Origin: Calditrichota bacterium | Lineage (GTDB): Bacteria; Calditrichota; Calditrichia; Calditrichales; Calditrichaceae | NCBI GenBank assembly: GCA_024278755.1 | Contig: JAJRSO010000077.1 | Span: forward strand, 1-52,324 | Direction of reading: 5' to 3' | Length of the DNA stretch: 52,324 nt | Part shown: one piece after another, positions 1 through 52,324 of the stretch | Layout: each line of letters opens with the position of its first letter | How positions within the stretch are numbered: position 1 is the stretch's first letter | Notes under the pieces: model-generated | Databases searched by the model: none | The model's input: only the letters and a program-made list of their open reading frames with translations | What the model was told of the DNA's origin: nothing | Position numbers and translations under genes: made by a program

Positions 1-101
1 GAATGCGCAGAGTGGATAATTATAAAAAATTGCATGAAATGCGTGCTGTGTTAAAACAAGAAGTGACTAAACAAAAGAAAACTATAAAAAATGTGGCGTG
101 A
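1..101 (+). CDS. 3' end of an unidentified gene (partial)
   Basis: An open frame enters from the left edge and stops at a TGA at 99-101. About 32 codons are visible, starting with MRRVDNYKKL and ending KTIKNVA. The peptide is strongly basic and contains no motif I recognise. A transposase or DNA-binding protein C-terminus would fit the composition, but nothing specific supports that. An AT-rich spacer of about 165 bases separates it from the next gene. Confidence 0.35.
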   Translation, partial: MRRVDNYKKLHEMRAVLKQEVTKQKKTIKNVA

Positions 102-152
102 CCTTTTCTTAATAAATTTCAACTAAGATTTGGACATCGCCCAACAATCTGT

Positions 153-181
153 TTGCTAAAAAAGTATACTATTAATATATT
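153..181 (+). promoter_or_regulatory. candidate sigma-70-like promoter for the gingipain-type gene
   Basis: TTGCTA at 153-158 and TATATT at 176-181 are separated by 17 bases in a very AT-rich spacer, 85 bases before the start codon. The match is moderate and such matches are common by chance in AT-rich DNA. No second box type was checked. Confidence 0.25.
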
Positions 182-265
182 AAATCTATACTTAATTTAA
201 TCTATTTTTATAATAATTAAAGTCAGATACCGTTGCTGGCGGATAATCGAACGGAAAGGATTAGT

Positions 266-3200
266 ATGAAAAAACTTTTACTGGTTATTAGCATCCTGTT
301 TTTAAGTAGTGTACTTTTTGCCGAAGAGGTAACCTTCACCGACAGTTGGGGGAAGGCGGGATATACCTTGTTGCAAAGCGGTCCCGATGGAACGGAGATC
401 AATTTTTCCATTACCAAATTTGTTTTAGAAAACCAGACAATTGACGGAATCCAAATGAAATCCGTTCATCTGCCGGGCAGTTTTTTACCGAATGATGAAG
501 GAATGCCCAATTTGCCGGCTGTGGCCAAATATATTGCCATTCCGCAAAATGCTGATTTTGAGTTTCAGATTACCACTTCGCGAACGGAAACGTATTCGAA
601 TATGGAAATAGCGCCGGCGCCGCATATTCCGTTTGATACTGAACCGGGAGAACTAATTTACGAAAAAAATCAGCAGGTATATGCCGCAGACGCCTTTTAT
701 CCCGAATCGCCTGTAAAAATTTCTGCGAAGAAAAATATGCGCGGTGTGGATGTTGCCATTCTCGGCATCACGCCGTTCCAGTATAATCCGGTTACTAAAG
801 AACTTATCGTTTACCGTGATTTGAAGATTACCATTTCCTATACCGGCGGCAGCGGCCATTTTGGAACCGACCGTTTGCGTAATCGCTCCTGGGATACAAT
901 CTTGCAGGATATGTTATTAAATTATTCGGTACTCCCGAAACTTAAATACAACGAATCCACCGCGGGCAGGACCACGTTAAATAAAAATTCGAAAACAAAT
1001 GCCGAAGAAAATGTGGAATATGTAATCGTTACGCCAGATGATCCGGTTTTTATCGCCTGGGCCGATTCGCTAAAAAAATTCAGAATCGAACAGGGGATAA
1101 GCACTACTGTTATTACGACCACCGAAATTGGCGGTAATACCTTTGGCGCTATCGAAGCCTATGTGGATAATGCCTACAATAACTGGACGACTCCGCCTTC
1201 CGCTTTTCTGCTTTTAGGGGATGACGGCAGCAGCGGCAGTACCGTTACTTCGTCTGATGATTACACACATCCCTACAGCGGAACCTATGTATCGGATAAT
1301 TACTATGCCGATGTTGACGGCGACGACTTGCCGGATGTAGTGTTTTCCCGAATTACCGCCCGAAATGGAACCGAACTTGAAAATATGGTAGGCAAAATTT
1401 TAAACTATGAGCGGAATCCCCCAACAAATCCGGATTTTTATAATCATCCTGTGACCGCAATGGGCTGGCAGACATCGCGTTGGTTTCAGCTCTGCTCCGA
1501 AATTATTAACGGTTTCTGGGAATACGGTTTAGGCAAACAACCGGTGCGGGAAAACAAACTCTATTCCGGCGGACCCGAAGACGGATGGTCGACGGCAACA
1601 AATACGGAAACGATTGTCGATTATTTTGGACCGGACGGGCTGGGTTATATTCCTGCCACACCGGATCATTTAACGGATTTTGGCGGAAATGCCACCCGTA
1701 TAAACAATGATATTAACAGTGGCGCTTTTATGGTGCAACATCGTGATCACGGCGGTGAAACCGGTTGGAGTGAACCAAGTTATTATATCAGTGATTTATC
1801 GGGTCTGCATAATACAGATCTTCCTTTTGTGTTTTCCATAAACTGCTTAACCGGAAGATTTGACTACAGCAGTGAATGTTTTGTGGAAGCTTTCCACCGC
1901 GATCCGCAGCGGGCATTGGGACTTATCGGCGCAACCCAAGTCTCCTATTCATTTGTAAATGATACCTATGCCTGGGGCATGTATGACAATATGTGGCCGC
2001 AATTTATGCCCGATGAAGAGACCACGTTTGCACAGCGGTTTATTCTTCCCTCTTTTGCCAATGCAGCGGGTAAATATTTCCTGCAGGGCTCGGACTGGCC
2101 CTATAATACCGATGATAAACAGATTACCTATTATTTGTTCCATCATCATGGCGACGCCTATTCCGTGGTTTATTCCGAGGTGCCACAAAATCTTACCGTG
2201 AACCATAATAATGTTATCGAAAGTGGTGCGACCAGTTTTACGGTAACGGCGGATGACGGCTCCGTTATCGCCCTGACCCGTGATGGAATTATTCTGGGAA
2301 CAGCCGACGGAACGGGCGGCCCTGTTGAAATTAGTATTCCTGTGCAAAATGTGGGCGATACGGTTCTGGTAACCATTACCAAGCAAAACTATTATCGTTA
2401 TGGGTCAAAAGTTCCGGTGGTTAATTCTTCCGGCGCTTATATTACGATTAAAGAATACGCAATCGATGACAGCGACAGCGGTAATAATAATGGCGAAGCC
2501 GATTTTTCCGAATCGGTTTTATTGAATGTAACAGCCGAGAATCAGGGCTCCGAAGCGGCAACGGCCGTTACCGGTACCTTTGCTTCGGAAGATTCGTATA
2601 TGACGATTACGGATAATACCCATTTTTACGGTGATATCGATTCCAACGCTGTGGTTACCGGCGATGGCGCCTTTGCCTTTGATGTGGCAAATAATGTTCC
2701 GGATCAGCATTCCGCGGCCTGTACGGTTACCTTTGCCGATGACGGGGGAGGACAATGGGTTTCTAACTTATCCATTGTGATGAATGCGCCTGCTCTGGGT
2801 TCTGAAGATGCGACTATCGATGATTCTGCCACAGGAAACGGCGACGGTAATTTTGACGAGGGCGAAACGGTTGACTTTACGATCCCGGTGTTTAATACGG
2901 GCCATGCCGATGCGCCCAATACACAGGCTGTTTTGTCAGAAGAAAGCGAATATATTACCATCGCAACCGCAACCGTTGATCTGGGGAGCCTCGCTGCCGG
3001 AGATACGGTCAATACCGTTTACCAGGTTACGGCCGACGCTTCAACGCCTCCGGGAACCGCCGTTGAATTTACGGAAACGGTTACTTCCGGAGCGTATACC
3101 AGTGTGCATACCTTTACCGTAACCATTGGCGATAAAGTGATTTACCTGATGAAGAATGGAAGCGAAACTGTTCGTAACGGTCTCTTTTACGATACCGGCG

Positions 3201-3796
3201 GACGAAACGGTGATTATTCCACCGGCGAAGATTTAACGATGACCTTTTATGCCGCCGAACGCAGCCCGAATGTAAAGGTAAACTTCACTTCATTTGATTT
3301 AACCGGATATGATAAATTATACATTTTTGACGGCGCCAATACATCGGCGCCGCAATTTCCCGGAAGTCCTTTCAGTGGTACAGATTCTCCGGGAGAACTT
3401 GTTTCCACAAATTCTTCCGCCGCGATGACCTTTATGTTTAAATCCAATCCGGTACTCACCGCGCACGGATGGGAAGCGGATATCTATTCAACCGCTATCT
3501 CGGATGTGGATAAGCCGGATGAACAGACAATTGAGACATTTGCCTTGCTGCCAAACTATCCCAATCCGTTTAATCCGAGTACAGTCATCGCTTATCATCT
3601 GGCGGCAGCCAGTGAAGTGGAAATAACGGTTTATAATTTACTTGGCGAAAAGGTGCAAACGCTGATGAGTGGGCGCCAGGAGGCAGGACGCTATACGGTG
3701 CGCTTTGACGCGCGGAATCTGGTAAGCGGCGTTTACTATTACAAATTAACGGCCGGTTCTTTTAGCGAGATGCGTAAAATGATTCTGATTAAATAA
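266..3796 (+). CDS. secreted gingipain-type C25 cysteine protease with CUB and T9SS sorting domains
   Basis: A 1176-residue secreted endopeptidase. The ATG at 266 follows a GGAAAGGA ribosome binding site at 253-260 and begins a clear signal peptide (MKKLLLVISILFLSSVLFA). After a propeptide-like region of about 230 residues comes a peptidase C25 domain. Its catalytic pair is visible as His495 in RDHGGETGW and Cys527 in SINCLTGRFD, matching the gingipain layout. Acidic Ig/CARDB-like modules follow, then a CUB-like domain at about residues 965-1085. The last 85 residues are a type A T9SS sorting domain (NYPNPFNPST ... GVYYYKLT). It is expected to be exported through T9SS and anchored or released at the cell surface. 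A terminator at 3819-3849 makes it monocistronic. Confidence 0.93.
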   Translation: MKKLLLVISILFLSSVLFAEEVTFTDSWGKAGYTLLQSGPDGTEINFSITKFVLENQTIDGIQMKSVHLPGSFLPNDEGMPNLPAVAKYIAIPQNADFEFQITTSRTETYSNMEIAPAPHIPFDTEPGELIYEKNQQVYAADAFYPESPVKISAKKNMRGVDVAILGITPFQYNPVTKELIVYRDLKITISYTGGSGHFGTDRLRNRSWDTILQDMLLNYSVLPKLKYNESTAGRTTLNKNSKTNAEENVEYVIVTPDDPVFIAWADSLKKFRIEQGISTTVITTTEIGGNTFGAIEAYVDNAYNNWTTPPSAFLLLGDDGSSGSTVTSSDDYTHPYSGTYVSDNYYADVDGDDLPDVVFSRITARNGTELENMVGKILNYERNPPTNPDFYNHPVTAMGWQTSRWFQLCSEIINGFWEYGLGKQPVRENKLYSGGPEDGWSTATNTETIVDYFGPDGLGYIPATPDHLTDFGGNATRINNDINSGAFMVQHRDHGGETGWSEPSYYISDLSGLHNTDLPFVFSINCLTGRFDYSSECFVEAFHRDPQRALGLIGATQVSYSFVNDTYAWGMYDNMWPQFMPDEETTFAQRFILPSFANAAGKYFLQGSDWPYNTDDKQITYYLFHHHGDAYSVVYSEVPQNLTVNHNNVIESGATSFTVTADDGSVIALTRDGIILGTADGTGGPVEISIPVQNVGDTVLVTITKQNYYRYGSKVPVVNSSGAYITIKEYAIDDSDSGNNNGEADFSESVLLNVTAENQGSEAATAVTGTFASEDSYMTITDNTHFYGDIDSNAVVTGDGAFAFDVANNVPDQHSAACTVTFADDGGGQWVSNLSIVMNAPALGSEDATIDDSATGNGDGNFDEGETVDFTIPVFNTGHADAPNTQAVLSEESEYITIATATVDLGSLAAGDTVNTVYQVTADASTPPGTAVEFTETVTSGAYTSVHTFTVTIGDKVIYLMKNGSETVRNGLFYDTGGRNGDYSTGEDLTMTFYAAERSPNVKVNFTSFDLTGYDKLYIFDGANTSAPQFPGSPFSGTDSPGELVSTNSSAAMTFMFKSNPVLTAHGWEADIYSTAISDVDKPDEQTIETFALLPNYPNPFNPSTVIAYHLAAASEVEITVYNLLGEKVQTLMSGRQEAGRYTVRFDARNLVSGVYYYKLTAGSFSEMRKMILIK

Positions 3797-3818
3797 CGAA
3801 GCCAGCGAAATACCTATT

Positions 3819-3849
3819 AAAGGGGTGCCTAACCGCATCCCTTTTTTTT
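3819..3849 (+). terminator. rho-independent terminator after the C25 protease gene
   Basis: AAAGGGGTGC (3819-3828) pairs with GCATCCCTTT (3835-3844), with one G-T wobble and a 6-base loop. It is followed by a run of eight T. It lies 23 bases after the protease stop codon. Confidence 0.85.
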
Positions 3850-3892
3850 GTGAAACGACGGTGTCGATTGGCAAGCAAATCACAAATTAAAA

Positions 3893-3920
3893 CCTCTCTG
3901 CGCGCTCGGCGGCTTTATCC
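3893..3920. repeat. degenerate short interspersed repeat, GCGGCT/GCGGTT family, copy 1
   Basis: The core CTGCGCGCTCGGCGGCTTTA resembles two other intergenic stretches, at 26432-26460 and 34796-34819. All sit in non-coding DNA. The similarity was judged by eye and no open frame explains it. Confidence 0.4.
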
Positions 3921-4016
3921 TTTTTGCCTTTTTCCTACTGAATTTTCTTAAAAAAACCTATTGGCGGATTGCAAAGGATTTCTTAAATTCAACCACTGTA
4001 TTTAAGCGGGGTCGTT

Positions 4017-5201
4017 ATGTCAAAAAACGGAGCGATTACACTATCGGAAATTGCGGCAGCGGTGAATAAAAAAGAAGCTCTTAATTTTTCTTCCTTTGCC
4101 GCGTCCAATGAACAGGCCATGCGGATGCATGCGGAAAAGAACGTGCACTACCGTCCGCCGTTTGCACTGGATCGTGACCGCATCTTTTATAGCGGCGCGT
4201 TCCGGCGTTATACCGGCAAAACCCAGGTGATTTACTTTGTCTCGCTTTTGGACGAACAACTGACCAGCCGTATTTTGCACACGCTAAGTGTGGCCCAGAT
4301 TTCCAGCACCATCGGCCGCATGCTATCCCTGAATACGGATTTAATCGAAGCGATTGGCTTTGGCCACGATTTGGGACATCCGCCGTTCGGACACGACGGA
4401 GAACGCTTTTTAAGCAGAGTCAGTCAAAAATGCGGACTCGGCGCGTTTCATCATAATATTCAGAGCCTGCGGGTTGTGGATAAAATAGCCAAAAAAGGGC
4501 AGGGTTTAAACCTTACTTTTCAGACCCGGGATGGCATTCTTTCGCACAACGGCGAAGTGCATAATCAGGTGCTGGAACCGAATCCGGCCAAAACCGAAGA
4601 CGACTTGCAAAACTATATTACCGAAATGGAAAGCGGACATACGATTGACATTAAACCGGCCACGCTGGAAGGTTGCGTCGTCCGGCTGACGGACACCATT
4701 GCCTACATCGGGCAGGATATCGACGACGCCATCCGCATCGGTCTGATTAAACGGGAACAATTACCCGCGGCCGCCACTTCCGTTCTCGGAACGTCCAACG
4801 GCGAGATTATTGAAACGCTGGTGAATGATGTTGTGGAAGCCAGTTATGGGAAAAATTATGTCGCTTTTAGCGCCGAAAAGGCCAATGCGCTGTTGGAGCT
4901 GAAAAAGTTCAATTACCGTGAAATTTATAAAAGTCCCAAACTTAAAATAAATCACCAGCGTATCGAACGGGGATTTGAAATTTTGTTTGATTCCTATCTG
5001 CGTTCGCTTAAAGAAGAAGATATGCAGAGCGAAATCTACACGCATTTCTTGGGGTCAAAATCGGAGCAATATATACAGGAAACATCATCCGAATTAAAGG
5101 TACGGGATTTCCTGGCCGGCATGACCGACCGCTATTTCAGCCGAATGCTGCAAAAAGTAGTCATTCCGCAGGCCAGTGATTTTAGCATCGTAAATGAATA
5201 A
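4017..5201 (+). CDS. dgt: HD-domain deoxynucleoside triphosphate triphosphohydrolase (dGTPase-like)
   Basis: A 394-residue HD-superfamily enzyme of the Dgt type, which hydrolyses dNTPs to deoxynucleosides and triphosphate. The N-terminal segment FRRYTGKTQV and the motif GHDLGHPPFGHDGE are typical of the family. The metal ligands are His88 (in RILHTLS), then His117 and Asp118, with a later Asp in the helix around DTIAYIGQDIDDA. Length is normal for the short dGTPase subfamily. Substrate preference cannot be read from sequence, and some relatives act on all dNTPs. The ATG follows a GCGGGG-like binding site. It is separated from the M20 genes by about 100 bases and may be transcribed with them. 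Confidence 0.9.
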   Translation: MSKNGAITLSEIAAAVNKKEALNFSSFAASNEQAMRMHAEKNVHYRPPFALDRDRIFYSGAFRRYTGKTQVIYFVSLLDEQLTSRILHTLSVAQISSTIGRMLSLNTDLIEAIGFGHDLGHPPFGHDGERFLSRVSQKCGLGAFHHNIQSLRVVDKIAKKGQGLNLTFQTRDGILSHNGEVHNQVLEPNPAKTEDDLQNYITEMESGHTIDIKPATLEGCVVRLTDTIAYIGQDIDDAIRIGLIKREQLPAAATSVLGTSNGEIIETLVNDVVEASYGKNYVAFSAEKANALLELKKFNYREIYKSPKLKINHQRIERGFEILFDSYLRSLKEEDMQSEIYTHFLGSKSEQYIQETSSELKVRDFLAGMTDRYFSRMLQKVVIPQASDFSIVNE

Positions 5202-5303
5202 TAGTAGCAGTTCTCAGAGACCTGTCACTACTACAGGACGCCAACCAATAATCATAGGAATTGGCAAAAGCCGGTTCCTGTTAGTTCAAATGAAAGGTTG
5301 ATT

Positions 5304-6533
5304 ATGATAGAAGAACGAATCATGAACCGCATCGGCAATCTGGAAACAGAAGCCGTTAATCTGATGACAAAATTGATTCCCATTAATTCTCTCGGCCCGC
5401 TGAATGACGGCCCCGGTGAGATGAAAAAGGCGGATTTTCTTAAAACATATCTGCAAGAGATGGGTGTTACGGATATTACAAATTATCCGGCTCCGGATCC
5501 TTCGGTAGAAGGCGGATCCAGGCCTAATCTGGTTGCTAAAATTCCCGGTAAAAATACCGAAAAAACCATCTGGATTTTAGCGCATACGGATATCGTCCCT
5601 GCCGGTGATTTGAGCAAGTGGGACACCGAACCGTTTGAAGCAGTGGTAAAAGAGGGACGCATCTACGGACGAGGCACCGAGGATAATCACCAGGGGATGC
5701 TTAGCGGCATCATTGCCATGCGCGCTTTTCTCGAAGAGGGGATTCAGCCCGAATACAATCTGGCCCTGGCGCTTGTGGCGGACGAGGAGACCGGAAGCGC
5801 CTTCGGATTGCAGTATCTCGCGGATAATCATAGTGATTTGTTTTCGAAGGATGATTTAATCGTTGTTCCCGACGCCGGCGAGCCGGACAGCAGTATGATC
5901 GAGGTGGCCGAAAAATCCATTATCTGGGTAAAGGTGAAAACGCTGGGACAGCAGGTACATGCCAGCACACCGGATCGGGGGATTAACGCTTATAAAGCGG
6001 CGGCCTGGCTTACGGTTCAATTCGAAAAACTGCACGATCTGTTTAACGCCAACGATCCGGTGTTCGATCCGCCCATCTCCACTTTTGAACCGACCAAGAA
6101 AGAGGCCAATGTACCTAATATCAACACCCTGCCCGGCGAGGATGTGTTTTACCTCGACTGCCGTATTTTGCCTGTGTATGAAATTAAATACGTGATGGCG
6201 GAAATCCGCAAAATGGCGGACGAGACCGAAGCAAAATACGGGGTTAAAATTGAATTAAGCACCGAGCAGGAAGAGCAGGCTGCGCCGGCGACTCCGGTGG
6301 ACGCGCCCGTAGTTAAGGCGTTGGAGAAAGCGGTTAAAGAAGTGTACGGAATTGATGCGAAACCGATGGGTATCGGCGGCGGTACGGTGGCGGCTATTTT
6401 TCGCCGGGCCGGATTTAATGCGGCGGTCTGGTCGACTTTGGATGATTTAGCGCATCAGCCCAATGAATATTGTAAAATTTCAAATATGATGAACGATGCA
6501 AAAGTGTTCGGGCGCATCTGTTTACAAAAATAA
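5304..6533 (+). CDS. M20-family metallohydrolase (ArgE/DapE/CPG2-like)
   Basis: A 409-residue zinc amidohydrolase/peptidase of family M20. The ATG at 5304 is preferred because GAAAGG ends 6 bases upstream; an in-frame TTG lies at 5298. The co-catalytic metal residues are in LAHTDIVP, RGTEDNHQG and DEETGSAFG, with the dimerisation domain around QQVHASTPDRG and a final GGGTVAAIFR segment. M20 enzymes cleave amide bonds of small acylated amino acids, ureides or dipeptides; the substrate here is unknown. It sits immediately before ygeY and ygeW, so a shared catabolic pathway for a nitrogen-rich compound is likely. Confidence 0.88.
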   Translation: MIEERIMNRIGNLETEAVNLMTKLIPINSLGPLNDGPGEMKKADFLKTYLQEMGVTDITNYPAPDPSVEGGSRPNLVAKIPGKNTEKTIWILAHTDIVPAGDLSKWDTEPFEAVVKEGRIYGRGTEDNHQGMLSGIIAMRAFLEEGIQPEYNLALALVADEETGSAFGLQYLADNHSDLFSKDDLIVVPDAGEPDSSMIEVAEKSIIWVKVKTLGQQVHASTPDRGINAYKAAAWLTVQFEKLHDLFNANDPVFDPPISTFEPTKKEANVPNINTLPGEDVFYLDCRILPVYEIKYVMAEIRKMADETEAKYGVKIELSTEQEEQAAPATPVDAPVVKALEKAVKEVYGIDAKPMGIGGGTVAAIFRRAGFNAAVWSTLDDLAHQPNEYCKISNMMNDAKVFGRICLQK

Positions 6534-6627
6534 AAACCAGGTTAGAGATTCCGGTTGCCAATTTCCGAGAGGAGCGGGTCCTGAAAATTGGTCATTGGTT
6601 CTTAAACCTTAAATAGGAAAAAGATCT

Positions 6628-7824
6628 ATGGAAAGTAACTTAATAAACAAGATTACCCAATTGGCAGAAAAATATACGGCCGATACGGCTCAATTTTTAC
6701 GCGATATGATTGCTATTCCTTCGGTAAGCTGTGAAGAAGAGGGCGTGGTGCGGCGCATTAAAGAGGAAATGGAAACCATCGGATTTGACGAGGTTACCAT
6801 CGATCCCATGGGCAATGTTTTGGGACGCATCGGTTCCGGAAAACGCATTATCGTTTTTGACGCCCATGTGGATACGGTGGATGTGGGTAATCCCGATTTG
6901 TGGCAGGTGGATCCGTTTAAGGGTAAACTGGAAAACGGAATTATCTACGGACGCGGCGCATCCGATATGGAAGGCGGAATGGCGGCCATCACCTATGCCG
7001 GAAAAATTTTGAAGGAAATCGGCATTCCCGATGATGTGACCGTGTACGCCGTAGGCAGCGTGCAGGAAGAAGACTGCGACGGTCTCTGCTGGCAATATAT
7101 TTATAAGGAAGATAAAATTAATCCGGATTTGGTGGTGATCACCGAACCGACCAATTTGAATATTTACCGCGGTCACCGCGGCCGCATGGAGCTGGAAGTG
7201 GAAACCTCCGGCATCTCCTGCCACGGTTCCGCGCCGGAACGGGGCGAAAACGCTATCTATAAAATGGCGCCCATTATTCAGGAAATAGAACAGCTCAACG
7301 AGCGGCTTAAACACGATGATTTCCTTGGCAAGGGTACGGTGACCATTTCCCATATCCGTTCCACCGCTCCTTCGCTCTGCTCGGTATCGGACGGCTGCAC
7401 CATTCATCTGGACCGCAGACTGACTGCCGGAGAGACCGACGAAAGCGCCATGGACGAAATCCGTAATTTACCCTCGTTTAAAAAGGGAAACGCTAAAATT
7501 CGCGTGTTGGAATACGATACGCCAAGTTACACCGGATTAAAATATCCAACCCGTAAATACTATCCCACCTGGCATTTTGAAGAATCCGATCCGCATGTGC
7601 AGGCGTCCATAAAATCGTATCGGGCTATCTTTGGCTCGCAGCCCATAGTGGATAAATGGACCTTTTCCACCAACGGAGTTGCGACGGCGGGTATGTTCGG
7701 CATCCCGACCATCGGTTTCGGCCCGGCCAATGAGATTTATGCCCACGGGCCGCAAGATCAATGCCCGGTGGAGCATCTGACCAAAGCCATGATGTTTTAT
7801 GCAACGCTGGTGTGGGAATTCTGA
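6628..7824 (+). CDS. ygeY: YgeY-type M20 hydrolase
   Basis: A 398-residue M20 metallohydrolase closely resembling YgeY, a family usually annotated as selenium metabolism-linked because of genome context. Metal-site motifs are FDAHVDTVD, GRGASDMEGG and VQEEDCDG, and the SCHGSAPERGENAIY dimerisation motif is present. Its reaction is not established. It is the second of two M20 genes and is followed at 7969 by ygeW, the pairing seen in E. coli. No ygeX, ygeZ or selenium-dependent hydroxylase gene lies in the window, so the selenium label should not be carried over. SD is AGGAAAAAG before ATG 6628. Confidence 0.88.
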   Translation: MESNLINKITQLAEKYTADTAQFLRDMIAIPSVSCEEEGVVRRIKEEMETIGFDEVTIDPMGNVLGRIGSGKRIIVFDAHVDTVDVGNPDLWQVDPFKGKLENGIIYGRGASDMEGGMAAITYAGKILKEIGIPDDVTVYAVGSVQEEDCDGLCWQYIYKEDKINPDLVVITEPTNLNIYRGHRGRMELEVETSGISCHGSAPERGENAIYKMAPIIQEIEQLNERLKHDDFLGKGTVTISHIRSTAPSLCSVSDGCTIHLDRRLTAGETDESAMDEIRNLPSFKKGNAKIRVLEYDTPSYTGLKYPTRKYYPTWHFEESDPHVQASIKSYRAIFGSQPIVDKWTFSTNGVATAGMFGIPTIGFGPANEIYAHGPQDQCPVEHLTKAMMFYATLVWEF

Positions 7825-7832
7825 TGCACTGC

Positions 7833-7939
7833 TTCCCCCTTATTAAAGGGGGACTGAGGGGGTTATTCATAGTTTAACCAGTACATCGCACTTTTAAATC
7901 ATATTACAACCCCCTAACCCCCTTATTTAAGGGGGAATT
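7833..7939. repeat. intergenic inverted-repeat element (32-base arms, MITE-like)
   Basis: The left arm (7833-7864), TTCCCCCTTATTAAAGGGGG plus ACTGAGGGGGTT, is nearly the reverse complement of the right arm (7908-7939). The arms are separated by about 43 bases of AT-rich DNA. Each arm itself contains a CCCCC/GGGGG palindrome. It fills the spacer between ygeY and ygeW without interrupting either. The structure resembles a miniature non-autonomous element or a REP-type repeat, with no transposase nearby. Confidence 0.7.
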
Positions 7940-7968
7940 AGTTGGTACTTTTAAGGAAAGGAAAAACA

Positions 7969-8943
7969 ATGAACCTCAAAGGACGTGATTTTATATCCAC
8001 TCAGGACTGGACGAAGGAAGAACTCATCGCCGCCCTGGATAAATCGGCAGAACTAAAACAAAAGTTTAAAGACGGCATTCCGCATCGCGAATTGCAGGAT
8101 AAAACCAATTTTTTAATTTTCTTTGATAAATCCACCCGCACGCGCAATTCTTTTGAAGCGGGAATGACCCAGCTCGGCGGACACGCCCATTTTATCGATT
8201 CCGGTACGTCTCAAATTGCCCACGGAGAGAGTCCCAAGGATATGGGAATCATCCTGTCCAGTTACGGGCACGGCATCGCCATTCGACACGATCTGGTTCC
8301 CGGTGAGGGAAATACTTACATGCGTGAAGTGGCCAAACACGCCTCTGCCCCTGTCTATAATATGCAGTGCGATGTGGATCATCCCTTTCAGATGATGGCC
8401 GATTTAATGACCATTCGCGAGATATTCGGCGATAATCTGCAAGGTAAAAAAATCGCCGTTTCATGGGCGTATGCACCCAGTTATGCCAAACCCATGTCGG
8501 TGCCACAGGGGCTGATTATGCTGATGACCCGCTTTGGCATGGATGTGACTCTGGCTCATCCGCCGGAATATACGCTGATGGACGGACCGATGACCGCCGC
8601 CAAAAAAAATGCGGCCGAAAACGGCGGCAGCTTTAGGGTAGTGGATTCCATGGACGAAGCCTTTAAAGATGCCGATATCGTCTATCCAAAAAGCTGGGGC
8701 ATTCAATCCCTGTTTCATAAACCGGAAGAGGCGCTGGAAATATCCAAAAAATACAAACACTGGATTTGTGACGAAGAAAAAATGAAACTGACAAAAAAGA
8801 ATTCCATTTATATGCACTGTCTGCCCGCCGACCGCGGATACGAAGTGACCGACGCCGTAATCGACGGCCCGCATTCGGTGATTTACCAGGAAGCGGAAAA
8901 CCGCCTGCATACGGCTAAGGGAATTATGGCCTTAACCATGTAA
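7969..8943 (+). CDS. ygeW: knotted carbamoyltransferase YgeW
   Basis: A 324-residue member of the aspartate/ornithine carbamoyltransferase superfamily, YgeW branch. The ATG at 7969 follows the strong AAGGAAAGGA site; an upstream TTG frame opening at 7942 is not needed. The carbamoyl-phosphate loop reads KSTRTRNSFE. Later motifs are DADIVYPKSWG and MHCLPADRG. The physiological acceptor of the family is not settled. Being next to two M20 hydrolases suggests phosphorolytic carbamoyl transfer or release from a ureido compound produced by them, which is an inference. A terminator directly follows. Confidence 0.9.
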   Translation: MNLKGRDFISTQDWTKEELIAALDKSAELKQKFKDGIPHRELQDKTNFLIFFDKSTRTRNSFEAGMTQLGGHAHFIDSGTSQIAHGESPKDMGIILSSYGHGIAIRHDLVPGEGNTYMREVAKHASAPVYNMQCDVDHPFQMMADLMTIREIFGDNLQGKKIAVSWAYAPSYAKPMSVPQGLIMLMTRFGMDVTLAHPPEYTLMDGPMTAAKKNAAENGGSFRVVDSMDEAFKDADIVYPKSWGIQSLFHKPEEALEISKKYKHWICDEEKMKLTKKNSIYMHCLPADRGYEVTDAVIDGPHSVIYQEAENRLHTAKGIMALTM

Positions 8944-8950
8944 CCATACA

Positions 8951-8990
8951 AAACCTTCCGAAACCTTAAAGATTTCGGAAGGTTTCTTTT
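8951..8990 (+). terminator. rho-independent terminator after ygeW
   Basis: A perfect 13-base stem, AAACCTTCCGAAA (8951-8963) with TTTCGGAAGGTTT (8973-8985), has a 9-base loop and is followed by CTTTT. It begins 7 bases after the ygeW stop codon. The CCTTCC/GGAAGG core recurs at 30499 and 43226. Confidence 0.9.
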
Positions 8991-9016
8991 ATACCCAAAT
9001 TTCTAAAATAAAATTT

Positions 9017-9171
9017 AGTAAACACTAAAATTCAAGCGCCAAATAACAAATAGACACTAAATTTTAAAATTTAAACAGGCCTCTACAAGTTGATTGTTGC
9101 TTGAGATTTAAGTTATTGTTCTTTTGATAGATATTCGCTTTTTGTTATTTGTACTTTAGAATTTAAAGTTA
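9017..9171. repeat. imperfect inverted repeat of the TTGTTATTTG family, copy 1
   Basis: The segment 9131-9170 starts ATATTCGCTTTTTGTTATTTG and closely matches 25917-25956. An inverted, diverged arm lies at about 9017-9065 (CAAATAACAAATA). The unit occupies the space between ygeW and the RND gene and has no coding potential. Arms with a central spacer suggest a decayed miniature element. Confidence 0.5.
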
Positions 9172-9173
9172 AA

Positions 9174-12100
9174 TTATTTTTGAAAAGCCATCTGCGCTTT
9201 TTTACGACTCTTTTTCAAATCATCCAAAATAGCTACCAGCGCCGGAATGACCATCAGCGTCAGCGCCGTGGAAACCAGTAATCCGAATAAAATAACATTT
9301 GCCAGCGGCGCCCACATTTCGGAGGAACCGCCCAATCCAAAGGCCATCGGGATCAGGCCGGAAATTGTGGTTACCGAAGTTAAAATAACCGGACGCAGCC
9401 GCAACCGGCCCGCATTGATAATACTGCGCCACAATTGGTAAACGGTGTTGCCTTTTTCCTGGCGGCGATTGTTAATAAAATCAACCAGAATAATGGCGTC
9501 GTTCACCACGAGACCGGCCAAAGCAACAAACCCGAACAGGGAAACGATGCTAAAGGGGTTGTTCGAAATGAGCAACCCCATCATGGCGCCGATAAGCGCA
9601 AAAGGCACCGTGGTTAAAATGATCAGCGGCTGTGAATAGGAATTAAACTGTACGCCGAGAATCAGGAAAATAAGAATGACGCTGAAAAAAAACAGAACAC
9701 CGATATCCTGAAAGACATTCATAAACTCTTCAAACTGCCCGCCAATTTTAAGGTGAACCCCGGAAAATTCTTTTTCGATGGCCGGGAAAAAGGAAGCAAG
9801 CTTTTTATTAACCACATCTAATTTGATTTTTTCTTTTTCAATATTTCCTGTCACCAGAATCGTCCGTTTTTGGTTGAACCGCTGAATATCGGTCGGGCCG
9901 GGCTGAATTTTAAAGGAAACCATATCGCGTAGCGCCACGGTTTGTCCTGTAGCGTTGGTTAGTTTCAGGTAGAGCACATCATTCAGCGCGCTTCGGTTCT
10001 CCTGATTATATTTGACAATTACGTCTATCTCTTCGTCTCCCTCACGATATTCGGTCGCTTTAATTCCGTCAAAGGCATAACGTACATTTAGGGCTACATA
10101 CCGGGTATTAAATCCATACAAAGCGGCTTTTTCTTCATCTACGACAATACGAATTTCCTTTTTCCCCGGCGGGAAGTTATCACTGATATCGTAGGCTCCT
10201 TCGATGGATTTTATGGAATCCTGTAAAGCCAGCGCGGCCGTTTTTATCTGAGTAAGATATTTTCCCTGTACTTTTACCGAAATGTCTTTCCCTACGGGGG
10301 GGGCGTTGGCAAGCATTTCGAATTCCACCGAAGAGGGGCCGCTGATATGCGCTGTACGTTCACGGAGCATTGAAATAATGGCGTCCGCCGGAATATCCCT
10401 GTCATCCGCCGGAAGAAGCTGAATTAAAATCTGTCCCACATTCTTTTTGGTTACCCATTCTTCGTTACCCTGCAGAAGACCAACGTTAACAACATAATCC
10501 TGCATCGCTTCTTTTGGAAGAGACGCACAGATGTTTTCATATTTTTGCATAATACGGTCAGTCTCTTCGAGGCTGCTTCCCTCGGGAAGTTTAACAAGCA
10601 CTTTTACCTGGTCGAAATCCGCTTCGCCGTACATTTCCACACCCAGGATCGGGTACAAAATGATGGGCGTTACAAACAGAATAACAACCAGCACACCCAT
10701 AACGAGGTAACGGAAACGCACAGCAAAAACGACTGATTTTGTATAAAAACGGCGTAGACGTTTAAAGAATTTTTTCTCGCCATTTTTATAAACCCGTGAA
10801 TTTGCGGTCCAGTCGGCATAGTGTGAGGGTAGTAAAAATAGAGCTTCAAAAAGAGAAGCCACCAGCGCCAGGGCAAAGACAAAGGGAATAATGCGCATAA
10901 ATTTCCCCATAATGCCGGTTAATAAAATAAGTGGCAGAAAGGCGGCAATATTGGTCCCGATGGAAGATAAAATGGGTTTAATGACTTCGGTCGTTCCCTT
11001 GACGGCCGATTCCACCGCGCTGTATCCGCTCAGCCGGTAACGGTGGCTGTTCTCAAGAATAATAATAGCGTCGTCCACAATAATACCAAGCACCATTACT
11101 AAGGCAAACAGGGTGTTTCCATTGATGGTGTATCCGAACAGATACATAAAAATAAATGTAATTAAAAAGGAAATAGGAATTCCCAGAGCGGCTAACGCGG
11201 CATTACCGAATCCCAGGAATAAATAGAGTACGATGACGATCATTATCATACCGAGAATGGCGTTATTGCGTAAAATATTGATGGTCTGTAAAATATACAC
11301 CGAGTTATCGTTAGTGAAACTAAAATTAACACCGTTCGGTACGGTTTTCCGGTACGATTCGATTAGGGCCTTTACGCGGTCAATAACATCGATAGAATTA
11401 ACGTTGTTTTGTTTGGAGATGGAAAACGTAATCGACTGCTCACCGTTAAGCCGCGATAAAATAGACATTTCTTCGCGACGGTCCACTACTTTAGCCACAT
11501 CGCGGATACGAATAAAATCACCTTTACCGGAAGGGCGTAAGATGGTTTGCCCGATTTCGTTAATAGAGCCATATTCGCCAACGGAACGGATGAAATATTC
11601 ACTTTTTCCGAACGAAATGGTGCCGCCCGGAACATTCAGATTGCGGGTGCGCAGGGCCATCGCCACCTGATCAAACGTAATCCCGTAGCTGTTCATCATT
11701 TAGGGATCCATTTCCACCCATATTTCCCGGTCTGCCAGTCCCGATACCTGCGTTTTGGCGACGCCTGGAATATCTTCGATGTCCTCCCGTATTTTATCCG
11801 CAATGCGGTAGGCGTTTTCTTCGGGAATGGTAAAGGCCATATTAACGGTAATCACCGGCATAAAATCCCCGGATGAAAAAACATCGATCTGAGGATCTTC
11901 GGCATCATCCGGCAGTTTAATTTTATCCACTTCCGCTTTTAGGTCGGTCAAACGTTCCCGGAATTTTTCATCGGAGATATCGGCAAATTTCACCATTACA
12001 AACCCGAATCCTTCGCCGCCGGTGGACTGAATTTCATCAATATCATCCACATCCTGAATCTCGGATTCGATGGGATCCACAATCAGCGCTTCTGTTTCGG

Positions 12101-12269
12101 AAGGGGATGCGCCGGTGTAGGGTACGATGATCATGACCCAGTTAAAACTGATTTCAGGATTCAGTTCGGTGGGCATGCGCTGTATAGAAATCCAGCCCAT
12201 CGCCACCAGACCGATCATCAGCATATTTACTAAAACGGAATTTTTTACTGAGAATTTTGCGATGTTCAT
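9174..12269 (-). pseudogene. RND (HAE1/AcrB-type) efflux pump, interrupted by in-frame TAA
   Basis: The inner-membrane pump of a tripartite efflux system, with about 1030 codons in one frame from ATG 12269 to 9174, the normal AcrB length. A TAA at 11702-11700 interrupts the frame after REIWVEMDP and before MMNSYGITFDQV, a position where family members usually carry a polar residue such as Glu. The N-terminal 189-residue part has the first transmembrane helix and porter subdomain. The remaining part holds the TM4 acidic pair in VLGIIVDDAIIILE and the usual second set of helices. No frame change accompanies the stop, and both halves look fully conserved. Either a recent nonsense mutation or a base-call error (GAA to TAA) fits. 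It follows the adaptor gene by 137 bases. Confidence 0.85.
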
Positions 12270-12349
12270 AGTGTATCCTGTTATAACATTTCGTTATTTA
12301 TGTGATGTGCAGAGCCGTTTTAAAAAAGCCGTGATACTATCGCCATTTT

Positions 12350-12373
12350 CATTTTTTGTCTTTACAAAAAATG
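12350..12373. other. AT-rich perfect hairpin between adaptor and RND genes
   Basis: CATTTTTTGT (12350-12359) pairs perfectly with ACAAAAAATG (12364-12373) across a 4-base loop. It lies in the 137-base gap between the adaptor stop and the RND start. It could attenuate or process the operon transcript, but it lacks GC pairs and a clear T-run. Confidence 0.4.
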
Positions 12374-12406
12374 TTCTGCGAAAGGACGGTTGGGTTTCTC
12401 ATCGTA

Positions 12407-13519
12407 TTAATGCACCGTCTCGATCCAAACCTTTGAATTTGTCCCCAGCAATTTCTGACCAACCACGACGATAGAATCGCCTTCTGATAAGCCCTTCCGG
12501 ATGATGGTCTGAGCGCCGCGCTGACCGCCCGATTTAACCCGGGCAATATGGGCGACACTGTTTTTTACAATAAAGATATCGGCGTCACCGTTATGGCGGA
12601 TTAAAGACTCATTCGGTACGGCGACTAAGGGCTCCGGGTCGCTTAGAAAAAGGGTCGCTTTAGCCGTCATTCCACCGCGAATACCGGAACGGGAAGTATT
12701 GGGAATATGAATTTCCGCATTGAACGTTCCGTTTCGCTCATCCGCTGCCGGTGAAATATATTTGACGAAGCCATTAAACGTTTTGTCGTTTAATGCGGAA
12801 ACGCGCAGTTGCACTTCGGAATCGATTTTAAGCAGACCGATAATATCCTGGGGAATACCCAATTCTATTTTTACGGTAGACAAATCCACGACCTGATAAA
12901 CCGCCGTACCCGGTTGAACCATCATACCGAGGTCCAGGTGGGAGCGTGAAATACGTCCGGAAAAAGGGGACGTGATGCGCGTGTCATCATAACCCTTTTT
13001 TGCGGCGGTAAGCGCCGCCTTTGCGCTTAGCAGGTTTGCGTTAGCCGTTTTTAAGGCCAGTTGGCTATTCTGGTAGGTCAATGCGGAAATGTCTCCGCTT
13101 TCGAACAATGCTTTGTCACTGGCCAGATTAAGCCGGGCAATCTCCAGATTATTTTGGGCGGAAAGCAGTTGTGCCTGAGCCTGAATGTAATTGCTATGAG
13201 GAATTTTGGCGTCGATATAGGCCAATGTGTCCCGGGTGGTTACATATTCGCCCAGTTCCTTTACGATTCGCGTGACTTTCCCCGATACTTCGGAAATAAT
13301 ATCCACTTTGTGAATGGGCTGAAGGATTCCGCTCAGTGTTATTTGCTGGCGTACAATTTGTTTTTGCAGTACAAGAACCTCAACCGGAATGGCGCGTTCG
13401 GTTGAGGTTTCGGAGGCCGGTTCTGTTGCCTGCTCTTCAGCGGGTTTATTTTCGGAACAGGAAGCCATAAACAGCATTCCCGCAAATAGCAGGGAAAACA
13501 TTAAAACATAGGTTCGCAT
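12407..13519 (-). CDS. RND efflux periplasmic adaptor, lipoprotein (HlyD/AcrA family)
   Basis: A 370-residue membrane-fusion protein linking the RND pump to the outer-membrane channel. The start at 13519 follows GGAG; an in-frame ATG 12 bases upstream overlaps that site. A lipoprotein signal ends with LFMASC, giving acylated Cys21. The barrel-sandwich (VSGKVTRIVKELGEYVTTRD), the long helical hairpin (residues about 95-165) and the beta-barrel domain (DDTRITSPFSGRIS, then GIRGGMTAKATL) follow in normal order. It starts 13 bases after the TolC-like gene ends, so the two are co-transcribed with the pump. Confidence 0.92.
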   Translation of the reverse strand: MRTYVLMFSLLFAGMLFMASCSENKPAEEQATEPASETSTERAIPVEVLVLQKQIVRQQITLSGILQPIHKVDIISEVSGKVTRIVKELGEYVTTRDTLAYIDAKIPHSNYIQAQAQLLSAQNNLEIARLNLASDKALFESGDISALTYQNSQLALKTANANLLSAKAALTAAKKGYDDTRITSPFSGRISRSHLDLGMMVQPGTAVYQVVDLSTVKIELGIPQDIIGLLKIDSEVQLRVSALNDKTFNGFVKYISPAADERNGTFNAEIHIPNTSRSGIRGGMTAKATLFLSDPEPLVAVPNESLIRHNGDADIFIVKNSVAHIARVKSGGQRGAQTIIRKGLSEGDSIVVVGQKLLGTNSKVWIETVH

Positions 13520-13531
13520 TGACGTCTCCAT

Positions 13532-14932
13532 TTATAATAGTTCTTCTAATTTTCCGGTGAGATAATATAATTTCACCATTGCCGAGATAAAATCGTAGCG
13601 ATTTTTCAGATGGCCGAGTTTTGCATTTTGCACATTAAGTTTGGCGTCGATTAAGGCCATATTGGAGATCAGGCCCTTCTCTTTTTGTTCGGCGGCGATG
13701 GCGTAATTTTTTTCACTAATTTCCATATTTGTTTCCGAAAGGGCTATTTGTGTTTTTAAATTGATCAGTTTGTTTACGGTTTCGGTAAGGGTAAAATGAA
13801 GGTTATTCAGCTGATCGCGGTATTGTTCCTGGCTGCGTCTGTATGCGTAATAATTTGCCTTGGCGCTGCTGTAATCCTGAAAACCCGTAAACAGGGGCCA
13901 GCTCAAATTAACCGACAGCATTTGCGGGGAGTAATTATCAAGAGCGACGGTATTGTTCTCCTGCCAGGCATAAGAATAATTCAGATTGACGTTGGGTAGA
14001 AAATTAGAAAAGGAGTTGTGATAAAAAAGGCGGCTCATCTCCTCGGAGGATTTGACCGCGGACAGAGCGGCATTGGAACGCACCAACTGCTCTTCATCAA
14101 GCTCGATAAGCTTCAGTAATTGTTCATCCGAAAAGGTTTGCAGCCTGCCGCTTTCGTTAAGCAAACTCTGCGGCAGATTGTTTTCTATACGGATTTTCCG
14201 GTTCATTGGCGAGGCGGTGATGCGCGCCAGAGCCGAAAGCGCGCTCCGCTTTGCCGATACACTTTGGCTCACCACGCCTAATTGTTGCTGGTGATCCAGT
14301 TTCCAGCGTAACACTTCTAAGCGGGAATAGCGGCCGGCCTTCTGCATCCGTTCGGCTTTCTGAAAATTTTTCCGGGATAGATTCAGGTATTCTTTTTGTA
14401 CCGAAACAACGTCTCGGGCATATAAGGCATTCAGATAGGTCGAGATCACCTGGAAAACCGTAGTGTTTTGAGTAGCTGTCAATTGATGGATCGCCAGCTT
14501 TTTAGCCGCACCCGCATATTGAATTCCATTCCAGATGACGCCGTTAAACAGACTCATATTCACATCGAACGAAGTGTAATAAGATTGCTGGAAAACCGTT
14601 TGTGGAATATCAAATTCAAATCCGGGAACCGGAGCCGGATTATCCGAACGAAAATAACGGCTGAAATCACGTAGGGCAAAAGTGCTGTCGTCAATCCAGG
14701 TGTAGCGTGAATTCAGGGTGACCGAGGGCAGAAGAAGCGCCCAGGCATGCCGCTTATCCCAGCTTGCTTTTTTAAGCGCGAAGCGATCGGCCCGAATCCG
14801 GTTGTTTTGTTTAAGCGCTTTTTGGATGGCCGCGTCCAGCGTAAGGTAGGGTGCCTCCTGTGCCGGCGCGGGAAATTGAATGAACAGAAGAACAAAAATA
14901 AGTATGACTCCATTTAACCGTATGACCGGCAT
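13532..14932 (-). CDS. TolC-family outer-membrane efflux protein
   Basis: A 466-residue outer-membrane factor with signal peptide (MPVIRLNGVILIFVLLFIQF, cleaved near PAPAQ). The ATG at 14932 follows AAGGAG by 6 bases; an upstream TTG at 14938 is less likely. The two duplicated TolC halves are seen as repeated helical stretches starting at YLTLDAAIQKALKQNN and at DEQLLKLIELDEEQLV, with a beta-strand SYYTSFDVNMSLFNG and LSVNLSWPLFTGFQ. It provides the exit duct for the adaptor and RND pump encoded downstream and is the first gene of that set. Confidence 0.92.
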   Translation of the reverse strand: MPVIRLNGVILIFVLLFIQFPAPAQEAPYLTLDAAIQKALKQNNRIRADRFALKKASWDKRHAWALLLPSVTLNSRYTWIDDSTFALRDFSRYFRSDNPAPVPGFEFDIPQTVFQQSYYTSFDVNMSLFNGVIWNGIQYAGAAKKLAIHQLTATQNTTVFQVISTYLNALYARDVVSVQKEYLNLSRKNFQKAERMQKAGRYSRLEVLRWKLDHQQQLGVVSQSVSAKRSALSALARITASPMNRKIRIENNLPQSLLNESGRLQTFSDEQLLKLIELDEEQLVRSNAALSAVKSSEEMSRLFYHNSFSNFLPNVNLNYSYAWQENNTVALDNYSPQMLSVNLSWPLFTGFQDYSSAKANYYAYRRSQEQYRDQLNNLHFTLTETVNKLINLKTQIALSETNMEISEKNYAIAAEQKEKGLISNMALIDAKLNVQNAKLGHLKNRYDFISAMVKLYYLTGKLEELL

Positions 14933-14987
14933 ATGCAACTCCTTAATTTTTACAAGGCTCCGATGGAATTTTCTTGTAGAAACCGGA

Positions 14988-15596
14988 TCAGCGAAATGGC
15001 TGGCGGATAACGGTTTTCCAGTTTTCCGGTTTCCCCTTGCGAATATCGCTTAGATAAATTTCGTGGTGTAAACCCGATAGTTGTTTGCCTGAATCTGTAA
15101 TATATTGATGAACCTTTTCAATCGTCGGTCCCTCATCCGAAAAGGGCCCGATATGCATTATTTGCGCGGCCTTTCCCTCATCATACGGCTCATAGCGTAA
15201 AAGTTTCAAAAACTCCAGACCTTTTTTCTTCAGAACGAGGGAGCGTTGTTCTTCCACTATTGTTTCGTTCACCCACTGTGGTTGGGCAATCATCAGCGTC
15301 CATTTCCAGTCGCTTTTATTTTCCACGTCAAAAGCGCGCATATCATCCGCCCACCACAATCCTTCTAACGGAAAAACACGATAGTCCAATTCCATTTTTT
15401 TCTTAATAAAAAATTTAATGGCATACGACAGGGCAAACAGCGCTTCCACCGATTGGGAGAATCGGTCCGAATGATTCGGGTCGCCCTCCCCGTCAATTTT
15501 TAAAAAATACAGGGATGGAACGGTTACTTCGCTAATGGTTTTAGCGGATGGTTTATAAAAGCTTTTTAATTCTTTTGAGTAATCAAACTTTTTCAT
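14988..15596 (-). CDS. GyrI-like small-molecule-binding protein
   Basis: A 202-residue cytosolic protein of the GyrI-like superfamily (SHS2 fold, as in the BmrR and Rob ligand domains). Visible family features are SLYFLKIDGEGDPN, the LEGLWWADD turn, and QIMHIGPFSDEGPTIEKV. These proteins bind, and some hydrolyse, lipophilic or aromatic compounds. It lacks a DNA-binding part. It lies 56 bases upstream of the tolC-like start in the same direction and downstream of an AraC/GyrI regulator, so a drug- or toxicant-response role with the efflux genes is a reasonable inference. Confidence 0.87.
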   Translation of the reverse strand: MKKFDYSKELKSFYKPSAKTISEVTVPSLYFLKIDGEGDPNHSDRFSQSVEALFALSYAIKFFIKKKMELDYRVFPLEGLWWADDMRAFDVENKSDWKWTLMIAQPQWVNETIVEEQRSLVLKKKGLEFLKLLRYEPYDEGKAAQIMHIGPFSDEGPTIEKVHQYITDSGKQLSGLHHEIYLSDIRKGKPENWKTVIRQPFR

Positions 15597-15759
15597 TGTT
15601 TATCCTTCCAAAGATTTTATAGAACTAAAAATCATTTTTCCGGTTGCCGTGAACCAAAAAGACATTTGATTAGACCGGTTGTCTGTAGCTGTTTCTAACT
15701 CTACAAAGATTAAAAGCGTTTTTTTTTTGCAGAATGACAACGGATAAAAATTTTCCAGT

Positions 15760-16737
15760 TTACAACGGTTTTACCGGGACACAAATATCGACCAGGTGTT
15801 TTCCACCGGGATAAGTTTTGGGATCGTTTTTATAGATTTCGTAACAGGGCCGATCGTCCGGTTGATATCCGCTGTCCGGAAGCCATCCGGCCATCATCAC
15901 ACGCCAGGCCTGTTCATAAGCGCCGCTGCCGGAAAGTTCGAAAGAACCCACCGCAAACGTACCCCCGGGCACGGTCATCTTTCCGATTTCTCCATCCACC
16001 GGTGTTTCCTCTTCAATGGTCAGGCAAACGCTTAAGCGTAACTTTTCATCGTCCGTAATTTCAGGATCATCATGATAGACGGATAAAAATTTTGTATTCG
16101 GGAAACGCAGCAGGTTCCGCGCTCCTGCCCAATTTGTAAGTTTCGTGAACAACCTTTCAAATAGAGCGCCGTTGTCTTTGTAAGGCCCGGTATGCCGGAT
16201 GTAAATCGTCTGCATTTCCGGCATTTCTTTTACTTCGATGCGGACGTCGTCAAAGTTTTCCATTCTAATTCTCCATATCTGGTTCTTTGTGTTGGTGTCA
16301 ATATAGAAAGGAGGGAGCCGGAAATCTTGTAGCGTATTGCTTACCATTTGATTAATCTTGCTGTCTGTTTGACGTTTATTGTTAAATTCCGCGTACCCCC
16401 CGTTTCGCCATTGGCTGGGCGTAACCTGGTACATGGATTTAAATGTGCGTGAAAAAATTGCCAAATCTGAAAAACCGAAATCGAGGGCAATTTCCGTAAT
16501 GGATTTGCCGGGGCTGCCTATCAACTCCCGGGCGGCCCTTTCGATACGGATGCGCTGAATGAATTGGGCAACGGTTTCGCCGGTAAATGCTTTAAAAATA
16601 CGGTGAAAATGATATTTGGAAAAAAAGGCAATTTTTGACAATTCATCGAGCGTAAGCGTTTTTCTGATATTTTGTTCTATATAGTCAATTACCTGGTTTA
16701 TACGGGCGGTGTATATTCTTCTGGAATCCGGATTCAC
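15760..16737 (-). CDS. AraC-family regulator with C-terminal GyrI-like effector domain
   Basis: A 325-residue transcription factor. Two AraC helix-turn-helix motifs lie in residues 10-115 (LTLDELSKIAFFSKYHFHRI, then ITEIALDFGFSDLAIFSRTF). A GyrI-like ligand domain covers about residues 165-325 (VRIEVKEMPEMQTIYIRHTG, GGTFAVGSFELSG). This is the Rob/SoxS-like layout seen in multidrug regulators. The start is a GTG at 16737 because the nearby ATG at 16739 is immediately followed by a stop in its own frame. It is the first gene of the minus-strand efflux block and probably controls it. Confidence 0.9.
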   Translation of the reverse strand: MNPDSRRIYTARINQVIDYIEQNIRKTLTLDELSKIAFFSKYHFHRIFKAFTGETVAQFIQRIRIERAARELIGSPGKSITEIALDFGFSDLAIFSRTFKSMYQVTPSQWRNGGYAEFNNKRQTDSKINQMVSNTLQDFRLPPFYIDTNTKNQIWRIRMENFDDVRIEVKEMPEMQTIYIRHTGPYKDNGALFERLFTKLTNWAGARNLLRFPNTKFLSVYHDDPEITDDEKLRLSVCLTIEEETPVDGEIGKMTVPGGTFAVGSFELSGSGAYEQAWRVMMAGWLPDSGYQPDDRPCYEIYKNDPKTYPGGKHLVDICVPVKPL

Positions 16738-16902
16738 ATCTTGTCCAATCTGATTTTATACAAGGAAGATTTTAGAGTTATTGATTAAATTATTAAGAAT
16801 ATATTAATTCACAGAGTTCTAAAAAAGTAGTAAATATCTTTTTAATTTAGTAAACTCTGATCCAGTGACACAGAGGCTGAAACGCATCGGTTTTGGGTTT
16901 TT

Positions 16903-17595
16903 ATGAATAACAGAATTTGGGCAAATGCAATAATTAAAAAATGGACGCCTTCCTATCGTTACCGCTGGGAGGTGTATGAATCATATTTTAAGGATTTTTT
17001 AAATAGCGAGACGGTATGGCTGGATTTGGGCTGTGGCCATAATGCAGATATTGAAGAAAAGAAACACCTGGCTTTTTTTGCATCCGGCGTGGATATTATT
17101 AAAAATGAACCATTACTGGCGCATCCCTTTATCCTTTCGGATATCACGGTTTTGCCGTTTAAATCGGATACAATCGATTTGGTGAGCATGCGTTTTGTAA
17201 TGGAACATGTTGCCGATCCGGGTGCTTTGTTTAAAGAACTAAACCGCGTTCTGAAGCCGGGCGGGAAACTCATATTTGGTACGACAAATGTATGGAGTCC
17301 GGTGATCTTTCTTCCCAAGCTGCTTCCATACACAGTACGAAAAAAAATGATATTAAAAGTCTTTAAAGTGGAAGATGAAGATATCTTCCCTACGTACCAT
17401 CGGTTTAATTCATATGTAAAAATTAAAAAAAATTTTCACGAATTGAAATTGTTAAAGCTGGATTTTATTCAGGACTTGAATGCCATGAACAAAGTTCTTT
17501 TTTTAGTCTTCTTTGCCTGGCATGTATTAACAACCCCGGTTTTATTCAACCGGCTGCGTAGCAATTTAATAGCGGTTTATACGAAAGAAACTTAA
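16903..17595 (+). CDS. class I SAM-dependent methyltransferase
   Basis: A 230-residue methyltransferase of the type 11 class. The SAM-binding glycine loop is VWLDLGCGHNADIE (about residues 43-56). The motif II/III region LPFKSDTIDLVSMRFVMEHV and the LKPGGKLIFGTTN strand are clear. A hydrophobic segment near the C-terminus (VLFLVFFAWHVLTTPVLF) suggests membrane contact, as in some lipid or polyprenyl modifying enzymes. The substrate is unknown. It sits alone between the AraC gene (divergent) and a secreted protein gene 109 bases downstream. Confidence 0.85.
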   Translation: MNNRIWANAIIKKWTPSYRYRWEVYESYFKDFLNSETVWLDLGCGHNADIEEKKHLAFFASGVDIIKNEPLLAHPFILSDITVLPFKSDTIDLVSMRFVMEHVADPGALFKELNRVLKPGGKLIFGTTNVWSPVIFLPKLLPYTVRKKMILKVFKVEDEDIFPTYHRFNSYVKIKKNFHELKLLKLDFIQDLNAMNKVLFLVFFAWHVLTTPVLFNRLRSNLIAVYTKET

Positions 17596-17704
17596 CTTAT
17601 GTGGTTTACAGCTCTTTAGGGAACAATCATTATTGTCGGCTGTTCAAGAAAAAGGAAAAGGAATTGTTGGCTTCAATCCGTATTTCAGGAAGAAAAGGAA
17701 TGAA

Positions 17705-20503
17705 ATGAATTTAAAATTTACCATACTTTTTTTAACGGTATTTAGCGCGGTACTTCTGGCGCAAACGCCCCAAATAGTTTTTCAGACTAAGTGGGGAAGC
17801 GATCCGGAACAGGCGGGGCTGCGCGAATCTTTTGACGGGCGATATGGGCCGCAGGCGTTTCGGGTTAAAGGCGACAGCGTTTTAATTTTAGATGAACAAA
17901 ACCGTGCATTAAAAATATTTTATAATGGTATTATGCTGCAATCCATTGCAATTAGCTCTGTTTCCAAAGATTTTTTACGGCCGGACAACCGAAATTTAAC
18001 CGTGCTTAACGATGATAAACTACACTTTTTTAAAGACGGAAAAATAGTTTCCTCTGCCGTAGTCGGAAAGGGGAAAGTGGTGCAGGCTATTCAAAAAACG
18101 GCCGATGGCGCTGTTCTGCATTTTTCAGACGGTGAGAATGTCGCTTTAGCTCCGGGACAATCTCTGAAAAAAAGTAGCCCTTCCGTGCAAGTCTTTAAAC
18201 GCAGCGCTTCACTAGCGGAAATAATCGTACCGTCAGCCAATAAACAAACCTCTTTCACGATTGACTTCCCGGAACAAAACCTGGCCGATTTACAGTTCAT
18301 CGGCATGGATGGACAAAATCATCTTTTTTTTCATATTGATTTGTTTATGCAGCAAGTACCGCTTAAGGTGAAACGGGAAGTGCGTGTTTTTGATTTAAAC
18401 GGAACACATCTGCTTACCTATGGAATTCCACTGAATGATTTCGCCTTAATTTTCCGCGATCTCGAAGTAACGGACGACGGCAGTCTGTACCAGATGATTC
18501 AGTTGCCGGAAGAGTTACAAATACTTAAATGGTCCTGGCCGGGCAGTGCGGTTGGTTTCCCATTTGAAATGGAAGCGCCGGAATATGACTGGAATCGCGA
18601 AGAGCGGCAATCTCTCTTTGAAGCGGAGCCGGCCGATCTTCCTAAATTAACGGATTTACCGAATGTCACGCAGGAACAGGCCCTGAGTATCGGAGATACG
18701 TATGTGCAGCTGCACTGGAACTGCACGACCGAGAATCTGACCAATGGCGTTGTTACCGATCCCTATGGCAACCATGTGGAAACGCCGGACTGGCTCTACG
18801 TGGGCAATGTGCAGCGTGTGCCCTATAAATGGGGCGGGTTTAATACCATTCAGGAATATTTAGATGGCATTGCCGCCGGGAAATATGCCGGGGACAAGGC
18901 CACCGATTCGGTTTCACCTTTAGCCGTAGGAGTTGACTGTTCCGGTTTTGTATCGCGCTGCTGGACCCTGCCAACTCATTATTCCACGCGAATGATGGAT
19001 GACTATATTGCCCGAGCGTATGACAGCTGGGAGCAAACCCTTCCCGGCGATATTTGTCACCGGCCCGGTCATGTGCGCCTGATTGTGGGACATAATCCGG
19101 ACGGAACGCTGGATATGGTGGAAGCCGCCGGATTTAACTGGCGGGTATCTTACACTAATTACCGCTATTCTGCCATCACGTCTTATACGCCGCGCTACTA
19201 CATCAATATGCAGGGACGAACCACTACGGCGCTGGCGACGTTTAGCTGGGTAAAAAATGACAATAATGCGCATTTAAAATGGAATGTGAACGATGCCGGC
19301 GTTGTATCGGAATACCATCTCTATCTTTCCGCAGACGGAAAAAGCTGGAATGAAAAGCAGGTTATTTCTTCCGATAGTAATTCCTTTTCGCTGGCTCTGG
19401 AAGATACGCAGGCAATTTATTATAAACTCAAATGCGCGGCCGTGGCCGACAACACCGTCGAAGGCCTTGAATCGGACGGATACGGTACCTTCCGTAACAG
19501 CCGCAGGGAAAAAGTGTTGATTGTGGACGGCTTCGATCGCACCTCCGATCAAAGCGGCAGTTGGGCGCATCCCTACCATAATTTTTCCATTAGCCACGGA
19601 CAGGCCTTGCAGGCGGCGCACATTCCATTTGAAACGGCAGCCAACGAAGCGGTGGTCAGCGGCGCAGTGAAATTGAATAACTATCCGGCGGTTGTTTGGA
19701 TTCTGGGTGACGAAAGCACGGTTGATGAAACATTCAATACAGCCGAACAGGGTTTGGTTAAAGAATATCTGCAGCAGGGCGGGCAGCTTTTTGTAACTGG
19801 TCCGGAGATCGGTTGGGATTTGGACCATAAGGGCTCGGATGAGGATAAGGCCTTTTATCATAATTTTCTTAAAGCGATCTATGCCGAAGACGACGCGGCT
19901 TCATATACTGTAAAAGGGAAAAGCGGCACTTTGTTTAGCGCATTATCTCTGCATTATGACGATGGAAGCCACGGTGTTTATGAAGAAGATTACCCGGATG
20001 CTATTGCCACGTCCGGAGGAAGTCAGGTGGCGCTAAGCTATGCCAATGGAAAAACGGCCGGCGTCTCTTTTAAGGGCATCTTTTCAGGCGGAAGCAAAGA
20101 GGGGCGTCTTGTCTATCTGGCTTTTCCGTTTGAAACTATTTATTCCGAAAGCGAACGGGATTCGCTGATGAAGAAAGTGATGACGTTCTTTGATATTCCC
20201 GAAATTGCCGTACCCGAAATTATACCGGAAAAACTGGCGCTTTACGGGAATTATCCCAATCCGTTTAACGGACGCACCCGCATTCGTTTTTCCAGCCCCG
20301 ATATCGGCCGGTTAACATTAACCATATTTGATGTTTTGGGAAGAGTCGTTCAAACGAAACATTTCTCCGTAAACCATCCCGGCCGGCAGGAGCTTATAAC
20401 GGACGCCGGTAACCTGAGCAGCGGCGCCTATTTTTACAGAATCCATTTAAAGTCCGAAAGCGGCGCCTGGAAGGTCGATGGCAAGTTTGTGCTGCTAAAA
20501 TAA
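17705..20503 (+). CDS. secreted NlpC/P60-like protein with FnIII-like region and T9SS sorting domain
   Basis: A 932-residue exported protein. The ATG at 17705 follows AAAAGGA and starts a signal peptide (MNLKFTILFLTVFSAVLLAQ). Residues 20-300 resemble a six-bladed beta-propeller (repeated strands such as FDLNGTHLLTYGIPL). An NlpC/P60 cysteine-peptidase module follows with Cys412 in VDCSGFVSRCW and His456 in PGHVRLIVGH, suggesting peptide or peptidoglycan cleavage. A fibronectin-like region (about 500-600) precedes a GATase-like module (VWILGDESTVDE ... GGQLFVTGPEIGWD) of the sort found in xanthan-lyase-type proteins. The end is a T9SS sorting domain (NYPNPFNGRTRIRF). Its natural substrate is unknown. 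Confidence 0.88.
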   Translation: MNLKFTILFLTVFSAVLLAQTPQIVFQTKWGSDPEQAGLRESFDGRYGPQAFRVKGDSVLILDEQNRALKIFYNGIMLQSIAISSVSKDFLRPDNRNLTVLNDDKLHFFKDGKIVSSAVVGKGKVVQAIQKTADGAVLHFSDGENVALAPGQSLKKSSPSVQVFKRSASLAEIIVPSANKQTSFTIDFPEQNLADLQFIGMDGQNHLFFHIDLFMQQVPLKVKREVRVFDLNGTHLLTYGIPLNDFALIFRDLEVTDDGSLYQMIQLPEELQILKWSWPGSAVGFPFEMEAPEYDWNREERQSLFEAEPADLPKLTDLPNVTQEQALSIGDTYVQLHWNCTTENLTNGVVTDPYGNHVETPDWLYVGNVQRVPYKWGGFNTIQEYLDGIAAGKYAGDKATDSVSPLAVGVDCSGFVSRCWTLPTHYSTRMMDDYIARAYDSWEQTLPGDICHRPGHVRLIVGHNPDGTLDMVEAAGFNWRVSYTNYRYSAITSYTPRYYINMQGRTTTALATFSWVKNDNNAHLKWNVNDAGVVSEYHLYLSADGKSWNEKQVISSDSNSFSLALEDTQAIYYKLKCAAVADNTVEGLESDGYGTFRNSRREKVLIVDGFDRTSDQSGSWAHPYHNFSISHGQALQAAHIPFETAANEAVVSGAVKLNNYPAVVWILGDESTVDETFNTAEQGLVKEYLQQGGQLFVTGPEIGWDLDHKGSDEDKAFYHNFLKAIYAEDDAASYTVKGKSGTLFSALSLHYDDGSHGVYEEDYPDAIATSGGSQVALSYANGKTAGVSFKGIFSGGSKEGRLVYLAFPFETIYSESERDSLMKKVMTFFDIPEIAVPEIIPEKLALYGNYPNPFNGRTRIRFSSPDIGRLTLTIFDVLGRVVQTKHFSVNHPGRQELITDAGNLSSGAYFYRIHLKSESGAWKVDGKFVLLK

Positions 20504-20657
20504 GAAAAATAAAGGCTCTGTGTTGACCTGTTTGGGCATTGAAGAGTATTGATTAACCGGCCACTGATTTACTCCGAAAAAATAGCGACATTCCTTTAAT
20601 TGAAGTCATAATTAATCTTCATACTTTATGCTTACGCATAATGCAATCCGCCGGATT

Positions 20658-20731
20658 CGGGGTTTGTAGCAAACAACCCGTTCATTGAGTTCTCTGCCCC
20701 CTGTCCCGGGAATTTCCGAAACAGGGGAGAG
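20658..20731. terminator. hairpins between convergent secreted-protein and ammonium channel genes
   Basis: Two stems lie in this 239-base convergent spacer. One pairs CGGGGTTTG (about 20658) with CAAACAACCCG, with a two-base bulge. The other pairs CTCTGCCCCCTGT (20692-20704) with ACAGGGGAGAG (20721-20731). Neither has a good T-run, so termination is plausible rather than clear. Confidence 0.4.
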
Positions 20732-20742
20732 AGGAAGGTGTA

Positions 20743-21900
20743 CTAATCTTCGGCGTCAAACTCCAGCGCATCATCGTAAATATCCTGCCGCGCACCCAGC
20801 AGCGAAATAATTTTACCCGATAGTAAGCCCGAAAAAACAGCAATTCCAACGGTAATTACAATTCCAAGAAGCTGTGCTTTAATATCCAGATTATGAACGA
20901 CAAAAATAGCGGCCAGTCCGCCAAAGATTCCCGGTATTCCGTGTAAATTCGATACGCCGCAGGTATCGACAATTTTATGAAAATTTTCCTGTTTTTCCTG
21001 AAAGATGGCAAATCCAACGGTTGAAATGGCGCCGGCCAGCAGACCGATAATGATTGCTTCGAGATGGGTGGCGTGATTAAAGGTAGCGCCGATGGCCACA
21101 CCGCCGGCGAGAGCGGCATTGGCAATATCGGCTGCACTGATTTTCCCCCGGATGGAAACGGAGGCGATGTAGGTGGCTATTGTGGAGCCGGAGAGCGCCA
21201 TAAATACGTTTACAACCGAAGCGGGAACTGCTTCCACCGGCACAAGCGCCGCACAAAAACTGGGCCAGAACACCCATAAAACCATACTACCCAGTAGCGA
21301 AAATTTATCGGAAACGGCGTCCGATTCAATGGAGACTTCCCGGTCTTTTTGTGTGGTCAGAGAAACGGCCGCCGAAATTCCAAACAGCGCGCCAAAGGCG
21401 TGAATGACTATGGAACCGCCGGTATCGGCAATGGCACCGATAAAATTAAAATAATCGCCAACCACTACCAGTTCATTTATGATGTAAAAAGGAATAAAGA
21501 GCAATCCCAATAAAATATACTGATGCATCTTGATACGTCCAAGTACGGCGCCGGCGGCAATGAGCAGACTGGCCGCACCGAATTCCGCCAGAATAAACTG
21601 TTCCATTTCGGGTTTTGTTTCAAAAATGCCCATACTTTTTATGGCGAGATACATGGGTAAAGCAACGCTGACCAACAAAAAGGTCGCCGTTAAAGCAGAA
21701 CGTCCGTATTTTTTTACAAAGACCATTAAAAAGCCAAAACCGAGTAATAACATCGCCATAATGTGTATGGAACGATTGTATTGCTGTACTTCCAGAATGG
21801 AAGAAATGGCGCTGTTTCCAAATCCCTGAGCATACATATTTACCGAGGAAGCAAACAGAAGAAGAATGATTGCCGTGACCTTTTTCGTGAAATTTTTCAT
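20743..21900 (-). CDS. Rh-type (Rhesus glycoprotein family) ammonium/ammonia channel
   Basis: A 385-residue membrane channel of the Amt/Mep/Rh superfamily with a signal-like first segment ending near MYAQ and about 11 helices. It follows the Rh rather than the bacterial AmtB branch: DTGGSIVIHAFGALFGI and DTCGVSNLHGIPGIFGG match animal RhCG almost residue for residue, as does GFGFLMVFVKKYG. The conserved pore histidines are His167 and His320. It should pass NH3/NH4+ and possibly CO2. No glnK/PII gene is adjacent, unlike typical amtB loci. Upstream on the same strand is a histidine kinase gene, 104 bases away. Confidence 0.92.
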   Translation of the reverse strand: MKNFTKKVTAIILLLFASSVNMYAQGFGNSAISSILEVQQYNRSIHIMAMLLLGFGFLMVFVKKYGRSALTATFLLVSVALPMYLAIKSMGIFETKPEMEQFILAEFGAASLLIAAGAVLGRIKMHQYILLGLLFIPFYIINELVVVGDYFNFIGAIADTGGSIVIHAFGALFGISAAVSLTTQKDREVSIESDAVSDKFSLLGSMVLWVFWPSFCAALVPVEAVPASVVNVFMALSGSTIATYIASVSIRGKISAADIANAALAGGVAIGATFNHATHLEAIIIGLLAGAISTVGFAIFQEKQENFHKIVDTCGVSNLHGIPGIFGGLAAIFVVHNLDIKAQLLGIVITVGIAVFSGLLSGKIISLLGARQDIYDDALEFDAED

Positions 21901-22004
21901 ATGAATCCCTTTAGCTAATAAATTGAAGTGTCGTATGTTTAATGTGAATTAATTCGTTAAGTTAGAGTCTCTTTTCTATGGATCGGATTGGTATATTAAA
22001 TATT

Positions 22005-23066
22005 TTACGGTTCTAAAATAGGAAGGGTAAATATGAAGGTTGTTCCACCATCCGGGTTATTTTCTGCTTCGATGGCCCCGCCGTGGGCCTCTACTATTAA
22101 CTTGCAGATGTACAGGCCAAGTCCCTGTCCTTTATGTTTGTGTTTGTAATCGAGAATTCTAAAAAACTTATTAAATACGAATGGGATTTGATCATCTAAC
22201 AAACCCGGGCCGGAATCGATAATGCGGAATTCGATCTCTTTTTGTTCCAATGCCCGAACAAGAATCTGGACGGCGCCGTTTTCGGGGCTGAATTTAACCG
22301 CATTATGGATCAGGTTGTTTAAAACGCGCTGAATGGCCAGGGTGTCAATGGAAATTTCTGGAAGATCCGCCGCAATTTTCGGAATAAATTTGATATTTTT
22401 TCGATCGGCCTGAATCCACAAAGCGCGCAGAGTCTCGTCTAAGAACTGGTTCAGGTTGGTATTGAGTTTTAATAATTCGAATTGATTCTTTTCAAACTGG
22501 TACACCTGGCCCAGTTCTTCCATTAATTCGATTATGGAATCTCCGAGAGAGAGCGCGCTTAATAATATTTGCCGCTGCCCTTCGGATACTTCGCCGAAAA
22601 CTTCCTGCTCCAATAATTCGATATAGCCGATTATACTTTGCGCTGGCGAGCGTAAATCATGTAGTAGCATTCCGGAAAGGTCGGCCTGGCGTTTATGAAG
22701 TCGCGTTAAATTAAAAATGTTATTGATATGTGTTTTTATTTCGAGAGGCCTGTCCAGCGTTTCCTGCGGAAGCAGGTAGTGCACCGGAAGCGTTTTGGGA
22801 ATTTCATTTTGTCCGGTGATTAACGCAATAAACAAAACCGGCAATTTGCTGCGCAGCTTATGAATTATCTGGGAAAGCTGGGCGTCAAGCGTGTCGGCCT
22901 GGCAGATAAAAATATCATAATTGTCTTCTTCCACCAATGCCGGTAAAACCACCTGCTGCGATTCAAAACGGATATGAACCGGAAGCGTTCCGAGCGCATC
23001 TTGCAATATATTTAAATGATTGGTGTTCTGCGAGAACAACAGAACTTCCAGTGTGGACGTCGGCAA
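22005..23066 (-). CDS. histidine kinase with degenerate N-terminal receiver
   Basis: A 353-residue soluble sensor kinase. Residues 5-115 look like a response-regulator fold, but the strand that should end in the phospho-acceptor Asp reads YDIFICQAD, so it is probably a pseudo-receiver. The HisKA H-box is LLHDLRSPAQS with His136. The ATP-binding domain has N-box LNNLIHNAVKF, the G1 loop DSGPGL and the G2 loop GQGLGLYICK. The TTG start at 23066 has AAAGGAAAG just upstream, inside the end of the crotonase gene, and begins one base after that gene's stop, so the two are translationally coupled. The input signal and partner regulator are not evident. Confidence 0.87.
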   Translation of the reverse strand: MPTSTLEVLLFSQNTNHLNILQDALGTLPVHIRFESQQVVLPALVEEDNYDIFICQADTLDAQLSQIIHKLRSKLPVLFIALITGQNEIPKTLPVHYLLPQETLDRPLEIKTHINNIFNLTRLHKRQADLSGMLLHDLRSPAQSIIGYIELLEQEVFGEVSEGQRQILLSALSLGDSIIELMEELGQVYQFEKNQFELLKLNTNLNQFLDETLRALWIQADRKNIKFIPKIAADLPEISIDTLAIQRVLNNLIHNAVKFSPENGAVQILVRALEQKEIEFRIIDSGPGLLDDQIPFVFNKFFRILDYKHKHKGQGLGLYICKLIVEAHGGAIEAENNPDGGTTFIFTLPILEP

Positions 23067-23067
23067 T

Positions 23068-23850
23068 TTACTTTCCTTTAAATTCGGGTTTGCGTTTTTC
23101 CAGAAAAGCGCTGGTGCCCTCTTTCATATCGTTGGATGCGCAGCTTTTTCCGAAATAATCGGCTTCTAAGCGTATGCCGTCTTCGAGGCTTACATTTAAC
23201 CCGCGGTTTACCGTCTCTAATACATAAGACGCAGCCAGAGGCGCTTTTTTCAGAATCGTATTTAATATTTTTTGACCCGCCGCTACCAACGTTTCGGCGG
23301 ATATAACTTGATTGACCAGTCCCATTTCATAAGCTCGTTGGGCATCGATCATATTTCCGGTTAATAAAAGTTCCAATGCACGGCCTTTGCCGATGAGCCG
23401 TGCCATACGCTGCGTACCGCCGTAACCGGGAATCAACCCCAGGTTTACTTCCGGCTGACCAAACTTGGCGTTTTCCGAGGCCAGGCGCAAATGGCAGGCC
23501 ATAGCGAGTTCGCATCCGCCGCCCAGAGCAAATCCGTTTACCAAAGCAATAACCGGTTTCGTACAATTCTCGATACGCGCAAAAACCTGCTGGCCAAAAC
23601 GGGCAAATGCTTCCCCTGAGGTTAAGTCCAGCGCCTGAATTTCTGCAATGTCCGCACCGGCGGCAAACGCTTTTTCGCCCGAACCGGTCAGTAAAATACC
23701 CCGTATCTGTTCATCCTTTTCAATTTCGGAAAAGGCAGAGTCAAGTTCTTCAAGGGTACGTCGATTAAGAGCATTCAGTTTATCCGGACGGTTTAGGGTA
23801 ATTGTAAGCAGAGGCGGGTCTTTTTTTAACAGCAGGTTTGTATAATTCAT
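23068..23850 (-). CDS. enoyl-CoA hydratase/isomerase (crotonase) family protein
   Basis: A 260-residue crotonase-fold enzyme. The CoA-binding and oxyanion segments are LNRPDKLNALN, AFAAGADIAEI and NGFALGGGCELAMACHLRLA. The two catalytic glutamate positions of enoyl-CoA hydratase appear in GGCELA and FGQPEVNLGLIPGYGGTQR. This supports 2-enoyl-CoA hydration, as in fatty acid or butyrate-type pathways. It is the first gene of a two- or three-gene minus-strand unit with the histidine kinase and lies divergent from the propionate operon, with a 358-base shared upstream region. Confidence 0.9.
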   Translation of the reverse strand: MNYTNLLLKKDPPLLTITLNRPDKLNALNRRTLEELDSAFSEIEKDEQIRGILLTGSGEKAFAAGADIAEIQALDLTSGEAFARFGQQVFARIENCTKPVIALVNGFALGGGCELAMACHLRLASENAKFGQPEVNLGLIPGYGGTQRMARLIGKGRALELLLTGNMIDAQRAYEMGLVNQVISAETLVAAGQKILNTILKKAPLAASYVLETVNRGLNVSLEDGIRLEADYFGKSCASNDMKEGTSAFLEKRKPEFKGK

Positions 23851-24208
23851 TTTAAGTCCTTATGTAAATCCGACAGTTGATGGCGTGGATTTTATTGAAA
23901 ATAAAAACCGTTAGAAGTAGAAATATAAGTAGAAAAAAAGTACCCGGCAAGCAAAAGAACGCTAAAAATTACTAGCATGCCAAACGGTTCTAAAAATAAG
24001 TTGTGAAAATTTAAATTATTTTATTCAGGTAAAATAATTATGAGTACAAAACTCAAAAAAACAACAGGATATGAATAAAAATACATTGTATTTATTAGTT
24101 GATTTTACAGAAATGGAAGGTTAAATTTCTCACTTATTTAAATAAGAAAGTAATTTGTTAAAAATATCACATTAATTAATACGGAAATAGGAAGTCGGGA
24201 GTGCCGGT
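23851..24208. promoter_or_regulatory. divergent control region between crotonase and methylmalonyl-CoA mutase genes
   Basis: A 358-base AT-rich region without a gene. It holds two symmetrical sites: an AT-only stem AATTATTTTA/TAAAATAATT (24014-24023 and 24030-24039, 6-base loop), and a perfect 14-base palindrome CTTATTTAAATAAG at 24133-24146, 63 bases before the mutase start. These are operator-like, but similar sites arise by chance in AT-rich DNA. I see no cobalamin riboswitch. The mutase ribosome site GGGAG is at 24197-24201. Confidence 0.4.
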
Positions 24209-25879
24209 ATGACACATAAAAAAATATTGAAACAAAAAAAAGAATGGGAAAGCGGCGTCCTTAACAAAGTATTGGCCAAAAATGCCGAGCGGAAAAAAGA
24301 ATTTACGACCAGTTCCTGGCAGCCGGTTGAACGGGTGGCTTTGCCCGATAGCTGGGACGCCCAGAAATATCTGGATAAACTGGGTTTTCCGGGAGAATAT
24401 CCCTATACCCGGGGCGTTCAGCCGACCATGTACCGCGGACGCTTGTGGACGATGCGTCAGTATGCCGGATTCGGTACGGCCGAAGAATCGAACGAACGCT
24501 ATAAATATTTATTGAGCCAGGGGCAAACCGGTTTGTCTGTTGCCTTTGACCTACCCACTCAAATCGGGTACGATTCGGACGATGAACACAGCATCGGCGA
24601 AGTAGGCAAGGTGGGCGTGGCCATCGACACCTTAAAAGATATGGAAATTCTCTTTGATGGAATTCCGCTGGATAAGGTCTCTACTTCGATGACCATAAAC
24701 GCGCCGGCCGCCGTACTTTTGGCCTTTTATATTGCCGCGGCCGAAAAACAGGGCGTGCCGAAAAACAAACTACGCGGCACCATTCAAAATGATATTCTAA
24801 AATAATATATTGCCCGCGGTACTTATATCTATCCGCCTAAAGCTTCCCTGCGCCTGATTACGAATATTTTCGAATACTGCGCCGCCGAGGTGCCTAATTG
24901 GAATACGATTAGTATTTCCGGCTACCATATCCGCGAAGCGGGTTCCACTGCCGCTCAGGAAGCGGCTTTTACACTGGCCGATGGTATCGAATATGTTAAA
25001 GCTGCCATTGCTGCCGGAATGGATGTGGATAAATTTGCCGGACGTCTTTCATTCTTTTTTAACGCACATAATGATCTGCTGGAAGAGGTGGCAAAATTCC
25101 GGGCCGCGCGCCGTATTTGGGCGAAAATAATGAAAGAAAAATTTAAGGCGCAAAATCCAAAATCGATGATGCTGCGCTTTCATACACAGACCGGCGGCAG
25201 TACCCTTACCGCTCAGCAACCCGATAATAACATCGTTCGCGTAACCATTCAGACTCTGGCGGCGGTTCTGGGCGGAACACAAAGTCTGCATACCAATTCG
25301 CGGGATGAGGCTTTGGGATTGCCTACGGAAGAGGCGGTACGGATTGCCTTGCGCACCCAGCAGATTGTGGCCCACGAATCGGGCGTAGCTTCTACGGTAG
25401 ACCCGCTGGCCGGTTCGTATTTTGTTGAATCCCTGACGGATAAAATGGAAGAAAAGGTATGGGAATATCTGAATAAAATCGAAGAGATGGGCGGCATGGT
25501 ACGCGCCATTGAAAATGGATATGTACAAAAAGAGATTCAGGATGCGGCTTTTAAATACCAGCGTGAAATCGAAGAGGTGGAACGGATTCAGGTAGGTGTA
25601 AACAAGTTTACGGTAGAGGATGAAACGCCGCAGGATATTCTTAAAGTGGATCCCACGCTGAGGGAAGTGCAGATAAAAAAAATAGCGGCGGTTCGAGAAA
25701 ATCGTAATAATGAAGTCGTTCAAAAGATATTAGCCGATTTAAAAACAGCCGCGGCCGATCCAAAAGAGAATTTAATGCCGCTGATTGTGGAAGCCGCCGG
25801 AGAATATGCCTCCCTCGGAGAAATCAGTAACGTGTTGCGCGAGGCGTTCGGGGAATACGAAGAGACGGTCGTTCTTTAG
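24209..25879 (+). pseudogene. mcmA: methylmalonyl-CoA mutase large (catalytic) subunit, interrupted by in-frame TAA
   Basis: The substrate-binding TIM-barrel subunit that interconverts succinyl-CoA and methylmalonyl-CoA with adenosylcobalamin. The frame 24209-25879 has 556 sense or stop codons, full length for the split archaeal-type enzyme. The acyl-CoA segment [17 protein letters not shown] (residues 64-80) and [17 protein letters not shown] are present. Codon 199 is TAA (24803-24805), exactly where the family has an almost invariant Glu ([15 protein letters not shown]). Sequence on both sides is perfectly conserved and in the same frame. Either a single G-to-T change or a base-call error explains it; an active enzyme would need readthrough. 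Downstream genes of the pathway are intact. Confidence 0.9.
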
Positions 25880-25956
25880 ATAACAAAGTACAAATGTCAA
25901 AAAATAAAAGCCAGACATATTCGTTTTTTGTTATTTGCCGTTTGAGATTTATAAAC
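25880..25956. repeat. imperfect inverted repeat of the TTGTTATTTG family, copy 2
   Basis: ATATTCGTTTTTTGTTATTTG (starting 25917) is near identical to the copy at 9131. An inverted partner arm lies just before it (AACAAAGTACAAATGTCAAAA, about 25882). The element fills most of the 107-base gap between the two mutase subunit genes, inside an operon. Confidence 0.5.
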
Positions 25957-25986
25957 GCTTACTGTTAAAAAATAATAGGAAAAAAG

Positions 25987-26391
25987 ATGCCAAAGAAAAT
26001 ACGCATACTTGTTTCAAAGCCGGGATTAGATGGTCATGATCGCGGCGCAAAATATGTGGCCCGCGCCCTGCGTGACGCCGGTTATGAAGTAATTTACACG
26101 GGCATTCGCCAATCGCCATCGGCCATTGCCAGCGCTGCCGTTCAGGAAGATGTGGACTTTGTCGGCCTGAGCCTGCTCTCCGGGGCGCATAACGAACTCT
26201 TCCCGGAAGTGGTGCGGTTGATTCGTAAAAACGGCGGCAATGAAATAATTGTTTTTGGCGGCGGCGTAATCCCCGAAACGGATATTCCGTTTTTAAAGAA
26301 GCAGGGAATAGAAGCCGTTTTCACCCCGGGAACGCCCATGAAGCGGGTCATTGCTTTTATCGAAGCGAATAAAAGCCGGATAGCGCATTAA
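25987..26391 (+). CDS. methylmalonyl-CoA mutase small (B12-binding) subunit
   Basis: A 134-residue cobalamin-binding Rossmann domain that completes the split mutase. The lower-ligand motif DxHxxG appears as LDGHDRG, with His17 expected to coordinate cobalt. The later SLLSGAHNELFPEV and FGGGVIPETDIPFL segments contact the nucleotide tail. Length is normal for the stand-alone subunit. The gap from the large-subunit gene is filled by repeat-like DNA. The SD is AATAGGAAAAAAG before ATG 25987. Confidence 0.93.
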   Translation: MPKKIRILVSKPGLDGHDRGAKYVARALRDAGYEVIYTGIRQSPSAIASAAVQEDVDFVGLSLLSGAHNELFPEVVRLIRKNGGNEIIVFGGGVIPETDIPFLKKQGIEAVFTPGTPMKRVIAFIEANKSRIAH

Positions 26392-26431
26392 ATTATTAAA
26401 GCGAATAATATGCAAAGAAAAAACCGTTTTC

Positions 26432-26460
26432 TTGCTTAGTGTTCTTGGCGGTTAAAAAAA
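26432..26460. repeat. degenerate short interspersed repeat, GCGGCT/GCGGTT family, copy 2
   Basis: TTAGTGTTCTTGGCGGTTAA followed by a run of A lies in the spacer between the mutase small subunit and epimerase genes. It resembles the stretches at 3893 and 34796 and the CTTTGCG...GCGGTTAAAAA remnants common in many bacterial spacers. Confidence 0.4.
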
Positions 26461-26478
26461 TTAGGAGTCTGTTTTAGT

Positions 26479-26892
26479 ATGATTCAAAAAATAAATCACA
26501 TTGGTATCGCGGTAAAATCCCTGGATGAGCAGATCCCTTTTTACCGGGATGTGCTGGGATTGACCTTAACGGGAATCGAAGAGGTTGCCGAACAAAACGT
26601 GCGGGTTGCCATGTTCGAAGTGGGCGAAGTGCATATCGAACTGCTCGAACCCTTATCGGAAAACAGCCCCATTGCAAAATTTATGGAGAAAAAGGGAGAG
26701 GGGATGCATCATATCGCCTACCAGACCGATGATATTCGGGAAGAATTGTCCGGATTCCGGGAAAAGGGAATCCGGCTTATTGATAGCGAGCCGCGCGCCG
26801 GAGCGCATGAAACGCAGATTGCCTTTTTGCATCCCAAATCATCGGGCAGAGTACTGACCGAAATTTGTCAAACGGCAGGGGGCAGCCAATGA
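26479..26892 (+). CDS. mce: methylmalonyl-CoA epimerase
   Basis: A 137-residue vicinal-oxygen-chelate enzyme that interconverts (R)- and (S)-methylmalonyl-CoA, linking the mutase to the decarboxylase. Both metal half-sites are visible: His7 in INHIGIAV with the Glu of HIELLEP, and His78 in GMHHIAYQ with the late Glu of LTEICQ. Length is standard. Its TGA overlaps the ATG of mmdA by four bases (ATGA at 26889-26892), indicating translational coupling. Confidence 0.94.
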   Translation: MIQKINHIGIAVKSLDEQIPFYRDVLGLTLTGIEEVAEQNVRVAMFEVGEVHIELLEPLSENSPIAKFMEKKGEGMHHIAYQTDDIREELSGFREKGIRLIDSEPRAGAHETQIAFLHPKSSGRVLTEICQTAGGSQ

Positions 26893-28439
26893 GTATCGAA
26901 CGGAAAATTTTAGAACTTAAAGAAAAACAGGATCGGGCCAAATTAGGCGGCGGTCAAAAGTCCATCGATAAACAGCACGAGAAGGGAAAACTGACGGCCC
27001 GCGAACGCATTAATCTGGTTCTGGATGCGAATAGTTTTGAAGAAATCGATATGTTCCGCATCACCACACATAGCGATTTTGGTCAGGTAGGCAAGCAGGT
27101 TTTCGGCGACGGCATCATCACCGGGTACGGTTCTATTCACGGCAGGCTGGTCTTTATCTATTCCTTCGATTTTACCATCTTTGGCGGATCGCTTTCACAG
27201 GTAGTGGCCGAAAAGGTGGTTAAGGTGCAGGAACTGGCCGTTAAAGCCGGGGCGCCTATAATCGGCATAAACGATTCCGGCGGGGCGCGTATTCAGGAAG
27301 GGGTGGATTCCTTAGCCGGCTACACCTCTATTTTTATGAATAATGTGCTGCATTCCGGGGTGATTCCCCAAATTAGCGCAGTGGTGGGGCCGGCCGCCGG
27401 GGGCGCCGTGTATTCGCCCGCCTTAACCGATTTTGTGTTTATGGTACGTAATACGTCGTTTATGTTTTTAACCGGACCGAAAATCGTTAAAACAGTCACC
27501 CACGAAGATGTGACCGCCGATGAGCTGGGCGGGGCGGATGTGCACGGTACGAAAAGCGGTATTACCCATTTTACCTATGATGATGAAAAAACGCTGTTTG
27601 AAGGCATTCGTGAATTGTTCCGCTATATTCCTAATAATAATACGGAAGAACCGCTCATCGAAGCCTGTGGCGATCCCATCGATCGCAGTGATGAATCGTT
27701 AAACTATGTGATTCCGGAAAATCCGCATAAACCGTACGAAATGAAAGACGTCCTTTTTCAGGTTTTGGATCAGGATAGTTTTTTTGAAGTGCAGGAAGGT
27801 TATGCACAGAATATTATTGTTGGATTTGGCAAACTAAACGGGCGCTCGGTAGGCGTTGTGGCCAATCAGCCTAAATACCTGGCCGGTGTTCTGGACAGCA
27901 ACGCTTCCGTTAAAGCCGCGCGTTTTATTCGCTTTTGCGACGCTTTTAATATCCCCATTATCACCTTCGAAGATGTGCCCGGATTTATGCCGGGAACCGC
28001 GCAGGAATATAACGGCATCATCCGCCACGGTGCAAAAATGTTGTACGCCTATGCCGAAGCCACGGTACCCAAGATTACGGTGATAACCCGCAAAGCATAC
28101 GGCGGCGCCTTTTGTGTGATGAATTCTAAACACTTGCGGGGCGATATCGTCTATGCCTGGCCCACGGCGGAAATTGCCGTAATGGGGCCCGAAGGCGCCA
28201 GTGAAATCATTTTTTCCAAAGAGATAAAAGAGGCGTCGGATCCGCAGGCGAAGCTCAAAGAAAAGATTGATGAGTATCGTACGAAATTTGCCAACCCATA
28301 TGTGGCCGCGGGGAAGGGGATGATTGACGAGGTGATCGAACCTAAATTTACCCGTTACAAAGTAATAAAAGCGCTGGAAATGCTGCGCAACAAACGCGAT
28401 GATAATTTACCTAAAAAACACGGTAATATTCCGTTATAA
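26889..28439 (+). CDS. mmdA: methylmalonyl-CoA decarboxylase alpha subunit (carboxyltransferase)
   Basis: A 516-residue carboxyltransferase that moves the carboxyl group from methylmalonyl-CoA to the biotin of the gamma subunit. The two crotonase-fold halves carry the oxyanion loops INDSGGARIQEG with GPAAGGAVYSPALTDF, and FEDVPGFMPGTAQEYNG with KAYGGAFCVMNSK. The same family serves propionyl-CoA carboxylase. The adjoining OadG-, biotin- and OadB-type genes make the Na+-pumping decarboxylase the better call. ATG 26889 was chosen for the ATGA overlap with mce; a frame opening 24 bases earlier has no separate ribosome site. Confidence 0.94.
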   Translation: MSIERKILELKEKQDRAKLGGGQKSIDKQHEKGKLTARERINLVLDANSFEEIDMFRITTHSDFGQVGKQVFGDGIITGYGSIHGRLVFIYSFDFTIFGGSLSQVVAEKVVKVQELAVKAGAPIIGINDSGGARIQEGVDSLAGYTSIFMNNVLHSGVIPQISAVVGPAAGGAVYSPALTDFVFMVRNTSFMFLTGPKIVKTVTHEDVTADELGGADVHGTKSGITHFTYDDEKTLFEGIRELFRYIPNNNTEEPLIEACGDPIDRSDESLNYVIPENPHKPYEMKDVLFQVLDQDSFFEVQEGYAQNIIVGFGKLNGRSVGVVANQPKYLAGVLDSNASVKAARFIRFCDAFNIPIITFEDVPGFMPGTAQEYNGIIRHGAKMLYAYAEATVPKITVITRKAYGGAFCVMNSKHLRGDIVYAWPTAEIAVMGPEGASEIIFSKEIKEASDPQAKLKEKIDEYRTKFANPYVAAGKGMIDEVIEPKFTRYKVIKALEMLRNKRDDNLPKKHGNIPL

Positions 28440-28450
28440 ACGAGGAACCT

Positions 28451-28849
28451 ATGGGACAATTAGATTCAACAGCGGTTGATTCCGTTATTTACGGGATTTC
28501 CAATGTTGCCCGCTATAACGGATGGAATATTGCCTTTAGCGGTTTAGCCGTTGTTTTTGGCGGTTTGGTTCTGATAGCCTTAACAATCTTTTTATTTAAC
28601 AAACTATCCGCTCAGGCCGATAAAATTGCCACTAAATCCGATTCGGATAAACCGCAAATTCAGCTTAGTTCCTCCGCGGCGGAAGCAGAAGAGGATATCC
28701 CCGAAGATCATTTGGCGGCCATTAGCGTGGCCGTGGAGTTATACCGCCGTTTGCATCTGGAAACGCTGCAAAGCGCGGTAACATTTGCCAGCGGCGAAGT
28801 AAACAGCAATTGGAAAGCCGGAGCCCGTTTCGGGCAACGAAAATCGTAG
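28451..28849 (+). CDS. OadG/MmdD-like small membrane subunit of the Na+ pump
   Basis: A 132-residue protein with one transmembrane helix (about residues 30-53, FSGLAVVFGGLVLIALTIFL) and a charged cytoplasmic linker ending in DHLAAISVAVELYRRLH, the helix shared by OadG/MmdD subunits. This subunit joins the carboxyltransferase to the membrane beta subunit and helps assembly. It starts 11 bases after mmdA and ends 8 bases before the biotin carrier gene. The C-terminal tail is longer than in minimal OadG proteins. Confidence 0.85.
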   Translation: MGQLDSTAVDSVIYGISNVARYNGWNIAFSGLAVVFGGLVLIALTIFLFNKLSAQADKIATKSDSDKPQIQLSSSAAEAEEDIPEDHLAAISVAVELYRRLHLETLQSAVTFASGEVNSNWKAGARFGQRKS

Positions 28850-28857
28850 AGGTTGGA

Positions 28858-29340
28858 ATGGTAGAAAAAGAAATTACGCTCGAAATAAAGGGCAAAGAAT
28901 ATAAGGTTAATATTAGCCGCTTTACTGCGGAAAGCGCTGAAATAAAAGTAAACGATGTTTCCTATTCGGTAGTGTTGAAAGACTTAGGAGTGGAACAGGT
29001 CGCGAATGTGAAACCGCAGCAGGCGCCGCGCGGCCCGGAAGCTGCCGTTTTACAATCAACGGGCGCCCGGCCGGATAAACCGATTCGGCTGCACCGGCCC
29101 AAAACGATTTCCGACGGTGCGACCATAACCGCGCCTTTGCCCGGATTGATAACCAAGATTTTTATCAATGAAGGCGATATTATTAAAATGGGTCAGCGCA
29201 TCCTGATGCTCGAAGCAATGAAAATGGAAAACGAAGTCAATGCCACAAGTGAAGGGATGGTTATCGATATCCGGCACAAGGAAGGCAGTTCGGTAAACCA
29301 GGGCGATGTGCTGATTATGCTCAAGCCGGTGGAGGGCTGA
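28858..29340 (+). CDS. mmdC: biotin carrier protein (gamma subunit) of methylmalonyl-CoA decarboxylase
   Basis: A 160-residue biotinyl protein. The C-terminal lipoyl/biotinyl domain contains EAMKMENEV with Lys122 as the biotin attachment site, and the swinging arm precedes it at PLPGLITKIFINEGD. A Pro/Ala-rich linker (about residues 50-80) joins a small N-terminal domain like that of acetyl/propionyl-CoA carboxylase carriers. ATG 28858 follows GAGGTTGG. It shuttles CO2 from the alpha to the beta subunit and is separated from the beta gene by one base. Confidence 0.93.
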   Translation: MVEKEITLEIKGKEYKVNISRFTAESAEIKVNDVSYSVVLKDLGVEQVANVKPQQAPRGPEAAVLQSTGARPDKPIRLHRPKTISDGATITAPLPGLITKIFINEGDIIKMGQRILMLEAMKMENEVNATSEGMVIDIRHKEGSSVNQGDVLIMLKPVEG

Positions 29341-29341
29341 T

Positions 29342-30484
29342 ATGGAAGTCATATTACGTATTATTGAAACCACCGGTTTTAATAATATGACCTGGGGCAA
29401 CCTGATAATGATGGTCATCGGTGGAATTGCCATTTATCTGGCCATCGTTAAAAAATACGAACCGTTATTATTGTTGCCTATCGGCTTTGGTGTGCTGGTG
29501 GGAAATATACCGTACGATCCGGCGCTGCCGCTTGGCGTATATGATACGGTGGCCAACGGCGCTTCGCAGAATAGTGTGTTCAGCCTGATTTATTATGGGG
29601 TCACATCCGGGGTTTTCCCGCCGCTAATCTTTCTGGGGATCGGCGCTCTTACCGATTTTTCATCGCTTATTTCCAGTCCGAAATCGGTGCTGCTGGGCGC
29701 TGCCGCGCAGGTGGGAATCTTTGGCACTTATATTGGCGCCCTGCTGTTAGGATTTACAAATGCCGAATCGGCTTCTATTGGGATTATTGGCGGAGCGGAC
29801 GGGCCTACCTCCATCTTCCTGGCGTCTCAGTTAGCGCCTCATTTATTGGGTCCCATTGCCATAGCGGCCTACTCGTATATGGCGCTGGTTCCGGTTATTC
29901 AGCCGCCCATAATGAAATTGCTGACCAGTAAAGAAGAGCGTTTAATTCGCATGAAACCGCCGCGGATTGTGAGCAAACGTGAAAAAATTCTGTTTCCGAT
30001 TATTGTGCTGATTGTTTCAGCCTTGCTGGCGCCCGGGTCGTTAACACTGGTGGGGATGCTGATGCTCGGGAATTTATTAAAGGAAAGCGGCGTAACCGAT
30101 CGGCTGGCTAAAACGGCCGGAAGTGCTTTACTGGATATTGCCACGGTACTGCTTTCGTTTGCCGTGGGTGCCAGTACGCAGGCCGAATATTTTTTAACGC
30201 CTCAATCCATCGGTATTTTTGGGTTGGGACTATTTTCATTTATGATCGCCACCACCGGCGGTCTGCTGTTTGCCAAGTTTATGAATCTGTTTTTAAAGGA
30301 TAAAATTAATCCGCTGATCGGCGCGGCGGGCGTGTCGGCCGTTCCGGATTCCGCGCGGGTGGTGCAGCATGTGGCTTTGGAATATGATAAAGACAACCAT
30401 TTACTGATGCATGCCATGGCGCCCAATGTGGCGGGAGTAATCGGTTCGGCGGTGGCGGCAGGCGTATTTATTGCTATCTTTTAA
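29342..30484 (+). CDS. mmdB: Na+-translocating decarboxylase beta subunit (OadB/MmdB/GcdB family)
   Basis: A 380-residue polytopic membrane protein that decarboxylates carboxybiotin and exports Na+. The hallmark ion-site segment GGADGPTSIFLAS, with its essential Asp, and the second half-repeat NPLIGAAGVSAVPDSARVVQ are intact, as is the N-terminal segment YEPLLLLPIGFGVLVGN. About nine to ten helices are visible. Length matches the family. It ends the propionate operon and gives the pathway its energy-conserving step, an inward sodium gradient usable by ATP synthase or transporters. Confidence 0.95.
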   Translation: MEVILRIIETTGFNNMTWGNLIMMVIGGIAIYLAIVKKYEPLLLLPIGFGVLVGNIPYDPALPLGVYDTVANGASQNSVFSLIYYGVTSGVFPPLIFLGIGALTDFSSLISSPKSVLLGAAAQVGIFGTYIGALLLGFTNAESASIGIIGGADGPTSIFLASQLAPHLLGPIAIAAYSYMALVPVIQPPIMKLLTSKEERLIRMKPPRIVSKREKILFPIIVLIVSALLAPGSLTLVGMLMLGNLLKESGVTDRLAKTAGSALLDIATVLLSFAVGASTQAEYFLTPQSIGIFGLGLFSFMIATTGGLLFAKFMNLFLKDKINPLIGAAGVSAVPDSARVVQHVALEYDKDNHLLMHAMAPNVAGVIGSAVAAGVFIAIF

Positions 30485-30498
30485 ACTTTTTTTATAGA

Positions 30499-30525
30499 CC
30501 TTCCAGGTTTTTAAGACCCGGAAGG
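30499..30525. terminator. hairpin between convergent mmdB and response regulator genes
   Basis: CCTTCCAGGT (30499-30508) pairs with ACCCGGAAGG (30516-30525), with one mismatch and a 7-base loop. It shares the CCTTCC core with the stems at 8951 and 43226. There is no T-run on either side, so it may be a general transcript-end stabiliser. Confidence 0.5.
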
Positions 30526-30554
30526 CCTGCTCCTCTAAAGAATGGAATCGGTTC

Positions 30555-30950
30555 TTAATCCAACAGTTTTCGAACGGCCGAAACCAGCTCATCCGAATTC
30601 CACGGTTTTTCCAGATAGTAATCTATTTTTGCTTCGTTAATGGCCTTTATCGTATCCTGATGACTGGCCAGCCCGGTTAATAAGATACGCGGGATTCTCT
30701 TAAAACGCGCATCCTGATTCAGGCGGGATAAAAAATCAACACCGTTTTCTCCCGGCATAATATGGTCGCAGATAATCAACGAGACGATCTGGTTTTCTTC
30801 CAATAATTCATTAAGCACTTCTTCGGCTTCGGCGGCCGATTCACATTCCACAATTGTGAAAACCTCTTCAAAAACGGAGAGTTCCCGCTTTACGGTAGAT
30901 AAAATTTCGCGCTGGTCATCCACGCAGAGAATATTCTGTTTAGACATCAT
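30555..30950 (-). CDS. single-domain response regulator (CheY-like)
   Basis: A 131-residue receiver domain with no output domain. The acidic pocket is CVDDQ (Asp11, Asp12), the phospho-acceptor is Asp62 in IICDHIMPG, and the conserved Thr and Lys are in LLTGLAS and YLEKPW. It starts inside the end of the upstream histidine kinase gene (11-base overlap, GGAGG-type site in the overlap), so the pair forms a two-component unit. It probably relays to another protein. Confidence 0.92.
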   Translation of the reverse strand: MMSKQNILCVDDQREILSTVKRELSVFEEVFTIVECESAAEAEEVLNELLEENQIVSLIICDHIMPGENGVDFLSRLNQDARFKRIPRILLTGLASHQDTIKAINEAKIDYYLEKPWNSDELVSAVRKLLD

Positions 30951-32292
30951 TGCCTCCTGAAGGTATATAGATTATAAAACTGGTTCCATTCGTTGAACTT
31001 TGCACATCGATGCGCCCGTCATATTCGGTGATAATGCGCTTGACGATGGTTAACCCCAGTCCGAGGCCAAAGGAAAGGCCACTGACTTTTGTCGTTACAT
31101 TAGGTTGAAAAATGGTTGAAAATATTTCGTTGGGAATGCCCGGTCCGTTATCTGCAATTTTTACCCGGATATTTCCCATAATACATTCGCTGTTTATGGT
31201 AAGTTGCGCATTATCGCTTCGGGCATCGTGCAAAGCTTCGCAGGCATTTTTAATCAGATTTGTCCAAACCTGAATGAATTCACCAATATTCGCGGTTATT
31301 GGTGGAAGCGGATCAAGTTCAAGGCGAACCGATATGTCCCTGGTTTTATGTCGCAGCAGGGTGAGAGCGTTATGAATCGTTTCGTTTAAATCTACTCCCG
31401 CCTGCCTGTTTTTTTGCAGATTCCCCAATGATTTTACAGATTGAACAACGTGTGCGGATTGCCGCGAGGCGACTTCCATATCGTGCAGGGCAGCGCCCAG
31501 CTCCCAGCTATTATACATAGCATTGATTTGCGTTTTTGGTAACCGGGAAATATCGGACGCCTGTTTTTCGGAAAGACCCATTTGGGCAATTTGCGCAATA
31601 GTATTGGCGTCCATTAACGGACAATCAGCGCGCAGCTTCTTTTTATGTTGACGCACTTCCCGGCTGGAAAGATAGCGCCCTTTGTTTAACCCGGTTTTAA
31701 AGAAGACAGACTCCGGTTCTTGTTCCATCTGCATGGATAGTTGCCGCGAAAGCCATTCGGTGTTATGCGCCAAAACGGAAATGGCGTTATTGAGCTCATG
31801 CGCAATTCCGGCGGCAATCTGGCCAAGAGAGGCCAGGTTTTGATTCTCCATTAACTTTTTTTGAGTCTGTTGTTTTTCCCTGGAAACTTCCAGTAAACGG
31901 TGTTGCCGTTTAACCAGATCTTTTACGGCGAAGGGCATAAAGTCTTTTTCGATACAGAGCGTATCGGCCGCCGGTTTTGTATGCTTGTCGATATAAGCCA
32001 GTTCGCAGTCGGTCTCGGCCTGAATGGTGGCCAGGCTAATGTAGGTTTTGGAAAAAAAACTATAGACCCCTAAAAAATTTTTTTCGGCGGCTGAAAAAAC
32101 AATTTCCCGCCCCTGATCCTTAGTTTCGACAAAACCGCTTAAACGACCGGAGTGGACAAAAAAGAGCCGGCTGTTTACGGCGCCTTCTTCAATTAGTATT
32201 TCACCTTTGCGCAGCCAGATAAAACGGCTGGAATCGGAAAAATAATTTTGTATGAGCCGGTTTAACAGGGCTTCATTCTCTTGAATCTGCAT
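30940..32292 (-). CDS. histidine kinase with N-terminal cyclic-nucleotide-binding-like (CRP) domain
   Basis: A 450-residue soluble kinase. Residues 15-110 form a CRP/cNMP-binding-like beta-roll (WLRKGEILIEEGAVNSRLFF, VHSGRLSGFV). The H-box is GIAHELNNAISVL with His165. About 90 residues then intervene before the second dimerisation helix near SRQSAHVVQSVKSLGN, an unusually long insertion. The ATPase part has NLIKNACEAL, DNGPGIP and GLGLGLTIVKR. The CRP part lacks an evident Arg phosphate-binding cassette, so the ligand may not be cAMP. It overlaps its cognate regulator. Confidence 0.9.
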   Translation of the reverse strand: MQIQENEALLNRLIQNYFSDSSRFIWLRKGEILIEEGAVNSRLFFVHSGRLSGFVETKDQGREIVFSAAEKNFLGVYSFFSKTYISLATIQAETDCELAYIDKHTKPAADTLCIEKDFMPFAVKDLVKRQHRLLEVSREKQQTQKKLMENQNLASLGQIAAGIAHELNNAISVLAHNTEWLSRQLSMQMEQEPESVFFKTGLNKGRYLSSREVRQHKKKLRADCPLMDANTIAQIAQMGLSEKQASDISRLPKTQINAMYNSWELGAALHDMEVASRQSAHVVQSVKSLGNLQKNRQAGVDLNETIHNALTLLRHKTRDISVRLELDPLPPITANIGEFIQVWTNLIKNACEALHDARSDNAQLTINSECIMGNIRVKIADNGPGIPNEIFSTIFQPNVTTKVSGLSFGLGLGLTIVKRIITEYDGRIDVQSSTNGTSFIIYIPSGGNDV

Positions 32293-34581
<2,289 letters not shown>

Positions 34582-34602
34582 TTCCGGTTTATCCTGTTAT
34601 TC

Positions 34603-34630
34603 AAAAGCCCGGCCTTTGCCGGGCTTTTTT
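34603..34630 (+). terminator. rho-independent terminator after groEL
   Basis: A perfect 11-base stem, AAAAGCCCGGC (34603-34613) with GCCGGGCTTTT (34618-34628), has a 4-base loop and a T-run. It lies 21 bases after the groEL stop. Confidence 0.95.
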
Positions 34631-34707
34631 GTTTTTAGGGTAATCTTCTGTTTTTAACTGATAAGAATCTTTTTGCTTCTATCGTCGTTTTGTGTGGGTA
34701 AGAGAGT

Positions 34708-34750
34708 TAAAAAAATGCCGCGGAGGAACACGGGTTCTCACGGATTAAAA
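34708..34750. repeat. short interspersed repeat, TTAAAAAAATGCCGCG family, copy 1
   Basis: TTAAAAAAATGCCGCG is identical over 16 bases to 51984-51999. Both are followed 15-20 bases later by TTCACGGAT or TCTCACGGAT and then an AAAAC stretch. It is non-coding. The second copy lies next to the truncated methyltransferase gene near the right edge. Confidence 0.5.
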
Positions 34751-34795
34751 CCTTTAATGTTTATTGTTTCGTTTGTTTAAATGTATTTGTATTAA

Positions 34796-34819
34796 TTTGC
34801 GCGCTTTCGCGGCTAAAAG
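34796..34819. repeat. degenerate short interspersed repeat, GCGGCT/GCGGTT family, copy 3
   Basis: TTTGCGCGCTTTCGCGGCTA followed by AAAG resembles copies at 3893 and 26432 (CTGCGCGCTCGGCGGCT, GTTCTTGGCGGTTAAAA). It lies between groEL and folB. Confidence 0.4.
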
Positions 34820-35145
34820 TTCTTTTCGCAATACTTTTTTAATAAAAGGAAAGCTCTAATAAACCGGAATGCAAGCAATCGGTTCGTGCGAATTCATCAT
34901 AAAGAGCAGAAACCCGCAACGCTATTTTTACATCGGTGTTTTATCGATGAGAATCAGTAACTCGCCTTTTCCCCCATACGATTTGAAAACGAAGTAAAAC
35001 TATCCTAAAGGGCTGCAAAAAAAATCGATCCGAAAATATATCACCTCAGAACAGTAAAGAGAAAAACTTTTTCCTTTTCTTCGTTATTGACTCAATACGC
35101 CATTAAGGTTAATTTACCGTTTCATTCAAATGAAATGAGCGTCCA

Positions 35146-35508
35146 TTGGATATCATCCGGCTAACGAAAATGATCTTTTATGCCCATCACGGATTTTACG
35201 AAGCCGAACGTGAACTGGGACAAAAATTTGAAGTGGATATTGAACTGGAATTTGATTTAAGTCGGGCTGCTCTGGAAGATGATTTAACAAAAACCATCGA
35301 TTACACAGCCGTTTATAAAATCACAAAAACTATTTTTGAAAATTATAAATTTAAACTGATCGAAACAGCGGCAGAACGGATAGCTGAAAAAGTGCTGCAT
35401 CTGGCCGGTGTGCATGCCGTGCGGGTTGTGGTGCGTAAACCCCATGCGCCGGTGAACGGACTGCTGGACCATGTGGAAATAGAAATATTTCGAAAAGGAA
35501 ACGCATGA
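35146..35508 (+). CDS. folB: dihydroneopterin aldolase
   Basis: A 120-residue folate-pathway enzyme that cleaves 7,8-dihydroneopterin to 6-hydroxymethyl-dihydropterin and glycolaldehyde. Family segments are MIFYAHHGFYEAERELGQKF, the Tyr of TIDYTAVY, and VVVRKPHAPV with the catalytic Lys. The first in-frame start is TTG at 35146; the alignment of DIIRLTKM with relatives supports it over Met9. Its TGA overlaps the ATG of folK (ATGA), so the two are coupled and supply consecutive steps. Confidence 0.93.
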   Translation: MDIIRLTKMIFYAHHGFYEAERELGQKFEVDIELEFDLSRAALEDDLTKTIDYTAVYKITKTIFENYKFKLIETAAERIAEKVLHLAGVHAVRVVVRKPHAPVNGLLDHVEIEIFRKGNA

Positions 35509-35996
35509 TTTACTATCTGTCTCTTGGCAGTAATAAAGGCGACCGGGGCAGATTTTTACAAAGAGCGTTTTCCGGGCTGGAGCAGTTTGGGAATATCTCC
35601 GGACGTTCCCGAATTTACGAAACCGAACCGGTGGGCTTTTTAGAGCAAGCCTCCTTTTTAAATGCGGTTTGCGTGCTGGAGAGTAATTACCGCCCCTTTA
35701 GGCTGCTGCGAAAACTTAAACAGATTGAAACCCGGCTTGGACGGCAGCGCAACAGACGATGGGGAGCGCGGGAAATAGATATCGATATTATCGACTGTAA
35801 TGGAGAAACGGTACAATCGCGCCTTTTAATCATTCCGCACATTATGATGGAACACCGCGCTTTTGTTTTGCAGCCGCTGGCCGAAGCTGCGCCGGATTAT
35901 ATAAACAGAGACGGGCATTCTGCCGCACAGCTTTTATACGCTTTAAACGAAAAGGCTCAAACAAGAAAGCTTGTTTCCATTAATGGAAATAAATAG
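35505..35996 (+). CDS. folK: 6-hydroxymethyl-7,8-dihydropterin pyrophosphokinase
   Basis: A 163-residue HPPK that transfers pyrophosphate from ATP to 6-hydroxymethyl-dihydropterin. Conserved parts are YLSLGSNKGDRGRFLQRAF at the N-terminus, TEPVGFLEQASFLNAV, and the Mg-binding RRWGAREIDIDIIDCNG with its two Asp. The PHIMMEHRAFVLQPLAE loop is normal. It overlaps folB by four bases. The next gene, a nucleoside kinase, starts 72 bases downstream after a short repeat-like stretch. Confidence 0.94.
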   Translation: MIYYLSLGSNKGDRGRFLQRAFSGLEQFGNISGRSRIYETEPVGFLEQASFLNAVCVLESNYRPFRLLRKLKQIETRLGRQRNRRWGAREIDIDIIDCNGETVQSRLLIIPHIMMEHRAFVLQPLAEAAPDYINRDGHSAAQLLYALNEKAQTRKLVSINGNK

Positions 35997-36002
35997 GAAT
36001 CC

Positions 36003-36059
36003 ATTATTTGTCGTTTTTTTTGGAGCGATTATTTGTATATTGTGTTTTGGAATTTAAGG
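36003..36059. repeat. diverged member of the TTGTTATTTG-type repeat family
   Basis: GATTATTTGTATATTGTGTT followed by TTGGAATTTAAGG resembles the ends of the copies at 9131 and 25917 (TTATTTG...TTTagAATTTAAAG). It fills the folK to kinase gap. The match is weaker than between the other two. Confidence 0.3.
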
Positions 36060-36068
36060 TAACCTGTT

Positions 36069-36716
36069 ATGCCACTGGATAAACTCAGATATATTGCCGT
36101 CGAAGGCGTTATTGGCGTCGGTAAAACCACGCTTACCGATATGTTGTCCAAAACTATCGGGACATCCGTTATTTTAGAAGAATTTGAACAAAACCCTTTT
36201 CTCGAAGAATTTTATGAAGATCCACGACGTTATGCGTTTCAGACCCAGATATTTTTCCTGCTCAGTCGTTTCCGGCAAATTCAGGAACTGCGCCAGGTTG
36301 ATTTGTTCCGGCAGAAAATCGTAAGCGATTATCTATTCGAAAAAGACCGGATTTTTGCCACGCTGAACTTGTCGGAAAAAGAAATGAAACTCTACGACGG
36401 TATCGCCCGTTTGATGGAAAAGGAAGTGCCCGTTCCGGATTTGGTTATCTATTTACAGGCCTCCACCAAACGACTGATGGAAAACATTCACAAACGGGGC
36501 AGAAGCTATGAAAAAAATATGGATCCCGAATACATCGAAGGTTTAAATGAGTTATACAATAAATTTTTCTTTCATTACAGCAAAGCGCCGCTTCTGGTGA
36601 TTAATACGGATGAGATTGATTTTCAGCATTCCGAGAGGGAATACCAGGATATCCTCGTAGAAATCAATCATCACGAGGCCGGCACTCGCTATTACGTTCC
36701 TAAAAAACGCAGGTAA
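36069..36716 (+). CDS. deoxynucleoside kinase
   Basis: A 215-residue dNK-family kinase for nucleotide salvage. The P-loop is EGVIGVGKTTLTD (about residues 12-24). The substrate-binding helix has EEFEQNPFLEEFYEDPRRYA, the ERD-equivalent segment is VSDYLFEKDRIFA, and the lid arginines lie in HKRGRSYEKNMDPEY. Specificity among deoxyadenosine, deoxyguanosine, deoxycytidine and thymidine cannot be assigned. It follows folK, and a small membrane protein gene starts 4 bases later. Confidence 0.93.
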   Translation: MPLDKLRYIAVEGVIGVGKTTLTDMLSKTIGTSVILEEFEQNPFLEEFYEDPRRYAFQTQIFFLLSRFRQIQELRQVDLFRQKIVSDYLFEKDRIFATLNLSEKEMKLYDGIARLMEKEVPVPDLVIYLQASTKRLMENIHKRGRSYEKNMDPEYIEGLNELYNKFFFHYSKAPLLVINTDEIDFQHSEREYQDILVEINHHEAGTRYYVPKKRR

Positions 36717-36719
36717 ACG

Positions 36720-36890
36720 ATGAGATATTTGCTTCTATTTTTTCTTGGCTATTTACTATTTCGCTATATGCGTCCGTTGCTGCAGAAGAAACCCGAAAAT
36801 CCACAGGTGAAAGACAGTAGAACGCAAACTAATGACAGCATTACTAAAAATCGGAAGATTGAAGATGCAGAATTCGAAGAAATTGAATAG
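36720..36890 (+). CDS. small membrane-anchored acidic-tail protein (DUF4834-like)
   Basis: A 56-residue open frame starting 4 bases after the kinase stop. The N-terminus is a hydrophobic helix (RYLLLFFLGYLLFRYMRPLL), followed by a charged segment ending in EDAEFEEIE. This resembles the small single-helix proteins annotated DUF4834 that follow folK/nucleoside kinase genes in Bacteroidota relatives. Its last 26 bases overlap the HD-GYP gene in another frame. Function is unknown. The recurring genomic position is what makes it more than a random frame. Confidence 0.6.
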   Translation: MRYLLLFFLGYLLFRYMRPLLQKKPENPQVKDSRTQTNDSITKNRKIEDAEFEEIE

Positions 36891-38178
36891 TTCGGCTACC
36901 GATCGTTTTGAAAACGATCTGGAAAAACTACAAACGGAAAATTCCCGTTTGCATTCTTTGCTGGAAGTAACCAATACGCTTTCCAGTGTGATCAATCTCG
37001 AAACGCTGCTGTTTAAAATTATGGATGTGGTTAAAATTAATCTGCATGCCGACCGCTGTACCGTTTTTATTTTGGATAAAGATAAAAATGAACTCTGGTC
37101 TAAAGTGGCAATGGGGGTAAAACAGGAGATCCGTTTTCCGGCCGATAAGGGGATTGCCGGATTCGTAGCCACCAGTGGAGAGACCCTTAACATTCCCGAC
37201 GCCTACGCCGATTACCGTTTTAATCCCGAGGTGGACAAGAAAACCGGATACAAAACAGAAAATATGCTAACCATGCCCATGCGTGACAAGCGCAATGAGG
37301 TCATCGGCGTTTTTCAGGTCTTAAACCGTAAGACGGGATCCTTTACCTCTGAAGACGAAGAACTATTGGGCGCCATCTCTTCCGTCGCGGCCAGCGCCGT
37401 TGAAAATGCGCTGCTTTACGAGGAAATTCGAAAATCGTTTACCAGTTTTATCGAAACTCTGTCAACCACCCTTGATGCTCGCGATTACATTACCTCCGGT
37501 CATTCGCGCCGGGTCACCCTGTATGCCGTACAGATTTCGCGTTTGATGCGTCTGGATGCGGCTGAAATAAACCGTATCCGCTATGCGTCTCTGCTGCATG
37601 ATATCGGCAAGATTGGCGTTCCGGAAATTGTATTGTTTAAGAATAAAAAACTAAGCGACGATGAGTATGAAATTATTAAGCGGCATGCCAGTTTAACCAA
37701 GAGTATTCTCAGTAAAATTCATTTCCAGAAAGAGTTAAAGGATGTACCGGAAATTGCGTCCACCCACCACGAAAAGATAGACGGCAGCGGTTATCCGGAC
37801 GGATTAACTTCCGCTGATATTCCGCTGGGCGGTAAGATTTTAGCCGTTTGCGATGTGTTTGACGCGCTGACCTCCCGACGGCAGTATCGGGACCGGATTG
37901 AGATCGAAAAGGTGATGGACATTATCGATAAAGAAACCGGAACGGCATTTGAACCTTTTGTAGTGTACGAGTTTAAGAGTATCCGTCTTAATGTGCTGGT
38001 GGAAATTCTGGAATTCGGATACAACGAGAATCTTAAAAAAGAGGATTTGGAACTTCTAAAGAATTACAGCCTTAAAGATATTGTGCAAATTCGCATCAAC
38101 GGCGCAAAAGACGAAGAACAGGCACATATGGAAGAAGTGTTTATGCGTTACTATCTTCGTACCTATCGCATGGACTAA
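36865..38178 (+). CDS. GAF domain HD-GYP phosphodiesterase
   Basis: A 437-residue signalling protein with a GAF sensor domain (about residues 35-185) and an HD-GYP domain that would hydrolyse cyclic di-GMP. His245 and Asp246 are in ASLLHDIGKIG, and Gly309-Tyr310-Pro311 in HHEKIDGSGYPDGL, with DVFDALTSRRQYR after it. A short N-terminal coiled coil (ENDLEKLQTENSRLHSLLEV) links the parts. ATG 36865 has GGAAG eight bases upstream; a frame opening at 36832 lacks a ribosome site. No diguanylate cyclase is in the window. An activity on other cyclic dinucleotides is possible. Confidence 0.92.
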   Translation: MQNSKKLNSSATDRFENDLEKLQTENSRLHSLLEVTNTLSSVINLETLLFKIMDVVKINLHADRCTVFILDKDKNELWSKVAMGVKQEIRFPADKGIAGFVATSGETLNIPDAYADYRFNPEVDKKTGYKTENMLTMPMRDKRNEVIGVFQVLNRKTGSFTSEDEELLGAISSVAASAVENALLYEEIRKSFTSFIETLSTTLDARDYITSGHSRRVTLYAVQISRLMRLDAAEINRIRYASLLHDIGKIGVPEIVLFKNKKLSDDEYEIIKRHASLTKSILSKIHFQKELKDVPEIASTHHEKIDGSGYPDGLTSADIPLGGKILAVCDVFDALTSRRQYRDRIEIEKVMDIIDKETGTAFEPFVVYEFKSIRLNVLVEILEFGYNENLKKEDLELLKNYSLKDIVQIRINGAKDEEQAHMEEVFMRYYLRTYRMD

Positions 38179-39118
38179 GGATTTCTCTTCGCTAATGCGA
38201 TTCTCTTCTGCTCCCACCAGCGGTCCACATACGGCGCTATATAATAGGTAATAACCGCTAATGCCCACCCTGCAAACAGATCAATGGCATAATGATGGCG
38301 CAAATAGATCGTCGAAATGACCAAACTGATTCCGGGTATTAATAAAATCCAGAATAGTTTTTTTGAATTTACATAAGCATATATCAGCGTAATTAATGTA
38401 ACCGCATTATGCAGGCTGGGAAAAGCGCCGCGTGCCGAGGTCGGATCCATCCGAATCAGTTTATTTTCGGTACGGGTTAACCAGCCGCCGGAAAATTACG
38501 GGTAAATTCGTTAGCTAAGATTTTACTTGGAGAAGTGGCCGGAAAAATGATGTAAAGCGCATAACCGATGTAGAAGGTCAGAATGGTTCCCAGTAAAGCG
38601 GCGCGCAGTTTTTGTTCTTCTTTTTTAATTATCAGGTAAACAACGACCACAACGACAATCAGAAAATAATTCATATAGCTTAAACTTAAATAGTCGGTAA
38701 GCAGGGGATGATAAAACTGCTGCGCCCAGATACAGGGCTGCACGCCAAACAGATACTGGTCGGCCGCAATTAACCAGCTATCGATATTGTGTGGGTTTAT
38801 AAATCCGATGGTATCGTGCAGATTTGTATAGATGGCAATACAAAAAAGAAAGGGCATAGTATTGCGTATCCATCTGAAAAACGGACGTTGACTATATTTT
38901 TCCAATAGATAAAAATAGAGCGCCATCATCAGCAGCGTAACGGCCAAACGGGTAAACCCACCGTAAAACCGCCTGGGAATTACAATACCCGCGCCGCTAA
39001 AATACAAATTTGCCCTAACCGTAATAATAAAGGATGGAATAAAGAAAACGAGGGCGATAACCTCTTCGATATGTAGCCCGCTGATCCAGTTTACAAATTT
39101 AGTTTTTAACCGACTCAT
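38175..39118 (-). pseudogene. PAP2-superfamily membrane phosphatase/phosphotransferase, frameshifted
   Basis: A PAP2_3/Aur1-like polytopic protein. The N-terminal frame (ATG 39118 to TAA at 38479-38477) has five or six helices and ends ...FTRNFPAAG. The C-terminal frame, shifted, resumes at LTRTENKLIRMDPTSARGAF, with the catalytic PSLHNAVTL and the late LRHHYAIDLFAGW motif containing the active His. The total of 944 bases is one short of a multiple of three, so a single-base deletion near 38480-38490 explains both frames. The intact protein would be about 314 residues. It follows the SNF2 gene by 19 bases on the same strand. Confidence 0.85.
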
Positions 39119-39137
39119 TTTAAAAATCAAAAACCGT

Positions 39138-42100
39138 CTATTCAAACAATTGTAATATATCTTCTTTTTCCAGCGATTTAAAAAACGATTCTTCGGTGGA
39201 GATAAGCGATTTAACCAGATTGACTTTTTTCGCTTGCAGCCGGATAATTTTTTCTTCCACACTGTCTTTGGAAATCAGTTTATAGGCGAATACTTTCCGT
39301 GTTTGGCCGATGCGGTAGGCCCGGTCGGTGGCCTGCATTTCCACCGCGGGGTTCCACCACGGGTCATAATGGACGACATAATCGGCTGCGGTCAGGTTTA
39401 AACCGGTGCCGCCCGCTTTGAGGCTGATAAGGAAAATACGGATATTGGGGTTGTTCTGAAATTCGTCCACCGGAGACTGCCTGTCTTTTGTAGAACCGTC
39501 GAGATAGGAATAGGGGATATTCAGCCCGTCGAAATGACGCCGTATAATTTGCAGCATTTTTACAAACTGGCTAAAAATCAGAACCTTATGATCTTCGGAA
39601 ATAATCTCTTCCACCATTTCGGTAAGGGCGCTAAATTTGCCGGACGTGTCGACATATTTTTGATCGACAAGCGCCGGATGGCAGGCAATCTGGCGTAATT
39701 TGGTAAGCCCTTCGAGCACCTTAAACTTGGATTTATTCAGTCCCTTGCTTTCAATCTCTTCCATAATGCTGTCGCGGTAGCTCTGTTTCCATGTATTGTA
39801 CATTTTTAACTGCTCTTCGGACATGGGCGACTGAATTAAACTTTCTACTTTTGGCGGCAGCTCTTTGGCCACGTCTTCTTTTTTGCGCCGTAGAATAAAT
39901 GGGAAAATCAGCTTTCGTAATTCCGCGGCGGCCTGTACATTCTGTTCTTTTTCGATGGGGCGCATAAAGGATTCTTTAAAAAACGCCTGGTCGCCTAATA
40001 AACCCGGATTGATGTAGGCAAATTGAGACCATAAATCCATGGTGTTGTTTTCAACCGGTGTTCCGGTCATAGCCAGCCGGTTTTGGGCCTGAAGCAGGCG
40101 CACGGCTTTGGATGTTTCCGAACCCGGATTTTTGATATACTGCGATTCATCCAGGATGGCAAAGTTAAATGTTATGTCTTTCAAAAAAGCAATATCGCGA
40201 CGCAAATGTCCGTATGTGGTTAAGATAACCTGATACTTTTTTAGGCGTCGAATATCTTTGGAGCGCCGGGTTCCATAATGAATTAAATAGTTCAGTCCTG
40301 GTGTAAATACATTGATTTCACGGGCCCAGTTAAAAATAACAGAGGTCGGCGCAACAATGAGATTTGTCTTTTTCGGATGCAGGTTGCTTTCATTACGTAA
40401 AACGGCCAGGGCCTGGATTGTTTTACCCAGTCCCATGTCATCGGCCAAAATCCCGCCAAAAGAAAAATCTTTTAAAAAGTTCAGCCAGTCATAGCCGGCT
40501 TTCTGATAGTCGCGAAGCTCGCCCACAAAATTTTCCGGGAGCTTGTAGTTTTTAATTTTGTTGAATTTATCTAATTTTTTAATCTTTTCCGCGCTCAGAC
40601 TATCCATCTGTTTTTGGTCGGCTTCACTAAGCATACGATCGATAAACGAGAGGTGATGGTTGGCAAACCGGATGCTGTTGTCTTCCACCTTGCCGAAATT
40701 GATCATATAGTTTAGTTTTTCGATGAGTTTTTCCGGAAGCTTGGCGATACTGCCGTCGCGTAATTTAATGAATTTTTTATTGGCTTTCAGGGCGCGTTTC
40801 AGTTCTTCCAGAGTCACGGCCACGCCGTCAAATTCCAGGTTTAGCTCAATATCAAACCAGTCTGTTTCGGATGAAACGTTTACACCAAAAGTAGCGTCGG
40901 CCCGCTTTACCTTAAAACGTACTAAGCTCTCTTCGCCCATCACTTCGAACCCGTCTTCTACAAGGGCAGGGAGTCCGGTAAAAAGCCAGTCTAAGGCATC
41001 TTCGAACGTGGCATAAAATAGTCCGGGCGTATCTTCTACAATTTCACTTTCCAAAACCTGATTGCGGATTACCGATTCCATTTCCCGGTCGCGGTGTATG
41101 CGGATAATATTTTTTGTTTTGGAATCGTATTGTAAATACTGATCGTTACTGTGGCTGTATGAGATTTCGATACCGCTATATAAAATTGAAAGCGAAACCA
41201 CCAGTTGATCGTCCATCTCTTCGATATATAGGCGTTTACCGCTTACTTCATTAATCTCGGTAACGGCAATTCCCGGGGGAAATTCCACATACGGGAAAAT
41301 AGGTAATTTTGCCAGATAGTCCGAAATAAACGAGTGGTATTCATCTTTGGAAAGCTGAATATGTAAATCTTCATCGATAAATGATTTAATATAGGAATAG
41401 CGGAATGGAAAATTACAGAAATGCAGTTTGCCGTCCCGATAAAACCAGATGGGATTAGTGGTCAGAATCTTAGTGGACTTATCCACCTTAATATCATGGT
41501 TATCCCTAATAAAATGGGGCTGAAAGGCGTAATTATTATATTCATCCTGTTCCAGTTTAAAGACCAGTTGCCAGGGTCTGCGTCCAAAGCGGATACGCGA
41601 ACCGATGCTATCGTCTTCATTTTTTATATGTAGCTCGCTGGTGCTTAGTAAATTAAAAATCTGCCCGGCATCCAGGCCGAATTCCAGATAACTGGTCTCC
41701 AGGCGTCCGCGGTAATAGACCGATGATTGCTGACTTTGCAACCGTTCCAGATAGGAAATGGCGATCAAATCTCCGGAAGTGCGAAAAACATTCTGTTCGG
41801 AAAGTTCATTAAAGGACGGCTCCTGGATACGGCCATAGGTACCGTCTTTTTTCATGTACACTTTTACCGGTTTAATATTCCAGTAATTTTCCAGAATATT
41901 AATGATGTAAATCAGTTTCCAGCGCACTTCCTGTGAAAACTCGCTATCTACCTGTTGAATGGTAATCAGCTTTTCAAAATATTCGCGCCAGCTAAAACCT
42001 TCATCCTGAACGGTGTCGTCTTTGGAGATTTGTTCATCTATTATTTTTAGCGCCGCCGCCACGGCATGCTTGCAAATATAGTTATATGGGCAGGAACATT

Positions 42101-42287
42101 CCGCATCAAACGAACGGTCGTCGGCTTTTAGCCGCACCACATAAGGGTAGGTGCCCCGTACCGTTGCCAATACCGAAAGGTTGTCCATTTGTTTTATTTT
42201 TACACGACCTTCTTTGAAATAATCCAGCCCCTGTTTAAAGATGATGTCCGGCACCCGGTCTTTTAAATCTTTTATATCTATTTTCAA
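39138..42287 (-). CDS. SNF2-family helicase with SWIM zinc finger (HepA/RapA-like)
   Basis: A 1049-residue ATP-dependent DNA-translocating protein. An N-terminal SWIM zinc finger has Cys64, Cys66, Cys72 and His74 in ECSCPYNYICKHAVAAAL. A long beta-rich region precedes the motor domain. Helicase motifs are LADDMGLGKTIQALA (I), LDESQYIKNPGS (II), MTGTPVENN (III), and GGTGLNLTAADYVVHYDPWW with TDRAYRIGQTRKVFAYKL (V, VI). I chose the TTG at 42287 because GGAG sits 6 bases upstream; an ATG 30 bases earlier (42317) has no ribosome site. Likely role is chromatin or transcription-complex remodelling. Confidence 0.9.
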   Translation of the reverse strand: MKIDIKDLKDRVPDIIFKQGLDYFKEGRVKIKQMDNLSVLATVRGTYPYVVRLKADDRSFDAECSCPYNYICKHAVAAALKIIDEQISKDDTVQDEGFSWREYFEKLITIQQVDSEFSQEVRWKLIYIINILENYWNIKPVKVYMKKDGTYGRIQEPSFNELSEQNVFRTSGDLIAISYLERLQSQQSSVYYRGRLETSYLEFGLDAGQIFNLLSTSELHIKNEDDSIGSRIRFGRRPWQLVFKLEQDEYNNYAFQPHFIRDNHDIKVDKSTKILTTNPIWFYRDGKLHFCNFPFRYSYIKSFIDEDLHIQLSKDEYHSFISDYLAKLPIFPYVEFPPGIAVTEINEVSGKRLYIEEMDDQLVVSLSILYSGIEISYSHSNDQYLQYDSKTKNIIRIHRDREMESVIRNQVLESEIVEDTPGLFYATFEDALDWLFTGLPALVEDGFEVMGEESLVRFKVKRADATFGVNVSSETDWFDIELNLEFDGVAVTLEELKRALKANKKFIKLRDGSIAKLPEKLIEKLNYMINFGKVEDNSIRFANHHLSFIDRMLSEADQKQMDSLSAEKIKKLDKFNKIKNYKLPENFVGELRDYQKAGYDWLNFLKDFSFGGILADDMGLGKTIQALAVLRNESNLHPKKTNLIVAPTSVIFNWAREINVFTPGLNYLIHYGTRRSKDIRRLKKYQVILTTYGHLRRDIAFLKDITFNFAILDESQYIKNPGSETSKAVRLLQAQNRLAMTGTPVENNTMDLWSQFAYINPGLLGDQAFFKESFMRPIEKEQNVQAAAELRKLIFPFILRRKKEDVAKELPPKVESLIQSPMSEEQLKMYNTWKQSYRDSIMEEIESKGLNKSKFKVLEGLTKLRQIACHPALVDQKYVDTSGKFSALTEMVEEIISEDHKVLIFSQFVKMLQIIRRHFDGLNIPYSYLDGSTKDRQSPVDEFQNNPNIRIFLISLKAGGTGLNLTAADYVVHYDPWWNPAVEMQATDRAYRIGQTRKVFAYKLISKDSVEEKIIRLQAKKVNLVKSLISTEESFFKSLEKEDILQLFE

Positions 42288-42438
42288 TGTACACTCCGTT
42301 AACTTTTCAGCGGCCATTTGCAATTTGGCTCTGTTAAAAATATAATATACTTCGAACCAGTAATATAACACATAAGTATTTGTGATTCAAAACGAAAAAG
42401 TCATTTAATTGTAAAACTATCTATTTTTTTTCCGCAGG

Positions 42439-43158
42439 TTAAAACCATTCCAGTCCGGTTTTATCCCGGATTGCGGTAAAGGGAGAATATTCGGGATGCT
42501 CTTTTTTAAGAAACTGATGAATGAAGGTGGGATGTCCCTGTCTAATTATCTTTTCCGTGTCGTCAATGCTTTGAAGAATAGTGTCTGTCCAGGCTTGCGC
42601 CTTTTTCCCCCATAGTATGTAAAATGGGCTTTCAGCCCGATGATTCAGGGCCGGGATAACGGCCTGATGAAAAGTCTGCCAAAATTGAAAGTGTGCTTTT
42701 TTTTGAGAAGACCCGGCAAAGGTCAGCGAGGTGTTAATAAGCAGAACCCCCTGACTTAACCACAATTGGAACAGCTCTTGCGGAGATTTTATCCGCCGCT
42801 CTAAAGCTATTTCGCGGCATTGGGCAATGGGTGTATTGTAATCGGCCAGTCCGTCATCTACTAAAAGAGCTTTTAAAATATTTTTAAGAGAATTACCATT
42901 GGTTTTATCCTGCCATGATTTAATTTCCGCATCCCAAAAGGCTACACCGTTTGCCGAAGAGCGCCGCGGATAGGGGTCTTCTCCAAATAAAACACAGCGT
43001 ACGTCTCCGGGGGCGATTCGATTAAAAACATTAAAAATGAGTTCGGGATGCGGAGTTAAGAATTCTGCTTTCTGAACAAATGAATCCAATTGCGGATAAA
43101 ACGCTGATAAATCAATGGCGTTTTTTAAAAAAGCTTCCCATTTTTCCGGTAACCGCAT
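42439..43158 (-). CDS. ung: uracil-DNA glycosylase family protein (divergent active site)
   Basis: A 239-residue base-excision repair enzyme of the Ung fold. The water-activating loop reads FGEDPYPRRSSANGVAFWD at residues 58-76, where family 1 enzymes have GQDPYH. LLINTSLTF (139-147) supplies the uracil-binding Asn, and GHPTFIH (208-214) the catalytic His209 loop. The Gln-to-Glu and His-to-Pro changes may alter activity or specificity. Pro at the second site is known in other lineages; Glu is less usual. It is expected to remove uracil from DNA. Confidence 0.82.
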   Translation of the reverse strand: MRLPEKWEAFLKNAIDLSAFYPQLDSFVQKAEFLTPHPELIFNVFNRIAPGDVRCVLFGEDPYPRRSSANGVAFWDAEIKSWQDKTNGNSLKNILKALLVDDGLADYNTPIAQCREIALERRIKSPQELFQLWLSQGVLLINTSLTFAGSSQKKAHFQFWQTFHQAVIPALNHRAESPFYILWGKKAQAWTDTILQSIDDTEKIIRQGHPTFIHQFLKKEHPEYSPFTAIRDKTGLEWF

Positions 43159-43225
43159 ATTTCTTTGTCCTGTAATTTCAAACCTGCAAAATAATCATTT
43201 ACAGGATATGCGTCAAACCGTGTTT

Positions 43226-43255
43226 AACCTTCCGGGAGTTATAACCCGGAAGGTT
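43226..43255. terminator. perfect hairpin after the outer-membrane-like gene
   Basis: AACCTTCCGGG (43226-43236) pairs perfectly with CCCGGAAGGTT (43245-43255) over an 8-base loop. It lies 16 bases downstream (minus strand) of the gene ending at 43271. It shares the CCTTCC/GGAAGG core with stems at 8951 and 30499, suggesting a reused terminator-like unit. Confidence 0.6.
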
Positions 43256-43270
43256 TTACAGGCGGTTATT

Positions 43271-43756
43271 CTACAGGGTATGATGATACCGGAATTCCCA
43301 GCCGATGGGCGCGATAAAAATACGTTTATTCGTTTTCTTTAAAAAATGCGCGAACCAGAATTGCGAAGAAACCGGGTTATTATTCCTTAACAGATATTCC
43401 ACCCCCGGTGTAAACATCAGCATCGGCATCGTTCTGCGGGTATCGGGATCCGGCGGACTGATAAACATGCCGAAATCAAGCCCCAGTCTGGCGCGCCAGG
43501 GTGCGGTATTAAAATGATAACCGTATCCGGCGGTAAAAGAAAAAGGAAACCCTTTACCCGGCCACATCAGCGGAAATCCGGTAACCTGGACGCTGTGCCG
43601 ATCGTTAAAGCCGTGTTCGACACCCACGCCAAAAAGCAGATGTCCGCTTAATGTAAATGAAAAATGTAAACGGTTATAAGAAGTATCTTCCGCCATTAAA
43701 GCAGAAGTGGAAAATAAAAGAAGACCTGCCACTAAAATTTTTAAACGCATCGTCAT
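43271..43756 (-). CDS. outer-membrane beta-barrel-like protein, unknown function
   Basis: A 161-residue protein with a signal peptide (MRLKILVAGLLLFSTSALMA) and alternating amphipathic strands rich in aromatic ends (LHFSFTLSGHLLFGVGVEHG, FSFTAGYGYHFN, RARLGLDFGMF), ending in an aromatic-rich strand. This is the pattern of a small outer-membrane barrel. I do not recognise a family. ATG 43756 overlaps the stop of the upstream membrane protein gene (ATGA), with AGGAGG just before it, so it is coupled to that gene. Confidence 0.65.
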   Translation of the reverse strand: MTMRLKILVAGLLLFSTSALMAEDTSYNRLHFSFTLSGHLLFGVGVEHGFNDRHSVQVTGFPLMWPGKGFPFSFTAGYGYHFNTAPWRARLGLDFGMFISPPDPDTRRTMPMLMFTPGVEYLLRNNNPVSSQFWFAHFLKKTNKRIFIAPIGWEFRYHHTL

Positions 43757-44427
43757 CTTTCCTCCTTTAAAAAAACGGATAAAAGTAAAGCAATTCCACT
43801 GAGTAGAAGCGGTAATGGAATTAACGAATACATGAGCAGACGCACATAGATATCAAATTTCATCCAGCCGCCAAAAAAGAAAAGCAGGACAATCGTAAGA
43901 ATAATAAAACCCAGGCCGCAATAAAGGGGATAGCGTTCCGAAAACCAGGCGGCCGCTGTCATTAACAGAAAGGGAATGGAGCCTATAAGCGTTTCGAATT
44001 GAAATCCATGGGAAAACAAGACAAACAACAGCCAGATTCCTGCGAAAAAAAATCCGATTCCCCGCGCGCCGGAGCGTAAGCCGAAATTCTGAAAGAGATT
44101 AATAAAAAATTTTATAACCAGGGGAACGAGTAAAACCAAATACCATTGCGGCGGCGGATTGATCCCTTTTTTTACATATTCCTGAATCATCAAAAACAAA
44201 AGTAATCCGATTACTACATAAAAGGAAATATGGCTGCTAAAATGACTGATATACACTTGTCGTTCGTCCAGATCCGTTTTTTTTCGGAACTCCCGCACCA
44301 GAGGCGTTGCCAAAGCCAGGATTGTAAATACGATTAAAAGCCATATGGGCAGCCCTCTGCCTAACATGATAAGAACGACGATTGCAAACAGCCAGACGGT
44401 TTTTAACAGACTCATTGAAATTTTCAT
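43753..44427 (-). CDS. multi-pass membrane protein of unknown function
   Basis: A 224-residue protein with about seven predicted helices, for example LLKTVWLFAIVVLIMLGRGL and FYVVIGLLLFLMIQEYV. A short charged loop with RKKTDLDERQ follows the second helix, a pattern seen in small regulator-linked membrane proteins such as the DUF2178 group. It is 15 bases downstream of a small XRE regulator gene, the usual partnership, and is followed by the barrel-like protein by four-base overlap. Function is not known. Confidence 0.7.
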   Translation of the reverse strand: MKISMSLLKTVWLFAIVVLIMLGRGLPIWLLIVFTILALATPLVREFRKKTDLDERQVYISHFSSHISFYVVIGLLLFLMIQEYVKKGINPPPQWYLVLLVPLVIKFFINLFQNFGLRSGARGIGFFFAGIWLLFVLFSHGFQFETLIGSIPFLLMTAAAWFSERYPLYCGLGFIILTIVLLFFFGGWMKFDIYVRLLMYSLIPLPLLLSGIALLLSVFLKEER

Positions 44428-44442
44428 AATACCTCCGATATT

Positions 44443-44646
44443 TTAATCATCAGGGTCCAATTGAAATAAGTCTTCAATTTTACAATTAAAGATATGCGCC
44501 AGTTTTAAGGCCAGTTTAACCGATGGATTAAAAACGCCTTTTTCGATGGCTATAATTGTCTGACGGGTTACACCGGCCTGTTCGGCCAGGCGCTTTTGGG
44601 TCATTTCGTTGTTCAAATAACGATGATGGCGGATTGTATTTTTCAT
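44443..44646 (-). CDS. small XRE-family (YozG-like) transcriptional regulator
   Basis: A 67-residue helix-turn-helix protein with little beyond the DNA-binding fold: MTQKRLAEQAGVTRQTIIAI and EKGVFNPSVKLALKLAHIF. The end, CKIEDLFQLDPDD, is typical of this small class. The ATG at 44646 fits relatives; the longer frame upstream to 44787 is AT-rich and lacks a ribosome site. It sits 15 bases upstream of a multi-pass membrane protein gene, likely regulating the three-gene unit. Confidence 0.87.
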   Translation of the reverse strand: MKNTIRHHRYLNNEMTQKRLAEQAGVTRQTIIAIEKGVFNPSVKLALKLAHIFNCKIEDLFQLDPDD

Positions 44647-44901
44647 AACATACGCGACGGTTTCTTTTTTTGAATAGTAATTAAAAGTATACAAAATGTC
44701 AAGTATTATATACACCTCAATAGACGTGATTGGAATATAAGCGATTTGTTTAGAAAAACTAAGGAAAGGAAGTGTGATAAATTGCATAATCGGTATTCAT
44801 TTGCTTATGTATTTTTTATTTATAGTTCTTTGCACTCTACCCGATAGATGATAAAGCCACTATAATATTTTTTTTCTTAAATTAAAAAACAGGAAATACG
44901 C

Positions 44902-46146
44902 ATGGAAGAAAAACGAGTTGTTGTCACAGGGATGGGCGCCGTTACCCCTATTGGTCACGGTTTAGAGGCCTTTTGGAATGGACTTATTTCCGGTAAAAAC
45001 GGTATCGGCAAAGTAACCCATTTTGATCCGCAGGATTATCGTTCGCATATGGCGGCAGAAGTTCGCAATTTTGACGCCGGGCAATGGGTGGGAAAAAAGA
45101 TAATAAACCGTTTTGATCGCTTTTCTGTTTTTGCCATTGCCGCCTCCGTAATGGCCTTTAAAGACGCCGGACTGGATCGGTTTGAATTTGAAGCGGAAAA
45201 AGCGGGGGTCATTATTGGTTCCGGAATTGGCGGCTCCGAAACGATTCAGGATGGGGCAAAAAAAATAAACGAAAAGGGCCCTTCTGCAATTAGCCCGTTT
45301 TTTATTCCCAGTGTGCTAATTAACATGGCCGCCAGCCTGGTTTCGATTCGGTTGGGGTTTAAAGGTTCACTGGCCGCTCCTTCCGTTGCCTGCTCCACCG
45401 GCGGCAATGCCATCGGCGAAGCCTACCGAATGATTCAGAGAGGGAACGAAGTGCTCATGGCCGCGGGTAGTGGTGAAACCGCCATTAATCCCCTGCCTTA
45501 TGCCGGATTTTGTGCTTTGAGGGCTATGTCGCAGCGTAATGATGACATGGAACATGCCAGTCGTCCATTTGATAAAAAGCGTGATGGATTTGTAATGGGC
45601 GAGGGTTCCGGTATCGTTATTCTGGAGGAGCTGGAACATGCCAAAGCGAGAGGCGCGCATATCTATGCAGAATTAATCGGCTATGGAAACACGGCGGACG
45701 CTTATCATTATACGGCGCCCCATCCCGAAGCGGACGGCATGATCCGGGTGATGCAGGAGGCCATACATGATGCGGAAATTACGCCTGAACAGGTGGAATA
45801 CATTAATGCACATGGCACATCCACAGCGCTTAATGATCAGGCCGAGTGTCTGGCCATAAAAAAAACATTTGCCGGTTCTCTTGATAAACTTCAGATTACT
45901 TCAATAAAATCAATGATTGGTCATTTGCTGGGAGGCGCCGGTTCGGTGGAATTTATTGCCACGGTTATGAGTGTGCAGGAAGGAATCATTCCGCCGACAA
46001 TCAATACAACGGAACTGGACAATGAATGTGAATTGAATGTCGTTTTAGGTAAGGCTCTGAAAAAGGATATAAATATAGCCGCTACCAATAATTTTGGTTT
46101 TGGCGGGGGGAATGCCTCGCTTCTCCTTAAAAAATATGTAGATTAA
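44902..46146 (+). CDS. fabF: 3-oxoacyl-[acyl-carrier-protein] synthase II
   Basis: A 414-residue KAS II condensing enzyme for fatty-acid elongation. The catalytic triad is Cys164 in PSVACSTGGNAIGEA, His304 in INAHGTSTALND and His341 in SMIGHLLGGAG, with Lys336. The nucleophile loop reads CSTGGNA where most enzymes have CATGxHA. The gatekeeper strand NNFGFGGGNASLL is intact. No acpP or other fab gene is adjacent, so it may be a housekeeping or specialised copy. A hairpin follows in the convergent spacer. Confidence 0.93.
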   Translation: MEEKRVVVTGMGAVTPIGHGLEAFWNGLISGKNGIGKVTHFDPQDYRSHMAAEVRNFDAGQWVGKKIINRFDRFSVFAIAASVMAFKDAGLDRFEFEAEKAGVIIGSGIGGSETIQDGAKKINEKGPSAISPFFIPSVLINMAASLVSIRLGFKGSLAAPSVACSTGGNAIGEAYRMIQRGNEVLMAAGSGETAINPLPYAGFCALRAMSQRNDDMEHASRPFDKKRDGFVMGEGSGIVILEELEHAKARGAHIYAELIGYGNTADAYHYTAPHPEADGMIRVMQEAIHDAEITPEQVEYINAHGTSTALNDQAECLAIKKTFAGSLDKLQITSIKSMIGHLLGGAGSVEFIATVMSVQEGIIPPTINTTELDNECELNVVLGKALKKDINIAATNNFGFGGGNASLLLKKYVD

Positions 46147-46241
46147 GAGATCCCTCTGCGGAACCTTTAGGGATTCGTAGAATTAAAGAAAGACCGTTTT
46201 TATCTGAAAGTCACTAAACCTGCGCAGATGTCATAACTTAA

Positions 46242-46276
46242 AAAAGCTTCTATACCTGTCAAGTCTATAAGCTTTC
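46242..46276. terminator. candidate hairpin between convergent fabF and dehydrogenase genes
   Basis: AAAGCTT-C-TATA (46243-46254) pairs with TATAAGCTTT (46266-46275) across about 11 bases, followed by CGTTT. It is AT-rich and of moderate strength. The position between convergent genes suits a shared terminator. Confidence 0.4.
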
Positions 46277-46278
46277 GT

Positions 46279-47310
46279 TTAAAAATCTAATACAATCTTT
46301 CCAAACGGACGCCCGTCTTCTAAATACTGATGGGCGTTTTTGATCTCCTTAAAAGAAAACACTTTATCCACCGCCGGTTTCAGCTTTCCTGTTTCTACCA
46401 GATCCAGTATATCCACCATATCCTGACGGGTTCCCATGGTGGAACCGATTATCTGCTGATGCTTGATAAACAGCGCCCGAAGATCAATTTTTACCTGCGG
46501 ACCCGTTGTGGCGCCGCAGGTAACCAAACGCCCGCCTTTGCCGAGCGCCCGTAACGAATCATTCCAGGTTAGCGCTCCGGTATGTTCAAATACCACATCC
46601 ACGCCGCTACCCGATGTTATTTCACGGACGGTTTTACCCACCGGCTGGGTTTTATAATTGATAACATAATCGGCGCCCAGTTGTTTGGCGGCTTGTAATT
46701 TTTCTGCGCTTCCGGCGGTGGTAATCACTCTGGCGCCCAGCGCCTTTGCTATCTGGATGGCCATACTGCCGATTCCGCTCGAAGCGCCATAAATCAGTAT
46801 CCATTCACCGGATTTAAGCTGCACTTTTGGCGCCAGCATATGATAGGCCGTCATCGCGGCCAGGGGCAGGGCAGCCGTTTCCGGCCAGCTTAATCTATTA
46901 GGTTTGAGTAAAACATATTTTGCAGGAACCGCAATGTATTCGGCCTGAACACCCTGAATTGATTCACCGGGGATATGGAAATCTCGGCATAGATTATCCT
47001 TTCCCTGAAGGCATAATTCACAGTGGCCGCAGGAGCGGATGGGAATTCCGAACACTTCATCGCCTTTTTTAAAAGCAAATTCCTGTGCGGCAACGGCGCC
47101 TGTTTTTTCGATTACGCCCGCGGCGTCACTGCCCATCGTCAGTGGAAGCGATACGCCGGGGATGCCTTTCCGCACCCAAATATCCAAATGATTTAAGGCG
47201 GCGGTTTTCACTTTAATCAGCACCTCGTCCGGCTGAATTTCCGGTACGGGCAGAGAATCGATGACAAGTGTTTCGTAAGAACCGTGTTCGTGAATGCGGA
47301 TGGCCTGCAT
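46279..47310 (-). CDS. zinc-binding medium-chain alcohol dehydrogenase/quinone oxidoreductase
   Basis: A 343-residue MDR-family oxidoreductase. The structural zinc is bound by four Cys at 94, 97, 100 and 108 (SCGHCELCLQGKDNLC). The NAD(P) Rossmann loop is YGASSGIGSMAIQIAK (about 174-189). The usual catalytic-zinc Cys near residue 40 is replaced (ALNHLDIW), so it may act as an NADPH quinone/enone reductase rather than an alcohol dehydrogenase. Substrate unknown. It ends the convergent pair with fabF and starts 15 bases after the MFS gene stop. Confidence 0.87.
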   Translation of the reverse strand: MQAIRIHEHGSYETLVIDSLPVPEIQPDEVLIKVKTAALNHLDIWVRKGIPGVSLPLTMGSDAAGVIEKTGAVAAQEFAFKKGDEVFGIPIRSCGHCELCLQGKDNLCRDFHIPGESIQGVQAEYIAVPAKYVLLKPNRLSWPETAALPLAAMTAYHMLAPKVQLKSGEWILIYGASSGIGSMAIQIAKALGARVITTAGSAEKLQAAKQLGADYVINYKTQPVGKTVREITSGSGVDVVFEHTGALTWNDSLRALGKGGRLVTCGATTGPQVKIDLRALFIKHQQIIGSTMGTRQDMVDILDLVETGKLKPAVDKVFSFKEIKNAHQYLEDGRPFGKIVLDF

Positions 47311-47325
47311 GGCGTCTCTTCCTTC

Positions 47326-48594
47326 CTATTCCCAGGGTTTTAAATACGACAGTTGTGCCTTATTCTCCGATCGGCCGCAATATAATTGCGAGGCCAATAG
47401 GGTACCGGCGGCCAAAATAATACTTACAGCGCTGAAGAGCGTTGTATATGAGATATAATTTACCAGTATTCCGCCCAGAATCGGATAAATGATAGTGGGC
47501 AGTTGCATAATATTTTTCACCGCCACATAAGAGGGCACCGATTCCTTTGGAGCAATTTCCAAAAGATAATTGGAAATCCCGATGGAAAGACCTTTATACG
47601 TCATTCCTATCAGGAAAAAAACAATAATGTATAAATGCGTATCGATGGTCGGCAGATACAAGGCTAAGAGCGGAACGGTGGAGCTCAGGATGCCGATGAT
47701 AAACAGAACCAGCCGGAAGTTTAGTTTATCGCCAATTTTGCCCCATAAGGGACCGGCGATGATTTCTCCGGCGATTTGCGTACTAACGAAGATACCAATC
47801 AGCGAGAGGGGCAGGTTTAGTTTTTGCTTGGCATAAATAATATACAGAGGCATTAGCACAATAGCCGCGCTAAGTAAAATTTCGACCAATATAAATTTTA
47901 GAAAATTAGGATTTTGTTTGATGATCTGAAAATGGCGGTACCAGTTTGATTGCGTCTTTTTCCCCGCATCCGGCAGTTCTTTTAAAGATGAAAATCCGGC
48001 GTAGGCGATGTAAAGCGCGCTGCCGGAAAGCAGATACAAGAGGGCATAGTTTCCGGGGAAGGAAATATCACCCGACAGGATTTGTTTGGTCAGCCAGCCG
48101 GCGCCGAGGCCTAAAATACCGCCGATGAAAAAACGCCAGCCAAAATTTTTCCCCCGCTTTTTGGGATCAATCGTTTTGGAAAAGACGGCATAGTAACTGA
48201 TATCGCCCATACCGCCGGCAAAAAAGAAGACAAGCATCACGGCAAAAATCAAAATAATACTGAAGATAGATTTAATATCAGACGAAAAATAGAGAATTGC
48301 AGCCATAGCCAGCATGGCGCTTCCGCGAATGACAACGGCTGCCAGCAAAAAGGGTTTCTTTTTTGTACTACGTTCCACCCAGCCCACAAAAAACAACTGG
48401 GGCATAATGGAACCGATACGGTTGGCCGAGAATAAAAGTCCGGAGAGCAGCGATGAACCGGTTAAAATATAAATAAGCGAGGCCTGAACGGTGGTGATCT
48501 GTGTAAAGGCGTTGGCGATATATAAAAAGACGCCATGCCATAAAAAGGCGAAAAAATTATGTTTATAAAACTTCTTTTCCCGGAGCGCATCCAT
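47326..48594 (-). CDS. MFS-family transporter
   Basis: A 422-residue major facilitator with 12 predicted helices. The start at 48594 (MDALREKKFYKHNF) follows an AGGA site; the longer frame to 48684 adds an unlikely Phe-rich leader. Motif-like segments include GLLFSANRIGSIMPQLFFVG and GPLWGKIGDKLNFRLVLFI. Substrate is unknown. It lies upstream of the dehydrogenase gene on the same strand and diverges from a SpoIIE-type phosphatase. Confidence 0.87.
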   Translation of the reverse strand: MDALREKKFYKHNFFAFLWHGVFLYIANAFTQITTVQASLIYILTGSSLLSGLLFSANRIGSIMPQLFFVGWVERSTKKKPFLLAAVVIRGSAMLAMAAILYFSSDIKSIFSIILIFAVMLVFFFAGGMGDISYYAVFSKTIDPKKRGKNFGWRFFIGGILGLGAGWLTKQILSGDISFPGNYALLYLLSGSALYIAYAGFSSLKELPDAGKKTQSNWYRHFQIIKQNPNFLKFILVEILLSAAIVLMPLYIIYAKQKLNLPLSLIGIFVSTQIAGEIIAGPLWGKIGDKLNFRLVLFIIGILSSTVPLLALYLPTIDTHLYIIVFFLIGMTYKGLSIGISNYLLEIAPKESVPSYVAVKNIMQLPTIIYPILGGILVNYISYTTLFSAVSIILAAGTLLASQLYCGRSENKAQLSYLKPWE

Positions 48595-48794
48595 ATGAAT
48601 TCCTGTCTCTGTCAACAAACGGAATATACAAAAAAATTTGATATAGAAATCAAAAACCCGTAGAAAATGATGACAACCGAACATCTAAATTGTATTTTAG
48701 AACCGATTTTCAGTGATTGTTCATTTAAACACAATTGACAGTAAAGAAAATGTGTTTTTTTACGATACTTTGGTAAACCTATCGAGAGAATACA

Positions 48795-49724
48795 ATGAGT
48801 GATAAATCGTATAACAATCTTGGCCTGTCCGCAGAAGATGTCAGGCAAATAAAGAAATATAAGCTAAGCCATGTGCTGGACAAGATCCGGGAACAGCAGA
48901 ATCAGTTGAAGAAGCACGAAAAGAAACTACAGAATGCGCTGGATAAAATCGAAAAGGATTTAGCCGCTGCCCGGGACGCGCAGATGAGTCTGCTGCCAAA
49001 GGAACTGGCCGGCATTCCAAATGTGGAGTTTAAAGCCCGTTTTCATCCCTCCCAGTTTGTATCCGGCGATATTTACAATGTGTTCCGTCTCGACGAATTT
49101 AATATTGGCGTGTATCACATTGATATTTCCGGGCACGGCGTCCCGGCGGCGCTCTTTAGCGTGAGTCTATCGCAAATGCTGAATACCAATATTTCAAAGA
49201 AGAACCTGCTGAAGGTACCCGTAAATAAACCGCCCTATTATAAAATTAATCCCCCGGACAAAGTAATTGGCATCTTAAATGAAGATCAGAGTTTCGAGCA
49301 GAATGGTATCTATTTTACCATGGTGTACATGATTCTGAATTTTAAGGAACATGTTGTGCGCTATGCGCGGGCCGGGCACAATCCTCCCGTGCTGATTAAA
49401 GCAAACGGCGATGTGTTTATTACGGAAGCGGGTAGCTTTCCGGTGGGTTGGGATTTTCCGCGGGATGATAAGGTGGTAGAGTTTAATACGGACGAGGACA
49501 GCCGTATCTATATGTTTTCGGATGGCATTACAGAAGCATGCAATGCCAAAGGCGATCTGTTTACACGGGAACGGATGATCGATATTCTGCGCGAGAACCG
49601 CCATAAATCCCTGGACGAATGTCTGGACCTGGTTATTTCCGGAGTGCGCGAGTTTTCGGGAAGCAATGATTTTGAAGACGATGTTTCCATTGTCGGTCTG
49701 TCCTGTAAATCAATACCAGAATAA
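48795..49724 (+). CDS. PP2C-type (SpoIIE/RsbU) serine phosphatase with coiled-coil N-terminus
   Basis: A 309-residue PPM-family phosphatase. Residues 15-65 form a charged coiled coil (KIREQQNQLKKHEKKLQNAL) leading into the AAARDAQMSLLPKEL entry helix. The metal-binding Asp positions are Asp92 in VSGDIYNV, Asp110 in HIDISGHGVPAAL and those in SDGITEA and FEDDVSIV. Such enzymes dephosphorylate anti-sigma antagonists. No anti-sigma or antagonist gene is in the window, so the target is unknown. It faces away from the MFS gene. Confidence 0.9.
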   Translation: MSDKSYNNLGLSAEDVRQIKKYKLSHVLDKIREQQNQLKKHEKKLQNALDKIEKDLAAARDAQMSLLPKELAGIPNVEFKARFHPSQFVSGDIYNVFRLDEFNIGVYHIDISGHGVPAALFSVSLSQMLNTNISKKNLLKVPVNKPPYYKINPPDKVIGILNEDQSFEQNGIYFTMVYMILNFKEHVVRYARAGHNPPVLIKANGDVFITEAGSFPVGWDFPRDDKVVEFNTDEDSRIYMFSDGITEACNAKGDLFTRERMIDILRENRHKSLDECLDLVISGVREFSGSNDFEDDVSIVGLSCKSIPE

Positions 49725-50012
49725 AGCAAAATGGGATCTCTTTAAGTAGGTGGACGACAATATCGTAGCGGGACAGCCAGAGTTCAATATCCGGGCTAAG
49801 CGCTGAAACGGGAGATCTTTTTAGGAAATATAAAAAGCGTGCAGCGGAATTTGCCACGCGTCTCGGTTCTTTTGAAAGTTCTTTTAACCGAAAAAAAGAG
49901 TTGGTAATTTGAAGTTACCGGCCGCGGGGTGCCAAATCCACTGATGCTCGTTCTCTGCGGAAGAAATAATAAACTCCAATTGTATAGAATTTTACATGCC
50001 CCGCTAATTTTT

Positions 50013-51107
50013 TCAGCCCCAGATTTCATCCCGTTGCAGCATCTTAAATTCCTGTTCGAAGTTTGGTGTAAATATATTTTTACCCAGAAATTTTTTAATT
50101 TCAAATTGGGTCCAGAATCGGCCTTCGCTGATCTCGTCGGGATTTAGCGCAAAGGGTCCGTCGTGATTCATTTTAAAACTATGCACCAGTTCACTTTCGT
50201 ATTCATTGCGCATTATGTATTTAAAGATCAACCTGGCCGATTCGGGTACAATGCCCAGTTCTTCCTGCGTTTCCCGCATCAGCGCGTATTCTATTTTTTC
50301 GCCGCTGGAAATATGGCCGCCTACCGCGGTATCCCAAAAGCCGGGATATAAATCTTTGCCAGATGCGCGCTTCTGTAAAAACAGCCGGCCTTTTTTATCA
50401 AAGATATGCAAATGCACGACCGGATGCAGTAAATCGGGGTTTCCGTGCACCTGCGCGCGCGGCGCCTTGCCGATAATTTTACCCTGCACATCAAGCACAT
50501 CCACCCACTCTTCGGAAGGCAAAGAAAGCGGGGCTGGGCGGCGGAAAAATTTCATATAAATCCACTGTCCGGCTAAGATCAATCCGAAAAGAATATAAAA
50601 GAGGCCGCCCGAAACAAAGGCCCACACTTCTTTACTGGAAAAATAGGCTGTGTAAACAATGGCGAAAGTATGCAGTACAATCACCAAAAACAGCAGCCGG
50701 CTTAATTGCTTGAGCATATGCATCTGCGCCGCCGGCATTTCTATTTCACCCATATACCGTTTTTGCATATCCAGCAAAATGGGCCGGGAGGAAAAGGCAT
50801 GAATGCCTAATATAACGGCCAGAATTAATTCGATGAGCGCCGGTTTAAGTTTAAAGAACAGATCGTTTTCGAATATAAGCGAAATGGACCCCATGGCTAA
50901 AATCAGGCCGGTATCCAGCAGGATCATGGTTTCCAGTTTTTTATAACGAAAATAGTAATAAGTCAGATAGGCCAGGCCGCTTACAATAGCGGCCAATAGT
51001 CCGGCTTTGGTTCCATAAAGCTCGTCGGCTGCGATAAAGATGAAAATGGGCAGAAAACCGACGGCAAAGTTTTTGAGCAGTTCGTTTTTATTAAGGGAAG
51101 GGGGCAT
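50013..51107 (-). CDS. IspZ/YciB-like membrane domain fused to a NUDIX hydrolase
   Basis: A 364-residue fusion. Residues 10-185 are a six-helix membrane part resembling septation protein IspZ/YciB (FAVGFLPIFIFIAADELYGT, FFKLKPALIELILAVILG). Residues 198-364 are a NUDIX hydrolase related to the YfcD/Idi type (LLHPVVHLHIFDKKGRLFLQ). The NUDIX box runs from Gly264 to Ile286: GHISSGE, seven residues, then RETQEELGI, with all metal-binding Glu present. It is probably tethered to the inner membrane, acting on a diphosphate substrate. It begins 6 bases after the NTF2-like gene. Confidence 0.85.
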   Translation of the reverse strand: MPPSLNKNELLKNFAVGFLPIFIFIAADELYGTKAGLLAAIVSGLAYLTYYYFRYKKLETMILLDTGLILAMGSISLIFENDLFFKLKPALIELILAVILGIHAFSSRPILLDMQKRYMGEIEMPAAQMHMLKQLSRLLFLVIVLHTFAIVYTAYFSSKEVWAFVSGGLFYILFGLILAGQWIYMKFFRRPAPLSLPSEEWVDVLDVQGKIIGKAPRAQVHGNPDLLHPVVHLHIFDKKGRLFLQKRASGKDLYPGFWDTAVGGHISSGEKIEYALMRETQEELGIVPESARLIFKYIMRNEYESELVHSFKMNHDGPFALNPDEISEGRFWTQFEIKKFLGKNIFTPNFEQEFKMLQRDEIWG

Positions 51108-51112
51108 GTTTT

Positions 51113-51598
51113 TTACTGTTTATTTTCTTGTTTGGATAAAAAGCGTTGCAGCATTTCACGGCTCTGTTTTTGAAGCCGTTTTTTAAAAAAGGAGGCGCCG
51201 CCGATAATAATTCCGTTTAATCCCATCGTTTGAGCGGCCCATTTCCACAGGGAATAGTTATCTTTATGACGGATGATTTTATCGTCTGCAAATTCTAAAA
51301 CGGCTTTCACCTTATTGTGCACCTTGCGCTTATTTTTTCCATAGGTATAAAACGCTTCCCAGCGCACTTTGGCGTTTGTGTCGCTAACGGAAAGAATTTG
51401 ATATTCCAGACGCAAATCCTTGGCGCTGCGGCAGAGCATTTTCCACATCAGCGCCGCTTCGGGTCCGTTCAATGTTCCGAAGGCCGGGTCGCTGAATGCG
51501 ATCTGTTCATGATAGCATTGGGCCATTTTTTTTGCGTCCCGCTTTTGGAAGGCGCTGTAGAACTCAATTATTAACGCTTTGTTGGTTTGGGCATTCAT
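51113..51598 (-). CDS. NTF2-like (SnoaL) family protein
   Basis: A 161-residue cone-shaped-fold protein. The N-terminal helix LIIEFYSAFQKRDAKKMAQC and the later strands (LEYQILSVSDTNAKVRWEAF, HNKVKAVLEFADDKI) match the NTF2/SnoaL superfamily of small polyketide-cyclase-like or binding proteins. The last 25 residues are basic and helical. Function cannot be assigned from the fold. It is the first gene of a pair with the IspZ-NUDIX fusion. An 11-base inverted repeat sits about 95 bases upstream. Confidence 0.85.
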   Translation of the reverse strand: MNAQTNKALIIEFYSAFQKRDAKKMAQCYHEQIAFSDPAFGTLNGPEAALMWKMLCRSAKDLRLEYQILSVSDTNAKVRWEAFYTYGKNKRKVHNKVKAVLEFADDKIIRHKDNYSLWKWAAQTMGLNGIIIGGASFFKKRLQKQSREMLQRFLSKQENKQ

Positions 51599-52074
51599 CG
51601 CTGCTTCCTTTCAGAAGATACGGTCGGGTTAAAAATTTGATTCCTCTTCCTTGTCGCATCAGGGCCGGCGCTCTTTGGGATGAAATTCGTTAATCGTTAA
51701 TCTGAAAATAGTTTGATTAACGATTGCAGATGTAACATACCAAACGCTGCTGCGGCGGTCTGTTTTGGTTTCTTTCCAAAAAAGAAATTGGATAGTTTTG
51801 TTCGCCCTTATCCCGCAGAGCCATAAGGTAAATATTTTTATCCAAAATAGAAACACTTTCGGATTTGCGTTTTGAGTTTATTTTTTCCGCCGTTTTTGAT
51901 TCCGCGCAGCGGGGAAATATCCGTTTCCATTTTTTCTTTCCCGGATTTATTTTAGTACGAGATCGTTTTTTTTGTGGCCTTATTTAAAAAAATGCCGCGA
52001 ATCTACATGGAGCTTCACGGATAAACTGATAAAACCCTATTTATCAAAACGATGCAGGCTTACCGATTATTTCG
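51599..52074. other. 476-base spacer with inverted repeats and repeat relics
   Basis: No gene is seen. A perfect inverted repeat AATCGTTAATC (51692-51702) / GATTAACGATT (51715-51725) lies upstream of the NTF2-like gene and could be an operator or hairpin. TTTCTTT...AAAGAAA forms another stem around 51770-51787. A copy of the TTAAAAAAATGCCGCG repeat starts at 51984. The rest is AT-rich with stops in all frames. Confidence 0.5.
51983..52037. repeat. short interspersed repeat, TTAAAAAAATGCCGCG family, copy 2
   Basis: The 16-base core (51984-51999) is identical to that at 34708. A similar trailing segment GCTTCACGGATAAACTGATA and AAAACC follows. It sits 38 bases downstream (minus strand) of the truncated methyltransferase gene. 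Confidence 0.5.
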
Positions 52075-52200
52075 TTACAGCTCCAATAAGAATTCCTTCC
52101 GCCAGATTTTCCCGCCGTAACCGGACATACTGCCGTCTTTCCAGATAACCTCGTGGCAGGGAAAAAGAATGGCGATGCGGTTATTGTGGCGCGTAAGTTT
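52075..52200 (-). pseudogene. ogt: methylated-DNA-protein-cysteine methyltransferase, 5'-truncated fragment
   Basis: The last 41 codons of an O6-alkylguanine-DNA alkyltransferase. The acceptor motif reads ILFPCHEVIWKDGSMSGYGG, with Cys at 52156-52158, then KIWRKEFLLEL and TAA. Family similarity continues back to RHNNRIAI and then ends at about 52200, where the AAATTCCCCAG repeats of the neighbouring element begin. The N-terminal two-thirds of the protein are missing, so it cannot work. The canonical PCHRV is PCHEV here. The missing part may lie beyond the element on the right. Confidence 0.85.
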
Positions 52201-52252
52201 AAATTCCCCAGAAAACGGAAAATAAAATTCCCCAGTTGTTAAAGAGAGGATA

Positions 52253-52314
52253 AATATCCTCCGTACTTAATCAAAGCAAAAAAAGGAAAGATTAAGTATA
52301 AACCGGAGGATATT
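52253..52314 (+). promoter_or_regulatory. long hairpin sequestering the ribosome binding site of the element's first gene
   Basis: AATATCCTCCG (52253-52263) pairs with CGGAGGATATT (52304-52314), and TACTTAATC (52264-52272) with GATTAAGTA (52290-52298). This gives 20 base pairs with a 5-base bulge and 17-base loop. The GGAGGA site at 52305-52310 lies inside the stem, 6 bases before ATG 52317. Such a structure would block translation from readthrough transcripts that cover both arms. Confidence 0.7.
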
Positions 52315-52316
52315 CA

Positions 52317-52324
52317 ATGATAAA
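52317..52324 (+). CDS. start of the element's first gene (partial, likely transposase)
   Basis: ATG at 52317 is preceded by GGAGGA and opens a frame running off the right edge (Met-Ile-...). Only two full codons are visible. The product can only be guessed from the element-like repeats to its left. Confidence 0.35.

Follow-up and report, generated by a model that had tools for sequence, protein, structure and literature searches.

The window analyzed here, a 52,324-nucleotide stretch of a Calditrichota draft genome (contig JAJRSO010000077.1), contains an intact open reading frame at positions 20743-21900 on the minus strand. It starts with ATG and encodes a 385-residue protein, assigned to the Rh50 ammonia channels by Pfam and PDB matches, a phylogenetic tree, residue mapping and a predicted structure with its fold match. 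Upstream, an AT-rich gap of 104 bp (21901-22004; 28% GC), which may hold a promoter of the gene's own on the minus strand, separates it from a histidine kinase gene with a degenerate receiver-like N-terminus (22005-23066), beyond which, further upstream, lies an enoyl-CoA hydratase (ECH) gene (23068-23850), both on the minus strand as well. On its other side, a gap at 20504-20742 lies between the Rh gene and a convergent plus-strand gene (17633-20503) for a secreted protein with a type IX secretion system (T9SS) C-terminal sorting tail. The single sigma-70-like match found (22031-22002) is weak and about at chance level, and a scan for promoters and terminators around the Rh gene gave results near the expectation from shuffled sequence.

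Elsewhere in the window, an RND efflux pump gene (9174-12269) is divided into two abutting open reading frames (11700-12269 and 9174-11699), which may reflect a frameshift, an in-frame stop codon, a sequencing error or a true split. The gene for the methylmalonyl-CoA mutase large subunit (24209-25879) also consists of two open reading frames (24209-24805 and 24890-25879), possibly through a frameshift. An operon-like run at 5298-8943 encodes an M20 peptidase, a YgeY-family selenium-linked hydrolase scoring above its NCBIfam cut-off and a YgeW-like or ornithine-type carbamoyltransferase, and suggests the breakdown of amino acids or carbamoyl compounds on the contig that carries the Rh gene.

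Family, fold and pore of the Rh protein

The window protein matches the Amt/Mep/Rh superfamily model of Pfam (PF00909, 1.9e-42) and scores 86.8 bits against the NCBIfam Amt model TIGR00836, below the cut-off of 343.3 for Amt-type proteins. Its best match among solved structures is Nitrosomonas europaea Rh50 (NeRh50; PDB 3b9w, 3b9y and 3bhs; E 8e-102), with human RhAG (4e-52) and RhCG (1e-44) also retrieved, and the sole Amt among these matches is the Kuenenia sensor Amt (6eu6, 1e-7). Pairwise identity amounts to 51% with NeRh50 over 344 columns, 49% with the Rh protein of Peptoclostridium acidaminophilum, 36% with RhAG, 34% with RhCG and 18% with Escherichia coli AmtB. The original prediction had placed the protein nearer to animal Rhesus glycoproteins than to AmtB on the basis of its twin-histidine motifs, of which NLHGIPGI occurs as quoted and the first, slightly misquoted, reads VIHAFGALFG. 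Its preference for Rh over AmtB is borne out, but the closest kin are bacterial: identity reaches 51-78% with bacterial Rh50 proteins and 34-36% with the human proteins, which sit on a long separate branch.

A scan of one-genome-per-species contigs yielded 80 Rh relatives of the window protein, 49-80% identical to it. In a tree of 77 Rh and Amt proteins that includes E. coli AmtB, a single branch with 100/100 support divides the two types, and the window protein falls on the Rh side, outside the AmtB clade, where its nearest companions are Rh proteins from Bacteroidota/Chlorobiota records (75-78% identity). A topology forcing it among the Amts was rejected by an AU test (p-AU 0.0027).

Mapping onto mature AmtB numbering revealed that the window protein keeps the phenylalanine gate (F107 and F215), the pore aspartate (D159, equivalent to AmtB D160) and the twin histidines (H167 and H320), and all 78 Rh relatives counted share these five residues. 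The same holds in 78/78 Rh proteins for N142, E143 and G271, which are identical in 0/26 Amts. The external ammonium site of AmtB (S1) is lost, with W148 and S219, a Trp and Ser present in 26/26 Amts, replaced by V146 and L219; substitution of this pair by other residues is common to other Rh proteins. The protein thus has the superfamily fold, gate, pore aspartate and twin histidines in common with AmtB and differs from it in lacking the Trp/Ser site, the AmtB-type tail and a linked glnK gene.

The predicted structure (pLDDT 89) consists of a hydrophobic, signal-like N-terminal helix followed by eleven membrane helices. NeRh50 is its closest fold match, with Z 59 and 1.1 Å over 353 residues, compared with Z 53 for RhAG, Z 52 for RhCG, which carries an extra helix TM0, and about Z 37-45 for AmtB structures. 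NeRh50 also has the same pore residues, and the two human proteins have the same pore motif. Sequence, tree, residues and fold therefore strongly support the window gene as a genuine bacterial Rh50, of Rh rather than Amt type.

Neighboring genes and probable arrival of the Rh gene

The original prediction correctly noted that a histidine kinase gene lies just upstream on the same strand, and its 'pseudo-receiver' label is fair, as the kinase N-terminus is predicted to alternate strands and helices in the manner of a receiver domain, with Q56 at the position of the phosphoacceptor aspartate, yet Pfam returns no Response_reg match in it at E ≤ 1. The adjacency of Rh and kinase on one strand across a 104-bp gap, together with the existence of fused Amt-kinase sensors (PMC5764959), could be read as a two-gene ammonium sensor comparable to the fused Amt-kinase of Kuenenia. 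We consider such a sensor highly improbable, since kinase homologues occur in 27 of 40 genomes of the phylum, 17 of those 27 having neither Rh nor Amt, and since the ECH gene adjoins the kinase gene in eight of the ten relatives' regions fetched, as it does in the window. The other two regions gave no hydratase match, in one case because the kinase gene is cut off by the start of the contig. Furthermore, at none of the 80 Rh loci does an orthologue of the kinase adjoin the Rh gene, the nine kinase matches there being generic. Because the kinase is paired with ECH in Rh-less genomes and has no orthologue at Rh loci, it belongs with the hydratase gene: it is a conserved ECH partner across the phylum and not part of the Rh system. 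Unlike the Amt5-type Amt-histidine kinase sensor of Kuenenia, it is neither fused to nor consistently paired with the channel, and synteny in relatives speaks against a functional kinase-Rh pair, contrary to any link suggested by proximity. The combination of ECH and degenerate-receiver kinase (22005-23850 in the window; loci L144-L153) is in its own right a conserved gene pair of the phylum.

A genome of the same family, G004, carries the ECH gene, the kinase gene and then the convergent T9SS gene in the same order with no Rh gene between them, and PF00909 has no match anywhere in that genome. The T9SS-protein match there ends at most about ten bases from the last kinase match, so that they either adjoin each other directly or have a slight overlap, whereas in the window they stand 1.5 kb apart (20504-22004) with Rh in between; that 1.5 kb is absent from the corresponding place in G004. 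The flanking genes share 52-66% protein identity with their G004 counterparts. Among the 40 phylum genomes, Rh is found in the window genome only, and ten of the other 39 hold at least one full-length Amt, one carries a piece of a family member where a contig ends, and the remaining 28 give no match. The isolated occurrence of Rh in the phylum might hint at a contaminant or mis-binned piece, a reading that we regard as exceedingly unlikely given that the gene lies inside one contig, that the ECH-kinase pair and the T9SS gene occupy the same place in G004, and that composition is uniform along the locus.

These observations suggest that the Rh gene was apparently acquired horizontally, as a later arrival between the kinase and secreted-protein genes; its survival in the window genome through losses in the other sampled relatives appears less likely than a gain. 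With 46% GC and a GC3 of 48%, the gene resembles its neighbors and has no atypical base composition of the kind that marks recent transfer, which implies that a transfer, if any, either dates back some time or involved a similar donor. A search for mobile-element scars at the site found only short, chance-like repeats. No gene neighborhood is conserved around Rh across the 80 loci, where the largest shared cluster of neighbors comprises assorted regulators. The source would be the pool of Rh50 genes in sediment bacteria of the Bacteroidota/Chlorobiota type, from which the transferred gene may have landed between the kinase gene and the secreted-protein gene. The Rh50 proteins of sediment Bacteroidota, Chlorobiota and Ignavibacteriota (L031-L050) are 67-80% identical to the window protein and belong to the same clade, and several come from genomes without Amt; they differ in their gene neighbors and in belonging to phyla other than that of the window genome.

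PII proteins and the putative role of the channel

The window Rh is the only PF00909 match in its genome, a draft that is 95.8% complete, so that an Amt or GlnK gene could sit in the missing few percent. No PII gene adjoins it in the window, in agreement with the original prediction that no glnK accompanies it, whereas glnK and amtB are neighbors in E. coli. Three PII-superfamily proteins are encoded in the genome, all on other contigs (C23, C17 and C38): one gene follows an RND efflux gene, one lies among hypothetical genes and the third, under the Pfam cut-off, is near PTS-type genes. None of the three contains the GHAELYRGAEY T-loop, with its tyrosine, that E. coli GlnK has, and NCBIfam PII models place two of the PII-like proteins far under their cut-offs, the remaining one having no NCBIfam match. 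An AmtB-glnK locus elsewhere, which had been suggested as a check, is likewise not found in the 95.8%-complete draft. The window Rh is thus supported as the one ammonia channel known from this genome, and it does not belong to an AmtB-GlnK loop. Escape from PII control, which the original prediction took to be implied, is plausible because no PII gene is linked, no GlnK is recognizable in the draft genome and the tail is not of Amt type. As a separate observation, the PII-like gene at L002:1501-1836, which immediately follows the gene for an RND-type efflux pump and lacks the GlnK T-loop, probably encodes a PII variant tied to metal efflux rather than to nitrogen.

NeRh50 has been reported to transport ammonium in yeast and liposomes and to transport methylamine bidirectionally in a pH-dependent manner, and its current in liposomes has been attributed to H+ and NH3 taking separate routes (PMC7447429, PMC10794816). 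By analogy, the window protein would be a trimeric inner-membrane channel working like NeRh50. NH4+ would lose its proton close to the outer phenylalanine gate and the pore aspartate, and NH3 would then pass through the hydrophobic twin-histidine pore, with flow along the gradient in either direction. Its likely role is hence that of a bidirectional ammonia channel outside AmtB-GlnK control. NeRh50 is, in addition, the sole Amt/Mep/Rh gene product of its genome. N. europaea differs in being an ammonia oxidizer; the window genome gave no match to ammonia monooxygenase, a weak negative because the positive control gave none either.

The genome contains two glutamine synthetase-family genes and several dehydrogenases of the Glu/Leu/Phe/Val family. 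On contig C18, an octahaem protein of the hydroxylamine-oxidoreductase/hydrazine-dehydrogenase family adjoins a NapC/NrfH-like multihaem protein (L160:6451-9285), a pair that could possibly reduce nitrite to ammonia, as proposed for Caldithrix. With these three sets of genes, ammonia could be consumed as well as produced. Searches of the genome for NrfA returned only fragmentary matches to multihaem proteins; for NifH, the only matches were short, partial ones to related ATPases.

Two readings of the function compete with a channel for ammonia in both directions. Rh might mainly let out ammonia formed by the fermentation of amino acids or peptides, as an overflow valve, rather than take it up for assimilation. 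Some Rh-only bacteria, such as Eubacterium (Peptoclostridium) acidaminophilum, are amino-acid fermenters, and several Glu/Leu/Phe/Val-family dehydrogenases are present in the window genome. E. acidaminophilum is among the non-nitrifier Rh-only genomes (PMC5209957), Caldithrix abyssi is a peptide fermenter (PMC5317091) and roughly half the Rh-bearing genomes sampled have no Amt match. However, the two glutamine synthetase-family genes leave room for uptake, NeRh50 conducts in both directions and knocking it out reduces the uptake of methylamine (PMC10794816), and no degradative gene directly adjoins Rh, so that we give predominant release a serious but somewhat less than even chance. The other reading, a CO2 or mixed gas channel instead of an ammonia channel, draws on the proposal of a CO2 pocket from a single NeRh50 crystal structure and on the response of some Rh proteins to CO2, both as cited in PMC10433425 and PMC10794816. 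It appears quite unlikely, as the NeRh50 knock-out had no CO2-dependent growth effect, simulations show raised permeability for NH3 and not for CO2, RhCG has no CO2 pocket (PMC10433425, PMC10794816) and the gene surroundings hold no pointer to carbon uptake. Of the two substrates in the original prediction, 'NH3 or CO2', the former is a fair deduction by homology and the latter is disfavored by the literature. Taken together, we find it very probable that the window gene encodes an NeRh50-like Rh50 channel, acquired horizontally, which serves as the only known ammonia channel of its genome outside an AmtB-GlnK loop.

Occurrence of Rh50 among bacteria

Bacterial Rh50, Rh-only genomes included, has been known since 2017, and the window Rh is a further member of that family. 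Matassi found Rh50 in 34 of 3,853 prokaryote genomes and argued for horizontal transfer; 11 genomes had RH50 without AMT, anaerobic Firmicutes among them, and Bacteroidetes go unmentioned in the main text of that survey (PMC5209957). The Rh50 of P. acidaminophilum (NZ_CP007453.1) resembles the window protein in coming from an anaerobe with an Rh-only genome (49% identity), and differs in belonging to a Firmicute, in residing on a 0.8-Mb plasmid and in having a tree position closer to anammox Rh50. Going by the names in the records, we detected Rh50 in about 20 phyla. The claim that bacterial Rh proteins are uncommon holds within the phylum (1/40 genomes), but they form a described family with this wider spread. 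Among 35 sampled genomes holding Rh relatives, drafts of unstated completeness, Rh is the sole match in 17 and is accompanied by Amt in 18, and the eight sampled genomes with the most window-like Rh (75-80% identity; L031, L032, L034, L035, L036, L038, L045 and L046), also drafts of unstated completeness, are all Rh-only.

Our analysis makes two modest additions: the empty-site comparison and the observation that Rh50 is widespread in uncultured sediment bacteria, spanning about 20 phyla and often with no Amt alongside. We tentatively extend this to a broader proposal, which we hold to be rather doubtful as a whole, that Rh50 may be the standard and often sole ammonia channel in a broad set of anaerobic bacteria from sediments, outside the nitrifiers and anammox organisms, spread across phyla as a single gene and acting as an unregulated, PII-independent release valve. 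If it is true, the physiological class of Rh-only bacteria would extend far beyond the 11 genomes recorded in 2017. The window genome provides a clean Rh-only case outside the nitrifiers, in which the empty site points to single-gene arrival, and the spread of Rh50 in anaerobic sediment bacteria is indicated to be much wider than the 2017 survey suggested. Such Rh-only hosts supply material for the question of what Rh does that Amt does not.
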